From positions 41,587 to 105,586 of the forward strand of contig JARFRM010000224.1 of NCBI GenBank assembly GCA_029287235.1: a stretch of DNA of 64,000 bases. Direction: 5' to 3'. Below the pieces are notes generated by a model. It worked only from the letters and a program-made list of their open reading frames with translations. It was not told the DNA's origin and ran no database searches. Shown one piece after another: positions 1-64,000 of this stretch. This stretch comes from Thermoanaerobaculales bacterium. Lineage in GTDB: Bacteria; Acidobacteriota; Thermoanaerobaculia; Thermoanaerobaculales; Sulfomarinibacteraceae. How positions within the stretch are numbered: the first letter of the stretch is position 1; each line of letters begins with the position of its first letter. The position numbers and the translations under genes were made by a program.

Positions 1-155
1 AGGGAGGCCGAGACCGCGGTCACCGCCACCGCACGATCTCCGAGCGCGTCGTAGGCCGCCTTCGCCAACAGGGTGCTATCGACCCCCCCGGAATAGGCGA
101 CGAGGGCAGAGCCCTGATCGCGGAACCAGTCAAGCAGGACTTCGTAGTTCGACAC
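1..155 (-). CDS. larE: LarE, ATP-dependent sulfur transferase, N-terminal part
   Basis: Partial gene: only about the first 51 codons are inside the window and the rest runs off the left edge. The visible peptide carries the PP-loop ATP-binding motif SGGVDST near residue 24, typical of LarE. LarE adenylates and sulfurates the pyridinium dicarboxylate precursor of the nickel-pincer (NPN) cofactor, sacrificing a cysteine or using a cluster. The GTG start overlaps the larC stop by one base (TAGTG), implying translational coupling. The larB-larC-larE order supports the name. The PP-loop alone would also fit other sulfur transferases or NAD synthase-like enzymes, so the context decides. Confidence 0.85.
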   Translation of the reverse strand, partial: MSNYEVLLDWFRDQGSALVAYSGGVDSTLLAKAAYDALGDRAVAVTAVSAS

Positions 156-1339
156 TAGTCTTCCTCCACCACGCCACCGGCGGCGGCGAGAATGTCGCGG
201 ACCGGAACACCGCTCCTGCGAGCGAGCTCGGCGCAGTCCTCGAACTCCGGGATGCGCCGCAAGACCGTCTCACCGATGATGGCGAGCTTCACCGCCACCG
301 GCCCCCAGGGTGTTTCCACGGTTTCCATCCGCCGGCCCAGATGATGCTTGGCCACGGGGTAGCTGCGGCATCCCAGGCTCGTGGTCTCACGCAGCAGCAC
401 CGAAACGACCGCATCGAGGGCCGCCGTCGGCGCCAACGCGGTGATCAGGTGTCCCGGACGACCCTTCTTCATGACGATGGGGGTGATGGCCGCGTCGAGG
501 GCGCCCGATTCAAGCAGCCGATCGATGACCACGGGCAGCACTCGAGGATCGAGGTCATCGATGTTGCACTCGACGATGACGTGGTCGCTCTGGCTGATCT
601 CGGCTGGCCCGGACAGCTCCCCGACAAACGCGCGCAGTACGTTGGGCAACCCGGGTCGCTCCATGGTCCCCGCACCGATCCCCACGGTTTCGACGGTCAT
701 GGCCGGCATCGTGCCGAAGGTGTTTGCAAAGCTCGTGACCAGGGCTGCTCCGGTGGGAGTCACGGTTTCACCTTCGACCCCGGCCGGATGGACCGGCACG
801 CCGGGCAGCATGGCCGCCACCGCCGGCGCGGGCAGGGGCATGGTGCCGTGGGCACAGTCGATGGTGCCGCTTCCCATGGGTAGGGATGAGCACACAATCT
901 CATACACGGCAAGCTGGTCGAGGGCGAGGCAGGCGCCGACGACATCAATGATGGCATCCACCGCACCGACCTCGTGAAAGTGGACCTCCTCGGCGGTCTC
1001 ACCGTGGACCTCACCCTCGGCCTCGGCCAGGGTCCGGAAGACTGTCTTGGCCATCAGCGCAACGGTGGCCGGAAGCTCGGCGGCATCGACAACGGCCTCG
1101 ACATCGGCGAGCTTTCGGTGATGGGGGTGGGCGTCCGGATCGAAGCCGACCGTCATCCGGCGCGCGGCAAAGCCCCCGGATCGACCCCCGGGCCATTCGA
1201 TCGTGACATCAGGAAAACCCAGAATTCCCGGCAGCGCCTCGACCAGAGAGGCACAATCGGCGGCCTCGGTGAGGGCGCAGAGCATCATGTCGCCGGCGGC
1301 ACCGCCGGCGCAGTCGAGATAGAGCACGCGGCGGCTCAT
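155..1339 (-). CDS. larC: LarC, nickel-pincer cofactor nickel insertase
   Basis: About 394 residues from the ATG that overlaps the larB stop (ATGA); the longer ORF in the track adds an unrelated N-terminus and is not used. The N-terminus YLDCAGGAAGDM and the metal-rich VHFHEVGAVDAI segment are hallmarks of the LarC (DUF111) family. LarC is a CTP-dependent cyclometallase that inserts nickel into the sulfurated pyridinium precursor to give the NPN cofactor used by lactate racemase and related LarA-type epimerases. Here it is one continuous ORF, whereas Lactiplantibacillus makes LarC from two frames by frameshifting. No larA-like apoenzyme gene is visible in the window. Confidence 0.95.
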   Translation of the reverse strand: MSRRVLYLDCAGGAAGDMMLCALTEAADCASLVEALPGILGFPDVTIEWPGGRSGGFAARRMTVGFDPDAHPHHRKLADVEAVVDAAELPATVALMAKTVFRTLAEAEGEVHGETAEEVHFHEVGAVDAIIDVVGACLALDQLAVYEIVCSSLPMGSGTIDCAHGTMPLPAPAVAAMLPGVPVHPAGVEGETVTPTGAALVTSFANTFGTMPAMTVETVGIGAGTMERPGLPNVLRAFVGELSGPAEISQSDHVIVECNIDDLDPRVLPVVIDRLLESGALDAAITPIVMKKGRPGHLITALAPTAALDAVVSVLLRETTSLGCRSYPVAKHHLGRRMETVETPWGPVAVKLAIIGETVLRRIPEFEDCAELARRSGVPVRDILAAAGGVVEED

Positions 1340-2094
1340 GACGAGGCCCCATCCGCCAGGGCGATTCGGTGCACGAGGGTGGCGGCGCCGAATCCGTTGT
1401 CGATGTTGACCACACCGATCCCGGCCGCGCACGAGTTGAGCATACCGAGCAGGGCGGCGACACCGCCGAAACTGGCGCCATAGCCGATGGAGGTGGGCAC
1501 AGCCACCACGGGGCGATGGATGAGTCCCGCCACCACCGATGGCAGCGCGCCCTCCATTCCGGCCGCCACCACCACGGCGCGGGCCGCGCGCAGACGATCG
1601 ATCTGAGAGAAGAGACGATGGATCCCGGCGACCCCGACATCGACGATTCGGTCAACCGGATGGCCGAGATGCTCGAGGACCACCGCGGCCTCCTCGGCGA
1701 CGGGCAGATCCGAGGTTCCGGCGGAGACCACCGCCACTCCGTGGTGGCGGGATGTCTCCTCAGGTCGCGCTTCGAGCACTCGGGCCGCCTCGTGGTAGGC
1801 GACCTCGGGAAACCGCGCGACCAGCGGCGCCGCACGGCGGTTTTCCAGACGGGTGACCAGGACCTTGCCGTGGAGCTCGAGACAGCGTTCGATCAACCCC
1901 TCGAGCTGCTCGTCGGTCTTGCCCGGTGAAAAGATGACCTCTGCGAGACCGGTGCGACGCTCACGGTCGGTGTCGAGGCGGGCAAAGCCCAGATCCTCAA
2001 CTCCACTCGAGGCCAGCTCATCGAGAGCAGCCTCGACATCCGTCGACCCGGCTGCGACACCATTGAGAATCCTGATCAACTCGTCGCGATCCAT
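1336..2094 (-). CDS. larB: LarB, nicotinate adenine dinucleotide carboxylase/hydrolase
   Basis: First gene of the visible lar operon, about 252 residues. The C-terminal two thirds are PurE-like, with motifs such as SAGTSDLPVAEEA, GMEGALPSVVAGL and PTSIGYGASFGG. LarB carboxylates the pyridinium ring of NaAD and hydrolyses it to the mononucleotide precursor of the NPN cofactor. The chosen ATG has GGAGG four bases upstream; an ATG eight codons earlier (2118) is also possible. The gene ends in a 4-bp ATGA overlap with larC. Confidence 0.94.
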   Translation of the reverse strand: MDRDELIRILNGVAAGSTDVEAALDELASSGVEDLGFARLDTDRERRTGLAEVIFSPGKTDEQLEGLIERCLELHGKVLVTRLENRRAAPLVARFPEVAYHEAARVLEARPEETSRHHGVAVVSAGTSDLPVAEEAAVVLEHLGHPVDRIVDVGVAGIHRLFSQIDRLRAARAVVVAAGMEGALPSVVAGLIHRPVVAVPTSIGYGASFGGVAALLGMLNSCAAGIGVVNIDNGFGAATLVHRIALADGASS

Positions 2095-2169
2095 CCATCC
2101 TCCGATACGCGATCTCATCCGCCGAACCCGACAAGGATAACCGAATGTCGACGAGCACAGGAGGGCGGA

Positions 2170-2820
2170 TCAAGTTCTGCGGGCGACCTCGGAGAAGACG
2201 TAGAGCATCTCACGGGCGATCTCGCGGCAGCGCTCGTCATAGATCTCGGCCTCATCCTCGGCGCCGTCAAACGCATTGGGATCGTCATAGGGGATGGCGA
2301 TCCTCTCGTCGGCGCCGTCGACCACCGGGCAGGCGGAATCAGCCGAGAGACAGGTCATGATGGCGATATATCCGCCACCGGGATTGGGCGCGGCGTCATA
2401 GATCTTCGAAAAGACCTGGATCGGCTCCATCGACGGGCTGAAACGGACGTCATAGACGGGGTTCTTGCCATCGGTGAAGGGCTCGATGATGAAACCGGCC
2501 CTGCGCAGGGCGGCCGCCGCCCTCGGGTTGAAGGCCGTGGCCTCGGTGCCACCGGAGAAGGTCTCCACCCCGGGCACCGAGAAGATCGACGCCGCGACCT
2601 GGGCCCAGAGCTGCGACATGTGGCTGCGGCGAGAGTTGTGGGTGCAGATGAAGGTCAATCGCACGGGACCGCCACCCCTCACGCGAGGGACGATGACATC
2701 CGCGAGGTCATCGAGGATCGAGCGGCGCTCAGCCGAGATCCCTTGAATTTCCCCCAGGCGATCTCCGACAGAGGCCGCGAGCTCGGGCACGAGCGTTTCA
2801 TTTTCCGATGGCACCATCAC
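2170..2820 (-). CDS. ArsC-like low-molecular-weight phosphatase/arsenate reductase family protein
   Basis: A 216-residue cytoplasmic protein of the low-molecular-weight tyrosine phosphatase fold. The P-loop CTHNSRRS matches the C-x5-R-S nucleophile loop. Further on, TCLSADSACP reproduces the C-x6-C pair that thioredoxin-coupled arsenate reductases use to shuttle the disulfide, followed by a DDP segment like that of ArsC. It is longer than classical ArsC (about 130 residues), with an extra N-terminal helix of about 50 residues and an insertion between P-loop and Cys pair. It starts at GTG, with an ATG one codon later. No ArsR, ArsB or Acr3 gene is adjacent, so a phosphatase role cannot be excluded. 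Confidence 0.8.
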   Translation of the reverse strand: MMVPSENETLVPELAASVGDRLGEIQGISAERRSILDDLADVIVPRVRGGGPVRLTFICTHNSRRSHMSQLWAQVAASIFSVPGVETFSGGTEATAFNPRAAAALRRAGFIIEPFTDGKNPVYDVRFSPSMEPIQVFSKIYDAAPNPGGGYIAIMTCLSADSACPVVDGADERIAIPYDDPNAFDGAEDEAEIYDERCREIAREMLYVFSEVARRT

Positions 2821-2963
2821 CTCGCAATCGATTGAGAGGATGCCACAGCTCTCGTGATCCGGTAAATCAACCGTGCATCAACATCGCCGCCGAATCCTCC
2901 GTAGAATGACATGGACCCGACCAGGCGAACGCGTGGCGATCGGTCGAGGGGAGGACATCGTCA

Positions 2964-3560
2964 ATGAAGGTCCTGCTGGTCAATCCGGACTATGAGATCG
3001 AGCGTTACATGGGCCGCCACTTCGGCCGAATGGGCTGGGTGATGCCGCCCATGGGTCTTCTCTATCTCGCCGCCGCCTTGGAGAATGAAGGCATCGGCGT
3101 TTCAATCTACGACGCCCAGATCGAGGAGCGTTCGCTTAGGGACGTCGTAGCCGAGGAAAGCCCCGAGATCGTCGGCATCACCTGCGCGACGGCCCTGGTG
3201 GGCAGCACCCTGGCTGCGGCGAAGATGGTCAAGGCGGCCATTCCCGCCACCACGGTGGTGACCGGCGGCGTCCACCCAACCGTCCGTCCGAACGATCTTC
3301 TCGAGGGAGGAGACGTGGATATCGACGATTGGATGCAGCTGAGCTCCATGGGCGGCTATCGGGAGGACGAGCTCTTTTATGTCCCCGAGGGCCGCGACTC
3401 CGACGAGCTCAAACGCCTCCAGCGCCGGGCCAACTTCGGTTTCTACTTCCGTCCGCGCATCATGCTCGGTTTCGTCGGCCGGATCCGTTCCTTCGGCGAG
3501 CTCGGCGAGTACGCCCGCGGCGCGTGGGGTTTGTTGAAAGCCACCGTCGCGCCGTATTGA
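2964..3560 (+). pseudogene. Internally deleted B12-binding radical SAM protein
   Basis: The first ~110 residues are a normal cobalamin-binding domain as found at the N-terminus of B12-dependent radical SAM enzymes (start MKVLLVNPDYE, then VTGGVHPTVRP). Instead of the radical SAM barrel with CxxxCxxC, the reading frame jumps near residue 115 to about 80 residues resembling the far C-terminal tail of the same family (LKRLQRRANFGFYFRPR). The frame stays open, so this looks like an in-frame deletion of roughly the whole catalytic core. It has no cluster cysteines and cannot be a radical SAM enzyme. A stand-alone cobalamin-binding role is possible but less likely than decay. Confidence 0.7.
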
Positions 3561-3694
3561 CCGCGGCGGATTCGGAACGAGGCCGCCGGCGCGCGAGCAG
3601 CGTAGTCGCAGACCCTCCAATCATCCCCTGAGCGACCGCGCTGATTGGGCGACGCTGGGCCGCCAGGGGCGGACCAGGAGGCCGGAGTCGAGGT

Positions 3695-5983
3695 TCACTC
3701 AGAATTCCACCACCCCACGCTCGGCTCATCCGGCTTGAACTCGACGCCGAGCAGCACCACCCCAAGCTCGCGCTGGTCGTCACCACCGTGGGCGCTTGGC
3801 TGATACGGATCACTGATAACTTTGAACTCGACGAATCCCGCGCTGACCGCGGAGGCCGAAACGGGAATCTCGACGGTCAGCGATCGATGGTCGATCTCGA
3901 GTGGCCCGGCCACCGGAAGATCGTCAATGACGACCCGGGGATCAGCCGGCGTCGGCCTCGGGGCGGCAAGGCGGATCACCAGCCGCCCCGGTTCGTCCAC
4001 AACCAACCGGAACCCGGCGACGGGCCCGAGCCACAGCCCGCGGCCGAGCTCACCGAAGGTCTCCCCGTCGTACCCACCCTCGAGCTCGAGACGGAGGCTC
4101 CTCCGCTCGCTCTCACTCGCCGCCGTTCCGCGCCACGCCGCACCCGGTGGTCGCACCACCACCTCTATCAGCTGCACCGTCAGTGGCCGCTCGTCGCCGG
4201 CGCCGGGCGGGTAGGCTTCCGTTCGATTGAAGCGGACGATGACCGGTCCCGATGCGGCGGCGGCGGTCCGGGTCCAGATCCGGGTGGTCTCAGCGTGGCC
4301 TTCGATCTCATACGAACCCCCACCGTGGCTGATATCCACCTCCAGAGGGCGCTCACCCGGCGCCGGTCTGAGCTCGAGCCCGATCAGGGTTCCCGTCGGG
4401 ACCGGCGGCAGCCAGAGCTCGGCGCCGGGACCGGCCCACATGAAGGACCGACCGTCGGCAAGGCTCTCCAGGGTCCACCACCGGCCCACCGGAAGGGGTG
4501 GGTTGTCGATCATGGCCGCTGCGAGAAACCGGCCCTGGGTCAGGGGCCGGAGGCGTTCGGACACCGCCCCGAAGGTGGTGACGACCCCGGTCAACGACGG
4601 CCAGTAGAGGTGGGGGTGGACCGTGGCAACCACCCACGGCCGGTCGACACCGAGCCAGGGCTCGGGCGCGCGCGGCGAGAGCAGCATGGGCGGTGCCGAC
4701 TTTCCCCGCCACTCGAGCACGGACCACCAGTAGGACGAGAAGACATGGATCTCCGGCTCGACCACCACCGCGAGGCCGCGCTCGGAGGCGCGGTCGGCGG
4801 CATCCACCGTGGCCTGCCAGGCGCCGAAGGTCTCGGTGTGCTGCTCGAGAAGCAGCGGCAGGGACGACCCCGCCGCGACCGCGGTCATCGCGAGAAGACC
4901 GACAACGGCCACCGGCGGCGCCACCAGTGATCCCGCCCCGGCCAAGAGCGGCCCTACGGCCATCTGGACGCCGATGGCATAGCGGGCGTAGGAGCGGTTC
5001 TGGAGCATGACGAGCTGGGCCGCGGTGAGACCCAGGATCGCGACCCAGGCCACGGCCGATCTCGGCCCGACCCGCCTCCACCAGGCGACCAGACCGATGA
5101 CCGACAGAACCACCAGGCCGAAAGCCGCCGGGAGCCCGCCGACGCCCTTGAAGAGACCGACATCGGCCAGGATCTCGGTGTTGCGGTGGAGCCGGTCGAC
5201 GTGGAAACTGGCATGGGTCGTGAAGGGCTCGAGGAAGGCCGCCCACCCCCCCTCCAGGTGGGCCATCACCGCCACCGCCACCACAACGGCCGCGACGCCG
5301 AGCACGACGCCGGGGAGGACCCGGCGTCGGGGCCGCACCGACTCCACCCCGATGAGCCACAGCAGGGCGACGCTCGGCAGCAGAATCGGACGGACCAGGA
5401 ACGACGCCGTCAACAGCAAGGTGAAACCGGTCGCCCGCCGGCCCTCGAGGCCACCGGCCAACAGAGCCGCGGCTGCCAGCGCCAGGACGACCGCCGCCAT
5501 GGATGAAAAGCCCCGTACCGAGAAGAGCCACGGTCCGGGCAGGAAGAGGACCAGGAGTGCGGCGGCGGTCGCCACCGGCGGCGGCGCCACTCGGCGTCCA
5601 AGGGCGGCCAACGGCCACAGCGCGAGGATCGAGGCCACGGCCGACACCAACTGGAGGGCGCGATAGGGCGTGCCGGCAAGGGGCAGAAGCAGATGGCCGA
5701 GGGCCAGCAATCCGGGGAAGCCCGGCGGCTGTGGAAAGTGCGCGGCGAGGGAGAAATCGAGCATCCCCCGGGCGAAGAGGGTCTCATCCCACTCCCAGGG
5801 TCCCGATGCCAAGAGTGCAAAACGAGACGTGGCAAGGAGTACGATTGTCAACAGACTCAGCGCGAGGTCGAGTCGGGAATTCGCCAATCCCCAAAGACTC
5901 AGGCCCCAAGAATGCAGTCCCTCCCGCTTCCCGCCGGAGCGACCGGTCCCACCATCGCTGTGCCGTGCCATCAACGCGATCAT
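3695..5983 (-). CDS. GT-C family (ArnT/PMT-like) membrane glycosyltransferase
   Basis: 762 residues. After a short cytoplasmic N-terminus there are about ten hydrophobic segments over residues 35-400, then a soluble C-terminal half. The first extracytoplasmic loop has WEWDETLFARG, the acidic loop-1 motif of polyprenyl-phosphate-sugar-dependent GT39/GT83 transferases, followed by FPQPPGFPGL. Such enzymes move a sugar from a lipid carrier to protein or lipid on the outer face of the inner membrane. The acceptor is unknown. The gene is divergent from the sulfatase with only about 45 bp between starts, so they may share control. The C-terminal domain looks beta-rich and is not recognised. Confidence 0.78.
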   Translation of the reverse strand: MIALMARHSDGGTGRSGGKREGLHSWGLSLWGLANSRLDLALSLLTIVLLATSRFALLASGPWEWDETLFARGMLDFSLAAHFPQPPGFPGLLALGHLLLPLAGTPYRALQLVSAVASILALWPLAALGRRVAPPPVATAAALLVLFLPGPWLFSVRGFSSMAAVVLALAAAALLAGGLEGRRATGFTLLLTASFLVRPILLPSVALLWLIGVESVRPRRRVLPGVVLGVAAVVVAVAVMAHLEGGWAAFLEPFTTHASFHVDRLHRNTEILADVGLFKGVGGLPAAFGLVVLSVIGLVAWWRRVGPRSAVAWVAILGLTAAQLVMLQNRSYARYAIGVQMAVGPLLAGAGSLVAPPVAVVGLLAMTAVAAGSSLPLLLEQHTETFGAWQATVDAADRASERGLAVVVEPEIHVFSSYWWSVLEWRGKSAPPMLLSPRAPEPWLGVDRPWVVATVHPHLYWPSLTGVVTTFGAVSERLRPLTQGRFLAAAMIDNPPLPVGRWWTLESLADGRSFMWAGPGAELWLPPVPTGTLIGLELRPAPGERPLEVDISHGGGSYEIEGHAETTRIWTRTAAAASGPVIVRFNRTEAYPPGAGDERPLTVQLIEVVVRPPGAAWRGTAASESERRSLRLELEGGYDGETFGELGRGLWLGPVAGFRLVVDEPGRLVIRLAAPRPTPADPRVVIDDLPVAGPLEIDHRSLTVEIPVSASAVSAGFVEFKVISDPYQPSAHGGDDQRELGVVLLGVEFKPDEPSVGWWNSE

Positions 5984-6028
5984 ACCCGCCTAATCCTCCC
6001 CAGGCCTCCGCCGTGCAAGAATCACCTC

Positions 6029-7372
6029 ATGTCGAGATCAATATTGACGACGATCGCCACCACCATGGCCGTCCTCGGTTTGGTCGGTTGCTCCGCTCCG
6101 GACTCCCATGATCCTTCTCCGCCCAACCTGCTGCTCATCTCCCTCGACGCATTACGCGCCGACCACCTGAGCAGCTATGGCTATGACCGCCACACGACGC
6201 CCTTTCTCGACGAGCTCTCCGCTCAGGGAGTGCGTTTCTCCCACGCCTCGGTCAACACCCATGGCACGCCTTCGTCGCACACCACCATGCTGACCTCGCT
6301 CTATCAGGAGACCCACCGGGTGTGGGCCGACCCGGCGTCGGGAACACGGCGGGCGCCGTCGATTCCGGACGAGGTCGATCTGCTGCAGGAGATCCTCGTC
6401 CGCGAGGGATTCGCAACCGCGGCAGTGACCGGCGGCGGCTGGATGTCGGCGAGCTACGGATTCTCCCGCGGCTTCGACTTTTTCTCCGACGAAGGCCGAA
6501 CCGCCGATCAAGGCGTCGAGCTCTTTGCCGAGATCCTCGGCCAAGCCCTCGGCACCGGTGACCCGGTCTTTGCCTTCTTCCACACCTACCAGGTCCACTC
6601 GCCCTATCTGCCTCCGGATGGATACGGCACGCTCTTCGGCGAGTTCTCCGGTTCCGTCGAACCAACAAGCGAAGCGCTCCGGCCGCTCGCGGCCACCGCA
6701 GGAAAGCACCTCGATCAGGAAGACTTCGACTTCCTCGTATCGCAGTACGACGGTGAGATCCGCTTCCTCGACGACAGTCTCCGCGTGCTCTTTGGCCGAC
6801 TCGAGGAGATGGGATTCCTCGACAACGCGGTGGTGCTCATCACCGCCGACCACGGTGAGGAGTTCGGCGACCACGGCGGCCTCCTCCACCGCGGCACCCT
6901 CTTCGAGGAGCTGGTCCGGGTGCCGTTCATCGTCTGGGGACGCGGGGTTCCGGCAGGGGCCGTCGATCCGACGCTGGTGAGCACGGTCGATGTCGCCCCG
7001 ACCCTGCTCGCGGCCGCCGGGGTCGAACCGCCTGCCATCATGGAGGGCCGCAACGTCCTCGCTCCAGACGCCACACCGTGGGCCGAGCAACGGATCTTCG
7101 CCCAGTATCGCAACGCGATCTACAGCGTCCGCACCCCACGTTTCAAGCTCATCAGCGGCGCCGGAGGCAGTCGAATGCTCTTCAACCTGGTCCGCGATCC
7201 CGGCGAGCGCTACAACCTCGTAGACCGGCGACCCGAGCACACGACGGCCTTGGCGGCGGAGCTCGATGCCTGGCGCCAGGCACGCCCACTGCTCGCGGAC
7301 TCGGCATCATCGACCACCGATCTCGATCCCGCCACCGAGGACCGGTTGCGGGCCCTGGGCTATCTCGACTGA
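6029..7372 (+). CDS. Sulfatase-like alkaline-phosphatase-superfamily lipoprotein
   Basis: 447 residues from the ATG giving a lipoprotein signal peptide with lipobox LVGC; the longer ORF upstream is a shadow of the glycosyltransferase. Metal-site motifs are present: ISLDALRADHLSSYGY at the N-terminus and ITADHGEEFGDHGG later. At the nucleophile position, where sulfatases have C/S-x-P-x-R for formylglycine, it reads TPSSHTTMLTS. It therefore belongs to the Thr/Ser-nucleophile sulfatase-like branch and is not a formylglycine enzyme. Hydrolase or phospho-transferase activity on the cell surface is inferred. Its 3' end overlaps the convergent response regulator by 13 bp. Confidence 0.85.
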   Translation: MSRSILTTIATTMAVLGLVGCSAPDSHDPSPPNLLLISLDALRADHLSSYGYDRHTTPFLDELSAQGVRFSHASVNTHGTPSSHTTMLTSLYQETHRVWADPASGTRRAPSIPDEVDLLQEILVREGFATAAVTGGGWMSASYGFSRGFDFFSDEGRTADQGVELFAEILGQALGTGDPVFAFFHTYQVHSPYLPPDGYGTLFGEFSGSVEPTSEALRPLAATAGKHLDQEDFDFLVSQYDGEIRFLDDSLRVLFGRLEEMGFLDNAVVLITADHGEEFGDHGGLLHRGTLFEELVRVPFIVWGRGVPAGAVDPTLVSTVDVAPTLLAAAGVEPPAIMEGRNVLAPDATPWAEQRIFAQYRNAIYSVRTPRFKLISGAGGSRMLFNLVRDPGERYNLVDRRPEHTTALAAELDAWRQARPLLADSASSTTDLDPATEDRLRALGYLD

Positions 7373-8073
7373 GATCCGCTCGGTTGATGGCGGTAGCCCA
7401 CCCCGTGCACGGTGGTGATGATCTGCGGTGAGCTCGGATCGACCTCGATCCGTTTGCGGAGCTGAGAAATGGTCTGGTCGAGGGTCCGGCTCGAGGGCAG
7501 ATAGTCCACCCCCCAGCAGGCGTTGAAGATGGTGTTGCGGTCGAGGGCCTTGCCGGCGTGGTGGTGCAGGAGACGGAGGATCTTGACTTCTCGGAGGCTG
7601 AGATCAACGTCGACATCGCCCCGCCGCGCCCGCAGCTCATCCGGCAGGATCTCGAGATCCGCCATCCAGAAAGGCTCGGAGTCCGGCGAAGGTCCGCTCG
7701 AAGCCTTCGTCGCCAGCCACCTCCGGGTCACCGCTCGGATCCGGGCCACCACCTCTCTGATCCCAAAGGGTTTGGTGAGGAAGTCGTCGGCGCCGAGCTC
7801 GAGGCCCACGACCTTGTCGATCTCCTCGGACTTGGCGCTGATGAAGATCACCGGGACATCGCTCGGCCGGGCGCGGAGTCGGCGGCAGACCTCGTAGCCG
7901 TCGATCTCGGGCATCATGATGTCGAGGCACACCACATCGGGAGCCACGCGGTCGAAGAGAGCGAGGGCCTCGGCACCATCGGCCGCCTCTACGGTGTCGT
8001 AGCCCTCGGCCTCGAGCACTTCCACCAGAGCCCGCCGGGTCAGGAGATCGTCTTCAGCCACAAGAATCTTCAC
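7360..8073 (-). CDS. OmpR/PhoB-type response regulator
   Basis: 237 residues. Receiver domain 1-115 with acidic pocket EDD (residues 7-9), phospho-acceptor D51 in CLDIMMPE, and the conserved T/S and K (ISAKS, TKPF). A winged-helix DNA-binding domain follows (about 135-230). It starts with GTG inside the histidine kinase stop (GTGA), so it is the third gene of the VWA-kinase-regulator operon. Convergent with the sulfatase gene, overlapping it by 13 bp. Targets are unknown. Confidence 0.95.
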   Translation of the reverse strand: MKILVAEDDLLTRRALVEVLEAEGYDTVEAADGAEALALFDRVAPDVVCLDIMMPEIDGYEVCRRLRARPSDVPVIFISAKSEEIDKVVGLELGADDFLTKPFGIREVVARIRAVTRRWLATKASSGPSPDSEPFWMADLEILPDELRARRGDVDVDLSLREVKILRLLHHHAGKALDRNTIFNACWGVDYLPSSRTLDQTISQLRKRIEVDPSSPQIITTVHGVGYRHQPSGSQSR

Positions 8074-9659
8074 GTTGGAACTCCCTCGCCGTCGTTGGGC
8101 AGCTCGAGCTCGAAGCAGGCGCCCCCGTCGGCTGCCGAAAGGCGGAGCTCACCACCATGGAGGCGGGCCAACTCGCGGGCGATGGAAAGCCCGATTCCGG
8201 TGCCGGACACACCTTCGGTGAGACGGTCCGACAGCCGGACGAAGGGTTCGAAGACCGCCTCCTCCCGCCCGGCGGGAATCCCGGGCCCGCGGTCCCTGAT
8301 CCGAACCACCGTTGTGGCCGCGGTCTGCCGGGAAGAGATCTCAGCCACCCCACCACCGGCGGCGTACTTCTCGATGTTTCCCAGCAGATTGCCCACCACC
8401 TGCTCGACGGCGTCCGGATCGAAGAGCAGCAGTCGGGGTGCGGCCAGATCGAGCAGGATGGCGACACCCCTGCCTTCTAGAGACGGCCGAAACTGGTCCG
8501 CCACCGACCGCAGGGTGTCGTCCACCGACCCCCGCACCGGGCGGATGGCCAGCGTTCCTCGGTTGTGACCGGCAAAGCTGAGGACATTGCCGATGAGACG
8601 GCTCAACCGTCCACTCTCGGCAACGATGACGTCAATATACGATCCGGTCTCGCCATCGTCCCCGCCGATTCGCCGCTCGAGCAGCTCGGCGTAGAGGCGG
8701 ATGTTGGTCAGAGGTGTTCGCAGCTCGTGTGAGACCTGGTTGACGAAACCCACCCGCTCGGAGGCCTCACGGAGCTCGCGCGAGCTTTCACGGTGGAAGA
8801 CAAGAGCGAGACCGCTCAGCACCGCCGCGGCAATGATCAACCCCGCCACCCGGAGAAAGCCGCCGAGCGTGCCCACCGCACCGCCCGCCCAGTACTCGGT
8901 GCGCAACGTCCACGCGCCGAGAGGCGAAGACAGCCGGCGTTCGACGGCGTCAACCGAGGATCCCTCCGTCGCCGGCGGTTCGGATTGAGAGAGGACGCGG
9001 CCCTGCGAATCTTCGAGCACGATCCGACCCCAGCGGGTGGGGGTTGCAGCCCCACCAGGATCCGTGGAGAGCTCGACAAGGAGATCGGCCACCAGCCGAA
9101 CCCGGTCGAGCTCGACCGCGATGAGACTGCCCCTGGGATCCCTCCGCCAAAAGAGGAGGTGGAGCCCCGTGTCCCAGTACCATGCGTACCAGCCGTGATC
9201 CGCCGCCGGCAGTGCAGATTGTCCCGAGTCGACGACCCCGGTCTGCGTCTGCTGTTCGACCTCGCCGCCGAGCAACCGACCGACGAGGATCTGTCGGATC
9301 CGGACCAGAAAATCTCGTTCGGCGTCGCTGATACCCGTCTCCAGCGGGGGATGGAGCAGGCGCCCATCAGACGCCTGCACCGCCACCTGCGTCACCTCGG
9401 GCGTGCTTCGGACGAATTCCCGCCAACCCTCGGTGTCCCCGCCTGACGGAACCTCCCTCGCGAGCAACCGCCGCGCGCGGTCCTCGAGGACCCGCTGGAT
9501 CCTGGAATCGACATCGGCCAACCGGCTCTCGGCTGCGGCGCGGAGTTGGCCGGCGACCCGCCCCCGCTCATCACGAACGCCGCGGATCGCCAGCCAGGCC
9601 AGCAGCCCGGTGGGCAGCACCACGATGAGCACCAGCAGGGCGGTCAACCGACGCGACAC
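8070..9659 (-). CDS. Membrane sensor histidine kinase
   Basis: About 529 residues from a GTG start; the upstream extension in the ORF track overlaps the VWA gene and is not used. TM helix at about residues 4-24, a periplasmic sensor region of about 240 residues, a second TM near 265-285, then HisKA with the phospho-accepting His in SHELRTPLTN (about residue 311). The HATPase domain shows GNLLGNIEKYA, RDRGPGIP and GTGIGLSIA. The start lies two bases after the VWA stop (TAAGAGTG), so translation of the two is likely coupled. The sensor domain is not recognised. Its partner is the downstream regulator. Confidence 0.95.
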   Translation of the reverse strand: MSRRLTALLVLIVVLPTGLLAWLAIRGVRDERGRVAGQLRAAAESRLADVDSRIQRVLEDRARRLLAREVPSGGDTEGWREFVRSTPEVTQVAVQASDGRLLHPPLETGISDAERDFLVRIRQILVGRLLGGEVEQQTQTGVVDSGQSALPAADHGWYAWYWDTGLHLLFWRRDPRGSLIAVELDRVRLVADLLVELSTDPGGAATPTRWGRIVLEDSQGRVLSQSEPPATEGSSVDAVERRLSSPLGAWTLRTEYWAGGAVGTLGGFLRVAGLIIAAAVLSGLALVFHRESSRELREASERVGFVNQVSHELRTPLTNIRLYAELLERRIGGDDGETGSYIDVIVAESGRLSRLIGNVLSFAGHNRGTLAIRPVRGSVDDTLRSVADQFRPSLEGRGVAILLDLAAPRLLLFDPDAVEQVVGNLLGNIEKYAAGGGVAEISSRQTAATTVVRIRDRGPGIPAGREEAVFEPFVRLSDRLTEGVSGTGIGLSIARELARLHGGELRLSAADGGACFELELPNDGEGVPT

Positions 9660-9661
9660 TC

Positions 9662-10993
9662 TTATTTCTTCCGTTGCTTGCTTCGAATGAGCTGCTTCTC
9701 GGTCATGGCCTTGCGCTGGACCTTCCACTGCTCCTGTTTGACGATCGTCTCGGCATCGACCTCATTCTCCATCGCCACATCGGCGAGGATCTGCGAATCG
9801 TACTGTTGCGCCTTGTCTTTGGCATAGGCCGTGTTCTTCAGCAGAACCATCTGGGCTTCCTCGATCCGGCCCTGGTCACGGAGATCGACGGCGAGACGAT
9901 TCTGCTCGGTGGCGATCTGCTCGACGACGGCGACCATGACATCGGTCGCCTCGCTGGCGGCCACAAGCTCATCGTCCGCGCTGTAGCTCGCCTCAACCCA
10001 CCGTGTGCCTTCTTCGGTCGCCGGGGTCTCCCCCATCCGGAGGAAGGACCAGCTGACACCGGCGAGCCGCCTGGCCTCACCGCTGGCGCCGGCCGGAGCT
10101 TCGAGCTCGAGCAGGACGTATTGCTCCTGCGCCGCGTAGAGCTGATTGAGAGTAACAACCACCATCCGGCCGGCGATCTCGGCATCACGGCCGAGGACCC
10201 GTACGGGGCGGGCGCCGGGGGCGCACTCGATCCGCACAAGGACGTCCTGCGCCGTCACCGAGATCGCATCGCCGAACTCGGCATCGAAGATCCGCGCGAG
10301 ATCCCGCGGGTGCTCGACAAAGGTGTGGTTCCCATCGCTGCCGCCGGCGAGCCGGGCCATGAGATCTTCGTTGTAGCCCAGACCGAGACCGATGGTGCTG
10401 ACGGCAATCCCTTCCTTCTTGAGCGACGCACCGAGAGCACCGAGCTCGGCAGGCGAATCCGGACCGACATTGGCGAGCCCGTCGGAGAGCAGCACCACGC
10501 GGTTGACCCGTTCACGGTCGAGGAACTTGCGGACCTCGGCGGCGCCGACGCTGACTCCGGCGAAGAGGGCCGTCGAGCCCCCGGGCTGGAGCTCCTCGAT
10601 GGCGGCGAGCACCGCCGTCCGGTCGGCCACCTTGGTTGCCGGCAGCAGGACCCGCACCGTGTCGTCATAGGCGACCACCGACACGATATCGTCGGGATGG
10701 AGACGATTGACGGCCAACGCCGCCGCTTCCTTGGCCCGCTCGAGTTTCTCGCCCTGCATGGAACCTGATCGATCGATGACGATGGCGACGTTGACCGGCG
10801 CCCGGTAGTCGCGCTCGCCATCGACGCTCAAGCCGACCTTGAGATAGACCGTCTGCGGCGCCCCGGCCAGGATCACGGGTTGTGACAGGGTGATGTTCAC
10901 CGCCTCACGGCTGGCGTCGGCGGTCGGCGTGCAGGCCACCGCTGCGAACACGGCGATGATTGCGATCCACTTGCTGTTGGCTCTGTTGCTCAC
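9662..10993 (-). CDS. VWA-domain lipoprotein
   Basis: 443 residues from a GTG preceded by GGGAG at 7 bases; the 608-residue ORF in the track runs into the divergent intergenic region. The N-terminus is a lipoprotein signal with AVAC. A von Willebrand A domain follows with a complete MIDAS: DRSGSM, a Thr in YDDTVRVLL and LLSDGLANVG. The C-terminal half resembles proteins of the Ca-activated-chloride-channel/YfbK-like group. It is first in an operon with a histidine kinase and response regulator, so it may be the periplasmic partner or output of that sensor. Metal-dependent protein binding is inferred from the MIDAS. Confidence 0.88.
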   Translation of the reverse strand: MSNRANSKWIAIIAVFAAVACTPTADASREAVNITLSQPVILAGAPQTVYLKVGLSVDGERDYRAPVNVAIVIDRSGSMQGEKLERAKEAAALAVNRLHPDDIVSVVAYDDTVRVLLPATKVADRTAVLAAIEELQPGGSTALFAGVSVGAAEVRKFLDRERVNRVVLLSDGLANVGPDSPAELGALGASLKKEGIAVSTIGLGLGYNEDLMARLAGGSDGNHTFVEHPRDLARIFDAEFGDAISVTAQDVLVRIECAPGARPVRVLGRDAEIAGRMVVVTLNQLYAAQEQYVLLELEAPAGASGEARRLAGVSWSFLRMGETPATEEGTRWVEASYSADDELVAASEATDVMVAVVEQIATEQNRLAVDLRDQGRIEEAQMVLLKNTAYAKDKAQQYDSQILADVAMENEVDAETIVKQEQWKVQRKAMTEKQLIRSKQRKK

Positions 10994-11102
10994 GGGGTTC
11001 TCCCTTCGTTCAACCCCATGACATCGCGGTCGGTCGTCCGAGTGGTCAGATCCAGAGAAAACATCTGTCAGAAAATTGTAAGCCGAATCGATGAACAACG
11101 AC

Positions 11103-12215
11103 TCAATCGGTGATCGCAAAAAGACAGTTCCTGCAGATGAAATCATCGGGCGCATCGTCGATGCCGTAGGCCCACCGGCGAAGCTTCGCCATTGCGTCAC
11201 CGGCCAACACTTCATCAACGGTCTGGGTGGCGAGATCGCCCACGGTGTGGACCTCGTCATAGTCCTCGCAGCAGAAGACGACCTTCCCGGCGGCGGTGAT
11301 GTGGAGGTGCTCGAGGGGACGGGAACCGAGGTTGTCGCAGCCGCGGAGCCTCCGGTGCGGTTTGTCGGGTCCGATGCCGACATCGAGCCAGCCCGCGCGG
11401 TCCATGATATTGAACGGTCGGACGACGAAATTGGAGCCTGCAAACCGTGCCTCGAGGGCCTCGATCTCACTCCGGTGGTCCTCATCATCGTGACCCAGCA
11501 CCACCAGGGCCATGGTCTCGGCCAGTGGCTTGTCCTTCATGTAGTCGAGGTGGGAGAGCACCCTGGGCAGGTGGTCCTTGCCGCGGTCCTTCTTGTAGCG
11601 TTCGCGATCGACGGTGGAGATGTTGATCCCGAGATACACGAGCCCGCCGAGCTCGACCACCGCGTCCACCTTGTCGGGGGTGAAGCCCGAAGCGTTGGAA
11701 AGAACCGCCGGCGGCAGCCGGTGCTCGCGAAGCAGGGCGACTTGATCGACAAAACGACGGTCCGCGGTGGGCTCGTTGTAGTTGGACAGGCCGACTCCCT
11801 CGATGGTGTCCCGGTGCGCCGCGAGCTGGGCGACGATGGACTCGAAGAGCCCGGTGGGCATGTGCTCGGTGGGCCGCGGCGCCGAGCCCACCGGGCAGAA
11901 ATAGCAGCCCTGGGTGCAGTTGGAACAGGTCTCGAGGGAGACATAGCGCAGATGGAAATCGTGCGATCGGTCGGCGGAGACCGCCTCGATCCAACCATCG
12001 GCCAACCACCTGTGTTGCTCGTCGTCGAGGGTGGCGAAGGTGCCCTCGTTCTCGACGACGCGACGCAGCTCGACATAGCCGGGATCTCCGGGCACGACCA
12101 CCCGGCCGGTGAGAGGGTGAGAGAGTCGTCCCGCCTCGACGTGGATCCAGGGACTCGCCCGCCAGGGCCCGTCCGATGGATGTGCGCTTTTACCGTCGTG
12201 ATCGTTTTCGGACAT
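11103..12215 (-). CDS. Radical SAM/SPASM-like protein
   Basis: 370 residues from the ATG encoding MSENDHDG; an ATG three codons earlier is possible. The radical SAM cluster motif is CTQGCYFC, just after CSN. The C-terminal part has GCDNLGSRPLEHLHIT and VVFCCEDYDE, then CRNC, which fits a SPASM/twitch auxiliary cluster region as in peptide-modifying and anaerobic maturase enzymes. No precursor peptide gene is evident next to it. Upstream on the same strand is TATAAT overlapping the first ATG, a possible -10. It is divergent from the secreted EF-hand protein. Confidence 0.85.
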   Translation of the reverse strand: MSENDHDGKSAHPSDGPWRASPWIHVEAGRLSHPLTGRVVVPGDPGYVELRRVVENEGTFATLDDEQHRWLADGWIEAVSADRSHDFHLRYVSLETCSNCTQGCYFCPVGSAPRPTEHMPTGLFESIVAQLAAHRDTIEGVGLSNYNEPTADRRFVDQVALLREHRLPPAVLSNASGFTPDKVDAVVELGGLVYLGINISTVDRERYKKDRGKDHLPRVLSHLDYMKDKPLAETMALVVLGHDDEDHRSEIEALEARFAGSNFVVRPFNIMDRAGWLDVGIGPDKPHRRLRGCDNLGSRPLEHLHITAAGKVVFCCEDYDEVHTVGDLATQTVDEVLAGDAMAKLRRWAYGIDDAPDDFICRNCLFAITD

Positions 12216-12251
12216 GAAGGGCATTATACGGATGAACCACCGCCGGACACT

Positions 12252-12269
12252 TGAGTGGTCGCTCAAGAG
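12252..12269. promoter_or_regulatory. Inverted repeat in divergent intergenic region
   Basis: CTTGAG and CTCAAG arms 6 bp long lie between the divergent radical SAM gene and the secreted protein gene. Position and symmetry suit an operator, but nothing identifies a regulator. TTGACA follows immediately, without a convincing -10 at the usual distance. Confidence 0.3.
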
Positions 12270-12413
12270 CTTGACAAGAACGGTTCCCAGATCGAGACTG
12301 ATGGATACACCAAAAGTATCAGGTGGTGAACCGGTGTCTTTCTCTGGCGTTTTGTTTTGGACTTGGTTGCACTTAGGGCGAGAGGCGGCCTCGATCAACA
12401 AGGGAGGTTCGAG

Positions 12414-13805
12414 ATGAGGAGTGTCTACCAAACAAACAATTCACTCTGGAGGGTCCTGACCCTCATCCTGGTCGGCATGGCCGCGATCACCGCGGTCGCG
12501 CAGGAGGAGGAGGAGACCAAGTGGTGGATCCCGCCCGAGCTGGGTCTCTCGGTCGTCGTGCCCTGGGGCGACGACATCGCCATCCAGGACGACGGCGGAT
12601 TCGCCCTGACCCTGCAAATGTCCGCCTGGGAGCACAAGATCCTCGGAATCGGCGTGAAGACCTACCCGCCGACCCTGCCCGGAGAGCGCACTCCGGGCTG
12701 GCTCGTCTTTGACGATCCGGACGGGTGCCCGTCGTTCATCGATCCCTCGTTCCAGGCGGCTGCATACGTTTCAGTCTATTGCAACCAGAATCCGGCGAGC
12801 TGGCCGGACTGCCAGCCCCCCGATTGGGGACCGCTCTTGACCTACCAATGCCCGGATGACGCCCCGGACGGCTACGACTGGTGGGCCGATGCGGCGGCCA
12901 TGGACCCGTGGATCTTCGACGAGACTTGGGTCGAATTTTTCTCGGGAATCTCGGTCCCCGACCAGGTTCCACCGGAAGAACAGGAGACCCCACCGCAGGT
13001 GTGGCAACACGATGGAGAATGCGACACGAGCATCCCGCCGATCTGCACCACCGATTTCGAACTCGTCGGAGTCGGTCCGAGCCTCGGTTCTGAGACCGAC
13101 TTCACCCGGTACGGCCGATGGGCTCGTCTGCCCGGTCTCGTCGTCATCCCCGACCATGGCCCCGGTCTGGTGACCAGGACCCTCGACCCCGCCGACTTTC
13201 CGTACGATCCCATCGATCCGCCCCAGCCGACCTACAGCCAGTTCTTCGACCCGCCGCAGCCCCTCGAGGCGTGGAACGTGGCCGGTCTCTTCAACACCGT
13301 CGGCCACACGCTCCAGGCCGACAAATACGCGTGGCCCGGTTGGGGTCGGACGACCTTGACCGCGCAGATCGTCGCCCCAAGCTCGCTCTTCCGTCCGGTG
13401 ATGCTGATCGATCGCCACGTTTCGATCCCATTCACCGATGATCTGGGGGTCTCCTGCGGGGAAGGCCATTCCGCCTATCGGCTCGACGGCGGTCCTCTGA
13501 CCTGTGTCCAGCACACGACCAACTGGCTCGACCAGTACACCAACGCCGAGCTCATCACGCTCCGGATCTTCGTCGTCAACGGCGATGCGCCCGACGTCGT
13601 CGTCGACATGGACGGCAACGGGGTTCTCAATCTCCGTGACGTGGAGGCCATGGGCTACGAGGCGCTCACCTATGAGCGGGTCGTGAGGTTCTACCAATAC
13701 AGCCAGGCCTACTGCGGCGTGCGTTACGACTTCGACGGCGATCACATCGCACCGGAGTGCGTGTTGGCCGCTCGGGCCGGAGGGATCACCGGCGTTCCGC
13801 GCTGA
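12414..13805 (+). CDS. Secreted protein with EF-hand/dockerin-like calcium motif
   Basis: 463 residues from the ATG 7 bases after AGGGAGG. A clear Sec signal peptide ends near AITAVAQ. The body is Pro/Asp/Trp-rich with several Cys and no family I recognise. Near the C-terminus DMDGNGVLNLRDVE matches the calcium-binding loop DxDxNGxLxxxD seen in dockerin and EF-hand proteins, and DFDGDH follows about 40 residues on as a possible degenerate second loop. Probably exported and calcium-binding; function unknown. It converges with the Ser/Thr kinase gene, 36 bp away. Confidence 0.75.
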   Translation: MRSVYQTNNSLWRVLTLILVGMAAITAVAQEEEETKWWIPPELGLSVVVPWGDDIAIQDDGGFALTLQMSAWEHKILGIGVKTYPPTLPGERTPGWLVFDDPDGCPSFIDPSFQAAAYVSVYCNQNPASWPDCQPPDWGPLLTYQCPDDAPDGYDWWADAAAMDPWIFDETWVEFFSGISVPDQVPPEEQETPPQVWQHDGECDTSIPPICTTDFELVGVGPSLGSETDFTRYGRWARLPGLVVIPDHGPGLVTRTLDPADFPYDPIDPPQPTYSQFFDPPQPLEAWNVAGLFNTVGHTLQADKYAWPGWGRTTLTAQIVAPSSLFRPVMLIDRHVSIPFTDDLGVSCGEGHSAYRLDGGPLTCVQHTTNWLDQYTNAELITLRIFVVNGDAPDVVVDMDGNGVLNLRDVEAMGYEALTYERVVRFYQYSQAYCGVRYDFDGDHIAPECVLAARAGGITGVPR

Positions 13806-13841
13806 CCCGGCAGCAGGATCAACACAACCCGCGGGCGACGC

Positions 13842-16781
<2,940 letters not shown>

Positions 16782-16919
16782 TCAACAATCCGGATTCCCC
16801 TGTTTTCACCCTGCGGAGGACCGTCCGTCCGGCGATGTTGGCAACCGATCGGATCGATCAGCGATCGGCCGGGAAATCTCGCTCAGTATATCGTGCGCGC
16901 CGGGGCTGTCCGGCCTCGT

Positions 16920-17495
16920 TCAGAAGGTGAAGGTGGCGCCGATGGAAATCAGATAGACGCTGTCGGCATCGGCGATGTCGAAGTACTCCACCTCGCCGCG
17001 TACCGCCAGGCCTTTGAAGCGAACCTGGGCGCCGATGCCGAAAACCATGTCGGTTCCGTTGTCGGTGGTGAAGTGGATGATGTCGCCGATGGCCGATTGG
17101 ATGTCGGCGTCCCAGCTGACGACCCCGACCTTGGCGAAGATGTCGGCGATGCCCAGCGGGATCATGCCCATGGCGAAAGCGTCCAAGCCCTTGAGGTCGG
17201 CCCGAACGTTGACGGGTTCACCGGTTCCCGGGGGCGAGTCACTCAACCGACCGAAATCGACATAGCTTCCTTCCACCGCGAGGAAACCCATGAACCGGTA
17301 ACCGGCTATGATCTTGTAGGAGGTGTCGCTTGCCGAGAAGTCGAAGCCGTCGAAATCGAGGTCGTCGATCTTGAGGGAGGTCTGGCCGAAACTACCGCCG
17401 ACATAGAAACCGTTCTTGGCCGAGGCCGGGACAGCTGCCAGCGCCACGGCCACCAGTGCGGTCCCGACCAACGCGCTGCGAAAAACTCGATTCAT
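16920..17495 (-). CDS. Outer-membrane beta-barrel protein
   Basis: 191 residues from the ATG encoding MNRVFRSALVG, with GGGAG 8 bases upstream. The signal peptide is cleaved after ASA. The mature part alternates strands typical of an 8-stranded OmpA/OprF-like or Ail/OmpX-like barrel: FYVGGSFGQTS, YKIIAGYRFMGFLAVEGSY, and a C-terminal aromatic residue in ISIGATFTF as needed for BAM recognition. No OmpA C-terminal domain. Ligand unknown. Confidence 0.85.
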   Translation of the reverse strand: MNRVFRSALVGTALVAVALAAVPASAKNGFYVGGSFGQTSLKIDDLDFDGFDFSASDTSYKIIAGYRFMGFLAVEGSYVDFGRLSDSPPGTGEPVNVRADLKGLDAFAMGMIPLGIADIFAKVGVVSWDADIQSAIGDIIHFTTDNGTDMVFGIGAQVRFKGLAVRGEVEYFDIADADSVYLISIGATFTF

Positions 17496-17788
17496 ATCAT
17501 GTTCTCCCTTCGGCCCGGGCCTACGGTGCAGCCCCACAACTGGGATGGTACTCGATCACCGATACATCCTCGCTCCCTGCACATCTTCAACCTACCAAGA
17601 CGGGTGGAATCCATGACCCGGACCATCCAGTCTCCGTGACGACCGTCACCAGAAACGCAGGTTGGGGGGGTCCGTCCGCCTGAAAGGTGGGCAATCGACC
17701 CCGGGGAGCGTACATTCAGTAGGGAAGACGCCGGAAGCAACCAACGTCGTCAAATCGAACACGGCCGACGATTGAGAGGCGGTCCTCG
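17496..17788. other. Divergent intergenic region, 293 bp
   Basis: Separates the minus-strand barrel gene from the plus-strand EAL gene. I see no convincing ORF, RNA or repeat here; it presumably holds both promoters. Confidence 0.5.
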
Positions 17789-18949
17789 GTGGAGATCACA
17801 CCGCGCCATATCGAACGCGCCGCGCTGCGCGGTGAGATGCGATTCGACTACCAGCCGAAGGTCTCCTTCCTCACCGGCGAGGTCTGTGGCGCCGAGGCGC
17901 TGCTTCGATGGCAACGCGACGACGGCTCCGAGATCTCGCCGGAGACCTTTGTCCCGCTCGCCGAGGCCTGGGGCGTGGTCAGCGATCTCACCGAGGCCAT
18001 GTTTCCTCGTTTTCTCGCCGATGTCTCGTCGATCAAGGCCGTCCACCCGGATCATCGGATCGCCTTCAACGTGTCGGCCCACGATCTCGACGCCCCCCGG
18101 TTCATCGCCATGTTGCACGACGCCATCGACGAAGGCCACGTCGCCCTCGACCACCTCGAGCTCGAGGTCACCGAGGGTGCGGTGGTGTCGGGCAAGCCAT
18201 CGGTTCTCGGCAGCCTGCAACGCCTGGTGGCCGATGGAGTCGAGCTCGCCATGGATGACTACGGCATGGGGTTCTCGTCACTCGACACCCTTCACCGGCT
18301 GCCGTTTTCTTCCATCAAGCTCGACCAGAGCTTCGTCCTGCGGGTTCTGCACTCGGCCAAGAGCGCGGTGTTGGTCAAGCTCAGTATCGCGATGGCGCAG
18401 ATGCTCGGCATCCGCATTGTGGTCGAAGGGGTGGAATCCAAGGCGATCTACGACTCTCTGCTCCACTCTGGCTGCACGGCGGCACAGGGTTTCTGGATCA
18501 GCCGGCCGCTGCCGCTCGAGCACTATCTCAACTTCCTCGACGAAGATCCGCGATGGCCGGCCTCTCCCATCGGCCTCTTCCGGATGGCCCAGCTCGCCCA
18601 CCACTGGCAGGAACGGTTGCTCATCGATATGGTCTTTGCCGCGCTGCGCAGCGACGACCCGGTGCACGAGATCCCCCTCAATTTCCATCTCGACGAGAAC
18701 CAATGCGAGCTCGGCAAGTGGTACTACGGCATCGGTGAGAAGTTCGTCGGCGATCCCGACTTCGACGCCCTCGAGAAACCCCACCGCGCCATGCACGATC
18801 TCTGCACCGAAGTCTTCAAGGCGCTGCGGACCGGGAATCGGCAACGCATTCTCAACGAGCTCCTGAATGAGATTTCGGAAAACTCCTGCCGGGTCACCGC
18901 CTGTCTCCACCGCCTCGAGACCAGAGCGCTGATTCGGGAGGCGGGCTGA
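17789..18949 (+). CDS. EAL phosphodiesterase with C-terminal CZB zinc-binding domain
   Basis: 386 residues from a GTG preceded by GAGAGGCGG. EAL domain about 5-245: EALLRW, FNVSAHDL, LELEVTEG, MDDYGMGFSSLDT, IKLDQSF and VVEGVES supply the acidic and Asn/Lys residues that bind two metals and c-di-GMP, so it should hydrolyse c-di-GMP to pGpG. After about residue 265 comes a chemoreceptor zinc-binding (CZB) domain with CELGKWYYG and PHRAMHDLC. CZB domains bind zinc with a redox-sensitive Cys and occur on chemoreceptors and on diguanylate cyclases such as DgcZ. No TM segment, so it is cytoplasmic. Confidence 0.93.
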   Translation: MEITPRHIERAALRGEMRFDYQPKVSFLTGEVCGAEALLRWQRDDGSEISPETFVPLAEAWGVVSDLTEAMFPRFLADVSSIKAVHPDHRIAFNVSAHDLDAPRFIAMLHDAIDEGHVALDHLELEVTEGAVVSGKPSVLGSLQRLVADGVELAMDDYGMGFSSLDTLHRLPFSSIKLDQSFVLRVLHSAKSAVLVKLSIAMAQMLGIRIVVEGVESKAIYDSLLHSGCTAAQGFWISRPLPLEHYLNFLDEDPRWPASPIGLFRMAQLAHHWQERLLIDMVFAALRSDDPVHEIPLNFHLDENQCELGKWYYGIGEKFVGDPDFDALEKPHRAMHDLCTEVFKALRTGNRQRILNELLNEISENSCRVTACLHRLETRALIREAG

Positions 18950-19019
18950 TCAGCACGGAGGAGCCTTTCCCCCCTTCTTTGATGAGTCTGAGCCTCCGAC
19001 TGCGCTACGATCGCAGGCG

Positions 19020-20177
19020 ATGGATTTCTCGAGCCGCGAATCGCCCCGGTCTCCCCACGAGCTGAGCCCCGAAGACGTACTCCTCTTAAAGGTCTGCGTC
19101 GCGGCCATCTGGTCGGACGGCGCCATGGCGGCGGCGGAGCGCGATCACCTGAGCCACCTCATGGATCGGATCGGCGCCACCGAGGAGGAGCGCCACGAAC
19201 TGCGTCGAATTGCGCTGAACGATGTCAGCCGGAGCACGGTGCTGGCCGAGGTGGACTTGCTCGACGCCGGAGACAAGCGCCGCCTCTACGATCGCTGCGT
19301 GGCGGTGCTGACGGCCGATCGCCGCCTTCGGCGTGGCGAGTTGCGCTTTGTCTCCCGACTCCGCAGGCGGTCCGGGGTGGGGCTGTTGGCCCATCAGGTC
19401 ATGCTGTGGCGAGCGATGCCCGTGCGCCGGGTTCTCCGGTTTTCACTGCCGGTGGGTCTCTTCTTCATCGCTGCGGTGGCGGTGCTCCTCATTCGCTTCG
19501 CCGGCGACCCCGAGACCTTCCCACCCAACGAGCTCGCCTACCACCCCGAGATCCTGCTTCGCCAGGCGGCGGCCGGTACGGCTCCGATGGAGGCGGAGGC
19601 CCTCTTCGAGGCCATCCGCCACTCGGTGGTCAAGGTCAATGTCCTGATCGACCAGGGTGTCGTCGGCCACGGATCGGGCGCGGTGCTCGGTGTCGACGGC
19701 GAAGGCCAGCTCTATGTGCTCACCAATCGGCACGTGGTCTACCAGGAGGTGGCAAACCCACTCTTGCTGAGCTACGAGCTCGAGCTCGAGAACGGGATCC
19801 AACTGCCGGCCATGCTCGACTTCTACTCCCGCACCCATGATCTGGCCACCGTCGTGGCTCCCGGTCTCGGCGGCTGGGGCCTGCCCGTCCCGTTGCGGAT
19901 GTGCAGTACCCTCTCGGTCGGCGAGAAGGTCTTCGCCCTCGGCAGCCCTATCGGCCTCGACCACAGCTTCACCACGGGGGTGATCTCGGCCCTGCGTTGG
20001 CCCATGGTCCAGACCGACGCCACCGTCCACTCCGGTTCGTCCGGTGGACCGCTCTTCGACGACCGAGGACGGGTCTGTGGGGTGATCACAACCTCGCACA
20101 TGCAGAAGGATTTTTCTTTCGCCCTGTGCACGGAAACCGTTCTCGAGATGCTCGACGAGCGGATGACGGTGGACTGA
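19020..20177 (+). CDS. TerB-like domain, TM helix and trypsin-like serine protease
   Basis: 385 residues. Residues about 15-125 are helical and resemble a TerB/co-chaperone-type domain (LLLKVCVAAIWSDG, MAAAERDHL). A single TM lies near 143-160. The rest is a trypsin-fold protease of HtrA type with triad His (TNRHVV, about 237), Asp (RTHDLATV, about 273) and Ser (HSGSSGGPLF, about 341), and GEKVFALGSPIGL. There is no PDZ domain. The N-terminus is probably cytoplasmic and the protease periplasmic, which would join a cytoplasmic sensing or adaptor module to envelope proteolysis. Confidence 0.88.
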   Translation: MDFSSRESPRSPHELSPEDVLLLKVCVAAIWSDGAMAAAERDHLSHLMDRIGATEEERHELRRIALNDVSRSTVLAEVDLLDAGDKRRLYDRCVAVLTADRRLRRGELRFVSRLRRRSGVGLLAHQVMLWRAMPVRRVLRFSLPVGLFFIAAVAVLLIRFAGDPETFPPNELAYHPEILLRQAAAGTAPMEAEALFEAIRHSVVKVNVLIDQGVVGHGSGAVLGVDGEGQLYVLTNRHVVYQEVANPLLLSYELELENGIQLPAMLDFYSRTHDLATVVAPGLGGWGLPVPLRMCSTLSVGEKVFALGSPIGLDHSFTTGVISALRWPMVQTDATVHSGSSGGPLFDDRGRVCGVITTSHMQKDFSFALCTETVLEMLDERMTVD

Positions 20178-20428
20178 GGGGCCTCGATCGCCATCGCCAT
20201 ATCGATCGCTATCGACGATCAGCTGCAGCCCGTCGAGGGGCGGACGCGAAGCAGCCCGGATCATCCTCGTGCGGGCGAAAAGCCCGCTTGACAATGGCGT
20301 TCGGTATCCGTTCAGGGACAGGCGGGATCGGTTGTTCGATCAGCCACGTGAAACCGATCTCGCGAATCGCTGATTCCCCCGGGATCTCGACGTCAAACAC
20401 GGCGGGATCGCGACCGTGACGAGCATCA
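20178..20428. other. Intergenic region, mostly unexplained
   Basis: Contains a terminator-like hairpin. On the minus strand, about 60 codons (FDVEIPGESAIREIGF and onward) read like part of a real protein, but no start, stop context or family supports a gene. It may be a gene remnant. Confidence 0.35.
20271..20287 (+). terminator. Hairpin after protease gene
   Basis: GCGGGC-gaaaa-GCCCGC, a 6-bp GC stem about 95 bp after the protease stop, followed by TTG but no T-run. A weak terminator candidate. Confidence 0.35.
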
Positions 20429-20460
20429 TTGACAGTAGCGGCTACTCGTCATAGTATGAC
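20429..20460 (+). promoter_or_regulatory. Promoter overlapped by two perfect 13-bp palindromes
   Basis: TTGACA (20429-20434), a 17-base spacer and TAGTAT (20452-20457) form a good sigma-70 type promoter. The palindrome AGTAGC-G-GCTACT (20434-20446) fills the start of the spacer, and a second, GTCATA-G-TATGAC (20448-20460), covers the -10. The gene start is at 20494, giving a leader of about 30 nt. The double symmetry suggests repressor or dimeric-regulator binding over the promoter. Confidence 0.6.
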
Positions 20461-20493
20461 AGCGACGAATTTTCTCGCTTGGGAGGGCGTAAA

Positions 20494-20694
20494 ATGAGAT
20501 TGAAACACTATCGCTTGACTCTTTTTGTTGTCGCGGTTTGGGTGTTGGCTCTCGGGCTCACCACCGTCTTCGCACCCGTTCCGGTGGATGCGGCCGTCCA
20601 GAAGGTGGGGTGGATGACCTACGCCCCCAACCATCCCGGCAGTTGCGTACCGCTGGCGTTCGACTGCTATGTCCTCTGGGTCTATCCGGACTGA
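20494..20694 (+). CDS. Small secreted peptide, 66 residues
   Basis: ATG preceded by GGGAGG at about 7 bases. A basic N-terminus and hydrophobic stretch form a Sec signal peptide ending near PVDA, leaving a mature peptide of about 28 residues with two cysteines (SCVPLAFDCY) that could form a disulfide. No family recognised. It is the first gene behind the palindrome-covered promoter, and the next gene begins 10 bases after its stop. In Bacteroidetes, small NVEALA-type peptides precede six-bladed propeller proteins in a similar layout; whether this is related is speculation. Confidence 0.7.
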   Translation: MRLKHYRLTLFVVAVWVLALGLTTVFAPVPVDAAVQKVGWMTYAPNHPGSCVPLAFDCYVLWVYPD

Positions 20695-20704
20695 TCATCG
20701 ACCC

Positions 20705-21778
20705 GTGAATCGCCACATCCCGATCACGGCCGGTCTGACCGGCGCGATCTGCCTCGCCGGTCTTGCCAGCGGACTCGAGCCGGCCGCCCTGGGTGAATCC
20801 ATTCGCTGCGAGGTCCGGGCTGTCGCCATCGACCGACCGGCCTACATGGTGGTCGACGCGGTCGTTCGGGGCGACCGTCTTCTCTTGCCGGACTACACCA
20901 ACGGACTGCGCGAGATCGACCTCGGTACCGGAGCGGATCTGCGGTCCGTGCTGCCCATGGGTTCCAAACGCGGCCAGGTCACCGGCCCGCAGCATCTCGG
21001 CTGCGGCGGCGGCCGTTGTGTGGTTTTCGGGGACCGCTACTTCTGGATCTACTACAACGCGGGCTTCGAGTTCATCGACGAGTACCCGGGTCTGACCACC
21101 GGCGCCGGCGCCCAACCTCTGGTCTTCGCCGACCGGATGGTGGTGGCGGGCACGGCCAGCCCGGAGATCTCCGGCGGCGGAGTTCCCTTTCTCTTTGTCC
21201 AGTACGATGACGGTTCGGTGGTGCCGCTGCAAGAGTACCCGACCGGGATGGGAATCCCCGAGATCGCCAAACGGATCCATTTCCAGGGACCCACGGCGGG
21301 CGGGGTCGACCGGCTTGCCGATGGCGGCTGGGTCTATGTCGATCCGCGCAGCTACGGGGTCTTCGTTTTCGACCGACGCGACCGGCTGATTCGGGCATGG
21401 CGGGGGACGAACCCGCGCTTCAGACCGCCCAACTTCGCGGTCTACGAGCCGGTGCACGACGATTCGGGTCGGGAATATTTCTCCCGCTGGAGCCTGGCCC
21501 AGACCCAGGTCAAACGACCGGTGGCGCTGGGCCCGGATCTCATCGGCATCGTGGTCGGGATTCCCGACGGCGAGTTCCAACAACGACACGAGCTCGATCT
21601 CTACCGGTTGGATGGATCGCCGGTGGCCACCGGCGTCGATCTGCCGGGGGTCAAGGGCGGTCGAATCGTGGTTGCCGATGCCGGCCTCGGCAAGATCGTG
21701 GTGGTCGGACAGTCAAGCTGGGAGCCGGGATCGAAAACCATGGCATGGAAGGTAACTGTCAGAGGTCTTGAACACTGA
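20705..21778 (+). CDS. Secreted beta-propeller-like protein
   Basis: 357 residues from a GTG that gives a signal-peptide-like N-terminus (ITAGLTGAICLAGLASG); an in-frame ATG at 20669 overlaps the peptide gene and is the alternative. Repeated blade-like segments (LLLPDYTNGLREIDLGTG, VFVFDRRDRLIRAW, VVADAGLGKIVVVGQ) suggest a six-bladed TolB-like propeller. Exported. Co-directional with the peptide gene upstream and the carboxypeptidase-regulatory-like protein downstream, about 50 bp away. Ligand unknown. Confidence 0.7.
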   Translation: MNRHIPITAGLTGAICLAGLASGLEPAALGESIRCEVRAVAIDRPAYMVVDAVVRGDRLLLPDYTNGLREIDLGTGADLRSVLPMGSKRGQVTGPQHLGCGGGRCVVFGDRYFWIYYNAGFEFIDEYPGLTTGAGAQPLVFADRMVVAGTASPEISGGGVPFLFVQYDDGSVVPLQEYPTGMGIPEIAKRIHFQGPTAGGVDRLADGGWVYVDPRSYGVFVFDRRDRLIRAWRGTNPRFRPPNFAVYEPVHDDSGREYFSRWSLAQTQVKRPVALGPDLIGIVVGIPDGEFQQRHELDLYRLDGSPVATGVDLPGVKGGRIVVADAGLGKIVVVGQSSWEPGSKTMAWKVTVRGLEH

Positions 21779-21828
21779 GTCGTCGCGCGCGAGGGCGCGT
21801 CACGCACCGCATCATTTCGGAGGGCACG

Positions 21829-24800
21829 ATGCAGCGTGAAATCGTCGGAGTCGTTGTACTCACGCTGGTTGCAGGGTTTGCCGGCGCGGCGCCCCGGGTG
21901 CTGGGTCCCGACGATCGTCCCATCGACCGCGCCGCAGTGGTCGCCCATGCCGACGCTTTCTGGGTCCGAAACGGCGCCAGTCTGCCGGTGCTGTTGACGC
22001 CCGATGCCGACGATCAGCTTCGCCTCCCCGACCTTCCAGTGGCCCGGCTGCTGGTCCTCGATGCGACCACCGGACGACCGGTGCCCACAGGCCGCCTCAG
22101 ATGGCCGGGCGCCGAGATCCCCGACAGCGTTTCGATGGTCAGCTGGAGGGCCAACGGCGGCCGGCTCGATCTCGGCTGTCTCGGCGGCGAAAAGGTGGAG
22201 TTCTCCGCCGATGGCTACCGGCCCCTGACCGTCACCCTGGAACCACAGAGTCGACGCACGACGATCCTCCTCGAACCGCACGGCGATCTCGAAGTCTTGG
22301 TGCACCCCCCCCTGGCCGGCCGGTTGTGGATCGCCGCACGGGACGAGATCTCGACTCTTTCTCCATTCTATTCGGCCGCGACGCAGCATGCGATCGGCGA
22401 CGACGGTTCCATCGTGGTGCGCGACCTGGACGCGAAAACCGCCTACGACGGGGTACTGGTCGTTCCCGGAAGGACGCCGGTTGTCGGCCACATCATGGGA
22501 CTGCCGAAGCGCCTCCAGCTCAGGCTCGATCCGGGTCATGCCATCACCGGTCGAGTGCTCGATCGCAGGGGCGCTCCGCTGGTCCGCGCTCGAGTCGAGG
22601 CCGTCGGCACCCTCGAAGACCTGGGCGGATTCCGCTACCGTCAACTCGGTTCGACCGATGCCGAGGGTCGATACACCGTCACCGGTCTCCTGGCCGGTGA
22701 GATCACGGTCAAGGCCTGTGCGCAGCGCCACGCCTGCGCCGAGACCACCATCGCGGTTGAAGACGGCAGCGTCCCGCGCGCCGATTTCAAGCTGGCGCCC
22801 GGTCATGATCTTCGGCTCGTGATCCAGAACGAGTACGGGAGGCCTGCTGCGGGCGCGATCGTGATCGACACGGCGGCCTACCGCAAGTACGAGACCGATG
22901 ACGAGGGTGTGCTCGTCTTCGAGGGAGTCGAGCCCGGCGACGAGCTCGAGCTCGAGATCTTCGGCGCCGGTCTCCGCCCGTGGCAGGGCCGCATCGACAC
23001 AGATCAGCGCGAGGTCGTGCTGGCCATCGCCGCCGGCGGCGTCCTCGAGTGGCCCATTCTCACCGACCGGGAGCTGGCGCAGGAGGACGTGGTCGCCACC
23101 TGGTCCAGACTCAACGGTCAGGGGCGAGAAGTCGCGGACGGTTTCGCCCACTGGGATGTCGAGGCGCGGGTCGTCCGTGCCGACGGGCTTGACGCCGGCA
23201 GCCACCGCCTCGAAGTCCGTCTACCCGGCGCCACCACCCTTCACAGCGAGCTGGCCGAGGTCGGCCTCGGCGAAGAGATCCAGTTGCCTGCAACGGTGCC
23301 CGAGAGGGGTTTGGCCATCGCCGGTCGAGTGCTCGACGGCACGACGATCCTTCCCGTTGCCGGGGCGCGGGTGAGCTGCGCACCGGGCTCGCCCCACCAA
23401 TTCAGAAAACCACAGCACCTCGAGCGCCTGCAGACAACCATCACCGACGCCGACGGGATCTTCCTGCTCGAAGGGCTCGACCCGGGCAGCTGCCGAGCGG
23501 TCGTCCGCGCACCGGGATTCGCGAGCTGGCGCCGCGACGGTGTCGAACCCGACGAGGCTGGGGTCGATCTGGGCGACATCGAGCTCGACCACGGAATGAC
23601 CGTGGTCGGCCGGGTCCTCGACCGGTCGAACCGGCCGCAGGCGGGGATCTCGGTGGAGATCACCGAGGATGCCGCCTACGCCTACTTTGCCGAGACAACC
23701 GTTCGGACCGACCACGACGGCTGGTTTCGATTCGAGAACCTGCCCGTCGGCAGCTGGGAACTCCGCGCCAGCCGCGGCGACCAGACCGCCCGCACCACGA
23801 TCACAGGTCGGCGGGATGAAACCTCCTCCGTTGAGCTTCGGCTGGGCGGGCTCCGCCTCGAAGGCGAGGTCTGGATCGGCGATCGCCCGGCGTCGGGCGG
23901 ACATCTGGTCCTCGCCACCGGTGGCGCCCGGGGCGACGGGGTGGTGGTCATGGTGCAGTCCGACGTCGAGCAACGTCGCTTCTTCGGGATCGACCGGTCA
24001 CCCGTCTCCATCGCGGTCGCCGGCGACGGGCGATTCGCCAGTGACGGGATCTCCCCCGGGGTCTACACGGCTTCCTACACCCCACCCGGCGCTGGTGGCG
24101 CTCCCGTCAGCCGGGAGTTGGTGATTCCACAGACCGAGCTTCACCGCTGCCTGATCCGGTTCTCGGACGCCGGGCTCGAAGGCATCGTGATCGACCCCGA
24201 CGGGCTCCCGGTGGCCGGAGCGGCAATCGTCGTCCAAACACGCGACGGTCGCGCGGTGGCCAACGGATTCAGCGATGGTGAGGGTGCCTTTGCCTTCATC
24301 GGGTTGGACGCCGGGGCCGTTCGTGTCGGGGCGATCCACAGCGGGTTCGGAGACGCCAGCCCCTTGGATGTTGAGCTTCGGGCCGGCGATCGTGTCGGAC
24401 CGGTCACCCTCGAGCTGCGAGCCCCCGACGGCGCAGAGGTCAAGCTGCAGGTCCGATCGGCTGCGGGATCATTGTCCGGCGCGCCGGTCTATCTGGTCGG
24501 CGCCGAGACCATGACCAACTTCACCGATGGCCAGGGAATCGCCGGTTTCACGGGCGTCGAACCCGGCCGTTACCGGCCGTGCGCAGCGGCCTATGGCGGT
24601 GCGGCCGGATGCGGGCCCGAAATCGCGCTCGGCGACGGCGATCAACGAGAGCTGGTCCTCGATCTCGGTAGGGGCGGCCACGTCGATGTTCTGGTCGGAC
24701 CCATGGAACGGCCACCGGCGCTGCGGGTCCTGACCGCCGATGGCATTGATCTGACGAGTATGCTGATGATGGTCAGTCCACCCATCCCGGGTCCCGAAGG

Positions 24801-24921
24801 CGTGCAGCTCGGCCCCCTCAAGACCGATGACTATCGGATCACCGTGGCCATGTCCGAAGGCCCCCGGCAGGGGACCATCGGCGCCATCGAGGGGGAGACG
24901 ACGATCCTCGATCTGCGGTAG
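21829..24921 (+). CDS. Large secreted protein with many carboxypeptidase-regulatory-like repeats
   Basis: 1030 residues, ATG behind GGAGG. The signal peptide ends around GFAGA. The rest is a string of beta-sandwich repeats of the carboxypeptidase regulatory (transthyretin-like)/Cna-B type, recognisable by recurring segments such as GRVLDRRGAPLVRARV, TDAEGRYTVTGL, GRVLDRSNRPQAGISV and FSDGEGAFAFIGLDAG. These domains are usually adhesive, structural or plug-like in envelope proteins. There is no TonB-dependent barrel after them. Third gene of the cluster starting at the 20.45 kb promoter. Confidence 0.85.
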   Translation: MQREIVGVVVLTLVAGFAGAAPRVLGPDDRPIDRAAVVAHADAFWVRNGASLPVLLTPDADDQLRLPDLPVARLLVLDATTGRPVPTGRLRWPGAEIPDSVSMVSWRANGGRLDLGCLGGEKVEFSADGYRPLTVTLEPQSRRTTILLEPHGDLEVLVHPPLAGRLWIAARDEISTLSPFYSAATQHAIGDDGSIVVRDLDAKTAYDGVLVVPGRTPVVGHIMGLPKRLQLRLDPGHAITGRVLDRRGAPLVRARVEAVGTLEDLGGFRYRQLGSTDAEGRYTVTGLLAGEITVKACAQRHACAETTIAVEDGSVPRADFKLAPGHDLRLVIQNEYGRPAAGAIVIDTAAYRKYETDDEGVLVFEGVEPGDELELEIFGAGLRPWQGRIDTDQREVVLAIAAGGVLEWPILTDRELAQEDVVATWSRLNGQGREVADGFAHWDVEARVVRADGLDAGSHRLEVRLPGATTLHSELAEVGLGEEIQLPATVPERGLAIAGRVLDGTTILPVAGARVSCAPGSPHQFRKPQHLERLQTTITDADGIFLLEGLDPGSCRAVVRAPGFASWRRDGVEPDEAGVDLGDIELDHGMTVVGRVLDRSNRPQAGISVEITEDAAYAYFAETTVRTDHDGWFRFENLPVGSWELRASRGDQTARTTITGRRDETSSVELRLGGLRLEGEVWIGDRPASGGHLVLATGGARGDGVVVMVQSDVEQRRFFGIDRSPVSIAVAGDGRFASDGISPGVYTASYTPPGAGGAPVSRELVIPQTELHRCLIRFSDAGLEGIVIDPDGLPVAGAAIVVQTRDGRAVANGFSDGEGAFAFIGLDAGAVRVGAIHSGFGDASPLDVELRAGDRVGPVTLELRAPDGAEVKLQVRSAAGSLSGAPVYLVGAETMTNFTDGQGIAGFTGVEPGRYRPCAAAYGGAAGCGPEIALGDGDQRELVLDLGRGGHVDVLVGPMERPPALRVLTADGIDLTSMLMMVSPPIPGPEGVQLGPLKTDDYRITVAMSEGPRQGTIGAIEGETTILDLR

Positions 24922-25094
24922 CTCCGGTCGCTGTTTTTTGCGTCGAAACCACAAGAACACCACAGGATTGAACCGAGAAGACGCGAGGAACGCAAAGACC
25001 TCGCTTCTTCAACGCAGAGACATCGCAATTGAGAGTTGGCGGTGCAGAACGTCGAGGATCCCTGACTTTATCGGAGGTCCGAAGTATCCACCGC
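24922..25094. repeat. Degenerate dispersed intergenic repeat, copy 1
   Basis: Contains AGACGCGAGGAACGCAAAG, AACGCAGAGACATCGC and AATTGAGAGTTGGC. Closely similar phrases recur at 31.48-31.68 kb and 47.75-48.16 kb, always between genes. No ORF. Confidence 0.5.
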
Positions 25095-27494
25095 CTACCT
25101 CCGGCGTCCTCCTCCGCCACGTGATCGGGCAGCGCCACCGCTGCTGCGGTTCATCTGCTGCGATCGTTGGCTGCCGCGTTGGCGGGCATTGTAATCCCGG
25201 CTCATGGAGCTGCCGCTGGAGTAGGACGGCTGGGTTGTCGGCCTGCTCGACCCGCCCGTCGACGGTCTGGTTGACGGCTGAACTCGGGAACCCGAGGAGA
25301 GATTTCCACCCGAGAGCTCCGGGGTACCCCCTGAAGGTCGGGTCGACGGTTGGGTCCCGGTTGACGGTCTCGTCTGACCGCCACCCGTGGTCGGCCGGTT
25401 GATCTCACCCGTTGATGGACGGGTCGCCGGCTGGGTTCCCGCCGACGGACGGCTCCGATCGCCGGCCGAAGGCACGCCATCGGTCTTGGACCAACCGCCC
25501 CGGTCACGCCGGTCCCAGCTGCCGTCGTTGTTGCGGCGGAAGACGTCACCGTTGCGATCGGTGTAGACGTTGTTGGCTCGGTTGTTTGAGACCTTGGGCT
25601 GTTGGCTGGGTCGAGCCCGGTCCCGGGTCTGGGCAACCCGCCTGCTGTTGTCTGGACGGGCATAGATATTGTTCCTGGTTGATGGCCGGGAATAATGCGA
25701 GGGACGGTTGCCGTGACGGTAGCCCGCCCGATACCCGGCGCGATAACCCGCGCGAAAACCTGCGCGGTGGTATGGATAGGGCCGGTACCTTCCCGGCCCC
25801 CACCAACCACCCCAACGACCATAGCGTCCCCACCCACCAAAACCGATGGTGAAACGGAAGGGCCCGTTGGAGTAGCTCAGACCAAAGCTCCAGCCGTACC
25901 ACGGGTTCCAGCGGACGTGAAACCCCCAGGTGGCGGGACGAGGATAGTAGTAGTGGCCCCACCACGGACGGTACCACCAGCCTGTGCCGTAGACCACACA
26001 GCCGTGCGAAACATAGCTGCCGGTGTAACCGGGTGTGTAGCCGACATAGACCACCTCGGGGGTGGACTCGTAGATGTGGACGTGGGTGACGTTGTAGACC
26101 GGGCTCGAGGGTGGAATGGTGGAGATCTCGGCGGGAATCTCGGCGGCGACGGTCCACGGACCCTTCGGTGAAGGGGCGGAGTACCAGATGGCCTGATCGC
26201 AGGCCCAGTATTTGCCGTTGGCCAAAATCACCGATGATGCGGTGTTCACGGCGTAGGACATCTCGGTGTCCTCGATGGCCTCGAACTTGGGCTCGCCATC
26301 GTACTCGACGGCAAAGGAGGTGTCGGATCGGTCGACCGCCGCGGTCTGGGGGATCGACTGTTCGAGCACCGCTTCGCGGGCCTCGTCGGTGCCGGCCACA
26401 TGGGCCCTCAGATAGCCGATATCGGAGTCCTCCGGGATCTCGCCGAATGTCTCGGTGAGCTCGTTGTTGGGCACGTGCTCCCACGGGCCATTCTCGAGAT
26501 CCTTGGACCGGTACCAGCGGCCCGAGAGCAGGACATAGTAGTTCTGGCTGGAGACCTCGAAAACCACGTCCGAGTCGGTGTTGCCGACATAGAGGATCTC
26601 GTTGCCCTGCAACGGCGCCATCTCGATGTTGCCGTCGATGAAGATGAGCTCGGCGGGCTCGGTGGAAACGATGATCTCGGGAACCCGTGAGTCGATGTCG
26701 TCGACGGAGACATCCTCGAGCTCCTCCGAGCGTTCCTGCTCCATCTCCTGTCGCTGTTTTTCCAGTTCGGTGTCGATCTTCTTGACGTCTCCCGGGAGCG
26801 ACGTGGTGATCTTCCATGGACCCAGAATGTCACGGGCCGTGTACCAGCTCCGGTCGGAGGCGAGGAAGAAGTCGTAGTCGTTCTTGACGATCACATACGG
26901 AGAGTTGGCCACTCGCTGGAGATCGGAACCTTCGATGTCCTGGTAATCGGGCTGACCGTCGATGAGAATGAGGACCGCCGGTTCATAGCTGATGATGATC
27001 TTCGGCGGGTCGTGTTTGAGCCCCGCTGTGGACTGCTCCTCGTGCTCGGCCAGATCGAGTGAGGGAAGGATCTGGTCGAGTGGGATCTCGAGATTCCAGG
27101 TCGGGATCTCCCGCTCGAGGATCTCGGCGAGTCTCTGCTGTTGCTCCTCGGTGGCCTCCGGGAATCGGACCGACGGCACCCGGATGTCGGTGAAGGTCAC
27201 CATCCGGGTTTCGCGATCGGTTTCATACCGGGAGGTCAGCCAGACCGCGCCGAAGACCGGCGCCGCATCGGCGGTGACCTTGATGGAGACCGCGGCGCGG
27301 CTTTCGACCTCGTTGCCTCCCCAGCTGTCGAGCTGGGGTTGGTACATGGTGATGATGGCGTCGCCGCTCGAGATCTCACGCGGCCACTCCCAGCCCTCCT
27401 CGTCCTGGGCCCCGATCGGCAACGACCACAGAACCACAACCGCAAGAATCCACACAGGCACAACATCGACAGTCCATTTCCCCGGTAGTGTCAT
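25095..27494 (-). CDS. Large exported protein with GPW repeats and low-complexity Arg/Ser/Pro tail
   Basis: 799 residues, signal peptide ending SLPIGA. Three similar units contain WYSA/WYRS/WYTA followed by GPW (DILGPWKI, LENGPWEHV, PKGPWTVA), the pattern of proteins labelled carbohydrate-binding family V/XII in Proteobacteria. Residues about 500-590 are extremely aromatic and Gly-rich (GTGWWYRPWWGHYYYP), then AGYRAGYRAGYRHG repeats, and the last ~150 residues are RPSTG/TQPSTRPS-type low complexity ending in a poly-Gly/Arg stretch. Envelope association is likely; the carbohydrate-binding label is by resemblance only. Divergent from the small periplasmic protein, about 100 bp away. Confidence 0.75.
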   Translation of the reverse strand: MTLPGKWTVDVVPVWILAVVVLWSLPIGAQDEEGWEWPREISSGDAIITMYQPQLDSWGGNEVESRAAVSIKVTADAAPVFGAVWLTSRYETDRETRMVTFTDIRVPSVRFPEATEEQQQRLAEILEREIPTWNLEIPLDQILPSLDLAEHEEQSTAGLKHDPPKIIISYEPAVLILIDGQPDYQDIEGSDLQRVANSPYVIVKNDYDFFLASDRSWYTARDILGPWKITTSLPGDVKKIDTELEKQRQEMEQERSEELEDVSVDDIDSRVPEIIVSTEPAELIFIDGNIEMAPLQGNEILYVGNTDSDVVFEVSSQNYYVLLSGRWYRSKDLENGPWEHVPNNELTETFGEIPEDSDIGYLRAHVAGTDEAREAVLEQSIPQTAAVDRSDTSFAVEYDGEPKFEAIEDTEMSYAVNTASSVILANGKYWACDQAIWYSAPSPKGPWTVAAEIPAEISTIPPSSPVYNVTHVHIYESTPEVVYVGYTPGYTGSYVSHGCVVYGTGWWYRPWWGHYYYPRPATWGFHVRWNPWYGWSFGLSYSNGPFRFTIGFGGWGRYGRWGGWWGPGRYRPYPYHRAGFRAGYRAGYRAGYRHGNRPSHYSRPSTRNNIYARPDNSRRVAQTRDRARPSQQPKVSNNRANNVYTDRNGDVFRRNNDGSWDRRDRGGWSKTDGVPSAGDRSRPSAGTQPATRPSTGEINRPTTGGGQTRPSTGTQPSTRPSGGTPELSGGNLSSGSRVQPSTRPSTGGSSRPTTQPSYSSGSSMSRDYNARQRGSQRSQQMNRSSGGAARSRGGGGRRR

Positions 27495-27597
27495 CTCGGC
27501 TCCATTCGATGTACCGCAAGCCTACCATCTTCTTCGCCGCCGCGAGGTTCGGTGATGAGTTAGAATGGGCCGATTCCGAGATCTGGAGGATCCAACG

Positions 27598-28068
27598 ATG
27601 AAGAAGATCGTTCTCACAGCTGTTGTGGCCGTCATGGCGGTCGCCCTTTCCAACCCGGTGGCGGCACAGCAGGTGCGCGACCAGACCAAGCTCACCTACG
27701 ATGTGCTGACTTCCGAGTGGACCAATCTCATCGGCGGTGTGCTCGAGCTCACCGACGAAGAAGCGACAGCTTTCTGGCCGCTCTATGAGGAGTATGGAGA
27801 AAAGAAGGGAGAGCTCTGGAACCGGCGGATCGATGTTATCAAGATCTTCCTCGGCAGCTACAAGGACATGTCGCCTGAGATGTCGCGCATCCTCCTCGAT
27901 CAGAGCTTCAACATCGAAAAGCAGATGCTCGAGCTTGAGATGAAATACGCGGAGAAATTTGACGACGTGCTTCCGCCCAACAAGGTCACCCGCCTTTTCC
28001 AGGCCGAAAAAAAGCTCGAGACCACGATGCAGATGGAGATCGCAAAGGACGTTCCCCTCGCCAAATAG
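27598..28068 (+). CDS. Small periplasmic helical protein
   Basis: 156 residues, ATG 8 bases after GGAGG. The signal peptide is cleaved after NPVAA. The mature part is helical and charged, with LTDEEATAFWPLYEEYGEKK near the start. That LTxEEAxxFWPxYxxY motif recurs in small uncharacterised exported proteins of related bacteria, and the size resembles Spy/CpxP-like chaperones. TAGAAT at about 27561 is a possible -10. A strong hairpin follows the stop. Function unknown. Confidence 0.75.
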   Translation: MKKIVLTAVVAVMAVALSNPVAAQQVRDQTKLTYDVLTSEWTNLIGGVLELTDEEATAFWPLYEEYGEKKGELWNRRIDVIKIFLGSYKDMSPEMSRILLDQSFNIEKQMLELEMKYAEKFDDVLPPNKVTRLFQAEKKLETTMQMEIAKDVPLAK

Positions 28069-28121
28069 GTAACGTTACAGATCTCGCTGGAGATCCCGAT
28101 CCGCACTCATCGAACGCACAG

Positions 28122-28145
28122 AGGGCAGGGCCCGAGCCCTGCCCT
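28122..28145 (+). terminator. Rho-independent-type terminator
   Basis: Perfect 10-bp stem AGGGCAGGGC / GCCCTGCCCT with loop CCGA, 54 bp after the periplasmic protein stop, followed by TTGTTC. It could also serve the convergent STAS/mscS transcript. Confidence 0.75.
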
Positions 28146-28186
28146 TGTTCGTCGGGGTCATCGTCTCCGGCGGTTGTATTCGACCG

Positions 28187-28525
28187 CTAGGAAAATGAAG
28201 AGATGGCCATTTCCTCGTCGTCGAACATCTCGAAGACACCGACCAGCTGAGCCATGGTGATGAGCTTGCGCGCCTTCAAGTTGACGTGCAGCAGCTTGAC
28301 ATCGGCTTCCTTTTCGGATGCCGTCACCTTGCAGCGGATGAGCTCGCCGAGGCCGGATGAGTCGATGACCTTGACCTTGTCGAGGTTGACCACGAGCTTG
28401 CGTTGACCGACATCGAGTTCGTCGACGAACGCGCCCCTGAGAACCACGTCTCCCTTGCCGATAGTGAGCTTGCCTTCGAGATCCAAGATCACGACATCGT
28501 CGATCTCTCGCCTTGTTATTTCCAT
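28187..28525 (-). CDS. STAS-domain anti-sigma factor antagonist-like protein
   Basis: 112 residues, a single STAS domain. It has VKVIDSSGLGELI, the phosphorylatable Ser motif of SpoIIAA/RsbV-type antagonists. ATG preceded by GGGAG. The partner kinase/anti-sigma factor is not in the window. It sits 90 bp downstream of, and co-directional with, the MscS gene. Confidence 0.92.
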   Translation of the reverse strand: MEITRREIDDVVILDLEGKLTIGKGDVVLRGAFVDELDVGQRKLVVNLDKVKVIDSSGLGELIRCKVTASEKEADVKLLHVNLKARKLITMAQLVGVFEMFDDEEMAISSFS

Positions 28526-28615
28526 CTTTCACTCCCGAGGCTCGATCAGCGGGTCGGCCCGCGTCGAGCGTAGATTCGTCTGCATTATTGCACAGACAAC
28601 CTCACGTCGCCCGGT

Positions 28616-29608
28616 TCAGGACCCGACCTCGCCCGATTCATCGTCATCGGGGGAACCGGTCGTCGGCGCCGATGATCCATCGCCCTCGACCTCAGTCGAA
28701 TCGCCTGAAAGGCGCGCCGCAGCCCCGAGACCCACGGTCCGCAGGTGGAGATCCCGTTGGGGAAAGGGAATCTCGATCCCGTGTGCGGCCAGGGTGGTGT
28801 CGATCCCCACGCGGAGGTCGCTGGCGATTGCAACAAAATCGCCCCGAGTCCAAGCCCGGAGCTCGAAATCGAGCGAGCTGTCGCCGAAACCGGTGAAGAT
28901 GGTCGTGGGCTCGGGATCCTCCAAAACCTCGCTGTGGGCCCTCGCCACTCCGGTCAGCAGCTCGATGACCTTCTCGGCCGGGGTCCCGTAGGCCACCCCC
29001 ACCGGGATCTCCATCCGCCGTCGATCATCGCTCAAGGTCCAGTTGATGAGATTCTCCGAGATCAGGGTAGCGTTGGGGACGATGACCTCGGCGCCCTGCC
29101 AGGTGCCGACCACCGTCGCCCGGATGCCGATGTCCGTGACCCGACCGGAAACGTCCCCGATCTGGATCCTGTCACCGACGTTGATGGGCCGCCCGAAGAG
29201 CAGGATCAGACCGGAGACGAAATTGTTCACAGCATTCTGAAGACCGAAACCGATGCCCACGCCGAGGGCGCCGACGAGGATCGTCGCCCGGGAGAGATCG
29301 AGACCCGCCGCGCTGACGGCGATCACCACCCCAAGGGTCACGATGACATAGGTCGAGGTCTTGGAGATCGTCGCCGGAACTCCCTTGGGCAGATCGAGTC
29401 GCGGCAGAACGTCTTCGTCGAGGACAAAACTGGTGAACTGGGCAAGCTTGGTCGACAGCCAGATCACGACGATGAAGATCACCACGCTCGAGACCGAGAG
29501 GGAGAAGTCCCCGAGAGAGTACTCGGCAAGGATGACCTTCTCGAAGGAGGTCTTCACCCGGTCGAAGATTCCAAAGTGTTCGAGCGTGTATCCGGCCCAG
29601 GTCAACAC
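28616..29608 (-). CDS. MscS-family mechanosensitive channel, possibly 5'-truncated
   Basis: 330 residues from a GTG, the first start codon in the frame. The hallmark pore/TM3 and beta-domain are intact: GALGVGIGFGLQNAVNNFVSG and FGRPINVGDRIQIG. A C-terminal acidic tail (DDDESGEVGS) follows the vestibule domain. Upstream of the GTG, the same frame reads 16 more sensible codons (LLARKKVKLIKIIA) back to a TGA without any start, so a longer N-terminus was probably lost. A releasing channel for hypo-osmotic shock in the inner membrane. Confidence 0.85.
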   Translation of the reverse strand: MLTWAGYTLEHFGIFDRVKTSFEKVILAEYSLGDFSLSVSSVVIFIVVIWLSTKLAQFTSFVLDEDVLPRLDLPKGVPATISKTSTYVIVTLGVVIAVSAAGLDLSRATILVGALGVGIGFGLQNAVNNFVSGLILLFGRPINVGDRIQIGDVSGRVTDIGIRATVVGTWQGAEVIVPNATLISENLINWTLSDDRRRMEIPVGVAYGTPAEKVIELLTGVARAHSEVLEDPEPTTIFTGFGDSSLDFELRAWTRGDFVAIASDLRVGIDTTLAAHGIEIPFPQRDLHLRTVGLGAAARLSGDSTEVEGDGSSAPTTGSPDDDESGEVGS

Positions 29609-30097
29609 GGCGATGATCTTGATGAGCTTGACCTTTTTCCTCGCCAGTAGGTTAACTCAAACGCGACGGCACCATCGATCGGCTCTTCGCCCACTGGATC
29701 TTCGGCGAGGGTGCGATAGACACCAAGCCAAGGTGGTGCGTCATCCGCGACGTCCTCTAGTGGGTGGAGTGACGCGGTGGCTTGGGGGCTTGAGGTCTCG
29801 AGTTCTTCGGGTCTCGAGCGTCGCAAGCCGATGTTGGGAAGGGGCGCCTTGCTGAAACTGACCCGCTTCGGACCCAAATATCGTCTAATGGGGCACTCGC
29901 GAGGCGCGCGATGAGAGATCCGGATTCAGAAGCGCGCTTCTGAACCTGGTTTCTTCAGCGGTGTACCCGTGCGTTGCCAGACACCATATTGTCGGACAAA
30001 AAGAGAGCCAGGCACGCGCCGCCGCACGCACTCGGATCGTGTCCGGAGGCGGAAGGCGCGCAGCAGGCTTTGCCGGCGGCGGTGGACCGTATTGCAC
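29609..30097. other. Unexplained 489-bp intergenic region upstream of mscS
   Basis: Lies between two minus-strand genes. Holds the in-frame upstream extension of mscS, a short minus-strand ORF (29602-29877) of unknown status and degenerate AGCCAGGCAC-type repeat sequence near 30010. No RNA gene seen. Probably a rearrangement scar. Confidence 0.35.
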
Positions 30098-31426
30098 TCA
30101 TTCGGCCTTCGGCAGCGACCGGCTCAGAATGACGAACCCGAGAATCCCCGAGGTCAACGAGGCGAAAAGGATTCCGATCTTGGCGGCGGTGATGAGCGCC
30201 TCGTCGTTGAAGGCGAGATCGCTGACAAAGAGCGACATGGTGAAGCCGATTCCCGCGAGGCAACCGGCGCCCGCAACCTGGCCCCAGGTCACTCCCTCCG
30301 GCAACCGCCCTTTGCCGCTGCGAACCACCAACCAGCTCATGAGGGTGATCCCAAGGGGCTTGCCCAACACCAGCCCGGCGATGATTCCCAGCGCAAGTGG
30401 ACTCGCCAGAACCACCGTCAGGTTGCCACCGAGCGCCACCCCGGCGTTAGCCAACGCGAAGAGCGGCAGAATGATCCAGACTTGGACCGGATGGAGCGCG
30501 TGCTCAAGCATGAGCCCCGCGGGAAGCGCGTCGCCCGCGCCGGTGTGGACGAACTCGAGGGCGTAAAGCTGCTCACGGTCGGTCACGACGCAGCTCGAGG
30601 ACTCCTGCCGCAGCTTGAGTTTCTCGAGCACCTCCTCGGCATCCGAAACAAATCGTTTCGGGTTGGCCCTCGGCCGCACCGGGATCACCATGGCGAGGAG
30701 GATCCCGGCGATGGTGGCGTGCACACCCGAGGCGAAGACCGCGAGCCATACCGCGACCATTAGGATCAAGACGATGCCCCGGCGCTTGACCCGCAACCGG
30801 ACGACGGGGTAGAGAACGACCAGGAAGACCGCCGCAACGGCGAATGCGGCGATGTTGATCTGCTCGGTGTAGTAGAGCGCGATCACCGCCACCGCGCCCA
30901 GATCATCGGCAATGGCCAGGGCCGTGAGGAAGACCTTGAGCCCGAGGGGAACCCGTTTGCCGAAGATCGCCAAGACACCGAGGGCAAAGGCGATGTCGGT
31001 GGCCATTGGAATGCCCCAGCCACGTGCGGCCTCACCACCATAGTTGAGGAAAACAAAGAACAGGGCCGGCACCACCATGCCGCCAAGGGCGGCCGCCACC
31101 GGAAGGCTTGCCTTGTCAAAGGAGGAGAGCTCGCCCACCACCAGCTCGCGTTTGACCTCGAGCCCGACGACAAAGAAGAAGATCACCATCAGACCGTCGT
31201 TGATCCAGTGGTGGAGCGAGAGCTTGAAGACCGAATCTCCCCAGCCGACCCCGATGTAGGTGTGGAGCAAATCGTTGTAGGTCCCGGCCCACGGCGAGTT
31301 GGCCCAGATCAGAGCGGTGATCGTGCACGCCAGCAACAGAATGCTGCCCGTAACCTCGGAGTGAACGAACCACTCAAAGTAACCCACGAACGAGTTCCTG
31401 TTCGATCTGACTGACGAGCTTGCCAT
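30098..31426 (-). CDS. nhaA: NhaA Na+/H+ antiporter
   Basis: 442 residues from the ATG 4 bases after GGAGG; the ORF track start is 40 codons too early. Typical NhaA sequence with TM segments throughout: FFFVVGLEVKRELVVGEL, GIPMATDIAFALGVL and the paired transport aspartates in ALAIADDLGAVAVIA. Longer than the E. coli protein (388), with an extra loop before EFVHTGAGDALP. Exports Na+ in exchange for protons across the inner membrane. Divergent from the giant propeller gene. Confidence 0.95.
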   Translation of the reverse strand: MASSSVRSNRNSFVGYFEWFVHSEVTGSILLLACTITALIWANSPWAGTYNDLLHTYIGVGWGDSVFKLSLHHWINDGLMVIFFFVVGLEVKRELVVGELSSFDKASLPVAAALGGMVVPALFFVFLNYGGEAARGWGIPMATDIAFALGVLAIFGKRVPLGLKVFLTALAIADDLGAVAVIALYYTEQINIAAFAVAAVFLVVLYPVVRLRVKRRGIVLILMVAVWLAVFASGVHATIAGILLAMVIPVRPRANPKRFVSDAEEVLEKLKLRQESSSCVVTDREQLYALEFVHTGAGDALPAGLMLEHALHPVQVWIILPLFALANAGVALGGNLTVVLASPLALGIIAGLVLGKPLGITLMSWLVVRSGKGRLPEGVTWGQVAGAGCLAGIGFTMSLFVSDLAFNDEALITAAKIGILFASLTSGILGFVILSRSLPKAE

Positions 31427-31725
31427 CTTTCCTCCGCTCGGGCTGTTTCGATGAATGATACGCCATCTAGGATCACCTCTCCCGCTTTGTGCTTGGTGTC
31501 TCCGTGGTTGCGACGTTTTGATGGAATCTGCGTGATCTGCGGGCAATATGCGATGGTGCGATGGGTCAATCCTGAGATGGCCATCGCGATGTTCTTGGCG
31601 ACCTTTGCGCCTTTGCGGTGAAACTGCGATGAGTGGATCTGTCGCTCAAATGGCCACGCATAAGAGCCGCAGTTTTGTTAGTCTGATTTTCCGCGGAGCC
31701 GGAATTCCGCCACGGAGGAAGCCAC
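31427..31725. repeat. Divergent intergenic region with degenerate dispersed repeat, copy 2
   Basis: Contains GTGTCTCCGTGGTTGCGACG, GATCTGCGGGCAATATGCG and GCGACCTTTGCGCCTTTGCGGTG, related to phrases at 24.95 and 47.8-48.16 kb. It also has to hold the nhaA and propeller-gene promoters. GGAGGAAG precedes the propeller ATG. Confidence 0.45.
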
Positions 31726-34700
31726 ATGATAAGAATCGCCGTCGCGTTGACCATTGTCGCGCTTGTTCTGCCCGTCTACGCCGTCGCCGCGGAGGAGGGC
31801 GACGACACGGGAATGACCGCCAAGGCCTTCAAGGGCCTCGAGCTGCGCAATATCGGACCAGCCCTCATGTCGGGCCGCATCGCCGACATCGCCATCCACC
31901 CGACGGACCACAGCATCTGGTATGTCGCGGTGGGCTCGGGCGGCGTGTGGAAGACCGTCAACGCAGGCACCACCTGGGAGCCCATTTTCGATGACGAGTC
32001 GGTCTACTCCACAGGGTGTGTCGTCATTGACCCATCCAATCCACACACCGTGTGGGTCGGCACAGGTGAGAATGTCGGCGGCCGCCACGTGGGCTTTGGC
32101 GATGGCATCTATCGAAGCACCGATGGCGGTGCCAACTGGACCAACATGGGTCTCGGCGACACCCAACACCTGTCCGAGATCATCATCCACCCCGAGGACT
32201 CGAATATCCTGTGGGTCGCTGCGCAGGGGCCGCTGTGGTCACCAGGCGGCGAACGCGGGCTTTTCAAGAGCACCGACGGCGGCGACACCTGGACCAATAT
32301 CCTGTCCGCGGGCGAGTGGACCGGGGTCACCGATGTGGTCATGGATCCGCGCGATCCGGATGTCCTCTATGCCGCCACCTGGCAGCACCACCGGACCGTG
32401 GCCGCGGTGATGGACGGCGGACCCGAGACCGGGATCCACCGAAGCACCGATGGCGGCGAAAGCTGGACCGAGCTCACCGAGGGCCTGCCCAAGGGCAACA
32501 TGGGCAAGATCGGTCTCGCCATCTCGCCGCAGAAACCGGATGTGGTCTATGCCGCCATCGAGCTCGACAACCGCACGGGCGGGGTTTGGCGATCGGCCGA
32601 TCGCGGCGCCGCGTGGACCAAGCGATCCGATGCGGTGGCCGGCGCCACCGGTCCCCACTACTACCAGGAACTCGTGGCCAGCCCGCATGCTTTTGACCGG
32701 ATCTATCTGATGGATGTCCGGATCCAGGTCTCCGATGACGGCGGCGCGACCTTCCGCCGGCTGAAGGAGGAGTCCAAGCACTCGGACAATCACGCCCTGG
32801 CCTTCCTGCCCGACGACCCCGACTATCTCCTCGCGGGCACCGACGGCGGGCTGTACGAGACTTTCGATCTCGCCGAGAACTGGCGCTACGTAGCAAACCT
32901 CCCGGTGACTCAGTTCTACAAGCTGGCGGTGGATGACACCGAGCCCTTCTACAACGTATATGGCGGCACCCAGGACAACAACACCCAGGGTGGCCCGGTG
33001 CGCACCGCCAGTGTCAACGGGATCCGCAACGCCGACTGGTTCATCACCCTCTTCGCCGACGGCCATCAGCCCGCGGTGGAGCCCGGCAACCCGAACATCG
33101 TCTACTCCGAGTGGCAGGAGGGCAATCTGACCCGGACCGACCGCGCCACCGGCGGGATCGTCTACATCCAGCCCCAGCCCGAGCCCGGCGATCCACCCGA
33201 GCGCTTCAACTGGGATGCGCCCATCCTCATCAGCCCGCACTCGCCGACCCGGGTCTATTACGGCTCGCAAAGGGTGTGGCGGTCGGATGACCGGGGCGAC
33301 AGTTGGGCTCCGGTGAGCCCCGATCTGACCAAGGATGAAGACCGGATGTTGCTGCCGGTGATGGGCCGCCAGTGGAGCTCCGACGCCACCTGGGACTTCG
33401 GCGCAATGTCGGTCTACAACACCATCACCTCACTGGCCGAATCGCCCGTGACCGAGGGTGTGCTCTGGGCGGGCACCGATGACGGGCTCATCCAGGTGAG
33501 CTCCGATGGCGGGTCCAACTGGACCGCCATCGCGGTGGGTGATTTGCCGGGGGTCCCCGATACGGCTTTCGTCAATGACATCAAGGCCGATCTCTTCGAC
33601 TCGGACACCGCCTATGTGTCCCTCGACAACCACAAGTACGGCGACTTCTCACCCTATCTGGTCAAGACAACCGACCGCGGCAAGAGCTGGCGGTCCATGG
33701 CCGGCGATCTGCCCGACCGGCACCTCGTGTGGCGGCTGGTCCAGGATCACGTCGAGGCCGACCTCTTCTTCCTGGCCACCGAGTTCGGGATCTTCTTCAC
33801 CATCGACGGCGGCGGGCAGTGGATCAAGCTCGAAGGCGGAGCGCCGACCATCTCGTTCCGCGATCTTGCCATCCAGCGTCGCGAGAACGACCTCGTGGGC
33901 GCTTCCTTCGGCCGTGGGTTCTATGTCCTCGACGACTACACCCCGCTGCGCGAGGTCACCGACGAGGTCCTCGCCTCGGAGGCGCATCTCTTCAAGGTCA
34001 AGGACGCTCTGTGGTACACCCAGCGCCGAACCCTCGGCCAGGGAGGTCAGGCCGCCCAGGGCGCCGGCTATTTCATCGCCGAGAACCCACCCTTCGGAGC
34101 TGTCTTCACCTACCACCTCGCCGATGGCCTGACGACGCTCAAGAAGGAGCGACGCGAGGCCGAGAAGAAGCTCGAGAAGGAGGGGGCGGACACACCCTAT
34201 GCCGGATTCGATGCGCTCGAGACCGAGCGCCGGCAACCCGAACCGGCGATCCTGCTGACCATCCGAAACGCCGATGGCGACGTTGTCCGGACCGTCACAG
34301 GCCCGGCCAAGAAGGGCTTCCACCGGGTCGCCTGGGATCTGCGTTACCCCACCACCAAGGCCGTCGAGCTCATCAGGAGCGAGCCGAACCCGTGGGAGCG
34401 AGGCGGCGGCGGCCACAAGGCGCCTCCGGGGAGCTACACCGTCACCCTCTCCAAGCGAGTGGATGGTGAGGCCACAGTGCTCGCTGGACCGACACCGTTC
34501 GAGGTCGTGCGGGTCTTCCCGGGCTCGCTCGAGGGTACCGATCCCGCCGATGCTGCCCGATATATGGCCCGGGTGGCCGAGCTCCGGCGCGCTGCGACCG
34601 CCGCAGACGAGGCTCTCAAGAACGGTTTCGGCCGGGTCGAGAGACTTTCCGAGGCCCTCGGTCGATCCACCATCGATCCCGGGACCTTGGACACCGAACT

Positions 34701-35013
34701 GGAGGCGATCAGACAGCGGCTCCATGACATCGACGCCAGGCTCAGTGGCAATCGGTCCGCCGCGTCGTTCAACGTTCCGCAGACGCCCACCGTCTCCCGC
34801 CGTCTCCGAGTCGCCGGTTTCAGCGATGGTCAGTCGGACTACGGTCCGACGCCGCACCACCGGCGCCAGCTCGAGATCGCCGAGACCGAGTTCGCCGGAA
34901 TCCTCCCCGAGCTCAAGCAACTGCTCGAGATCGGTCTGCCCGCGCTTGAGGCGGAAATGGAGGCGGCCGGTGTGCCGTGGAGCCCGGGCCGACCGCTGCC
35001 CGGCGTGAACTGA
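31726..35013 (+). CDS. Giant sortilin/VPS10-type beta-propeller exported protein
   Basis: 1095 residues, signal peptide ending VYAVAA. The first ~700 residues are BNR/sortilin-like propeller repeats with Asp-box motifs: STDGGANWTN, STDGGDTWTN, STDGGESWTE, SSDGGSNWTA, TDRGKSWRSM. A C-terminal region (from about 760) has a beta-sandwich with FHRVAWDLRY and then helical stretches. Such proteins are often named glycosyl hydrolase, but no catalytic acid/nucleophile pair is evident, so binding or scaffolding is equally likely. A hairpin follows the stop. Confidence 0.85.
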   Translation: MIRIAVALTIVALVLPVYAVAAEEGDDTGMTAKAFKGLELRNIGPALMSGRIADIAIHPTDHSIWYVAVGSGGVWKTVNAGTTWEPIFDDESVYSTGCVVIDPSNPHTVWVGTGENVGGRHVGFGDGIYRSTDGGANWTNMGLGDTQHLSEIIIHPEDSNILWVAAQGPLWSPGGERGLFKSTDGGDTWTNILSAGEWTGVTDVVMDPRDPDVLYAATWQHHRTVAAVMDGGPETGIHRSTDGGESWTELTEGLPKGNMGKIGLAISPQKPDVVYAAIELDNRTGGVWRSADRGAAWTKRSDAVAGATGPHYYQELVASPHAFDRIYLMDVRIQVSDDGGATFRRLKEESKHSDNHALAFLPDDPDYLLAGTDGGLYETFDLAENWRYVANLPVTQFYKLAVDDTEPFYNVYGGTQDNNTQGGPVRTASVNGIRNADWFITLFADGHQPAVEPGNPNIVYSEWQEGNLTRTDRATGGIVYIQPQPEPGDPPERFNWDAPILISPHSPTRVYYGSQRVWRSDDRGDSWAPVSPDLTKDEDRMLLPVMGRQWSSDATWDFGAMSVYNTITSLAESPVTEGVLWAGTDDGLIQVSSDGGSNWTAIAVGDLPGVPDTAFVNDIKADLFDSDTAYVSLDNHKYGDFSPYLVKTTDRGKSWRSMAGDLPDRHLVWRLVQDHVEADLFFLATEFGIFFTIDGGGQWIKLEGGAPTISFRDLAIQRRENDLVGASFGRGFYVLDDYTPLREVTDEVLASEAHLFKVKDALWYTQRRTLGQGGQAAQGAGYFIAENPPFGAVFTYHLADGLTTLKKERREAEKKLEKEGADTPYAGFDALETERRQPEPAILLTIRNADGDVVRTVTGPAKKGFHRVAWDLRYPTTKAVELIRSEPNPWERGGGGHKAPPGSYTVTLSKRVDGEATVLAGPTPFEVVRVFPGSLEGTDPADAARYMARVAELRRAATAADEALKNGFGRVERLSEALGRSTIDPGTLDTELEAIRQRLHDIDARLSGNRSAASFNVPQTPTVSRRLRVAGFSDGQSDYGPTPHHRRQLEIAETEFAGILPELKQLLEIGLPALEAEMEAAGVPWSPGRPLPGVN

Positions 35014-35037
35014 CCGAAGAGTGCTTCAGACGATACA

Positions 35038-35059
35038 GGGGAGGGCCTGAGCCCTCCCC
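35038..35059 (+). terminator. Terminator-like hairpin after propeller gene
   Basis: GGGGAGGGC-CTGA-GCCCTCCCC, a 9-bp perfect stem 25 bp after the stop, with no T-run. The tetraloop differs from that of the 28.1 kb hairpin but the G/C-rich stem style is the same. Confidence 0.55.
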
Positions 35060-35086
35060 CGAGCGATGTCCATCGTTGTTGTCCGA

Positions 35087-35203
35087 TCAGTCCGTCAGGC
35101 TGATGGTGACCTTGCCTACGTGGCCGAACCGGACCTCGGAGCGGGGCCCGACGGCGGCGTTGAACTCAGAAGTCGTGTCGCTGACCTCGCGACGAAACCT
35201 CAT
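35087..35203 (-). pseudogene. Short C-terminal gene fragment, unknown family
   Basis: Thirty-eight in-frame codons ending SEVRFGHVGKVTISLTD and a stop, with believable codon use for this genome. The frame stays open about four codons further upstream to a TAG. It looks like the tail of a lost gene. No family recognised; low certainty. Confidence 0.3.
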
Positions 35204-35289
35204 GAATACTTCGGGCTAGCACCTCCAGCAAAAGGCAGGATGACCGACGGTTCGTTGGCAGGGCTTGACCGTTCGCGGTCCTCGGAAGG

Positions 35290-35586
35290 CTATGGCTGCA
35301 GGCAGAACTCGAGGCGCCGGCCACAGGCCCGCACCCACCGATTCATGAACTCGACTGTGGGGTTGGATGTCCATTTCTCGGCTCGGGCGACGCCTTGCTG
35401 AGAGATTCCGAGTTTGGCTGCGAGCTGCGCTTGAGTGAACCCCGCTTCGGTGCGGACGGTGCGAAGCAGGTAGCCGGGCACATTTGCCTCTCGGTTGGGG
35501 AGTTTGCCCCAATCTCGCAGTTGTCGCCATTCGACGAAGGACCGCGGACGCCTGCGGGTGAGGAATGGGGTCTTGACCGTGTCCAC
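35290..35586 (-). CDS. XRE-family helix-turn-helix protein
   Basis: 98 residues. HTH at about residues 45-75 (TQAQLAAKLGISQQGVARAEKW), then SNPTVEFMNRWVRACG, a conserved tail in small XRE regulators that accompany nucleotidyltransferase-like toxins. The GTG start shares its first base with the stop of the upstream nucleotidyltransferase fragment (TAGTG), so the two were co-translated. The toxin-like partner is truncated, so this may be an orphaned antitoxin or regulator. Confidence 0.75.
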   Translation of the reverse strand: MDTVKTPFLTRRRPRSFVEWRQLRDWGKLPNREANVPGYLLRTVRTEAGFTQAQLAAKLGISQQGVARAEKWTSNPTVEFMNRWVRACGRRLEFCLQP

Positions 35587-35774
35587 TAGGTGACTTCAGC
35601 AGGGCCGTTGTTTGCCCACATCTCGAGCGTTTCGAGTTGCCGCCGCACAGAGGCAGGGACTGAACCGACAAAGTCAAAATCCCCGGTCGTGTAGGCCCCG
35701 CCGGTCAGGATCTCAACTGCAGCGCCCCCGACCAGCACCGGGGTAGGACTTTCCTCCGAGAACAGCCCCTGCAC
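35586..35774 (-). pseudogene. Truncated nucleotidyltransferase (MNT/AbiEii-like)
   Basis: 62 codons from the first in-frame GTG. VLVGGAAVEILTGG and TTGDFDFV are the GG...DxD nucleotidyltransferase signature, but the frame stops soon after, where family members run to about 200 residues. About 27 sensible in-frame codons precede the GTG (FTEFDEILCLPDG), also without an earlier start. Both ends look damaged. The family often pairs with XRE regulators as toxin-antitoxin-like or abortive-infection modules. Confidence 0.6.
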
Positions 35775-35931
35775 CCAGGCTGCGGTTGCCGCTGTCCGCT
35801 GCGGTCCGTCCGGAAGACAGAGGATTTCGTCGAATTCCGTAAAAACAACATATAAGTTGTATTCTCAGTTGTCAATCAGGGCATGGAATCGGCCAACGGA
35901 TGCAGGGTTCAGGATTCAGGATGCGGGATGG
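35775..35931. repeat. Heptamer-type degenerate tandem repeat
   Basis: Near 35904 GGTTCAG-GATTCAG-GATGCGG-GATGGGT reads as a 7-base periodic tract directly beside the 149-bp palindromic element. Similar 7-base tracts occur at 38.2-38.3 and 42.6-42.7 kb. Nothing else is seen here. Confidence 0.4.
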
Positions 35932-36080
35932 GTAGGGTGAGCCTGGGCCCACCTTCAGAGTCCTTGAAGGACTCATGGCGTTGTACGAAGTCCGACAACC
36001 CTGACGTGTGCGACCGTGGACTGGCGTGCAACGCCACACCCCCGTAAACGACACTGAAGATGGGCCCAGGCCCACCCTAC
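35932..36080. repeat. 149-bp palindromic element, copy A
   Basis: Terminal inverted repeats of about 31 bp: left end GTAGGGTGAGCCTGGGCCCA, right end its near-complement finishing in CCCACCCTAC. The reverse complement of the whole element aligns without gaps to copy B at 40323-40471, about 80% identical by eye. It encodes nothing convincing. MITE- or REP-like, non-autonomous by appearance. Confidence 0.8.
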
Positions 36081-36152
36081 AATCGCACCTCGCGACTCGC
36101 TTTGATCGGCGGCGAGAATCCGGTCGAGAGAGGTCCCAACGTCCCCAAGCCC

Positions 36153-36569
36153 TCAAGCTTTCGGTGTGGGTCTCTTCAGGGTCTCTTTCAGGAACTCGAC
36201 ATTTTCACGGAGTTCGCCGGTGGAGCGCTGCCAGATGCCGGACAGGGGCTGCAGTCGTTTGGTGCCGACGACCACGGCGAGGGCGCCGATGATGATTCCG
36301 ATGACGGCGCTTGTGAGCATGGCGCCCCAGATCGGGAACTCCGCCAACTCGACGAGGGCGTAGGCCAGGCCGACCATGAGCAGCGGAAGGCTGCTGGTAG
36401 CGATGACGACGCCGACGGCCGCCAGCACCAGTTTCGGCGCCGCCTTGCGGGCCATTTCCCGGCCATCGGCCCGGAAGAGCTGAAGCTGCAGATCCGCAAG
36501 CGCGAGGATGTCGTGCACCAGCATCCGGGTGTTTGACTGCAGCTCGTTGAGAGGCGATTCGTCGCTCAT
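36153..36569 (-). CDS. YqjE/holin-superfamily membrane protein
   Basis: 138 residues: a cytoplasmic amphipathic N-terminus (LVHDILALADLQLQLFRAD), two TM segments at about 45-70 and 80-105, and a charged tail. The pattern fits the phage holin family/YqjE (Holin_3_6) group that accompanies YqjD/ElaB-like proteins. Third gene of an overlapping trio: its ATG overlaps the upstream stop by 4 bases (ATGA). Possibly ribosome- or stress-related membrane association; no direct evidence. Confidence 0.75.
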   Translation of the reverse strand: MSDESPLNELQSNTRMLVHDILALADLQLQLFRADGREMARKAAPKLVLAAVGVVIATSSLPLLMVGLAYALVELAEFPIWGAMLTSAVIGIIIGALAVVVGTKRLQPLSGIWQRSTGELRENVEFLKETLKRPTPKA

Positions 36570-36766
36570 CTACGTTTCGCTGCCAGGCCGACGCCCACGC
36601 CCAGCGCGAGGCCGAGACACAGCGAGAGTTCGGGGTGTTCGACGACCCAAGCGGTGGCCGAACGGCCATATTCAATCGCCCGGTGTTGAACGAGATCCAT
36701 CGGCGACTCTGCCGGCGGATCTGGGTCCACGACAACGCTGGGTTCATCGTGTGTTGCGTCATTCAT
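36566..36766 (-). CDS. Small YqjD/ElaB-like membrane-anchored protein
   Basis: 66 residues from the ATG encoding MNDATHDEPS, overlapping the upstream gene by 8 bp. A hydrophilic N-terminus is followed by one C-terminal glycine-rich TM (LCLGLALGVGVGLAAKRR), the arrangement of DUF883/ElaB-type tail-anchored proteins. The middle gene of the trio. Confidence 0.7.
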   Translation of the reverse strand: MNDATHDEPSVVVDPDPPAESPMDLVQHRAIEYGRSATAWVVEHPELSLCLGLALGVGVGLAAKRR

Positions 36767-37220
36767 CGCCGTTACCTTCCGTGGCGGGTCCTGCCTCATC
36801 ATCGGCGGTGAAGAAACCACCAAGGACACCGCCAAGGGTTCTGCTCAGATGGGCCATCGCAGCACGTTTTGCGGTGGCGGCGAGCATCGACCTCAGCACA
36901 TCGGTGTTGGAATCTTCGCTTTGGTCGTCGGGGTCACCGCCGGTCGTCTTGGTTCGCCCGGGAACAATGGCATATCCGATCACCGCCGCCGTGGTCACAG
37001 AGACCCACGGATAGCGCTTCACATAGAACCGCCAATCACTCAGTTCCTTGGTTTGGGTCACAACTTCGTCGGAGCGCTCGTGGATCTGCCGCCGCGTGGT
37101 CGCCATCTGTTCTTGGATCTCGTCGGCGGTCAAAACCACCTCTGCGGCGGGTTCGGCCGCGGTGGTCACCTCCGGCGGCCCGTCGACGGAAGGGGACGAT
37201 TCAATTGATTGGTCGTTCAC
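36759..37220 (-). CDS. DUF3618-like membrane-associated protein
   Basis: 153 residues, GTG start. After an acidic N-terminus, ADEIQEQMATTRRQIHERSDEV matches the DUF3618 signature (IxxxIexTRxxi), followed by a weak TM (WVSVTTAAVIGYAIVPG) and a second hydrophobic patch. First gene of the trio; such proteins commonly precede YqjE-like holin-family genes. Confidence 0.72.
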   Translation of the reverse strand: MNDQSIESSPSVDGPPEVTTAAEPAAEVVLTADEIQEQMATTRRQIHERSDEVVTQTKELSDWRFYVKRYPWVSVTTAAVIGYAIVPGRTKTTGGDPDDQSEDSNTDVLRSMLAATAKRAAMAHLSRTLGGVLGGFFTADDEAGPATEGNGDE

Positions 37221-37265
37221 TTTCCTAGTATGCGCGAGAATAGCCGATTTGCGAATCCCCGGCGG

Positions 37266-38057
37266 TCACTTCATGGACTGGATATTGACGCCGAAGAAGA
37301 GTTGGAACTGGGGCTGGCCGGCATCGCCGCTGCTCAGGATGGTGAACTGCGGTTCGAAGAACGCATTGATGACCTTTTTGCCCGCCTTGACGACCTTGCC
37401 GACACCCATACCAAACGGCACCATCCAACTATCGTTTTCGAAATTGTATGTCCAGACGCCGGTAGAACGCAGATACCAGCCCTTGCCCATCTGCACCATG
37501 CCGAACGGCTGCACCGCGGCGAGACTACTTTCGCCGTCGCCGGCCACGTCGGTTTGATATGTCACGAGGCCGCCCCACTGGAAGAGGTCCGACCTGGCAT
37601 CAAAGAGAACCAAGGCTGCACCGAGATCCCAGGTGTCACCACCGGGGACATCGCCGGTGCTTGTGGGAAAGGCCGCCAACGGGCCTGCACCTAAGGTGAT
37701 TTCGGGGTTCTTCATTTTGAACAGGTAGGCCGCAAAAGCGTTGGCCGGGCCCAGACCGGTTACTGAGCCCTCTGCTGTCGGCACTCGATTCACCGGCAAG
37801 GAGGCGCGGAGCAACCAGTCACCCTTGAACAGTCTGAACGGCTGGGCGTAACGGATCCAGAGGGTATTGGCAGTGTCGTCGACCTCGTCGAGATCCGAGA
37901 TGTAGTAGTTGTGGAAGTTCAGCGTCGTGAAACTCGCCAGCGGGTTGTTCGCCTGTTTCATGGCTTCCGTATCACTCTCCTCGGCTTGTGTCGAACCGCA
38001 GAGTGCGAAGATGGAAAGAGCCGCTACCACGAAAGCACCTCGTCCTATTTTGAGCAT
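37266..38057 (-). CDS. Outer-membrane beta-barrel (transporter-like) protein
   Basis: 263 residues. Signal peptide cleaved near STQA. Alternating amphipathic strands (TLWIRYAQPFRLFKGDWLLRASLPV, FAAYLFKMKNPEITLGAGP, FFEPQFTILSSG, FQLFFGVNIQ) suggest a 12-14-stranded barrel like the phenol MetA/channel group. No plug domain. Substrate unknown. It lies within the 4.2-kb segment bounded by palindromic elements A and B. Confidence 0.72.
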   Translation of the reverse strand: MLKIGRGAFVVAALSIFALCGSTQAEESDTEAMKQANNPLASFTTLNFHNYYISDLDEVDDTANTLWIRYAQPFRLFKGDWLLRASLPVNRVPTAEGSVTGLGPANAFAAYLFKMKNPEITLGAGPLAAFPTSTGDVPGGDTWDLGAALVLFDARSDLFQWGGLVTYQTDVAGDGESSLAAVQPFGMVQMGKGWYLRSTGVWTYNFENDSWMVPFGMGVGKVVKAGKKVINAFFEPQFTILSSGDAGQPQFQLFFGVNIQSMK

Positions 38058-38368
38058 TCTCTACTCTTTTCTCCCATGAGGGGATCCGAAATCCACTTCA
38101 ACATACCATTCCAGAGTAGGGCCGTCGGAGAAGATGTACATTTCTCGTTTTGGGTGAGAAACGAGGGGTGTGGGGGATTCAGGCCGAAGGAATGAAAAAT
38201 GAAAAATTAACAATGAAAAATTTCGGAGGGATCGTTCTCCTCCCTCAGCGGCTCAATCGGCCAGTCCTCAATTCTTCACTTCTCATTTCTCATTTTTCAT
38301 TTCCCAGGCGTGTACCAGAACGCCTACGCAACGTCGCAGGATGCGGGCCTCAAGGCCTCGAGCTGTGG
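38058..38368. repeat. AT-rich heptamer repeats, inverted arrangement
   Basis: Plus strand near 38196-38225 reads AATGAAA-AATGAAA-AATTAAC-AATGAAA. About 55 bp on, 38277-38307 carries TTCTCAT-TTCTCAT-TTTTCAT, the complement in the opposite orientation, so the tracts could pair into a long hairpin. Marked AT-richness stands out from the surroundings. No gene. Confidence 0.5.
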
Positions 38369-38494
38369 TTAGTAGGCGTCGCCGCGGGGGAGGATGGCGT
38401 AGGAGTGGAGCACTCTTGACTCTCGATTCGGGGTCAGGAGGATCCGCCATCCCCCGATCCGAACCCTGAAATCGCCCTTGAGACTGCCGGTCAA
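38369..38494 (-). pseudogene. RelE/ParE-like toxin C-terminal remnant
   Basis: The last 41 codons of the frame (LTGSLKGDFRVRIGGWRILL through PRGDAY) match the C-terminal half of RelE-family mRNA interferases: L-x-G-d-f-R-v-R-x-G-x-x-R and a closing R-x-x-x-Y. It is joined in frame to the end of the group II intron reverse transcriptase, with no toxin N-terminus or antitoxin. A chimeric junction and not a working toxin. Confidence 0.6.
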
Positions 38495-39850
38495 GGGTCG
38501 CACGCGAGGGTGGCTGTTTGAGAGGGCTTGGTGTACCCCGGGTAACCGAGAGCACCGCCAGGGTCCGCAGTTGGAGTAGGCGGTTTTCCGCGCCTTATCC
38601 GGTCGAAGACCCAAGGCAATGGGACGTTTCCTTCGGGTCCGTGGCGTCTTCCAATGCCGCCAGCACAGCCACCGGAGCCGCCGCCGGACGTATCCATCCG
38701 GGCCGCTAAAGCTCCAAGCCGTCTGTGCAAATCGGTAGTAGTTGTACCACCCACGTAGAATCGGCTTCAGCTGCTTGATGACAGACTCGATTGATTGCCC
38801 CCTGCCGCGCGGCGGCCTATCACCTCTCGCACTTTTCCTCGGAGTCGTTGAAGCGTCCCCCGTGGAAGTGTCAGGCGTGTACTGCCGTCTTTCAGGTAGA
38901 TCATCGAGTACCCAAGGAATGTGCACTCGTCGACCCGGGCCACCTTGCTCTTGTCTCGGTTCACTCTCAAACGCAGCTTCTTTGCCAGAAACTGCTCCAG
39001 TGATCCGAGCACCCGCTCGCCTGCTCTGCGGCTCTTCACACATACGATGAAATCGTCCGCATAGCGGGCGAAGCGGTGACCGCGTCGCTCAAGCTCCCAG
39101 TCCAGGTCGTCGAGCAGGATACTGCTGAGCAGTGGTGACAGAGGTCCCCCTTGCGGGGTCCCTTTGAGCCTCTGGCTCTCCAACCCACCGAGCATCAGCC
39201 CGGCTTGCAGGTCTCTCCGGATCGTCCGCTGGATGCGCTTGTCCTGGATTCTGCGAGCCACTCGGGACATCAGCACGTCATTCTGTACCTCATCGAAAAA
39301 CTTCGCCAGATCACAGTCTACGATCCACGCGTATCCCTCCTCCACGTAGTCTATCATCTGACATACCGCATCTGTTGCTCGTCGCCCCGGGGCGAAATCC
39401 ATAGCTGTGCTCGGAAAACGTCGAGTCGATTCTGGGCTGAACCGCCTGCAATATCGCCTGCTGGATCAGCCTGTCTGCCACCGTCGGTATCCCTAGCTGG
39501 CGCTTCCCGCCATTCGGCTTCGGTATCTCCACCCCGAGCACGGCCTGAGGCTTGTATCGGCCCTCTAGCAATGCCTTCTCGATCTGCTGCCAGCCTTTGC
39601 CTTTCAAGAACTCCACAAGTCCGTCGACGGTCATTCCGTCCACCCCTGGGGCTCCCTTGTTGGCTTTGACTCGCCGCAGTGCCTTCTCGACATTCTCCGC
39701 TCCCAGCACCTCCTCCATGGTCGCCTTCGCGACCACGTCCTTCCGTGATCTGGTGTTCTCGCCACCCGCCGCTGTCGCTTGGTGCTCGTTCCCAGCCCGC
39801 CCGGCAGTTCCGCTGCCCGCGCAGAAAGGTCTTTCCGGCATCTCAGCCAT
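38495..39850 (-). pseudogene. Group II intron reverse transcriptase/maturase, two frameshifts
   Basis: Three overlapping minus-strand ORFs together give a nearly full LtrA-like protein: RVKANKGAPGVDGMTVDG and SEHSYGFRPG in the first, the catalytic RYADD and GTPQGGPLSPLLS in the second, and the maturase motif LKPILRGWYNYYRF plus GPWRCSRLP in the third. The frames change inside a CCCCGGGG run (about 39384-39393) and a five-G run (about 38798-38802). Removing one base at the first and adjusting one at the second restores continuity. No endonuclease domain is visible. Confidence 0.85.
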
Positions 39851-40322
39851 CTGTCTGCTCCTTCTTCAACTGTCGAGAGTTACGCACCAGCTCTCCTCGC
39901 TTCGCGGAGCCCTTTGGCGGGCTTCCCCGCCTACTATGGCTCCGGCTGACTTCTGACCCTCCAGATTGCCCCTCAGGGGTGAAGCGCCAGATCTCCCGGG
40001 GTAAGACGCGTGACCTTCCTTCCATCTGCCCGTCGCATATACATGTCGACCTCCCGTATGACTTTCGGGTTTGGTGTCCTACGCCACCTCGCCCAGGTCT
40101 TCCATGCCTCGTATGCGATTCGTGTTCCTCGGGCCGAAAGTTCGCCTACAGCTTCCTTCAGACACCTCCTCGCGGAGGTTGCCCTTGCTGTTCGGCTCGG
40201 AGTTCCCGTTACCTAGGCCTCCAGAGGACTCTCACCTCCTAGTCACTTCCCGGCTCGGTTTCCCTTACCGGTTCTCAAGATACGTGCACCATGCACTTCG
40301 CTTCGCGCCATGCCCGGCTCAC
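38495..40322 (-). mobile_element. Decayed group II intron, 3' end missing
   Basis: Comprises the broken reverse transcriptase and, upstream of it on the minus strand, about 470 bp of structured non-coding sequence with intron-like helices and GAAA-type loops (e.g. GGTAAGGGAAACCGAG). The upstream limit is placed where GTGAGCC begins directly next to palindromic element B; this boundary is inferred. Downstream of the reverse transcriptase, where domains V and VI should lie, the sequence switches to a RelE-like tail, so the intron appears 3'-truncated and immobile. Confidence 0.65.
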
Positions 40323-40471
40323 GTAGGGTGGGCTTAAGCCCACCTTCAGAGTCGTTGACGTCGGTGTGGCGATGTACGCCAGTCCAGGGACGCAGACGTC
40401 GGGGTTGTCTGACTTCGTGGTAAGCCACGGGTTCTTCGATGCCTCTGAAGGTGGGCCCAGGCCCGCCCTAC
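40323..40471. repeat. 149-bp palindromic element, copy B
   Basis: Starts GTAGGGTGGGCTTAAGCCCA and ends GGGCCCAGGCCCGCCCTAC. Same length as copy A, in inverse orientation, and gap-free when aligned. Its left end can fold as a strong GGTGGGCTTAAGCCCACC hairpin, right at the inferred 5' end of the group II intron. Confidence 0.8.
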
Positions 40472-40530
40472 GTCGGGCCATGAACGCGCCTAGGCTCACC
40501 CACCCTCGGGCACGGATTTACCTATCGAGT

Positions 40531-40560
40531 AGAAAAGGGGCGGGTGTCAAACCCGCCCCT
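40531..40560 (-). terminator. Terminator on the minus strand
   Basis: Read on the minus strand: AGGGGCGGGT-TTGAC-ACCCGCCCCT followed by TTTCT. A perfect 10-bp stem plus T-run, about 30 bp after the DUF1214 remnant stop, so probably the original terminator of that gene and now serving the GTPase transcript. Confidence 0.75.
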
Positions 40561-40587
40561 ACGAAACTGCAATCTGAATCCTGCAAC

Positions 40588-40858
40588 CTACTCGATCAGC
40601 TCGAGGTCATTGAGCACCCAGTTCTTCTCGTTTCTATCGGGCGCCTCGGGGCCGAAGTAGACATCGACCGTACCGTCGGCATTGACGACGGGGTCATCGA
40701 GGCTGCCAACCGACGTGTTCCTGTTGCCCCGATATCGAGCAGGCTCCGGGTCATCGGATCGTAGGCCGAGATCGCCCAGAAACGCTTGACGGGTGGATTC
40801 GCCGGAACCCGCAGACGGTATTGCTGACCCCCGTCCAGATATCGGCCCTCGATCCCTC
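40588..40858 (-). pseudogene. DUF1254/DUF1214 protein C-terminal remnant with frameshift
   Basis: Directly after the dynamin-like GTPase stop. One frame gives GGQQYRLRVPANPPVKRFWA and SAYDPMTRSLLD. After a frame change near GATATCGGGGC the other gives NTSVGSLDDPVV, DGTVDVYFGPEAP and EKNWVL before a stop. Together these are the conserved end of DUF1214 (KxFWsvxxYdp, S-x-d, DGSvdlyfGp, NW). The N-terminal part is absent. Confidence 0.75.
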
Positions 40859-40860
40859 GC

Positions 40861-42597
40861 TCAGAGAAGATCCTTCACCCGCAAACGGAAGGACTCGACC
40901 TTGTCGGCGAGTCCACCCAACTCACGCTGTTCGGATTGGAGTCGGTCCGACTCGGTGCGGACAAAGCGAGTGTAGGGCGCGATGGTGTTGGCGAGCCTGG
41001 TGCGGCTGCGTTCGGACTCGCTGGCGAACTGGGCCTTCAGGGCACCCATGATCTCGGTGCGCAGGGCGGCGATCTTCTCCTTGAGTTCAGCTTTGGCCTT
41101 GCGCCGACGGTGCGGCAGGATGAAAAGCCCGAGGGAGAAGAGCAGCCCTGCGGCGAGCAGACCGGTGACATCGGCCGCTGTCGAAGAGGCGGCGATGGCC
41201 ACGGTGGCTCCGAGACCCACGGCTCCGACCCCGGCCAAAGCGGTCCCGGTGACGGCCTTGGAGACATCGTCGGCCATCCGTCGGGCTTCGGCTGCGCGGT
41301 CATAGCTCGCGAGGCCGTCGGCGGCGGCGCGCCCGACGGTGGCGAGCAAGCGTCCTCTGTCGGCCTCAAATCGGCCGCCCACCTCGCCGACCATGCGATC
41401 GGCATGGGCCGCGGCGCGGCGGTTGACGTGGTTGACCACCGACTGCCACTGGGCGAGATCGGACTCCACCAGCCAGTCGATGAGCGACTCGGTCTTGGCC
41501 TCGACCTGCTGCGGCGCGTCGGCGACCACCTCGGCTCCGAAACGATCCTTCAGGACCTCCTTGTCGAAGAGGCTCGTCAGCCTGCTCAAGCGGACGGTCT
41601 CGTCAAAGAAGGTGAGGCCGCGTTTTTCCATCGAGAGCAGCACGTTCTCGATGTCCGCAAGACGCAGCCCGAACTCGCGATCCACATCGTCGGCCCAGGT
41701 GGCGGTCTGGGCTTCGATGTCTTCGATGGTTGTCAGGTCATCGGCGAGCAGCGTGAGACGCCCGTCCACCGCCTCGAGCCCGAGCCCGAGCAGCCGCGCC
41801 GCCACCCCGACGGGATTGCCGAGCTTGAGCCTGATCCGTTCGTCGTCATCGAGGGTCGCTTGTAGCCAGTCCTCGATCTCGGGCAGCCCGCTGGCGGCCA
41901 GCTCCTCAGCGTCGTCGTTGGTGCGAGCGTTTTTCGCCTGGAGCGCTGAAACCGGGAAGACCCGGGGGGCCGAACCGAGCAGGTGCATCCCGTTGGATCG
42001 CACCCAGTTGAGAACCTCGGAGACGTCACCCGGCGTCTTGAGAATGTCGATCTTGTTGACCGCGACGACGACCTTCTTGCCCCATTCGCGGATGCGTTCG
42101 AGAAAGGCCCGCTCGGACTCCGAGAACGGTCGATCGGCCGAGGTGACGAATAGCACGAGGTCCGCGCGGGGGACATACTCGGTGGTCAGCGCCTCGTGGC
42201 TGCGGTCGAGGGCGTTGGTGCCCGGGGTGTCGACCAACGAGAGTTGACGGAGGATCTCCACCGGCGCCGTCAGCTTCTCGGAGACGCCATCGATGGGTTC
42301 CCTGCCCTCGGTCTCGCCCCACGACAGAAGGTGGATCTTGGCGGTGGTCGGTGTGACCCCCTCGGTGAGGAGGTCGCGACCGAGCAGGACGTTGATCAGC
42401 GCCGATTTGCCGGCGTTGAACTCACCGACGATGACGAGCAGAAAGAGCTCGTCGAGCTGACGCAGACTCTCGGCAAGGGCTCCCCGCTCGTCTGCCGCGA
42501 CGTCATTGCGCTCCAGCGCGACCGCAACCTCGGTGAGCAGCTCGCGCTCGTCGCGAAGAAGCTCCTGTTGCTGCGGCGGGAGAATCGTGTCAAGCAT
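40861..42597 (-). CDS. Dynamin-family (BDLP-like) GTPase
   Basis: 578 residues from the ATG encoding MLDTILPPQQ. GTPase motifs: G1 GEFNAGKS, G2 Thr in TPTTAKIH, G3 DTPG, G4 NKID. A helical stalk follows, with two adjacent hydrophobic helices near residues 485-525 (VGLGATVAIAASS, LLAAGLLFSLGLFIL) that would insert into membrane. This is the layout of bacterial dynamin-like proteins that tubulate or repair membranes. The gene ends abutting the DUF1214 remnant. Confidence 0.9.
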   Translation of the reverse strand: MLDTILPPQQQELLRDERELLTEVAVALERNDVAADERGALAESLRQLDELFLLVIVGEFNAGKSALINVLLGRDLLTEGVTPTTAKIHLLSWGETEGREPIDGVSEKLTAPVEILRQLSLVDTPGTNALDRSHEALTTEYVPRADLVLFVTSADRPFSESERAFLERIREWGKKVVVAVNKIDILKTPGDVSEVLNWVRSNGMHLLGSAPRVFPVSALQAKNARTNDDAEELAASGLPEIEDWLQATLDDDERIRLKLGNPVGVAARLLGLGLEAVDGRLTLLADDLTTIEDIEAQTATWADDVDREFGLRLADIENVLLSMEKRGLTFFDETVRLSRLTSLFDKEVLKDRFGAEVVADAPQQVEAKTESLIDWLVESDLAQWQSVVNHVNRRAAAHADRMVGEVGGRFEADRGRLLATVGRAAADGLASYDRAAEARRMADDVSKAVTGTALAGVGAVGLGATVAIAASSTAADVTGLLAAGLLFSLGLFILPHRRRKAKAELKEKIAALRTEIMGALKAQFASESERSRTRLANTIAPYTRFVRTESDRLQSEQRELGGLADKVESFRLRVKDLL

Positions 42598-42725
42598 GGT
42601 GCGAGTGTACCGCGCCTCCGCGCGCACACTCCAAATGAGGAATGATGATTGACATCACAGCCGATCTTCATGTGAATGAGGGTTCGCTGCGATGGATTTC
42701 ATCATTCCGCATTCTGCATTCATCA
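42598..42725. repeat. Intergenic heptamer-like repeats
   Basis: AATGAGG-AATGATG-ATTGACA near 42638 and, about 60 bp on, ATCATTC-CGCATTC-TGCATTC-ATCATTA in complementary sense. Same style as the 38.2-kb tracts. No gene. Confidence 0.45.
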
Positions 42726-44426
42726 TTAATATCCGGCCGCCATCCCGTCCTTGCGCGACTCCGTCGCTCCTGCGTAGACGCCGGTCTCCGGATTGCGGCG
42801 GATGGCCTGGTAGCCGCCGTAGCCCGGTGCGGCGAGTTCCTGGATCCGATGGCCGCGTCGCATGAGCTCCCGCCGGATCTCGGTCGAGACCCCCGATTCC
42901 AGGTGGACCACCCCGCCACTGGTCATGAGGGTTCCGGTGGGGGCGGATGAACCGGTGTGGCGGAAGCGGGCGGCGTCGCCGGCCTCTTGGAGGTCCATCC
43001 CGAAGTCCACCATGTTGATCATGATCTGGATGTGGCCCTGGGGCTGCATGTCGCCACCCATAACGCCAAAGGCCATATCGGGTACGCCATTTTCTCCCAT
43101 AAAGGCCGGGATGATGGTGTGGAAGGGTCGCTTGCCGGGTTCGAGGACGTTGGGGTGGCCCTCCTCCAGCGTGAAGAGCGCCCCACGGTCCTGGATCCCG
43201 AAACCGAGCTCAGGCACGACATAGCCCGAGCCGAAGCCGGTGTAGTTGGACTGGATCAATGAAACCATCTGGCCGGAAGAATCCGCGGCCACCAGGAAGG
43301 TCGTGTCGCCGTGGATGAGGTGGGGGTTGCCCGGCTCGATGCTCCGTGCCGCACGTGTCATGTCGATGAGCTTCGCGCGCTCGGCCGCGTAGTCCTTACC
43401 GATGAGCTCGGCCACCGGGACCTCGCTGATCGACATGTCGGCGTAGAAGCGGGCCCGATCTTCATAGGCAATCTTCTTGGCTTCGATGAGCAAATGCCAG
43501 AAATCGGGGTTGTCTCGGCCCAGGGCGGAGAGGTCGTAGCCTTCTAAGAGATTGAGGATCTGTAGGGCCGCGATCCCCTGCCCATTGGGAGGCAACTCCC
43601 ACATGGTCCACTCGCGATAGGTCGTGGACACCGGCGCCACCCACTCGCTGGAGTGGTTGGCGAGATCGGCCAACGAGAAGAACCCTCCAACCTTCTCCGA
43701 GTAGGCAACCAGGGCCCGGGCGGTTTCACCGCCGTAGAAGGCATCCCGGCCACCGGCGGCGATCCGCTCCAGGGTGTCGGCCAGTGCCGGGTTGGCAAAG
43801 ATTTCGCCCTCGGCGGGTGTCTTCCCGCCGGGCATGAAGACCTCGGCAAAACCGGGCATCTCCTCAAACTTGGCCGCTCCGCGCGCCCAGGCGCCCGCGA
43901 TGACCCTCGGAACCGGAGCTCCTTCACGGGCCGCGGCGATGGTGGGTTCGAGGAGCCGCGCCATGGGCAGACGACCAAATTTCTCGTGCAGCTCCATCCA
44001 GCCGTCCACGGCTCCCGGCACCGTCCAGGAGTAGGGCGAATAGACTGGGATGGTGCCGTCGGGCTCGGCCGGCACCTTGTCCGGAGTGAGCGCCGCCGGA
44101 GCCCGGCCAGAACCGTTGAGTCCGTGCAGGGTCTCCGTCTCAGGATCCCAGACAATGGCGAAGAGATCGCCGCCGAGGCCGCAGGAGACCGGTTCCATGA
44201 AGGCGAGGGCGGCGTTGACCGCGATGGCCGCATCGACGGCACTGCCGCCGTCCTTGAGCACCGCGACACCGATTTCGACGGCGAGCGGGTGCGCCGCGGC
44301 CACCATCCCATGCTTGGCGTGGACTACGGACCGGGTCGCGAACGAGTTCCCTTCGGGCCGATCAACGGAACCCGCCGCACCGGTCATCATCATCACCACC
44401 GTCATCAGAATCAGAACACGTCGCAT
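42726..44426 (-). CDS. ggt: Gamma-glutamyltransferase (glutathione hydrolase)
   Basis: 566 residues, signal peptide MRRVLILMTVVMMM...GAAGS, so periplasmic. Ntn-hydrolase precursor: the large-subunit motif SCGLGGDLFAIVWD, the autocleavage/nucleophile Thr in HGDTTFLVAAD, and GFGSGYVVPELGFGIQDRG in the small subunit. Cleaves the gamma-glutamyl bond of glutathione and related amides. ATG preceded by GGGAGG. The lid-loop region differs from E. coli GGT, so substrate preference is open. Confidence 0.92.
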   Translation of the reverse strand: MRRVLILMTVVMMMTGAAGSVDRPEGNSFATRSVVHAKHGMVAAAHPLAVEIGVAVLKDGGSAVDAAIAVNAALAFMEPVSCGLGGDLFAIVWDPETETLHGLNGSGRAPAALTPDKVPAEPDGTIPVYSPYSWTVPGAVDGWMELHEKFGRLPMARLLEPTIAAAREGAPVPRVIAGAWARGAAKFEEMPGFAEVFMPGGKTPAEGEIFANPALADTLERIAAGGRDAFYGGETARALVAYSEKVGGFFSLADLANHSSEWVAPVSTTYREWTMWELPPNGQGIAALQILNLLEGYDLSALGRDNPDFWHLLIEAKKIAYEDRARFYADMSISEVPVAELIGKDYAAERAKLIDMTRAARSIEPGNPHLIHGDTTFLVAADSSGQMVSLIQSNYTGFGSGYVVPELGFGIQDRGALFTLEEGHPNVLEPGKRPFHTIIPAFMGENGVPDMAFGVMGGDMQPQGHIQIMINMVDFGMDLQEAGDAARFRHTGSSAPTGTLMTSGGVVHLESGVSTEIRRELMRRGHRIQELAAPGYGGYQAIRRNPETGVYAGATESRKDGMAAGY

Positions 44427-44757
<331 letters not shown>

Positions 44758-45210
44758 TCAGACCCCTTCGAGCACGTGGTCGTCGTACTCGATCTCGAAA
44801 CGAAGCTTGTGCTTGGCCTCTTCCTGGGCGAGTCCGCGAAAGACCCGCTGGAGACCCGCGTCCGTGGTCGCCTCGGCGAGCTTGGTGTAGAGCACGAAGG
44901 CGGCCTTCTCGGCCTTCATAGCGAAGAGCAGGGCCTCCTGATAGGTCATGTTGGGAGCGGTCTTTGGCTCGTCCATGCTCTCGGTGATTCCGAGGTTGGC
45001 CACCTTCTCCTCGATCACCGCGGGAATCTCACCCTGCTTGATCTTGAGCAGACGCGCCTTGTGTCCCTCTTCCTCCTTGGCGAAATGGAGAAAAGCCTCG
45101 CGCATCCCCGGACGTTCCACCTTGTCGGCGAGCTCGTAGTAGAGCGCTGCCGCCTTTTCTTCGTTCGAAATGGCGTAGTCGAGAATATTTTCGATGGTCG
45201 TGAGCTCCAC
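44758..45210 (-). CDS. Ferritin-like di-iron protein (rubrerythrin type, no rubredoxin)
   Basis: 150 residues, GTG start 5 bases after AGGAGG. A four-helix bundle with two E...ExxH sets: SNEEKAAALYYELA with EEEGHKARLL, and MKAEKAAFVLYTKLA with EEAKHKLRFE. There is no C-terminal rubredoxin CxxC. Likely a cytoplasmic peroxide or oxygen detoxification or iron-handling protein. Divergent from the SMUG gene, about 135 bp away. Confidence 0.88.
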   Translation of the reverse strand: MELTTIENILDYAISNEEKAAALYYELADKVERPGMREAFLHFAKEEEGHKARLLKIKQGEIPAVIEEKVANLGITESMDEPKTAPNMTYQEALLFAMKAEKAAFVLYTKLAEATTDAGLQRVFRGLAQEEAKHKLRFEIEYDDHVLEGV

Positions 45211-45345
45211 GAGTTCCTCCTTGAACGTCGGCGCCTTGGTGCGCTGAATCGCCGGCGCCGGGCGGCGCCGTCACTCACTTTATACCGCCCGCTTCCATCA
45301 GAGCAAGAAGGGACCGATGAGAGTGACGGGCTACAATCCCCGACC

Positions 45346-46068
45346 ATGGGTTCTGCGGATCTTGTCGAGATTTCCCGAAGCCTGCGGTCGGAGGTCGACT
45401 CGCTCACTTTCGGTCACCCGGTTTCCCATGTCTACAACCCTCTTGACTATGCTTGGGACATGCATCGCCAGTATCTCCAACGCTTTGGAGGGAGGCCCAG
45501 AGAAGTCGTCCTTCTCGGGATGAACCCGGGACCTTGGGGGATGGCGCAAACGGGTGTGCCCTTCGGCGAGATCACAGCCGTCCGGGACTGGCTGGGTCTG
45601 GAAGCGGAGATCGGGCGACCGGCGAACGAACACACCAAACGGCCTGTCCTCGGTCTCGATTGCCCACGCAGCGAGGTTTCCGGCCGCCGGCTCTGGGGTT
45701 TTGCCGAGGATGTATTCGGAACACCGGAGACATTCTTCCGAACCTTCTTCGTCGCCAATTACTGCCCGCTGCAGTTTCTCGAAAACAGCGGTCGGAACCT
45801 GACGCCGGACAAGTTGACCGCAACCGACCGACGTCCGCTCCTGGAGGTCTGTGACGACGCCCTCCGTCGCACCGTCGAAGCTCTCCGGCCTCGACTTGTC
45901 GTGGGTGTGGGTGCGTTCGCCGAGAAACGGGCTCGGGCCGTTCTCACCGACCACGGCCTCCGGATCGGCCGGATCCTCCACCCAAGCCCCGCCTCACCCG
46001 CCGCCAACCGAGGCTGGGCCGCCGCCGCCGCCAAACAGTTGGAGGAGCTGGGCGTCGATTTGCCCTGA
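45346..46068 (+). CDS. SMUG1-type uracil-DNA glycosylase family protein
   Basis: 240 residues from the ATG encoding MGSADLVEIS; the 459-residue ORF in the track begins far upstream, antisense to the ferritin-like gene. Motif 1 GMNPGPWGMAQTGVPFGE and motif 2 HPSPASPAANRGW are those of the SMUG branch. Removes uracil and oxidised pyrimidines from DNA. Bacterial SMUG1 is sporadic and often transferred. Confidence 0.9.
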   Translation: MGSADLVEISRSLRSEVDSLTFGHPVSHVYNPLDYAWDMHRQYLQRFGGRPREVVLLGMNPGPWGMAQTGVPFGEITAVRDWLGLEAEIGRPANEHTKRPVLGLDCPRSEVSGRRLWGFAEDVFGTPETFFRTFFVANYCPLQFLENSGRNLTPDKLTATDRRPLLEVCDDALRRTVEALRPRLVVGVGAFAEKRARAVLTDHGLRIGRILHPSPASPAANRGWAAAAAKQLEELGVDLP

Positions 46069-46164
46069 GAACGAGACCATATCGCCACATTCGCCCGGGA
46101 CATGCGATATGCTGCATGGGTCCGCCCTTCTCACGGGCAAGGGTGTGAGGGTGGGGAGGAAAGC

Positions 46165-46563
46165 ATGCGCTGGATCTATTCGTGTCCCCATTGCGACGCC
46201 ACATTGAATCCCGAGACCTCCATCGTGCTGCGAGCCGAGCATGAGGACAAGAGGATGCTTGTCGGTTTGCACCCACAGCCGGGGAACTACGAGGTCGAGT
46301 TGCCACCGGATGAAACCATGCCCAAGGGTACTCGTTGGAGCTTCAGCTGTCCCGTTTGTGACCGCAGTCTCGTCTCCGATCTCTCAGACGAGCTCTGCGC
46401 CATCGACATGTGTTCTCACGGCGAACGACACCGAGTCTACTTTTCCAGGATTGCGGGGGAAGAAGCCACATTCGTCGTCAGCGCCGAGGGCATGCTCACC
46501 GACCACGGCGTCCACACGGATCAGTATCTCGAACACCTGGTGCACCTCAAGTACATGAGATAG
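46165..46563 (+). CDS. Zinc-ribbon protein of unknown function
   Basis: 132 residues from the ATG after GGGGAGGA. Two CxxC knuckles (CPHC near residue 8, CPVC near 62) could bind one zinc, then a globular acidic part with many His/Glu. Similar small proteins occur in deltaproteobacteria-like and Acidobacteriota genomes without known function. A very strong hairpin follows 30 bp after the stop. Confidence 0.7.
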   Translation: MRWIYSCPHCDATLNPETSIVLRAEHEDKRMLVGLHPQPGNYEVELPPDETMPKGTRWSFSCPVCDRSLVSDLSDELCAIDMCSHGERHRVYFSRIAGEEATFVVSAEGMLTDHGVHTDQYLEHLVHLKYMR

Positions 46564-46592
46564 GCGAGACCAGCCCACAACAGAGTCGGTTT

Positions 46593-46643
46593 CCCTTTTC
46601 TCATCCGGGGCTTCGTCGGACGAAACCCCGGATGAGAAAAGGG
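46593..46643. promoter_or_regulatory. 51-nt near-perfect hairpin before mnmA
   Basis: CCCTTTTCTCATCCGGGG pairs perfectly with CCCCGGATGAGAAAAGGG (18 bp). Inside, after one C/A mismatch, TTCGTC pairs with GACGAA around a single G. It lies 30 bp after one stop and 18 bp before the mnmA ATG. It could terminate the zinc-ribbon transcript or regulate mnmA; the outer AAAAGGG strand sits where the mnmA ribosome site would be. Confidence 0.75.
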
Positions 46644-46660
46644 AGAGGTAATCTATTCGG

Positions 46661-47716
46661 ATGAGCAAGATTGCCATCCTGACGTCTGGAGGCGTTGATT
46701 CGTCGGTGGCGCTGGCTCGACTGGCCGACGAGGGCGTCCACGAGCTCACGGCCTACTACCTCAAGATCTGGCTCGAGGACGAGCTGGCCTTTCTCGGCAG
46801 TTGCCCGTGGGAGGAAGATCTCGAGTACGTTCGGGAGATCTGCGACGTCTTCGGCGTGCCTCTCGAGATTGCACCACTCCAACAGGACTACTACGCCAGG
46901 GTGGTGGGATCAACCGTGGCCGAGCTCGAGGCCGGCCGCACACCGAGTCCCGATGTGCTGTGCAACAGGCTGATCAAGTTCGGCGCCTTTGTCGATCGGT
47001 TCGGCGGGGACTTCGATTTTGTCGCCAGTGGCCACCACGCCAGAGTCGACCACACGGGATCCCTCTCCCGGCTCTTCAAAGGCGTCGATCCGGTCAAAGA
47101 CCAGACCTATTTCCTCAGCCAGATGGACCAGCATCAAATCGCCCGGTGTCTGTTTCCCATCGGCGGCATGACCAAGGCCGAAGTCCGTGCCGAGGCCCGT
47201 CGGTTCGATTTGCCCAACAGCGATCGGCCGGACTCCCAGGGGATCTGTTTTCTCGGACGGGTGCCGTACGACGCCTTTGTCGAACACCACCTCGGTGAAC
47301 ATCCGGGATTGATCCGGGACATTTCCACCGGCGACGAGCTCGGTCGTCATCGCGGTTTCTGGTTCCACACCATCGGCCAGCGCAAGGGCCTCGGTCTCGG
47401 TAACGGGCCCTGGTACGTGGTCGGCAAGGACCATTCGACCAACGAGCTGCTCGTCGCCCACGCCGATTCGCTCTCGAATCACCACCGAGATCACTTCATC
47501 ATCGCCGAGCCCCATTGGATTGCGGCAGCACCGGCGGGAGATCGATTAGATCTTCGGGTCCGTCACGCCCCCGACCTCGTCGGCTGTCGGCTGCGGCCGC
47601 TCGCTGAAGGCGGTCTCGATGTCGTGATGGATGAACCCGAAAGCGGCATCGCGCCCGGCCAGTACGCGGTGCTCTACGACGGCGACGAGTGCCTCGGAGG
47701 CGGTGTGATCGGGTAG
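46661..47716 (+). CDS. mnmA: tRNA-uridine 2-sulfurtransferase MnmA
   Basis: 351 residues. The PP-loop SGGVDSS near the N-terminus adenylates U34, with catalytic Cys in DVLCNRLIKFG and the second Cys in DSQGICFLG. HTIGQRKGLG and the C-terminal beta-barrel are as expected. Makes 2-thiouridine at the wobble position of tRNA-Lys, -Glu and -Gln. Length normal for the family. Expression may depend on the hairpin just upstream. Confidence 0.95.
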   Translation: MSKIAILTSGGVDSSVALARLADEGVHELTAYYLKIWLEDELAFLGSCPWEEDLEYVREICDVFGVPLEIAPLQQDYYARVVGSTVAELEAGRTPSPDVLCNRLIKFGAFVDRFGGDFDFVASGHHARVDHTGSLSRLFKGVDPVKDQTYFLSQMDQHQIARCLFPIGGMTKAEVRAEARRFDLPNSDRPDSQGICFLGRVPYDAFVEHHLGEHPGLIRDISTGDELGRHRGFWFHTIGQRKGLGLGNGPWYVVGKDHSTNELLVAHADSLSNHHRDHFIIAEPHWIAAAPAGDRLDLRVRHAPDLVGCRLRPLAEGGLDVVMDEPESGIAPGQYAVLYDGDECLGGGVIG

Positions 47717-48322
47717 CTGGATGCTGAATTGGAGCATCGCATCATCGCGGCAGCCCACAGATCACACAGATAGACACAGATGACGTCGCATTCCATCGCA
47801 TCATCGCAATGGAGAGTTGGCAATCGCTTGCTTGGAGGATGTCTGACTTCGTGGTGACGTCCGTGCTAGTTCCAAAGCGCTGAAGGGCAGGCAAGATGCC
47901 CACACAACCATCTCAAACTTTCCTGTTTCGTTGAAGGGCGGGCATCGTGGGGCTGGCTTCCAGCCTGCCTTTCAGACACCTTCCGGTCTAGAAAGCGTCA
48001 CCACGCAGTCAACCAAACCCCACGCAGAGCATGATCCACCCTTAACTGCGATGTCTTTGCGAGTCTATGCGAGTCTTGGCGATGGACACTCTTGGCATTC
48101 CTTGCATCTCAACCCCGCGATGCCTTGGTGACCGCGTTGTGTCTTCGCGTCTTAGTGTTTGCGACGGTGCGATGGATCCGGCATCAAGCGTCGGGTCGCT
48201 GACCCCCAAACACGCTGACGGCTCCGCGGGGGTTGCGGAGCCGCCAGCTGGAGGAGGTTGCGATGCAATAGAGAATACGTCGCAATTGCTGAAAAGGTTA
48301 CAACCCGGTCAAATCGACGAAA
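47717..48322. repeat. 606-bp intergenic repeat region
   Basis: No gene. Holds the dispersed repeat phrases seen at 24.95 and 31.5 kb (CAGATCACACAGATAGACACA, ATCGCAATGGAGAGTTGGC, GATGTCTTTGCGAGTCTATG). Also a diverged relative of palindromic elements A/B (47841-47904), a GGGGCTGGCTTCCAGCCTGCC palindrome near 47950, and a hairpin at 48219-48243 (CGGCTCCGC / GCGGAGCCG). Confidence 0.6.
47841..47904. repeat. Diverged partial relative of palindromic elements A/B
   Basis: GTCTGACTTCGTGGT is identical to copy B at 40409-40423, and downstream the order TTC...GC.CTGAAGG...GGC matches the right half of copy B including its terminal repeat start. The rest has diverged. Confidence 0.5.
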
Positions 48323-49693
48323 TCACTCGTCCTTGAGCTCGAACCGATGCACCATCTCGTTGAGGGTCGTCGGACTGAGCTGGAGCAGCCGCGCCGCCTT
48401 GCGCTGGACGCCGCCGGTCTGCTTGAGCGCCTGGCGGATCAGCTGCGCCTGGAAGGTCGCGACGGCGTAGCGGAAGTCCAGTCCCTCGGGCGGGATCTCG
48501 CTGATCGTCAGCTCGTCCCGGGACTCGACTCGAAGGGCCAGAGGCAGCTCGTCGAGCTCGACGGTCTCGCCGCGGCTCAGCACCACCGCCCGCTCGACAG
48601 CGTTCTCGAGTTCGCGCACGTTTCCCGGCCACGAGTAGTCGGTCAATGCATCGATGGCTTCGGGCGAAAAGCCAACCATTTCACGATTGTTCTCTTCGGT
48701 GTAGGTACCCAGGAAGTGGGAGACCAGCAGCGGGATGTCCTCGCGCCGATGGCGCAGGGGCGGCAAATCGATGGTGATGACGTTGAGCCGATAGTAAAGG
48801 TCTTCTCGGAATCGGCCGGCCTGGACCTCTCCCCAGAGGTCAACATTGGTCGCCGCCACCAACCGGACATCGACGGATCGCGCTTCCACCCCGCCGACTC
48901 TGCGAATCTCCCGTTCCTGGATCACTCGAAGAAGCTTGGTCTGGGTTTCCGGATTGATGGTGCCGACCTCATCGAGAAAGAGAGTGCCCTGATGGGCAGC
49001 CTCGAAGAGACCCTTTCGGCTCGATACCGCACCGGTGAAAGCGCCCTTGACGTGACCGAAGAGGGACGACTCGAGAAGCTCGGATGGAATGGCAGTGGTG
49101 TGTACCGGCACGAATGGCTCGTTGCTTCGCGGACTGAGACGGTGGATCGCCCGCGCCACCAATTCCTTGCCGGTGCCGCTTTCGCCGGTGATCAGGATAT
49201 TCGACCGGGCCGGCGCGGCTCGCCGAATGAGCTCGAAGACCTCCTGCATTCGGCGGCTGGTACCGACGATCTCTCCCATCCCCTCGAGCCGACTGCGCAG
49301 CTGGAGATTTTCCACCAGCAGTCGGCGCCGCTCCCACGCCCGTCGAACGAGATGGAGAACCTCTTCGTTTTTGAAGGGCTTGGGCACATAGTGGAAGGCG
49401 CCGAGCCGCATGGCCTCGATGGCCGATTCCACCGAAGAGTAGGCGGTGATGACCACCACCGGAAGGTGCGGGTCGTGGGTCTTGATCTCGGGCAGGATCT
49501 CGAGGCCCGAACGATCGGGAAGCATGAGGTCGAGCAGAACAACGTCGATCTCCTCGTCGCGGATCTGCTGCAATCCCTCTTTGGCCGACATGGCGCTGTT
49601 GACCTCGAAGCCGGCGCCACGCAGAAGGGTCCCGAGCACGTCCTGTAGGACGGGCTCGTCATCGATCACGAGGACGCTTCCGACTCCTTCCAT
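48323..49693 (-). CDS. NtrC-family sigma-54 response regulator
   Basis: 456 residues. Receiver 1-120 with D55 (VVLLDLMLPD), AAA+ domain about 140-375 with Walker A GESGTGKE, the sigma-54-contacting GAFTGA loop and Walker B LFLDEV, and a Fis-type HTH at the C-terminus (QRKAARLLQLSPTTLNEM). A normal, complete enhancer-binding activator. Its start overlaps the kinase gene by 28 bp, so the two form a pair. Confidence 0.96.
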   Translation of the reverse strand: MEGVGSVLVIDDEPVLQDVLGTLLRGAGFEVNSAMSAKEGLQQIRDEEIDVVLLDLMLPDRSGLEILPEIKTHDPHLPVVVITAYSSVESAIEAMRLGAFHYVPKPFKNEEVLHLVRRAWERRRLLVENLQLRSRLEGMGEIVGTSRRMQEVFELIRRAAPARSNILITGESGTGKELVARAIHRLSPRSNEPFVPVHTTAIPSELLESSLFGHVKGAFTGAVSSRKGLFEAAHQGTLFLDEVGTINPETQTKLLRVIQEREIRRVGGVEARSVDVRLVAATNVDLWGEVQAGRFREDLYYRLNVITIDLPPLRHRREDIPLLVSHFLGTYTEENNREMVGFSPEAIDALTDYSWPGNVRELENAVERAVVLSRGETVELDELPLALRVESRDELTISEIPPEGLDFRYAVATFQAQLIRQALKQTGGVQRKAARLLQLSPTTLNEMVHRFELKDE

Positions 49694-52338
49694 CGCTGCA
49701 GCCTCACGGTAGCACGCGCACCCCCACGTTCAAGGTTTTCGAGGCTGACCTGACCCCCGAGGTTGACGATCAGATCCCTTGAAATCGCCAGCCCCATGCC
49801 CGTCCCGCCACGATCGGTCTTGGTTGAGAAGAAGGGTTCGAAGACCCGCTTCAGAACCTCCTCGGCCACACCCGGGCCGCTGTCCTCGACAATGATCTCC
49901 GCCCAGTCGTCGCTTGCCTGAGCGGCGATCCGAACGCGGGCATGGGAGTCTGAAGCCTCGATGGCGTTTCGAACCAAGTTGCTCACCGCCAGCTCGATGG
50001 CCCCCGGGGCCCCCACTGCCATGACGGGGCGGCTGTCGACGATCTCGAGTCGATCCGTCGCACCGAGGGATCGGGCCGCTTCCAGGGCTGCGCTCCGAGC
50101 CACCATGGCGAGATCGATGACCGTCAGCTCTTCCCTTCCACCGCGGATGGCCTCTCTGAGATTCGCAACGATCCGGGACACCCGGAAACTCTGATCCACC
50201 AGCTTGGAAACCAGGGATGCCCTCGGATCTTCCTCGGGAGTCATCTCACCGAGCATCTGGGCAAACGATGATATTCCGGTCAGCGGAGTGTTGATCTCGT
50301 GGGCGAGTCCCGAGGCCAGGCGTCCGAGGGCGGCCATCCTCTCTTGATCCCGGATCCGATCCTGAAGCTCGCGCAGCTCAGTGACGTCCTGGAGCACCAC
50401 CACCCGTCCGTTGAAGCTTCCGCTGTCGAGCTCGAGCACCGAGACCGCCATGATCACCCGGCGGTGGGGAGGATCCTTGGTTTGCCCCTCGGCATTGGCC
50501 GCCTGCAGCGGGAGAGTGTCTCTCCACTCGTCGGGAAGCTCGACCAGGGTTTCCAGGGGCACCGAGACCAGATCCGGAGCGTTGACTTCGAAGATCCCGG
50601 CCGCCTCGCTGTTCGCCGACAGAATCCGCCCGGCGGCGTCGCACACCAGGATCGCCGCGGCTGACGACTCGATGATGCGCTGCGTGTTGGCATGCAGGAT
50701 TCTATACTCCTCCGCCTGCTGGCGAAGATCGTCGAGATAGCGCGCACTTTCCAGAGCCACCGCCGCCTGAGTGGTAAAGGCGCCAACGACTTCCTGTGCC
50801 TCGCTCCCGAGGGGAAAGAGTCCACGCCGCAGGCCAAGGTAGAGCAAGCCGTGCACCGTGTCCACGCGATCCAGGGTCAGCCGCAGGGTGTAACCGGCGA
50901 CGGCCAGTTGTTCCTCTTCGAAGCAGGGAAAATGATGCTCGAGAACGGTTTCGGGGAGGTGCTCCGGGAGATAGCCTCCTGACGAACTGACCCGAGAAAA
51001 GGCGCCATCGCCGACCCGCAGATAGGTCGCCACAACATCGAAATCGAGACCGTCGCGAAGAGTGTCGGCCAGTCGGCTGAGGAGTTCCCGTGGATCGGTG
51101 ACCTCGGCAAGCTCTCGCGTCGCATGGGTCAGCAGCCACTGGGGCGGACGGCGACCGTGGTAGAGCCAGTGTTCGAGAAAGTAGCCGACCCGGGTCCGGA
51201 TCGGCTGGAGCAGCACCACGAGCAGCACACCGGTGGCGAAGGCGAACAGGTTTCTCAACGAGCCGTAACCTCCGGCATAGTTGACCAGCAGATGGTTGGT
51301 CATGGCAAAAGCGAAACCACCGATCACCAGAACAAGGGTTGCGGAGAGCGCATCGCGGGCGATGGGCTCCAGATCCCACAGCCGGTACTCCATCAGCGCC
51401 GCCACCAGGGCGAGGGGAAGCGCCGCCATGGGCAGCACCATCATCCAAGAGAACGGATCGACCTCGATGCCAAGCTGCCGGGGAAGCCAAACCAGGGCCA
51501 ACCACGGCACCAGGCCGACAAAGAGCCCGAGGGCCGCCCATTCGATCTGGCGCCGGACCCGGGCATCGCGTGACGCCTGCCACCAACGCACGATGTGCAG
51601 GATGATCCCGCCGACGAGCGCAATCGAGAACGCCGCCCTCAGCATGGTGGTCACGACCGACCACCAACCTTCGGCATTGGGGGCGATGGCGGTCGACGCC
51701 GCTCCGGCCGCGGCGACCACTGTGACCAGGTCCAGAATCCAAGCGGATGCCCGACGTTCGGGGAAGATGAAGAAGAACCGGGCGATGAGGAAGGGGAGGA
51801 CCGCCCCCGCCATCCGGTGCAGAATCTGGAGATCCTCTCGAGACTGTGCAGTCCTGTTGGGGACCGCACCGAGCACGAACGAGGCCGCGGCGACGAGCAG
51901 CAGCACCGCGGCCTCTCGCCGCGACGTCTTCCAGACCACCACGAGGGCACAGATCAAACCGAGCAGGCCAATCGATGTGCGCGTGAGGTAGACCGGTTGG
52001 ATGACGGGCGGCGGTGGGTGGAATGCGACCTCGCGAATCTCTCCATCGGCGCCCTTGACCGCCAGCAGGTGTTGCTCACCGCCGGCGAGGAGGAAGGCGG
52101 GGTCTTCGAGTCGACTCACCTCGATACCGTCCACCGCCTCGATGACGTCGCCGGATCGCAGACCGGCCGCCGCGGCCGAAGACCCCGATGGCACCTCATC
52201 GACGACCATTCCCTGTTCGAGCCACCGGACCGGAAAATCCAGGCGATAGAAGCTGTGAACCGTTCTGATCAATGCCCAGCCGGCCACCACCATAATGGTC
52301 AGCGCAACGAGCGTGAGGACGAGACGACGGCCGAACAC
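49666..52338 (-). CDS. Multi-domain membrane histidine kinase with PDZ domain
   Basis: 890 residues, GTG start. Order: TM about 7-27; PDZ about 45-105 (VPSGSSAAAAGLRSGDVIEAVDGI); six to seven TM helices about 115-390; GAF about 410-545; PAS about 560-660; HisKA with His in LAHEINTPLTG (about 680); HATPase with NLVRNAIEA, DSGPGV and GGTGMGLAIS. The extracytoplasmic PDZ would sense exposed protein C-termini or a protease partner. This kinase class feeds a sigma-54 regulator, here the overlapping downstream gene. Confidence 0.93.
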   Translation of the reverse strand: MFGRRLVLTLVALTIMVVAGWALIRTVHSFYRLDFPVRWLEQGMVVDEVPSGSSAAAAGLRSGDVIEAVDGIEVSRLEDPAFLLAGGEQHLLAVKGADGEIREVAFHPPPPVIQPVYLTRTSIGLLGLICALVVVWKTSRREAAVLLLVAAASFVLGAVPNRTAQSREDLQILHRMAGAVLPFLIARFFFIFPERRASAWILDLVTVVAAAGAASTAIAPNAEGWWSVVTTMLRAAFSIALVGGIILHIVRWWQASRDARVRRQIEWAALGLFVGLVPWLALVWLPRQLGIEVDPFSWMMVLPMAALPLALVAALMEYRLWDLEPIARDALSATLVLVIGGFAFAMTNHLLVNYAGGYGSLRNLFAFATGVLLVVLLQPIRTRVGYFLEHWLYHGRRPPQWLLTHATRELAEVTDPRELLSRLADTLRDGLDFDVVATYLRVGDGAFSRVSSSGGYLPEHLPETVLEHHFPCFEEEQLAVAGYTLRLTLDRVDTVHGLLYLGLRRGLFPLGSEAQEVVGAFTTQAAVALESARYLDDLRQQAEEYRILHANTQRIIESSAAAILVCDAAGRILSANSEAAGIFEVNAPDLVSVPLETLVELPDEWRDTLPLQAANAEGQTKDPPHRRVIMAVSVLELDSGSFNGRVVVLQDVTELRELQDRIRDQERMAALGRLASGLAHEINTPLTGISSFAQMLGEMTPEEDPRASLVSKLVDQSFRVSRIVANLREAIRGGREELTVIDLAMVARSAALEAARSLGATDRLEIVDSRPVMAVGAPGAIELAVSNLVRNAIEASDSHARVRIAAQASDDWAEIIVEDSGPGVAEEVLKRVFEPFFSTKTDRGGTGMGLAISRDLIVNLGGQVSLENLERGGARATVRLQRWKESEASS

Positions 52339-52497
52339 AACTCCATCAGTATAGGCAGAGAGTTCGAACTTCTACAGTGGGTCGGGGACCGGGAGGTGAG
52401 GAAACACCGCTGATTGCTTCACATCATCGACCACAGCAGACCATTGATGGGTCTCGTACGCCGATCGATTCTTCTTCTGAGCGACGCCGTCCGGAAA

Positions 52498-53526
52498 TCA
52501 GAATTCGAGCGCGTCAGCTCCACTGATCCTGTAGTTGGTATCAGTCTCGAGGACCCCGGCAAGGAGCAACTCCCGCACCATGATTGCCACTCGCCCCCTG
52601 CTGTAGGGAAGTCCTTCGGCAACGGCCCCCCAACCCGATGGCCGGGTCTTGACCTGCTCCAGGACCATCCTGGAAAGCCGGTCGTTCTCCCCGGGCAATC
52701 GTCCCGTGTGGTGCAAGATCGCCCCCTGAGGAACTTCGCTGGAAAACCTCTTGAACTCGTCCTGGATCCGGACCGCTTCGAAGAGCAGCGGCTGCAGGTG
52801 GTAGGAATCCTCGGTTTCCTGGCGTGTTCCGGTCGTTGAGAAACGGAACGTCCCTCCCTGGGGGGGCGAGACCATGATCTCGACGAAGGCTTCCTCACCG
52901 AACAGGGTCCCACAGAGAATGGGCCCGACCCGGCGGTTCCTGGTGTAGATGGCTCCGAAGGTGTCGCCCTCCTTGTCGCGGATCTCGACCACACCGTTCG
53001 ACCCTGATTCAACGACGGTCTGCAGAATGGTGGGCAGATCGAAGTGATCGATCATCCCGCCGAGGTTGCCGCTGCCGCGAGAATCGAGACTCGCAAAGGT
53101 CCCCTCCAGGCGCCGCGCGATGTTCTGAAGGTAGTGGAGGCTGAAGTCTCTCGATTCGTAAACCATGCGCAGGATCACGGGACGCGGCCACTGCATGGTG
53201 GCCCCACCCTCCGGGAATCGTGCTTCACTTCTGAGCGCAGTACCGGTAATCACCTTACTTTCGCCGAGCACCGTGCCGGGCCCGACGTAGGCCACCGGCT
53301 TCATACCATCGCCGTCCTCGATCTCACGACAGATCTCCACCACCCCTTCGAGGACCAGATAAAGTGCAGTCGCCCGCTGTTTCGGCTCGAAGATCAGCTC
53401 GCCACTGGTGTGAATCACAACCCGACCATGGGCCGCCAGGGTCTCTCGGACGTCGGGGACCATGGCCTTGAAAAACGGGCTGTCTGTAATTGCCCTGAGG
53501 AGCTCCTGCTGACGCATATGCATCAT
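52498..53526 (-). CDS. Cyclic-nucleotide-binding domain plus DUF4388 (PATAN-like) protein
   Basis: About 342 residues; several ATGs close together make the exact start uncertain (53517-53556). Residues about 10-135 are a CRP-type cNMP-binding domain (LYLVLEGVVEI, VLGESKVITGTALRSEARF, containing the GE and R-S of the phosphate cassette). About 160-270 is DUF4388/PATAN (FDLPTILQTVVESGSNGVVEIRDKEG, GAIYTRNRRVG). The C-terminus has a possible winged-helix segment. No CRP-type HTH. Divergent, 72 bp apart, from a cyclase-like gene, which suggests a cNMP-responsive effector. Confidence 0.8.
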   Translation of the reverse strand: MMHMRQQELLRAITDSPFFKAMVPDVRETLAAHGRVVIHTSGELIFEPKQRATALYLVLEGVVEICREIEDGDGMKPVAYVGPGTVLGESKVITGTALRSEARFPEGGATMQWPRPVILRMVYESRDFSLHYLQNIARRLEGTFASLDSRGSGNLGGMIDHFDLPTILQTVVESGSNGVVEIRDKEGDTFGAIYTRNRRVGPILCGTLFGEEAFVEIMVSPPQGGTFRFSTTGTRQETEDSYHLQPLLFEAVRIQDEFKRFSSEVPQGAILHHTGRLPGENDRLSRMVLEQVKTRPSGWGAVAEGLPYSRGRVAIMVRELLLAGVLETDTNYRISGADALEF

Positions 53527-53598
53527 TATCCCACTAACGCTGGACATTACAATCACCCACCGCGTAATTCTTCCGACGATCTTCGCTAGAATTGATGG

Positions 53599-55929
53599 GT
53601 GGAACCGACTCCAGACGCCAGAATCTTTCAGCTTGTCCTCACCGACGAGCTCCGTCGTCCCCTGGTTCTCACTTCCGACGAGATTGTCGGCGGCTGGAGA
53701 GATCTCTTCCCCAATCTCGCCGCATGTCTGCCGACTCCGTACCCGATCTTCGGCTCCGATGAGGAAAAAGTCGTCACATACGGCTACCCGATACTACGCT
53801 CGGACGGGCTTCGTCAGCTCCAACGCAACCTCGATCAGTTGGTCAACGCCGAGGTCGAGTACCGCCACGCGTTCGAGTTCGACCAGGCGGCGAACAAGCG
53901 CGGCGTCATGGTCGAAAGGGACCGCCTGCACCGGTCGCTGTCGCTGATCCTTGAAAACGTCTTCATGAACGACTACGGACGAGGCATGGCGGAGGTCTTT
54001 CTGCTCCTCCTCTCCTCCGAGGTCGTCCGGGCAGTGTCCAGGGTCCCCAAGTTGGTGCGGATGACCGACCGCATGTCTGCCGAGGGGGCCGGAACCCGCC
54101 ACCAACAGGCCGTCGCAGGGGTGCTCGGCGGTCTGATCCAGCGCGCCGCTCATGGCGCCTCAGACCGCCTCCGCAAGCTTGCCCAGATCCGACTCGCACC
54201 CAAGATCTCACCACTGCTCGGAATGATCTGTTCCGACCAGTTGCTCCTCACCGAACCACGACCAACGGTGCAGATGGCTTCTCTGGACAACTATCTGAAG
54301 ACACGATTCCGGTACGATCTCGCGACCCTCAACGCGACCTTGGAGCACGCCATCGGTCGCCTCAGTCAACTCATGGCGCGGCAATCAGCCCTCGGCGAAC
54401 TTCTGGCCTCGGCCGCGGGGATCAACATCGACCTCACCAGACCGTGGACACTCCTCGAACCCCGACTCCTCAAAGCTCTCGTAACGGCTGATCTCCTGGA
54501 CTCCATCGGGATGTCCAAGGCTCAGGCGTCGTTGTGTCGCGATCTCGGGCTCAACCTCAAGCGCTTCGAGCTCCTGTCCGCCCTTCGCCGCCGAATCGTC
54601 TTCATGGCCCGCAGCGGTAACCAGCTCGTGCTCACCGAGCCATCGATGCGCGGCACCATCGCACCGACCACTCGCCCCTTCGACTTCACCGCCCCGGGGG
54701 TTGTGGACACCTCGGTTCGGCGGTTCGGACTCGTCTATGACCTCACCAACTTCACCGCCATTTTGGAAGAGGTGAGAAAGAAGGGACGACTCTCCGAGGA
54801 GAAAGCGCTCCAGTTCATGTACGTCTTTCAGAACCGGCTCGAGGAGATCCGACACGACCACCGGTTGATCTTCGAGAAGTTTCTCGGCGACGGCGCGTTC
54901 TATTCGTCACGGCGGGCCCTACGGGTCCTTGCCGCTGCATGTGAGATCCAACAGGCGTACGATCGCTTGCGCCGAAGCGGCTTTCCCTTCGACCAGGGAA
55001 TTCGCATGGCCCTGAACCATGGCGTCTATCGCTTGCTGCCCATGCTCGACACCGATCGCGATATCCGCCGATTCGAGTTCTTCGGTCACGGAATCGTCGA
55101 ACTCTCGAGACTGACCACCGGCAAGAGCTCCCGCGAGGTCGCCGAAATCGCAGAGTTTCTGATTCACGCGGGGTATGACCCGTCGGAGGTCGAGAATTTC
55201 CTCGCGCCGATCGCCTCGGCCAGAAGGGCCGACAGGTCATCCGACGACCGTCGATATACGGCCTCCCTCGACAGCCACGGCGAGCTTGTGAACGAGGGAA
55301 TGGTGCTCACCCTGGATTTTCTCGAACACCTCGAGCAGGAGCTCAAGGTCCAGTCGTTCACCGAGGTCTCCGAGCACGGTGTTCGCTGGCTCCTCTTCCC
55401 CCTCGATCCGGATCGGCCGGGCCCGTTCCAGGTCGGCCTCCGCTACCTTGGGGTTGCCAGGCTCAAGGGACTCACCCCCATGGAGCTCGTCGAGGCGGCG
55501 GTGTGGACCGAGATCCCGGCCGAGGCACAGGTCATCTCGGAGGGATCGTCTCTCCTCGCCCTTCTCCGGCGACTGGGGCAGGGTCCGGACGAATCCCCGA
55601 ATATCGACGGCAGCGTCCCTCCGACTATCGACGAGGACCTCGTCGTTCTCACCTACCTCGAAGCCGACGGCACTCGATCATGGGTCTTCGGTTGCCACCG
55701 CGCCAGCGATGATGTGCTTCTCCAGGCCATCCAGATGCCCATGCAGATTCCGACCCTGACCGACGACGAACCGGTGGAGACCTGGTTGTTTCGCAACCGG
55801 TTCGAGCTCGAGCGGCTGTATCTCGGCGTCCGACGGACCGATGGCGGTACGACCATGCCCGTCTCCCCACTCCGGAAGCGAAACGGCTATGTCGGGTGCT
55901 TCCTCTCCGCGCCGCACAAGGCCCCATAA
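53599..55929 (+). CDS. Cytoplasmic protein with class III nucleotide-cyclase-like domain
   Basis: 776 residues, GTG start with TAGAAT about 10 bp upstream. Residues 1-360 are helical and unrecognised. About 375-510 resembles a class III adenylate/guanylate cyclase: VYDLTNFTAILEE carries the first metal Asp (D381), FEKFLGDGAF the second (D431) and an adenine-type Lys (K427), and FFGHGIVELSRL aligns with GxxVNxAxRL, keeping Arg but having Val in place of the transition-state Asn. The C-terminal 200 residues are unassigned. No TM. Either a divergent active cyclase or a nucleotide-binding pseudo-cyclase. Confidence 0.65.
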   Translation: MEPTPDARIFQLVLTDELRRPLVLTSDEIVGGWRDLFPNLAACLPTPYPIFGSDEEKVVTYGYPILRSDGLRQLQRNLDQLVNAEVEYRHAFEFDQAANKRGVMVERDRLHRSLSLILENVFMNDYGRGMAEVFLLLLSSEVVRAVSRVPKLVRMTDRMSAEGAGTRHQQAVAGVLGGLIQRAAHGASDRLRKLAQIRLAPKISPLLGMICSDQLLLTEPRPTVQMASLDNYLKTRFRYDLATLNATLEHAIGRLSQLMARQSALGELLASAAGINIDLTRPWTLLEPRLLKALVTADLLDSIGMSKAQASLCRDLGLNLKRFELLSALRRRIVFMARSGNQLVLTEPSMRGTIAPTTRPFDFTAPGVVDTSVRRFGLVYDLTNFTAILEEVRKKGRLSEEKALQFMYVFQNRLEEIRHDHRLIFEKFLGDGAFYSSRRALRVLAAACEIQQAYDRLRRSGFPFDQGIRMALNHGVYRLLPMLDTDRDIRRFEFFGHGIVELSRLTTGKSSREVAEIAEFLIHAGYDPSEVENFLAPIASARRADRSSDDRRYTASLDSHGELVNEGMVLTLDFLEHLEQELKVQSFTEVSEHGVRWLLFPLDPDRPGPFQVGLRYLGVARLKGLTPMELVEAAVWTEIPAEAQVISEGSSLLALLRRLGQGPDESPNIDGSVPPTIDEDLVVLTYLEADGTRSWVFGCHRASDDVLLQAIQMPMQIPTLTDDEPVETWLFRNRFELERLYLGVRRTDGGTTMPVSPLRKRNGYVGCFLSAPHKAP

Positions 55930-55975
55930 CCAACGAAGCGACGGAAGGGGCACCCAGTGGGTGACCTCGACGAGA

Positions 55976-56875
55976 TCAGTCGTCCTGATCGCGGATTTTC
56001 AAGTAACTCGCGAATCGCACAGCGTCGATGATGCCGTCTTCGACGGCGGCGCGGACCGCACAGTCGGGTTCGTGGACGTGACTGCAATCGGAGAATCGGC
56101 AGCCTGGAACCTCGGCGGCGATCTCCGGGAAGGCCAGGGCGAGATCCGCGTCGGATGCGTCGAACACTCCGAACTCCTTGAGTCCCGGCGTGTCCACCAC
56201 AAAACCACCGTAGGGAAGCGGCATGAGTTCGGCCCGGGTGGTGGTGTGCCGCCCCTTTCCAGTGGCGTCGGAAATTGAACCCACCTTGAGTCGAAAACCC
56301 GGGTAGACCGAGTTGAGAAGCGATGATTTTCCGGCACCCGACGGCCCGCAGAACAGGGTCGTCTTCCCCACCAATCGTCGCTTGACCCGACCCAACCCCC
56401 ACCCTGTTCTCGCCGACACCCGGAGCACCTCATACCCGAGATCTTCGTAGATCGGCAACCATTGATCGATCTCGTCCATGCCGAGATCGATCTTGTTGAC
56501 GGTAATGATCGCCTCGATCTCGGCGGTATGGCATGCGGCAAGGAAACGGTCGAGCAGACCACGTTTGGGCTCGGGCCGGCTCGAGGCGAAGACCAACAGA
56601 GCCTGGTCCACGTTCGCCGCGAGGAGTTGAGGACGGCCGCTGTGCGGAGCGGCCCGACAGAGGGAGTTCTCGCGCGCTCCCACCGACACGACGACCCCGT
56701 CTTCCGCACTCATCTCGGCGGTGACGCGATCACCGACCACTAGACGTGCCGATCGTGGTATGCCGCCCACCCAATTGAGGCGGCGTCGCGACGCCATGAC
56801 CAACGTACGATCACCGATCTGCACCCGCACAAGCGGGCCGTGCACGGCGATGACGGTCCCTTCAACCTGTTTCAC
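55976..56875 (-). CDS. rsgA: Ribosome small-subunit-dependent GTPase RsgA
   Basis: 299 residues from a GTG that overlaps the upstream stop (GTGA); the ORF-track start is too early. OB fold first, then the circularly permuted GTPase order: G4 VNKIDLG, G5 SARTG, G1 GPSGAGKSSLLN, G2 HTTTRAEL, G3 DTPG. The C-terminal zinc site is CRFSDCSHVHEPDC. Matures the 30S subunit. Coupled to the DUF3857 genes. Confidence 0.95.
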   Translation of the reverse strand: MKQVEGTVIAVHGPLVRVQIGDRTLVMASRRRLNWVGGIPRSARLVVGDRVTAEMSAEDGVVVSVGARENSLCRAAPHSGRPQLLAANVDQALLVFASSRPEPKRGLLDRFLAACHTAEIEAIITVNKIDLGMDEIDQWLPIYEDLGYEVLRVSARTGWGLGRVKRRLVGKTTLFCGPSGAGKSSLLNSVYPGFRLKVGSISDATGKGRHTTTRAELMPLPYGGFVVDTPGLKEFGVFDASDADLALAFPEIAAEVPGCRFSDCSHVHEPDCAVRAAVEDGIIDAVRFASYLKIRDQDD

Positions 56876-59800
56876 GAGCCAGGAGTATACGTGTTTCCGC
56901 TCTCGGGGAAGAGAACCGGAGGACGCGAGTTTAACTCGTCCACCGCGTGGCAAAAGCGAGCGAACTCGGGATAGTCATCGGGCGCCACGGTCTGGGCCGG
57001 AAGCTCGAGCCTGAGAATCGATCGATGACGCCGCCCCTCGCGATCGACGGTTTCGACCACCGACCCCCATCTGGTCTCGAGTCGCCGCGGGCGATAATCG
57101 ATGGTCCAACCCTCAGGCGCCTCGATGACGAGCTCGTTTCGCTGTATGACCGGCACCGGCATGATCAGCGGATAACGGCGTGTCGGCAACGCCGCAAGGA
57201 CTGGGAGGAGTGGTTTGGTGAACACCAGAGACCGGCACACCATGGAATCGCCTTCGGCGCGACACGCACCGGGTGCCCGCATCAAGAGCTCGAGCTCGAT
57301 TCCGTCATCCACCCGATCGATCGCCCCCACAACGTCGGAGGCGGATGGGAAGAAATTCGCCGCCATCTGCTGGTAGACCATGGACACCCGCTCGGTAGGC
57401 ACGCTGCGGATCTGCTCCACCACCCGTTCCGCCTGGGGACCACGAATGTGGAGCGTGATGGTGAGTCGGGCGTCTCCCGTCTCATCCACCACCGCCACCA
57501 CCTTCATCTCCTCCTCGAGATCGGGGTTGGGATAGGTGGGAAGCTCGTCGAGGATCGCCACCGGTTCCCCGGGACGGCTCAACGGCACCACAAGGCCGTC
57601 ACTGCCCTGGAGGATCGGTCTGATTCGACCGATCCCCCGCCGTTCCTCCTCGAGATCGAGCCAGAGTTCCTGCCCGTCCAGCTCGACCCGCAACAGGGGC
57701 AGATAGAACGAATCGAAGGTCGGCACCAAGAGGTGGGTTCCGGCAAAAGGACGTGTTCGGGTCATGACCAGGTCGACCTCCCACCCGGCTTCGAGCAGAG
57801 CCGCTGCGGTAATCCCGAGGCGATTCCCCCGCTTGCGCGAGAAGCTGCTGCCGGCGCTTTCCGAGAAATCCAGCACCTCTCGGCCCGGCTCGATTTCGTC
57901 GATGACGGCGTTGACCAACGTCGTCACTGCGACCTCGGGCGGTTTCGAGGTGAGAAGATCTGCACTCCAGGTCCTGAGCTCGGATGTCGCCACCAGCATG
58001 GGAAGGAGCCGATCACGCATGGCGTCGCCGACGTCTTCCCAGGTCACGTTGAAGGCATAGCTCACCCAAGGAAGAAGCTCGCTGGTCGGGGGTGCGAAGC
58101 GCTCCTCCGGAATCGGCGGGACACTCTCGGCACGCCACCGGATCGCCCGCAAACCGTCTACGATCCACTCGGTGCGCTCGAGACCCTCGAGGTTTCCCTC
58201 CACGAGGAGATCGAGCTCCGGTGGTGCGAGCAGCAGGTACTCCGACAGCCCGAAGGCGCGTTCCGGGTCAGCGAATCGGTAGATGTAGGGTGGCATGTGA
58301 CCACGCCGGGACGCGCCCGTCGCCGCCACCCTCGCCACGTACTCCTCGTCCACGAAATCGCCCGGCTCGACACCCTCGAGCTCGACCGGACCACCCCCGT
58401 TCCCGATCTCGGCGGGAACCACCACGGATCCGTCGGGTTTGTGGATCCTGACCTTGAGTCGGTGGGAGTTGGGAAGCTGTTGGAGGCGGGACGCCTGCCG
58501 GGCGCCCACCGGGGTCAAGGCCCGCGTCACACCGTGGTAGTAGTAGAGGCTGGAGCCGTCGTCAAAGACCCTCTCCACCGCCTGGTCGAGGAGGAGGACC
58601 GCATCGACCCCCTCGGGCGTTTCATCGACTCGGGCTCTGACATCGTTCAACGACAGCCTGAAGGGTGCATAGAAGGGAACCTCACCCCGCCGCCAGGCCA
58701 GACTCAGGAGTTCAATGGATGACGGCATTCGTTCGAGAGCCTCCTCCATGGCGCGGGCGTTGGCCTCCCGATTCCCGGCGGTGATGGCCAGGTTCAGCTC
58801 GTCCACCACCCGCAGCGAGCCCCAGCGGCGCCGCAGCGATTCGAGCTCGGCAGCAGCCGCCTCAAGCTCTCCCGCCGTGTACAGCAAATGCACCAGCTCG
58901 ACATCGAGGCCGGGATCCTCCGCCCGTTCCCGGAGGCGCCGGATCAACTCCACCGCGTCTGCAACCAGACAACCGGAGGCCAGCTCATCGACAAAAGTCA
59001 GATCCAACGGTTCGGTGACGGCCAGCGCCCGAAGCAGCCGCTGACGCTCCTGCCAACGCTCCAAGGCTTCCAGGACCTCGAGCTCCACCTCCGCCGCCCC
59101 ACGTGATCCCGGCAAGAGCGCGTGGAGCTTTCGCAGACCCTCTTCCGCTTCGCGAACCCAACCACGCCCCAGGGCTTCACGAATCCACAAACGGAGCACC
59201 CGAACGTCATCGGGATGATCATCCACCAGGGTCTCGAGAATGCGTTCGTTGTCCTCCTCGCGCCTCTCTCTCAGGGCGAGGCCGCGCTCCAAGAGAAGAG
59301 ATAGGGGAATCTCGGCGGCGCGACGAAGCTGTTCCCGCGCGCGGCGACGGAGGGCCTCGCCGTCGTCGTCGGTCGGCGCCATCATCCAGTACCAGGCAAG
59401 AGCGAGTCGCGGCCAAGGGCTGCCGGAATCAACCTCGATCGCGCGCTCGATGTACGACCGCCAGCGGACGGGATCGCGACGGTGCTCACCGAGGGTCGCC
59501 GCCAGAAGCAACTCGCTGACACTGCCACCGCTCTCGAGTCGCGTCATGAAATCGCTGATAGCCGGAGGCTCCTGTTCGCTGACCTCGGATGCTGCCCAGG
59601 AACCGTCAACGACGGGGTCGGCCACGGCCGGCGTCACCGCCTGTCCGTCCGCTCCGTAGAAACTGACCCTCAGCTCGGGTCGGCCCCTCGATGCCATATC
59701 GGCCCGCACCCGATGCATGCCGGGAGCGAGGCGGACTCGATACCAGATGATCTCGGCATCACTGCGGCCACAGAATCGGCGTCGATCCGCCGGCCGACCA

Positions 59801-60417
59801 TCGACCGCCAGATCGTAGCTTCCGGCGGCCTCCACCGCCATCCAACCATCCAGTATCCGGTCGAGTCGGATCGTCCACAGCACCGTGAAGACGCCACGCG
59901 CCGTCATCACATCGGGTGGTGCGATGATTCCGTCGAGAGTGGTGACGGTCATCCGAAACGGAACCCAGGTTTCGGTGAAAAGCGTATTGGGCGGCGGCAG
60001 CCCAGCGTCGGGCGGAGCGACCCCGCGATCGAGATCGAGGGTGTCGAATACCCCGAAGGGCCCGATGAGCTCGGCCGAAGTCAGTACGCCGGACGGCGCC
60101 CGGCCGTTGAGCTCGGCCTCGATTCGAGCCAGCAGAAAACCGAGCTCCGGATCACGTGCGTCTCCGGCTGCAGTCAGGATCTCCTCGGGGTCGGGGAGGT
60201 TTCCGATCTGGCGCAACCACCACCCGACCGCCGCGACCGAATCTGCGCTGGTGGGGTCGGCGGCCACCGTCTCCAGGGCGGCCCGGCGGGCGGCGGGCAG
60301 ATCGAAGACGGCATCCGCCCGGTGCACCGTCCACCAGTCGGCGGCGGTCACCGAGGTCGCGAGGCAGGCGGACCCGATCCAGAGCACGAATGCCAGGGTG
60401 GATAGACGGCTGCTCAT
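56872..60417 (-). CDS. DUF3857/transglutaminase-like exported protein lacking the catalytic Cys
   Basis: 1181 residues, signal peptide ending SVTAA. N-terminal TPR-like helices and a beta domain, then DUF3857 (about 610-780, with RLKVRIHKPDGSVV), then a transglutaminase-like region near 855-900. There FSRKRGNRLGITAALLEAGW stands where active relatives have GDCKDxAxLLxALL, so the catalytic Cys is absent. Followed by a C-terminal DUF3858-like beta domain. Overlaps the upstream paralogue by 4 bp (ATGA). Probably a non-catalytic partner of that paralogue. Confidence 0.8.
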   Translation of the reverse strand: MSSRLSTLAFVLWIGSACLATSVTAADWWTVHRADAVFDLPAARRAALETVAADPTSADSVAAVGWWLRQIGNLPDPEEILTAAGDARDPELGFLLARIEAELNGRAPSGVLTSAELIGPFGVFDTLDLDRGVAPPDAGLPPPNTLFTETWVPFRMTVTTLDGIIAPPDVMTARGVFTVLWTIRLDRILDGWMAVEAAGSYDLAVDGRPADRRRFCGRSDAEIIWYRVRLAPGMHRVRADMASRGRPELRVSFYGADGQAVTPAVADPVVDGSWAASEVSEQEPPAISDFMTRLESGGSVSELLLAATLGEHRRDPVRWRSYIERAIEVDSGSPWPRLALAWYWMMAPTDDDGEALRRRAREQLRRAAEIPLSLLLERGLALRERREEDNERILETLVDDHPDDVRVLRLWIREALGRGWVREAEEGLRKLHALLPGSRGAAEVELEVLEALERWQERQRLLRALAVTEPLDLTFVDELASGCLVADAVELIRRLRERAEDPGLDVELVHLLYTAGELEAAAAELESLRRRWGSLRVVDELNLAITAGNREANARAMEEALERMPSSIELLSLAWRRGEVPFYAPFRLSLNDVRARVDETPEGVDAVLLLDQAVERVFDDGSSLYYYHGVTRALTPVGARQASRLQQLPNSHRLKVRIHKPDGSVVVPAEIGNGGGPVELEGVEPGDFVDEEYVARVAATGASRRGHMPPYIYRFADPERAFGLSEYLLLAPPELDLLVEGNLEGLERTEWIVDGLRAIRWRAESVPPIPEERFAPPTSELLPWVSYAFNVTWEDVGDAMRDRLLPMLVATSELRTWSADLLTSKPPEVAVTTLVNAVIDEIEPGREVLDFSESAGSSFSRKRGNRLGITAAALLEAGWEVDLVMTRTRPFAGTHLLVPTFDSFYLPLLRVELDGQELWLDLEEERRGIGRIRPILQGSDGLVVPLSRPGEPVAILDELPTYPNPDLEEEMKVVAVVDETGDARLTITLHIRGPQAERVVEQIRSVPTERVSMVYQQMAANFFPSASDVVGAIDRVDDGIELELLMRAPGACRAEGDSMVCRSLVFTKPLLPVLAALPTRRYPLIMPVPVIQRNELVIEAPEGWTIDYRPRRLETRWGSVVETVDREGRRHRSILRLELPAQTVAPDDYPEFARFCHAVDELNSRPPVLFPESGNTYTPGS

Positions 60418-63400
60418 GGGGTTTCCAGGGGACGGCTCAGGATGCGCTTGACCTCGAGAAGGAACTCACGCAACTCGGGTGCCCGATGGGCTTCGACCAG
60501 CCCGGTCTCCAGGTGGAAATAGCCGTTGACGCGATAGCCCTTCTCTTCGGGCTCGATGGACAGCTTCAGGAAGCCGAAATCACCCGCCAGCGAAACGTTC
60601 TCGGTTTCCGTCGAAGGCCGTCGCCCCAGCGACACCTCGAGGGTCCACTCGAAATCCGGGCGGACCGCCACCAGCAGCGGCCCGGAGCGGTTCGCGGTGG
60701 GGACCACTCGGCCCGCGAGGTCAAAGGTGCCGGGGTAGGTTGCGATCCCACCGCGGCTCTCCAGCGCGGTCCTTGGAACCACCGCCTTCAGCTCGATGAC
60801 CGCGGGGTCACGTGATGGAACGAGCCGATACTTGGGCTCCGTCGTCAGCTCGGCACCTGGATACGAGTTTTGCAGCCAGGTCGCGAACAGACGTTGGTCC
60901 CGGCTGCCGGCGAAGCGATTGCGGAGCCGGTCGGCCGCCCCGCCACTGGCCTCGACACGGACATCGAGGGCAACGAACCCGTCCCGGTGCTCACCGAGGG
61001 CGACCGCGGTCTGCAACAAACCAACGCCGGCGACGGGGGTGACCTGAGGCCGGCTGTCGGGCCCGTCCACCACCAGAACCGTGGCGCCCTGATCCATCCC
61101 GGGCGGCGGCAGGATGGCATGACCCACCGCCGTCCCATCGAGCCAGAGGTCGTCGTCGGGAAGATAGGCGATGGCGTGATTGAAGACCTCGAGCAACGCC
61201 ATCTCACCCACCACGGGCCCGAGATCGGCGGTTCGCACCATGACCATTCGCGCCGGAATGTCGACGGCGTCGAAGAGGGCCACCAGAAGCGCCGCGGTGT
61301 CCTTGCAATCACCGATGCCCTGATTGAGAACCCAGTCCGCGGAAAACGGTCGGAAACGATGCTCGCCGAACTCGAGCCCAACATATCGGATCTCGTTGGT
61401 CACGTATGTGTAGATTCGCGATATCCTCTCGATCCGGTCATCGACGCCGTCGGTGAGGCGTCCGGCCAACTCCTCGATCTGCCGGGAGGTACGCACCCGA
61501 GGGGCCACGTGCCTCGCATACCAGCTGCCGAGCTCGCCCCAATCCGGGTGGGTCGAGTAGCTGAGGTACCGCCCCCGCGAGAAGGGTGGCGCCGGTGGTA
61601 CGTCGAGCGGCACCCGTTCGAGGTCGCGCCACGTCCAGGTGAGCCGTTCGAGCCCCTCGGAATCGATCTGCCGAACGGGTTCGCCTTCGAGATTGATGAG
61701 CTCCCACGCCGGCAACGAGTCCTTCGGGCCCACCAGCTGAACCTCGGCAAGAGCCGTCGGGACCGTCCGTCCCAGACCGATCAGGCCACCGTCGTAGGGG
61801 CCGGTCTCGTTGCTTTCGATGGTCTCGGTCAGGACATAGGCGATCTCGATGAGATCGCCGTCGGCAAGCTCGGGAAAATCGAGCACCCGCAAACGGGTGT
61901 CGTAATAAAGGTTGAACTCTGGTTCGGCAAGCCGCGGGGTGTCTCCCTGCCGGGCACTCAGCTCGGATCCGTCGCGTCGCAGTATCCGGGCCCTGAGCAC
62001 CCGCAACCGTTGACTCTCGGACACGTAGGGCAGCGTGTGACGACGAAGACCGTCGGCCCGTTCGGCCGAGGTGACGAGGGTGACCTGCTGAACCTTCTCC
62101 TCGGTGAGCTGCGATGGCAGAAAGTGGACCTCGACATGGTCGAGCACGGCGACGGCCGGGTCACCGTCAGGCGCGGCATCGGTCATCCGCCACAGCTCTT
62201 CCACCGGGCGCAACCAGCCGAGATCCTCGGTCTCCCCACCGAGCAGCTCGACGAGACGCCGGGCGCGCTGGTCCTGCGGCCGAAGAACCAGAACCTCTCG
62301 GCTCAGTTGCAGGGCGCGATCATCCGCCCCCGCCGAGTGCTCGACGCGGGCGAGCTCCATCAGAAGATCGATGTCCGAAGGAGATCGCCGCAGCCCCTCC
62401 TCGAGTCGCACCCGTGCCCCATCGACATCGCCGACACCGCTCAGAAGGCGGACCAGCCGCAGCCGCAGCCGAGAGTCGTTCGGGTCGGTCTCGAGACCCT
62501 CGGTGAAGAGCTCGAGCAGGGTGCCACCATCGTTGCAGGACTCGGCGAGTCGCTCTCGAAGCTCGACCACCGCCGCCGAGGTCGGGATTGTCTGTTCGAG
62601 TTGTGCGAGGACCTCACCGGCGAGATCCGTGCGGCGAGCATCGAGGGCCCGATGGGCCGCCGCAAGACCCACCGCCTCACAGGCCGGGTAACGGCGGGCG
62701 AGCTCCACCATCTCGGGGAGCAACACGATCCCCCACATCTCCGAGTCGATGTCGAGGGCGACGGCCCTGGCCGCCGGTTCGGTGATCACCGGTTCGAGCA
62801 CGGTCGCCGCCTCATCGAAGAGTCCACGTTCGGCGTACCACGCGGCGAGCTCAATTCGCGCCCAGACAAGGTCCGTTTCGGCCTCGACAGCGTCCCGAAG
62901 CAACTCGTGGACCAGATCCTGGTCAACGGTCAGGAGCCACTCGAGGAGGCGCGCTTCGGCCGGAGCCTCGGTGCGCGCAGATCGGCACGCCAACCGTGCT
63001 CCGCCGGCGCCCACCGCCTGGGGTCGTCGCAGCACCAAATAGGCCGCCAGCGCCACTGTCGCCTCGTCTCGGCCCGCCCGAACCGCCTTTCGAATCTCGC
63101 TCTCCAGGTCCCTGATCTCGGGCGGATCACGGCTTTCGACGGTGCCGGACGAAGGTTCCGAGGCGGACTCACGAACATCTTCGAGCGCCTCTCCGTCAGG
63201 TGCGGTCAATCGAACCCTGAGCCACCAGTCATCGGTTTCGCTCGCCACCGCAACAATCACGGTGTTGGCACCGGGGCGCAGCCAACCACCCACCGACGCC
63301 TGATCCTCCGCTCGCTCGAGGGGGCGGGGAGTCGTCAGAACCTCTCGGCCGTTGAGCCACACCCGCGCGGCCTGCGCGGCGCCGATTCGAATGGCCACCG

Positions 63401-63938
63401 CCTGCTCCCGTTCCGCGGTCACGGTTGTGGCCAGATACACGAGCTGGCGTTGCGCCGGCCACGCGAGCCCGGAGAGTCGGACCCAACCCATGGGGTCGGT
63501 GCCCGGCGCCGAGCGCCAGGTTCCACCGGCCGGAAGCCTGGCCAGATCGTCAAAGTCCGCCAACTCACCAATAGAGATCGGCCCCTGGACCCACCACTGG
63601 GAGAGGCCGCCCATCGCCCGGAAGAGCTCCCGCGCGGCCGCCGGCCTCCCCGATTCCGCCGCCAGACGCGCCCTCATCCCTCGAAGCTCGTCGCTCATCA
63701 GCGGATCCACCCGAGGGGCGGCGGCAAGACGGTCGAGCCCACGTTCAACCACCCCGGAATCCGAAACGGTGTCCCGCCAGAAAAAGGCGAAGACGAGGTG
63801 GTGGAAGTCGTCTGGCTGGACACCATTTGCCATCGCCCGGTCCACGTGACCGAGGATCCGTTGCTCGATCTCACTCGCCGAGGTGGCGGCTGGAATCAAG
63901 GTCAGGGCAAGTACGGCGGCGGCGAAACGACCGACCAT
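60414..63938 (-). CDS. DUF3857 plus transglutaminase-like exported protein, catalytic residues intact
   Basis: About 1174 residues from the ATG that gives a signal peptide (MVGRFAAAVLALTLIP); an in-frame GTG at 63998 near the window edge is possible. Long helical TPR-like N-terminus, DUF3857 (about 600-760), then a transglutaminase core with Cys in GIGDCKDTAALL (about 878), His in FNHAIAYL and Asp in LWLDGTA. Such proteins are periplasmic; activity is unproven in the family. It overlaps the degenerate paralogue. Confidence 0.85.
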   Translation of the reverse strand: MVGRFAAAVLALTLIPAATSASEIEQRILGHVDRAMANGVQPDDFHHLVFAFFWRDTVSDSGVVERGLDRLAAAPRVDPLMSDELRGMRARLAAESGRPAAARELFRAMGGLSQWWVQGPISIGELADFDDLARLPAGGTWRSAPGTDPMGWVRLSGLAWPAQRQLVYLATTVTAEREQAVAIRIGAAQAARVWLNGREVLTTPRPLERAEDQASVGGWLRPGANTVIVAVASETDDWWLRVRLTAPDGEALEDVRESASEPSSGTVESRDPPEIRDLESEIRKAVRAGRDEATVALAAYLVLRRPQAVGAGGARLACRSARTEAPAEARLLEWLLTVDQDLVHELLRDAVEAETDLVWARIELAAWYAERGLFDEAATVLEPVITEPAARAVALDIDSEMWGIVLLPEMVELARRYPACEAVGLAAAHRALDARRTDLAGEVLAQLEQTIPTSAAVVELRERLAESCNDGGTLLELFTEGLETDPNDSRLRLRLVRLLSGVGDVDGARVRLEEGLRRSPSDIDLLMELARVEHSAGADDRALQLSREVLVLRPQDQRARRLVELLGGETEDLGWLRPVEELWRMTDAAPDGDPAVAVLDHVEVHFLPSQLTEEKVQQVTLVTSAERADGLRRHTLPYVSESQRLRVLRARILRRDGSELSARQGDTPRLAEPEFNLYYDTRLRVLDFPELADGDLIEIAYVLTETIESNETGPYDGGLIGLGRTVPTALAEVQLVGPKDSLPAWELINLEGEPVRQIDSEGLERLTWTWRDLERVPLDVPPAPPFSRGRYLSYSTHPDWGELGSWYARHVAPRVRTSRQIEELAGRLTDGVDDRIERISRIYTYVTNEIRYVGLEFGEHRFRPFSADWVLNQGIGDCKDTAALLVALFDAVDIPARMVMVRTADLGPVVGEMALLEVFNHAIAYLPDDDLWLDGTAVGHAILPPPGMDQGATVLVVDGPDSRPQVTPVAGVGLLQTAVALGEHRDGFVALDVRVEASGGAADRLRNRFAGSRDQRLFATWLQNSYPGAELTTEPKYRLVPSRDPAVIELKAVVPRTALESRGGIATYPGTFDLAGRVVPTANRSGPLLVAVRPDFEWTLEVSLGRRPSTETENVSLAGDFGFLKLSIEPEEKGYRVNGYFHLETGLVEAHRAPELREFLLEVKRILSRPLETP

Positions 63939-64000
63939 GGAGGTGGATGTGCCGCCGAGGCACCGGAAGGTACAGCGAGGGTTCGTCAGAATGCGCACCG

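Follow-up and report, generated by a model that had tools for sequence, protein, structure and literature searches.

The window, that is, the whole stretch of 64,000 nucleotides that was analysed, contains two genes transcribed divergently from neighbouring starts. Judging by its named relatives, the genome it comes from belongs to the class Thermoanaerobaculia of the Acidobacteriota. The larger one (53599..55929, + strand) begins with a GTG codon and codes for a class III cyclase-like protein of 776 aa, a member of a family conserved across that class; the open reading frame is real and placed as in the original prediction. The second gene lies on the - strand within an ORF spanning 52498-53556 and codes for a CNB-DUF4388 protein (52498..53517, -). 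The distance of 72 bp first given between the two starts holds if the latter gene begins at 53526, whereas the starts of its orthologues favour ATG 53517 and a distance of 81 bp. Its product was described as a nucleotide-binding domain joined to DUF4388 without the CRP-type HTH, and Pfam bears this out: both the cNMP_binding domain (53209..53406, -; E 2.3e-9) and DUF4388 (52756..53058, -; E 1.4e-6) are recognised, and the CRP-type HTH model gives no match. The phosphate-binding Arg position of the CNB, located in the orthologue alignment, is occupied by Arg here (53230..53232, -). In line with the CNB gene, as found from Pfam and gene context, lie a gene for a PDZ-PAS-HisKA-HATPase sensor kinase (49666..52338, -) and, overlapping it, one for an NtrC-type response regulator (48323..49693, -).

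Several other features of the window and its genome are worth mentioning. The C-terminus of the CNB protein (52501-52660, -; GWGxLAExLPySRGxxALxVRDxLLAGVL) appears winged-helix-like by eye, no model having matched it. DUF4388 is abundant in the window's genome (17 matches), whereas only one canonical PF00211 cyclase is present there (L107), whose N-terminus was judged by eye to be FHA-GAF-like. On the other side of the locus (56872-63998, -) are encoded two adjacent proteins of about 1,180 and 1,190 residues which, as judged by eye, comprise repeat-like N-terminal and transglutaminase-like parts, are conserved in relatives, and are there situated beside rsgA.

The cyclase-like protein begins with an N-terminal region (residues 1-364; 53599..54690, +), mostly helical in a low-confidence model and closed by a conserved LKRFELLsALRR segment (residues 320-332). 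Next comes the cyclase-like catalytic segment (residues 371-510; 54709..55128, +), delimited by hhalign against canonical class III domains and by a joint alignment with them. The original prediction let the cyclase domain end at about residue 510, but the family and joint alignments place there an insertion inside the domain (residues 511-560; 55129..55278, +), past which the joint alignment locates the actual last strands (residues 561-640; 55279..55518, +) with a VNEGIV-type motif and an LKGL motif containing K623. The C-terminal part of some 200 residues, said to match nothing, is thereby divided: residues 561-640 are cyclase strands, and only the extra part formed by residues 641-776 (55519..55926, +) in the alignment of 45 homologues stays unmatched; it is missing or short in most families other than f1, f2, f7, and f9. 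The N-terminal region of about 360 residues had likewise been held to match nothing, but it is common to the homologues of the class and, as judged by one full-length profile alignment, extends to f53, another family of the phylum, in a relative whose core is canonical. Altogether, we read the protein as a soluble cyclase-like enzyme that probably binds NTP and may be active, below a conserved helical N-terminal domain.

The active-site positions were identified in the homologue alignment and, with one exception, in the joint alignment as well. The first metal aspartate, D381 (54739..54741, +), and the base-contact lysine, K427 (54877..54879, +), are present in 45/45 homologues, while the second metal aspartate, D431 (54889..54891, +), the transition-state arginine, R504 (55108..55110, +), and K623, aligned to the Lys of the canonical LKG motif (55465..55467, +), occur in 44/45 each. 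At the second base-contact position, Asp or Thr in canonical enzymes, the family has Glu in 44/45 (E493; 55075..55077, +), and at that of the transition-state Asn it has Val in 44/45 and Thr in 1/45, never Asn (V500; 55096..55098, +). The adjacent E501 (55099..55101, +; homologue alignment only) is family-specific, invariant in 45/45, and forms with G508 and K509 a set of near-invariant, family-specific residues beside the active site. D381, K427, D431, E493, V500, R504, and K623 are paired in the joint alignment with canonical D, K, D, T, N, R, and K, respectively. Both metal aspartates, the Lys, the Arg, and the Val in place of Asn, all read earlier from this sequence, are thus confirmed in 44-45 of the 45 homologues. 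Moreover, of the 276 core positions, 42 are conserved in 44/45 or more, and D381, K427, D431, E493, R504, and K623 are all among these, a clustering whose chance is about 9e-6 if positions are taken as independent draws and shared ancestry is ignored. In one strongly diverged homologue, L072, D431, R504, K509, and K623 are lost together, as would be expected if they served one reaction. This 568-residue protein (L072 3394-5100, genome G038), devoid of the second metal Asp, the Arg, and both lysines, is a candidate pseudo-enzyme.

The kinship of the family to class III cyclases emerges at the level of profiles. Pfam, NCBIfam, and PDB sequence models (HMMER) returned nothing relevant for the single protein, nor did Pfam and PDB for the 45-member family, PF00211 being unmatched. 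In contrast, when the family core (residues 365-640) was compared by hhalign with 28 canonical class III domains, drawn from the same phylum and extracted by BLAST, the probability was 96.4 (E 1.2e-9), against 0.1-0.4% for the reversed, column-shuffled, and N-terminal controls; the profile check proposed earlier for residues 370-510 had a positive outcome in this comparison. The full-length family profile aligned with L104 (genome G347, family f53) with a probability of 99.1 (E 4.2e-19), the N-terminal stretch of this alignment being of low identity and represented by one profile alignment and a weak direct profile match. The core of L104 carries Lys, Thr, Asn, and Arg as canonical cyclases do, and the protein itself matches PF00211 (E 2e-9) and solved adenylate cyclases, thereby bridging the family to the class III cyclases. 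AlphaFold, given only seven sequences, modelled the whole protein and residues 362-640 with a mean pLDDT of about 48, and at such low confidence the class III fold assignment rests on sequence profiles. On these grounds, the comparisons show the protein to be homologous to the class III catalytic domain. Since the transition-state Asn, a defining residue, is absent, it is named class III cyclase-like and not counted among the class III cyclases; the likeliest reading is that it works as they do.

Of 149 Thermoanaerobaculia genomes, 105 carry a homologue of the cyclase-like protein, almost always in a single copy. Two long matches each were found in genomes G067 and G071, and in the latter, of family f7, the second, diverged copy lies at 7899-10130 of L074. 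The gene was not found in the many genomes of g22 or in the sampled genomes of f5, f10, and f11, also when searched with the family profile, and viral contigs yielded no relatives; genes in the relatives were called by a simple codon score and not by a gene finder. The tree of 45 homologues tracks the host families, with the members of f1 together and those of f2 together, which fits an old vertical inheritance of the gene. The f53 relatives fall outside the 45 homologues with full support, the root being placed for drawing only. The transition-state Asn is absent from all 45 family members examined and present in these relatives, so its loss, as the tree indicates, probably predates the radiation of the class. 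From its sequences the family is an undescribed, vertically inherited subfamily, an offshoot of the class III cyclases.

The CNB-DUF4388 gene has a much narrower distribution. Of the order's 37 genomes, 9 carry a full-length orthologue, and these belong to the genera g1, g3, and g5; in eight of the nine the gene adjoins that of the cyclase-like protein, and in G019 both lie near contig ends. The cyclase-like genes from the CNB-bearing genomes form one nested clade of the tree (96/95). In CNB proteins which bind cNMP, the Arg contacting the cyclic phosphate is highly conserved (PMC11224242), but in eight orthologues this position reads R/K/K/N/N/T/N/S, a variability that makes a conserved cNMP-receptor role unlikely. 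In the window's copy the phosphate-binding positions are occupied by Glu, Arg, and Ser, and this copy may still have a cNMP role. The sensor kinase is found in 35 of the 37 genomes, usually away from the cyclase-like gene; in G003, where no full-length CNB orthologue was detected, the kinase adjoins it. Judging from these distributions, the CNB-DUF4388 protein is probably a clade-specific recent arrival and not a dedicated receptor of the cyclase. Its gene would have been acquired once, in a subclade, and would more likely serve the adjoining kinase/NtrC-type system.

Two other genes, which we take to be purC and comM from reading the neighbouring sequences, no database match standing behind the names, are longer-lived neighbours of the cyclase-like gene than is the CNB gene. 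The former lies directly downstream and in the same direction in all 18 loci where it was found, its possible starts ranging from a 4 bp overlap with the cyclase-like gene to a gap of roughly 230 bp. In f2 and in part of f1, the latter lies upstream and is likewise co-directional. This arrangement suggests co-transcription.

Class III enzymes work as dimers, and from what is known of them we infer the substrate, the reaction, and the oligomeric form of the cyclase-like protein. It would act as a dimer, with D381 and D431 binding two metal ions, K427 and E493 recognising the base (a purine, most likely adenine), and R504 and K623 contacting the phosphates. The reaction would probably be a 3',5'-cyclisation of an NTP, slower or otherwise stabilised owing to the replacement of Asn by Val, and the N-terminal region would control catalysis through the LKRFELLsALRR segment. 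We incline, if only slightly, towards a soluble class III-related subfamily which probably cyclises an NTP and does so independently of its CNB-DUF4388 neighbour.

The same residues could also belong to a pseudo-cyclase, binding NTP and metal without cyclisation and acting as a sensor that switches the N-terminal region or a partner. The change of Asn to Val in 44/45, the near-invariance of the family-specific E501, G508, and K509, and the gene's alignment in direction with purC or comM rather than with a cNMP effector all speak for it; nevertheless, nothing in the protein is more tightly constrained than the metal aspartates and phosphate ligands, more so than binding alone would usually require, and several established cyclases lack the transition-state Asn according to the authors of the DUF2652 study (PMC4886424). 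Such a role is possible, though we consider it clearly less probable than catalysis. The Val-Glu pair occupying the place of Asn, with E501 invariant in the family and absent from canonical relatives, would moreover suit some other nucleotidyl or phosphoryl transfer with E501 or E493 taking part in the chemistry; positive evidence for this is lacking and the remaining ligands all match class III, which makes it the least probable of the readings considered.

The original prediction favoured a self-contained second-messenger circuit in which the CNB-DUF4388 neighbour would respond to a cNMP produced by the cyclase. The two genes are indeed adjacent and divergent in the genomes of g1, g3, and g5 where both are visible, and the phosphate-binding residues of the window's CNB copy agree with such a role. 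The expected co-occurrence of the two genes in relatives largely fails, since 105 genomes of the class have the cyclase-like gene and only 9 a full-length CNB orthologue; besides, the phosphate Arg varies, the CNB gene is in line with the kinase and regulator, and in G003 the kinase alone adjoins the cyclase-like gene. A dedicated circuit has thus become improbable. A broader proposal, somewhat more doubtful than the pseudo-cyclase, is that of a class-wide undescribed enzyme family with a class III fold, the Val-Glu pair instead of Asn, a cyclic or other nucleotide messenger with a receptor to read it, and possibly a tie to purine supply through co-expressed purC.

Whichever activity the preferred NTP-cyclising enzyme or its alternatives would have, the family is unrecognised by the libraries searched, yet kept by most genomes of an environmental class of Acidobacteriota. 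It is a natural test case for whether the transition-state Asn is dispensable to a class III cyclase when all else is conserved, and the full-length f53 relative, which retains Asn, serves as the comparison. The locus also illustrates that the adjacency of cyclase-like and CNB genes can be recent and misleading.

Among known systems, Pycsar likewise has a cyclase-like gene (PycC) beside one for a CNB effector. It was rejected as a counterpart: there is no match to the PycC model, and the neighbour has DUF4388, no TIR or TM, and no conserved phosphate Arg; the match of the PycTIR model to the neighbour is weak and confined to the CNB. The CNB-DUF4388 protein shares with CRP/FNR-type CNB and DUF4388 proteins the CNB fold and DUF4388, and differs from the former in having no match to the CRP HTH and an unconserved cNMP-phosphate Arg.

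The metal Asp, Lys, Asp, Gly, and Arg motifs of the family come in the same order and at the same intervals as those of the class III cyclases (PF00211), with which it also shares the final LKGL strand; Val for Asn, Glu at the second base position, and the insertion before the last strands set the family apart. The solved structures nearest to L104 are 2w01, 6fht, 3r5g (CyaB), and 1wc0/1wc1. The f53 relatives (L104, L105, and L126; 587-599 aa) align from end to end, N-terminal region, NEGI, and G.A.FKG segments included, but have Thr and Asn as in canonical enzymes (VIGRNVNLAGRL) and lack both an invariant E501 and the extra C-terminal part.

Membership in DUF2652 (PF10851) was considered and rejected, there being no PF10851 match and a score of 0.6% in a profile comparison with three members, a weak test in which the same three sequences scored only 2.7% against canonical cyclases. 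One DUF2652 cyclase-like domain, with Glu at the first metal position, shares an open frame with a C-terminal part resembling a methyltransferase (L190 1171-2685). DUF2652 proteins, for which cyclase activity was proposed by their authors on computational grounds, are much shorter than the 776-aa protein; they share with it the two aspartates, the Lys-Glu pair, an aliphatic residue at the Asn position, and the Arg (PMC4886424). As a signature, Lys/Glu/no-Asn/Arg already has a precedent in DUF2652, and what the present comparison adds is a previously undescribed, Asn-less class III-like family conserved class-wide.
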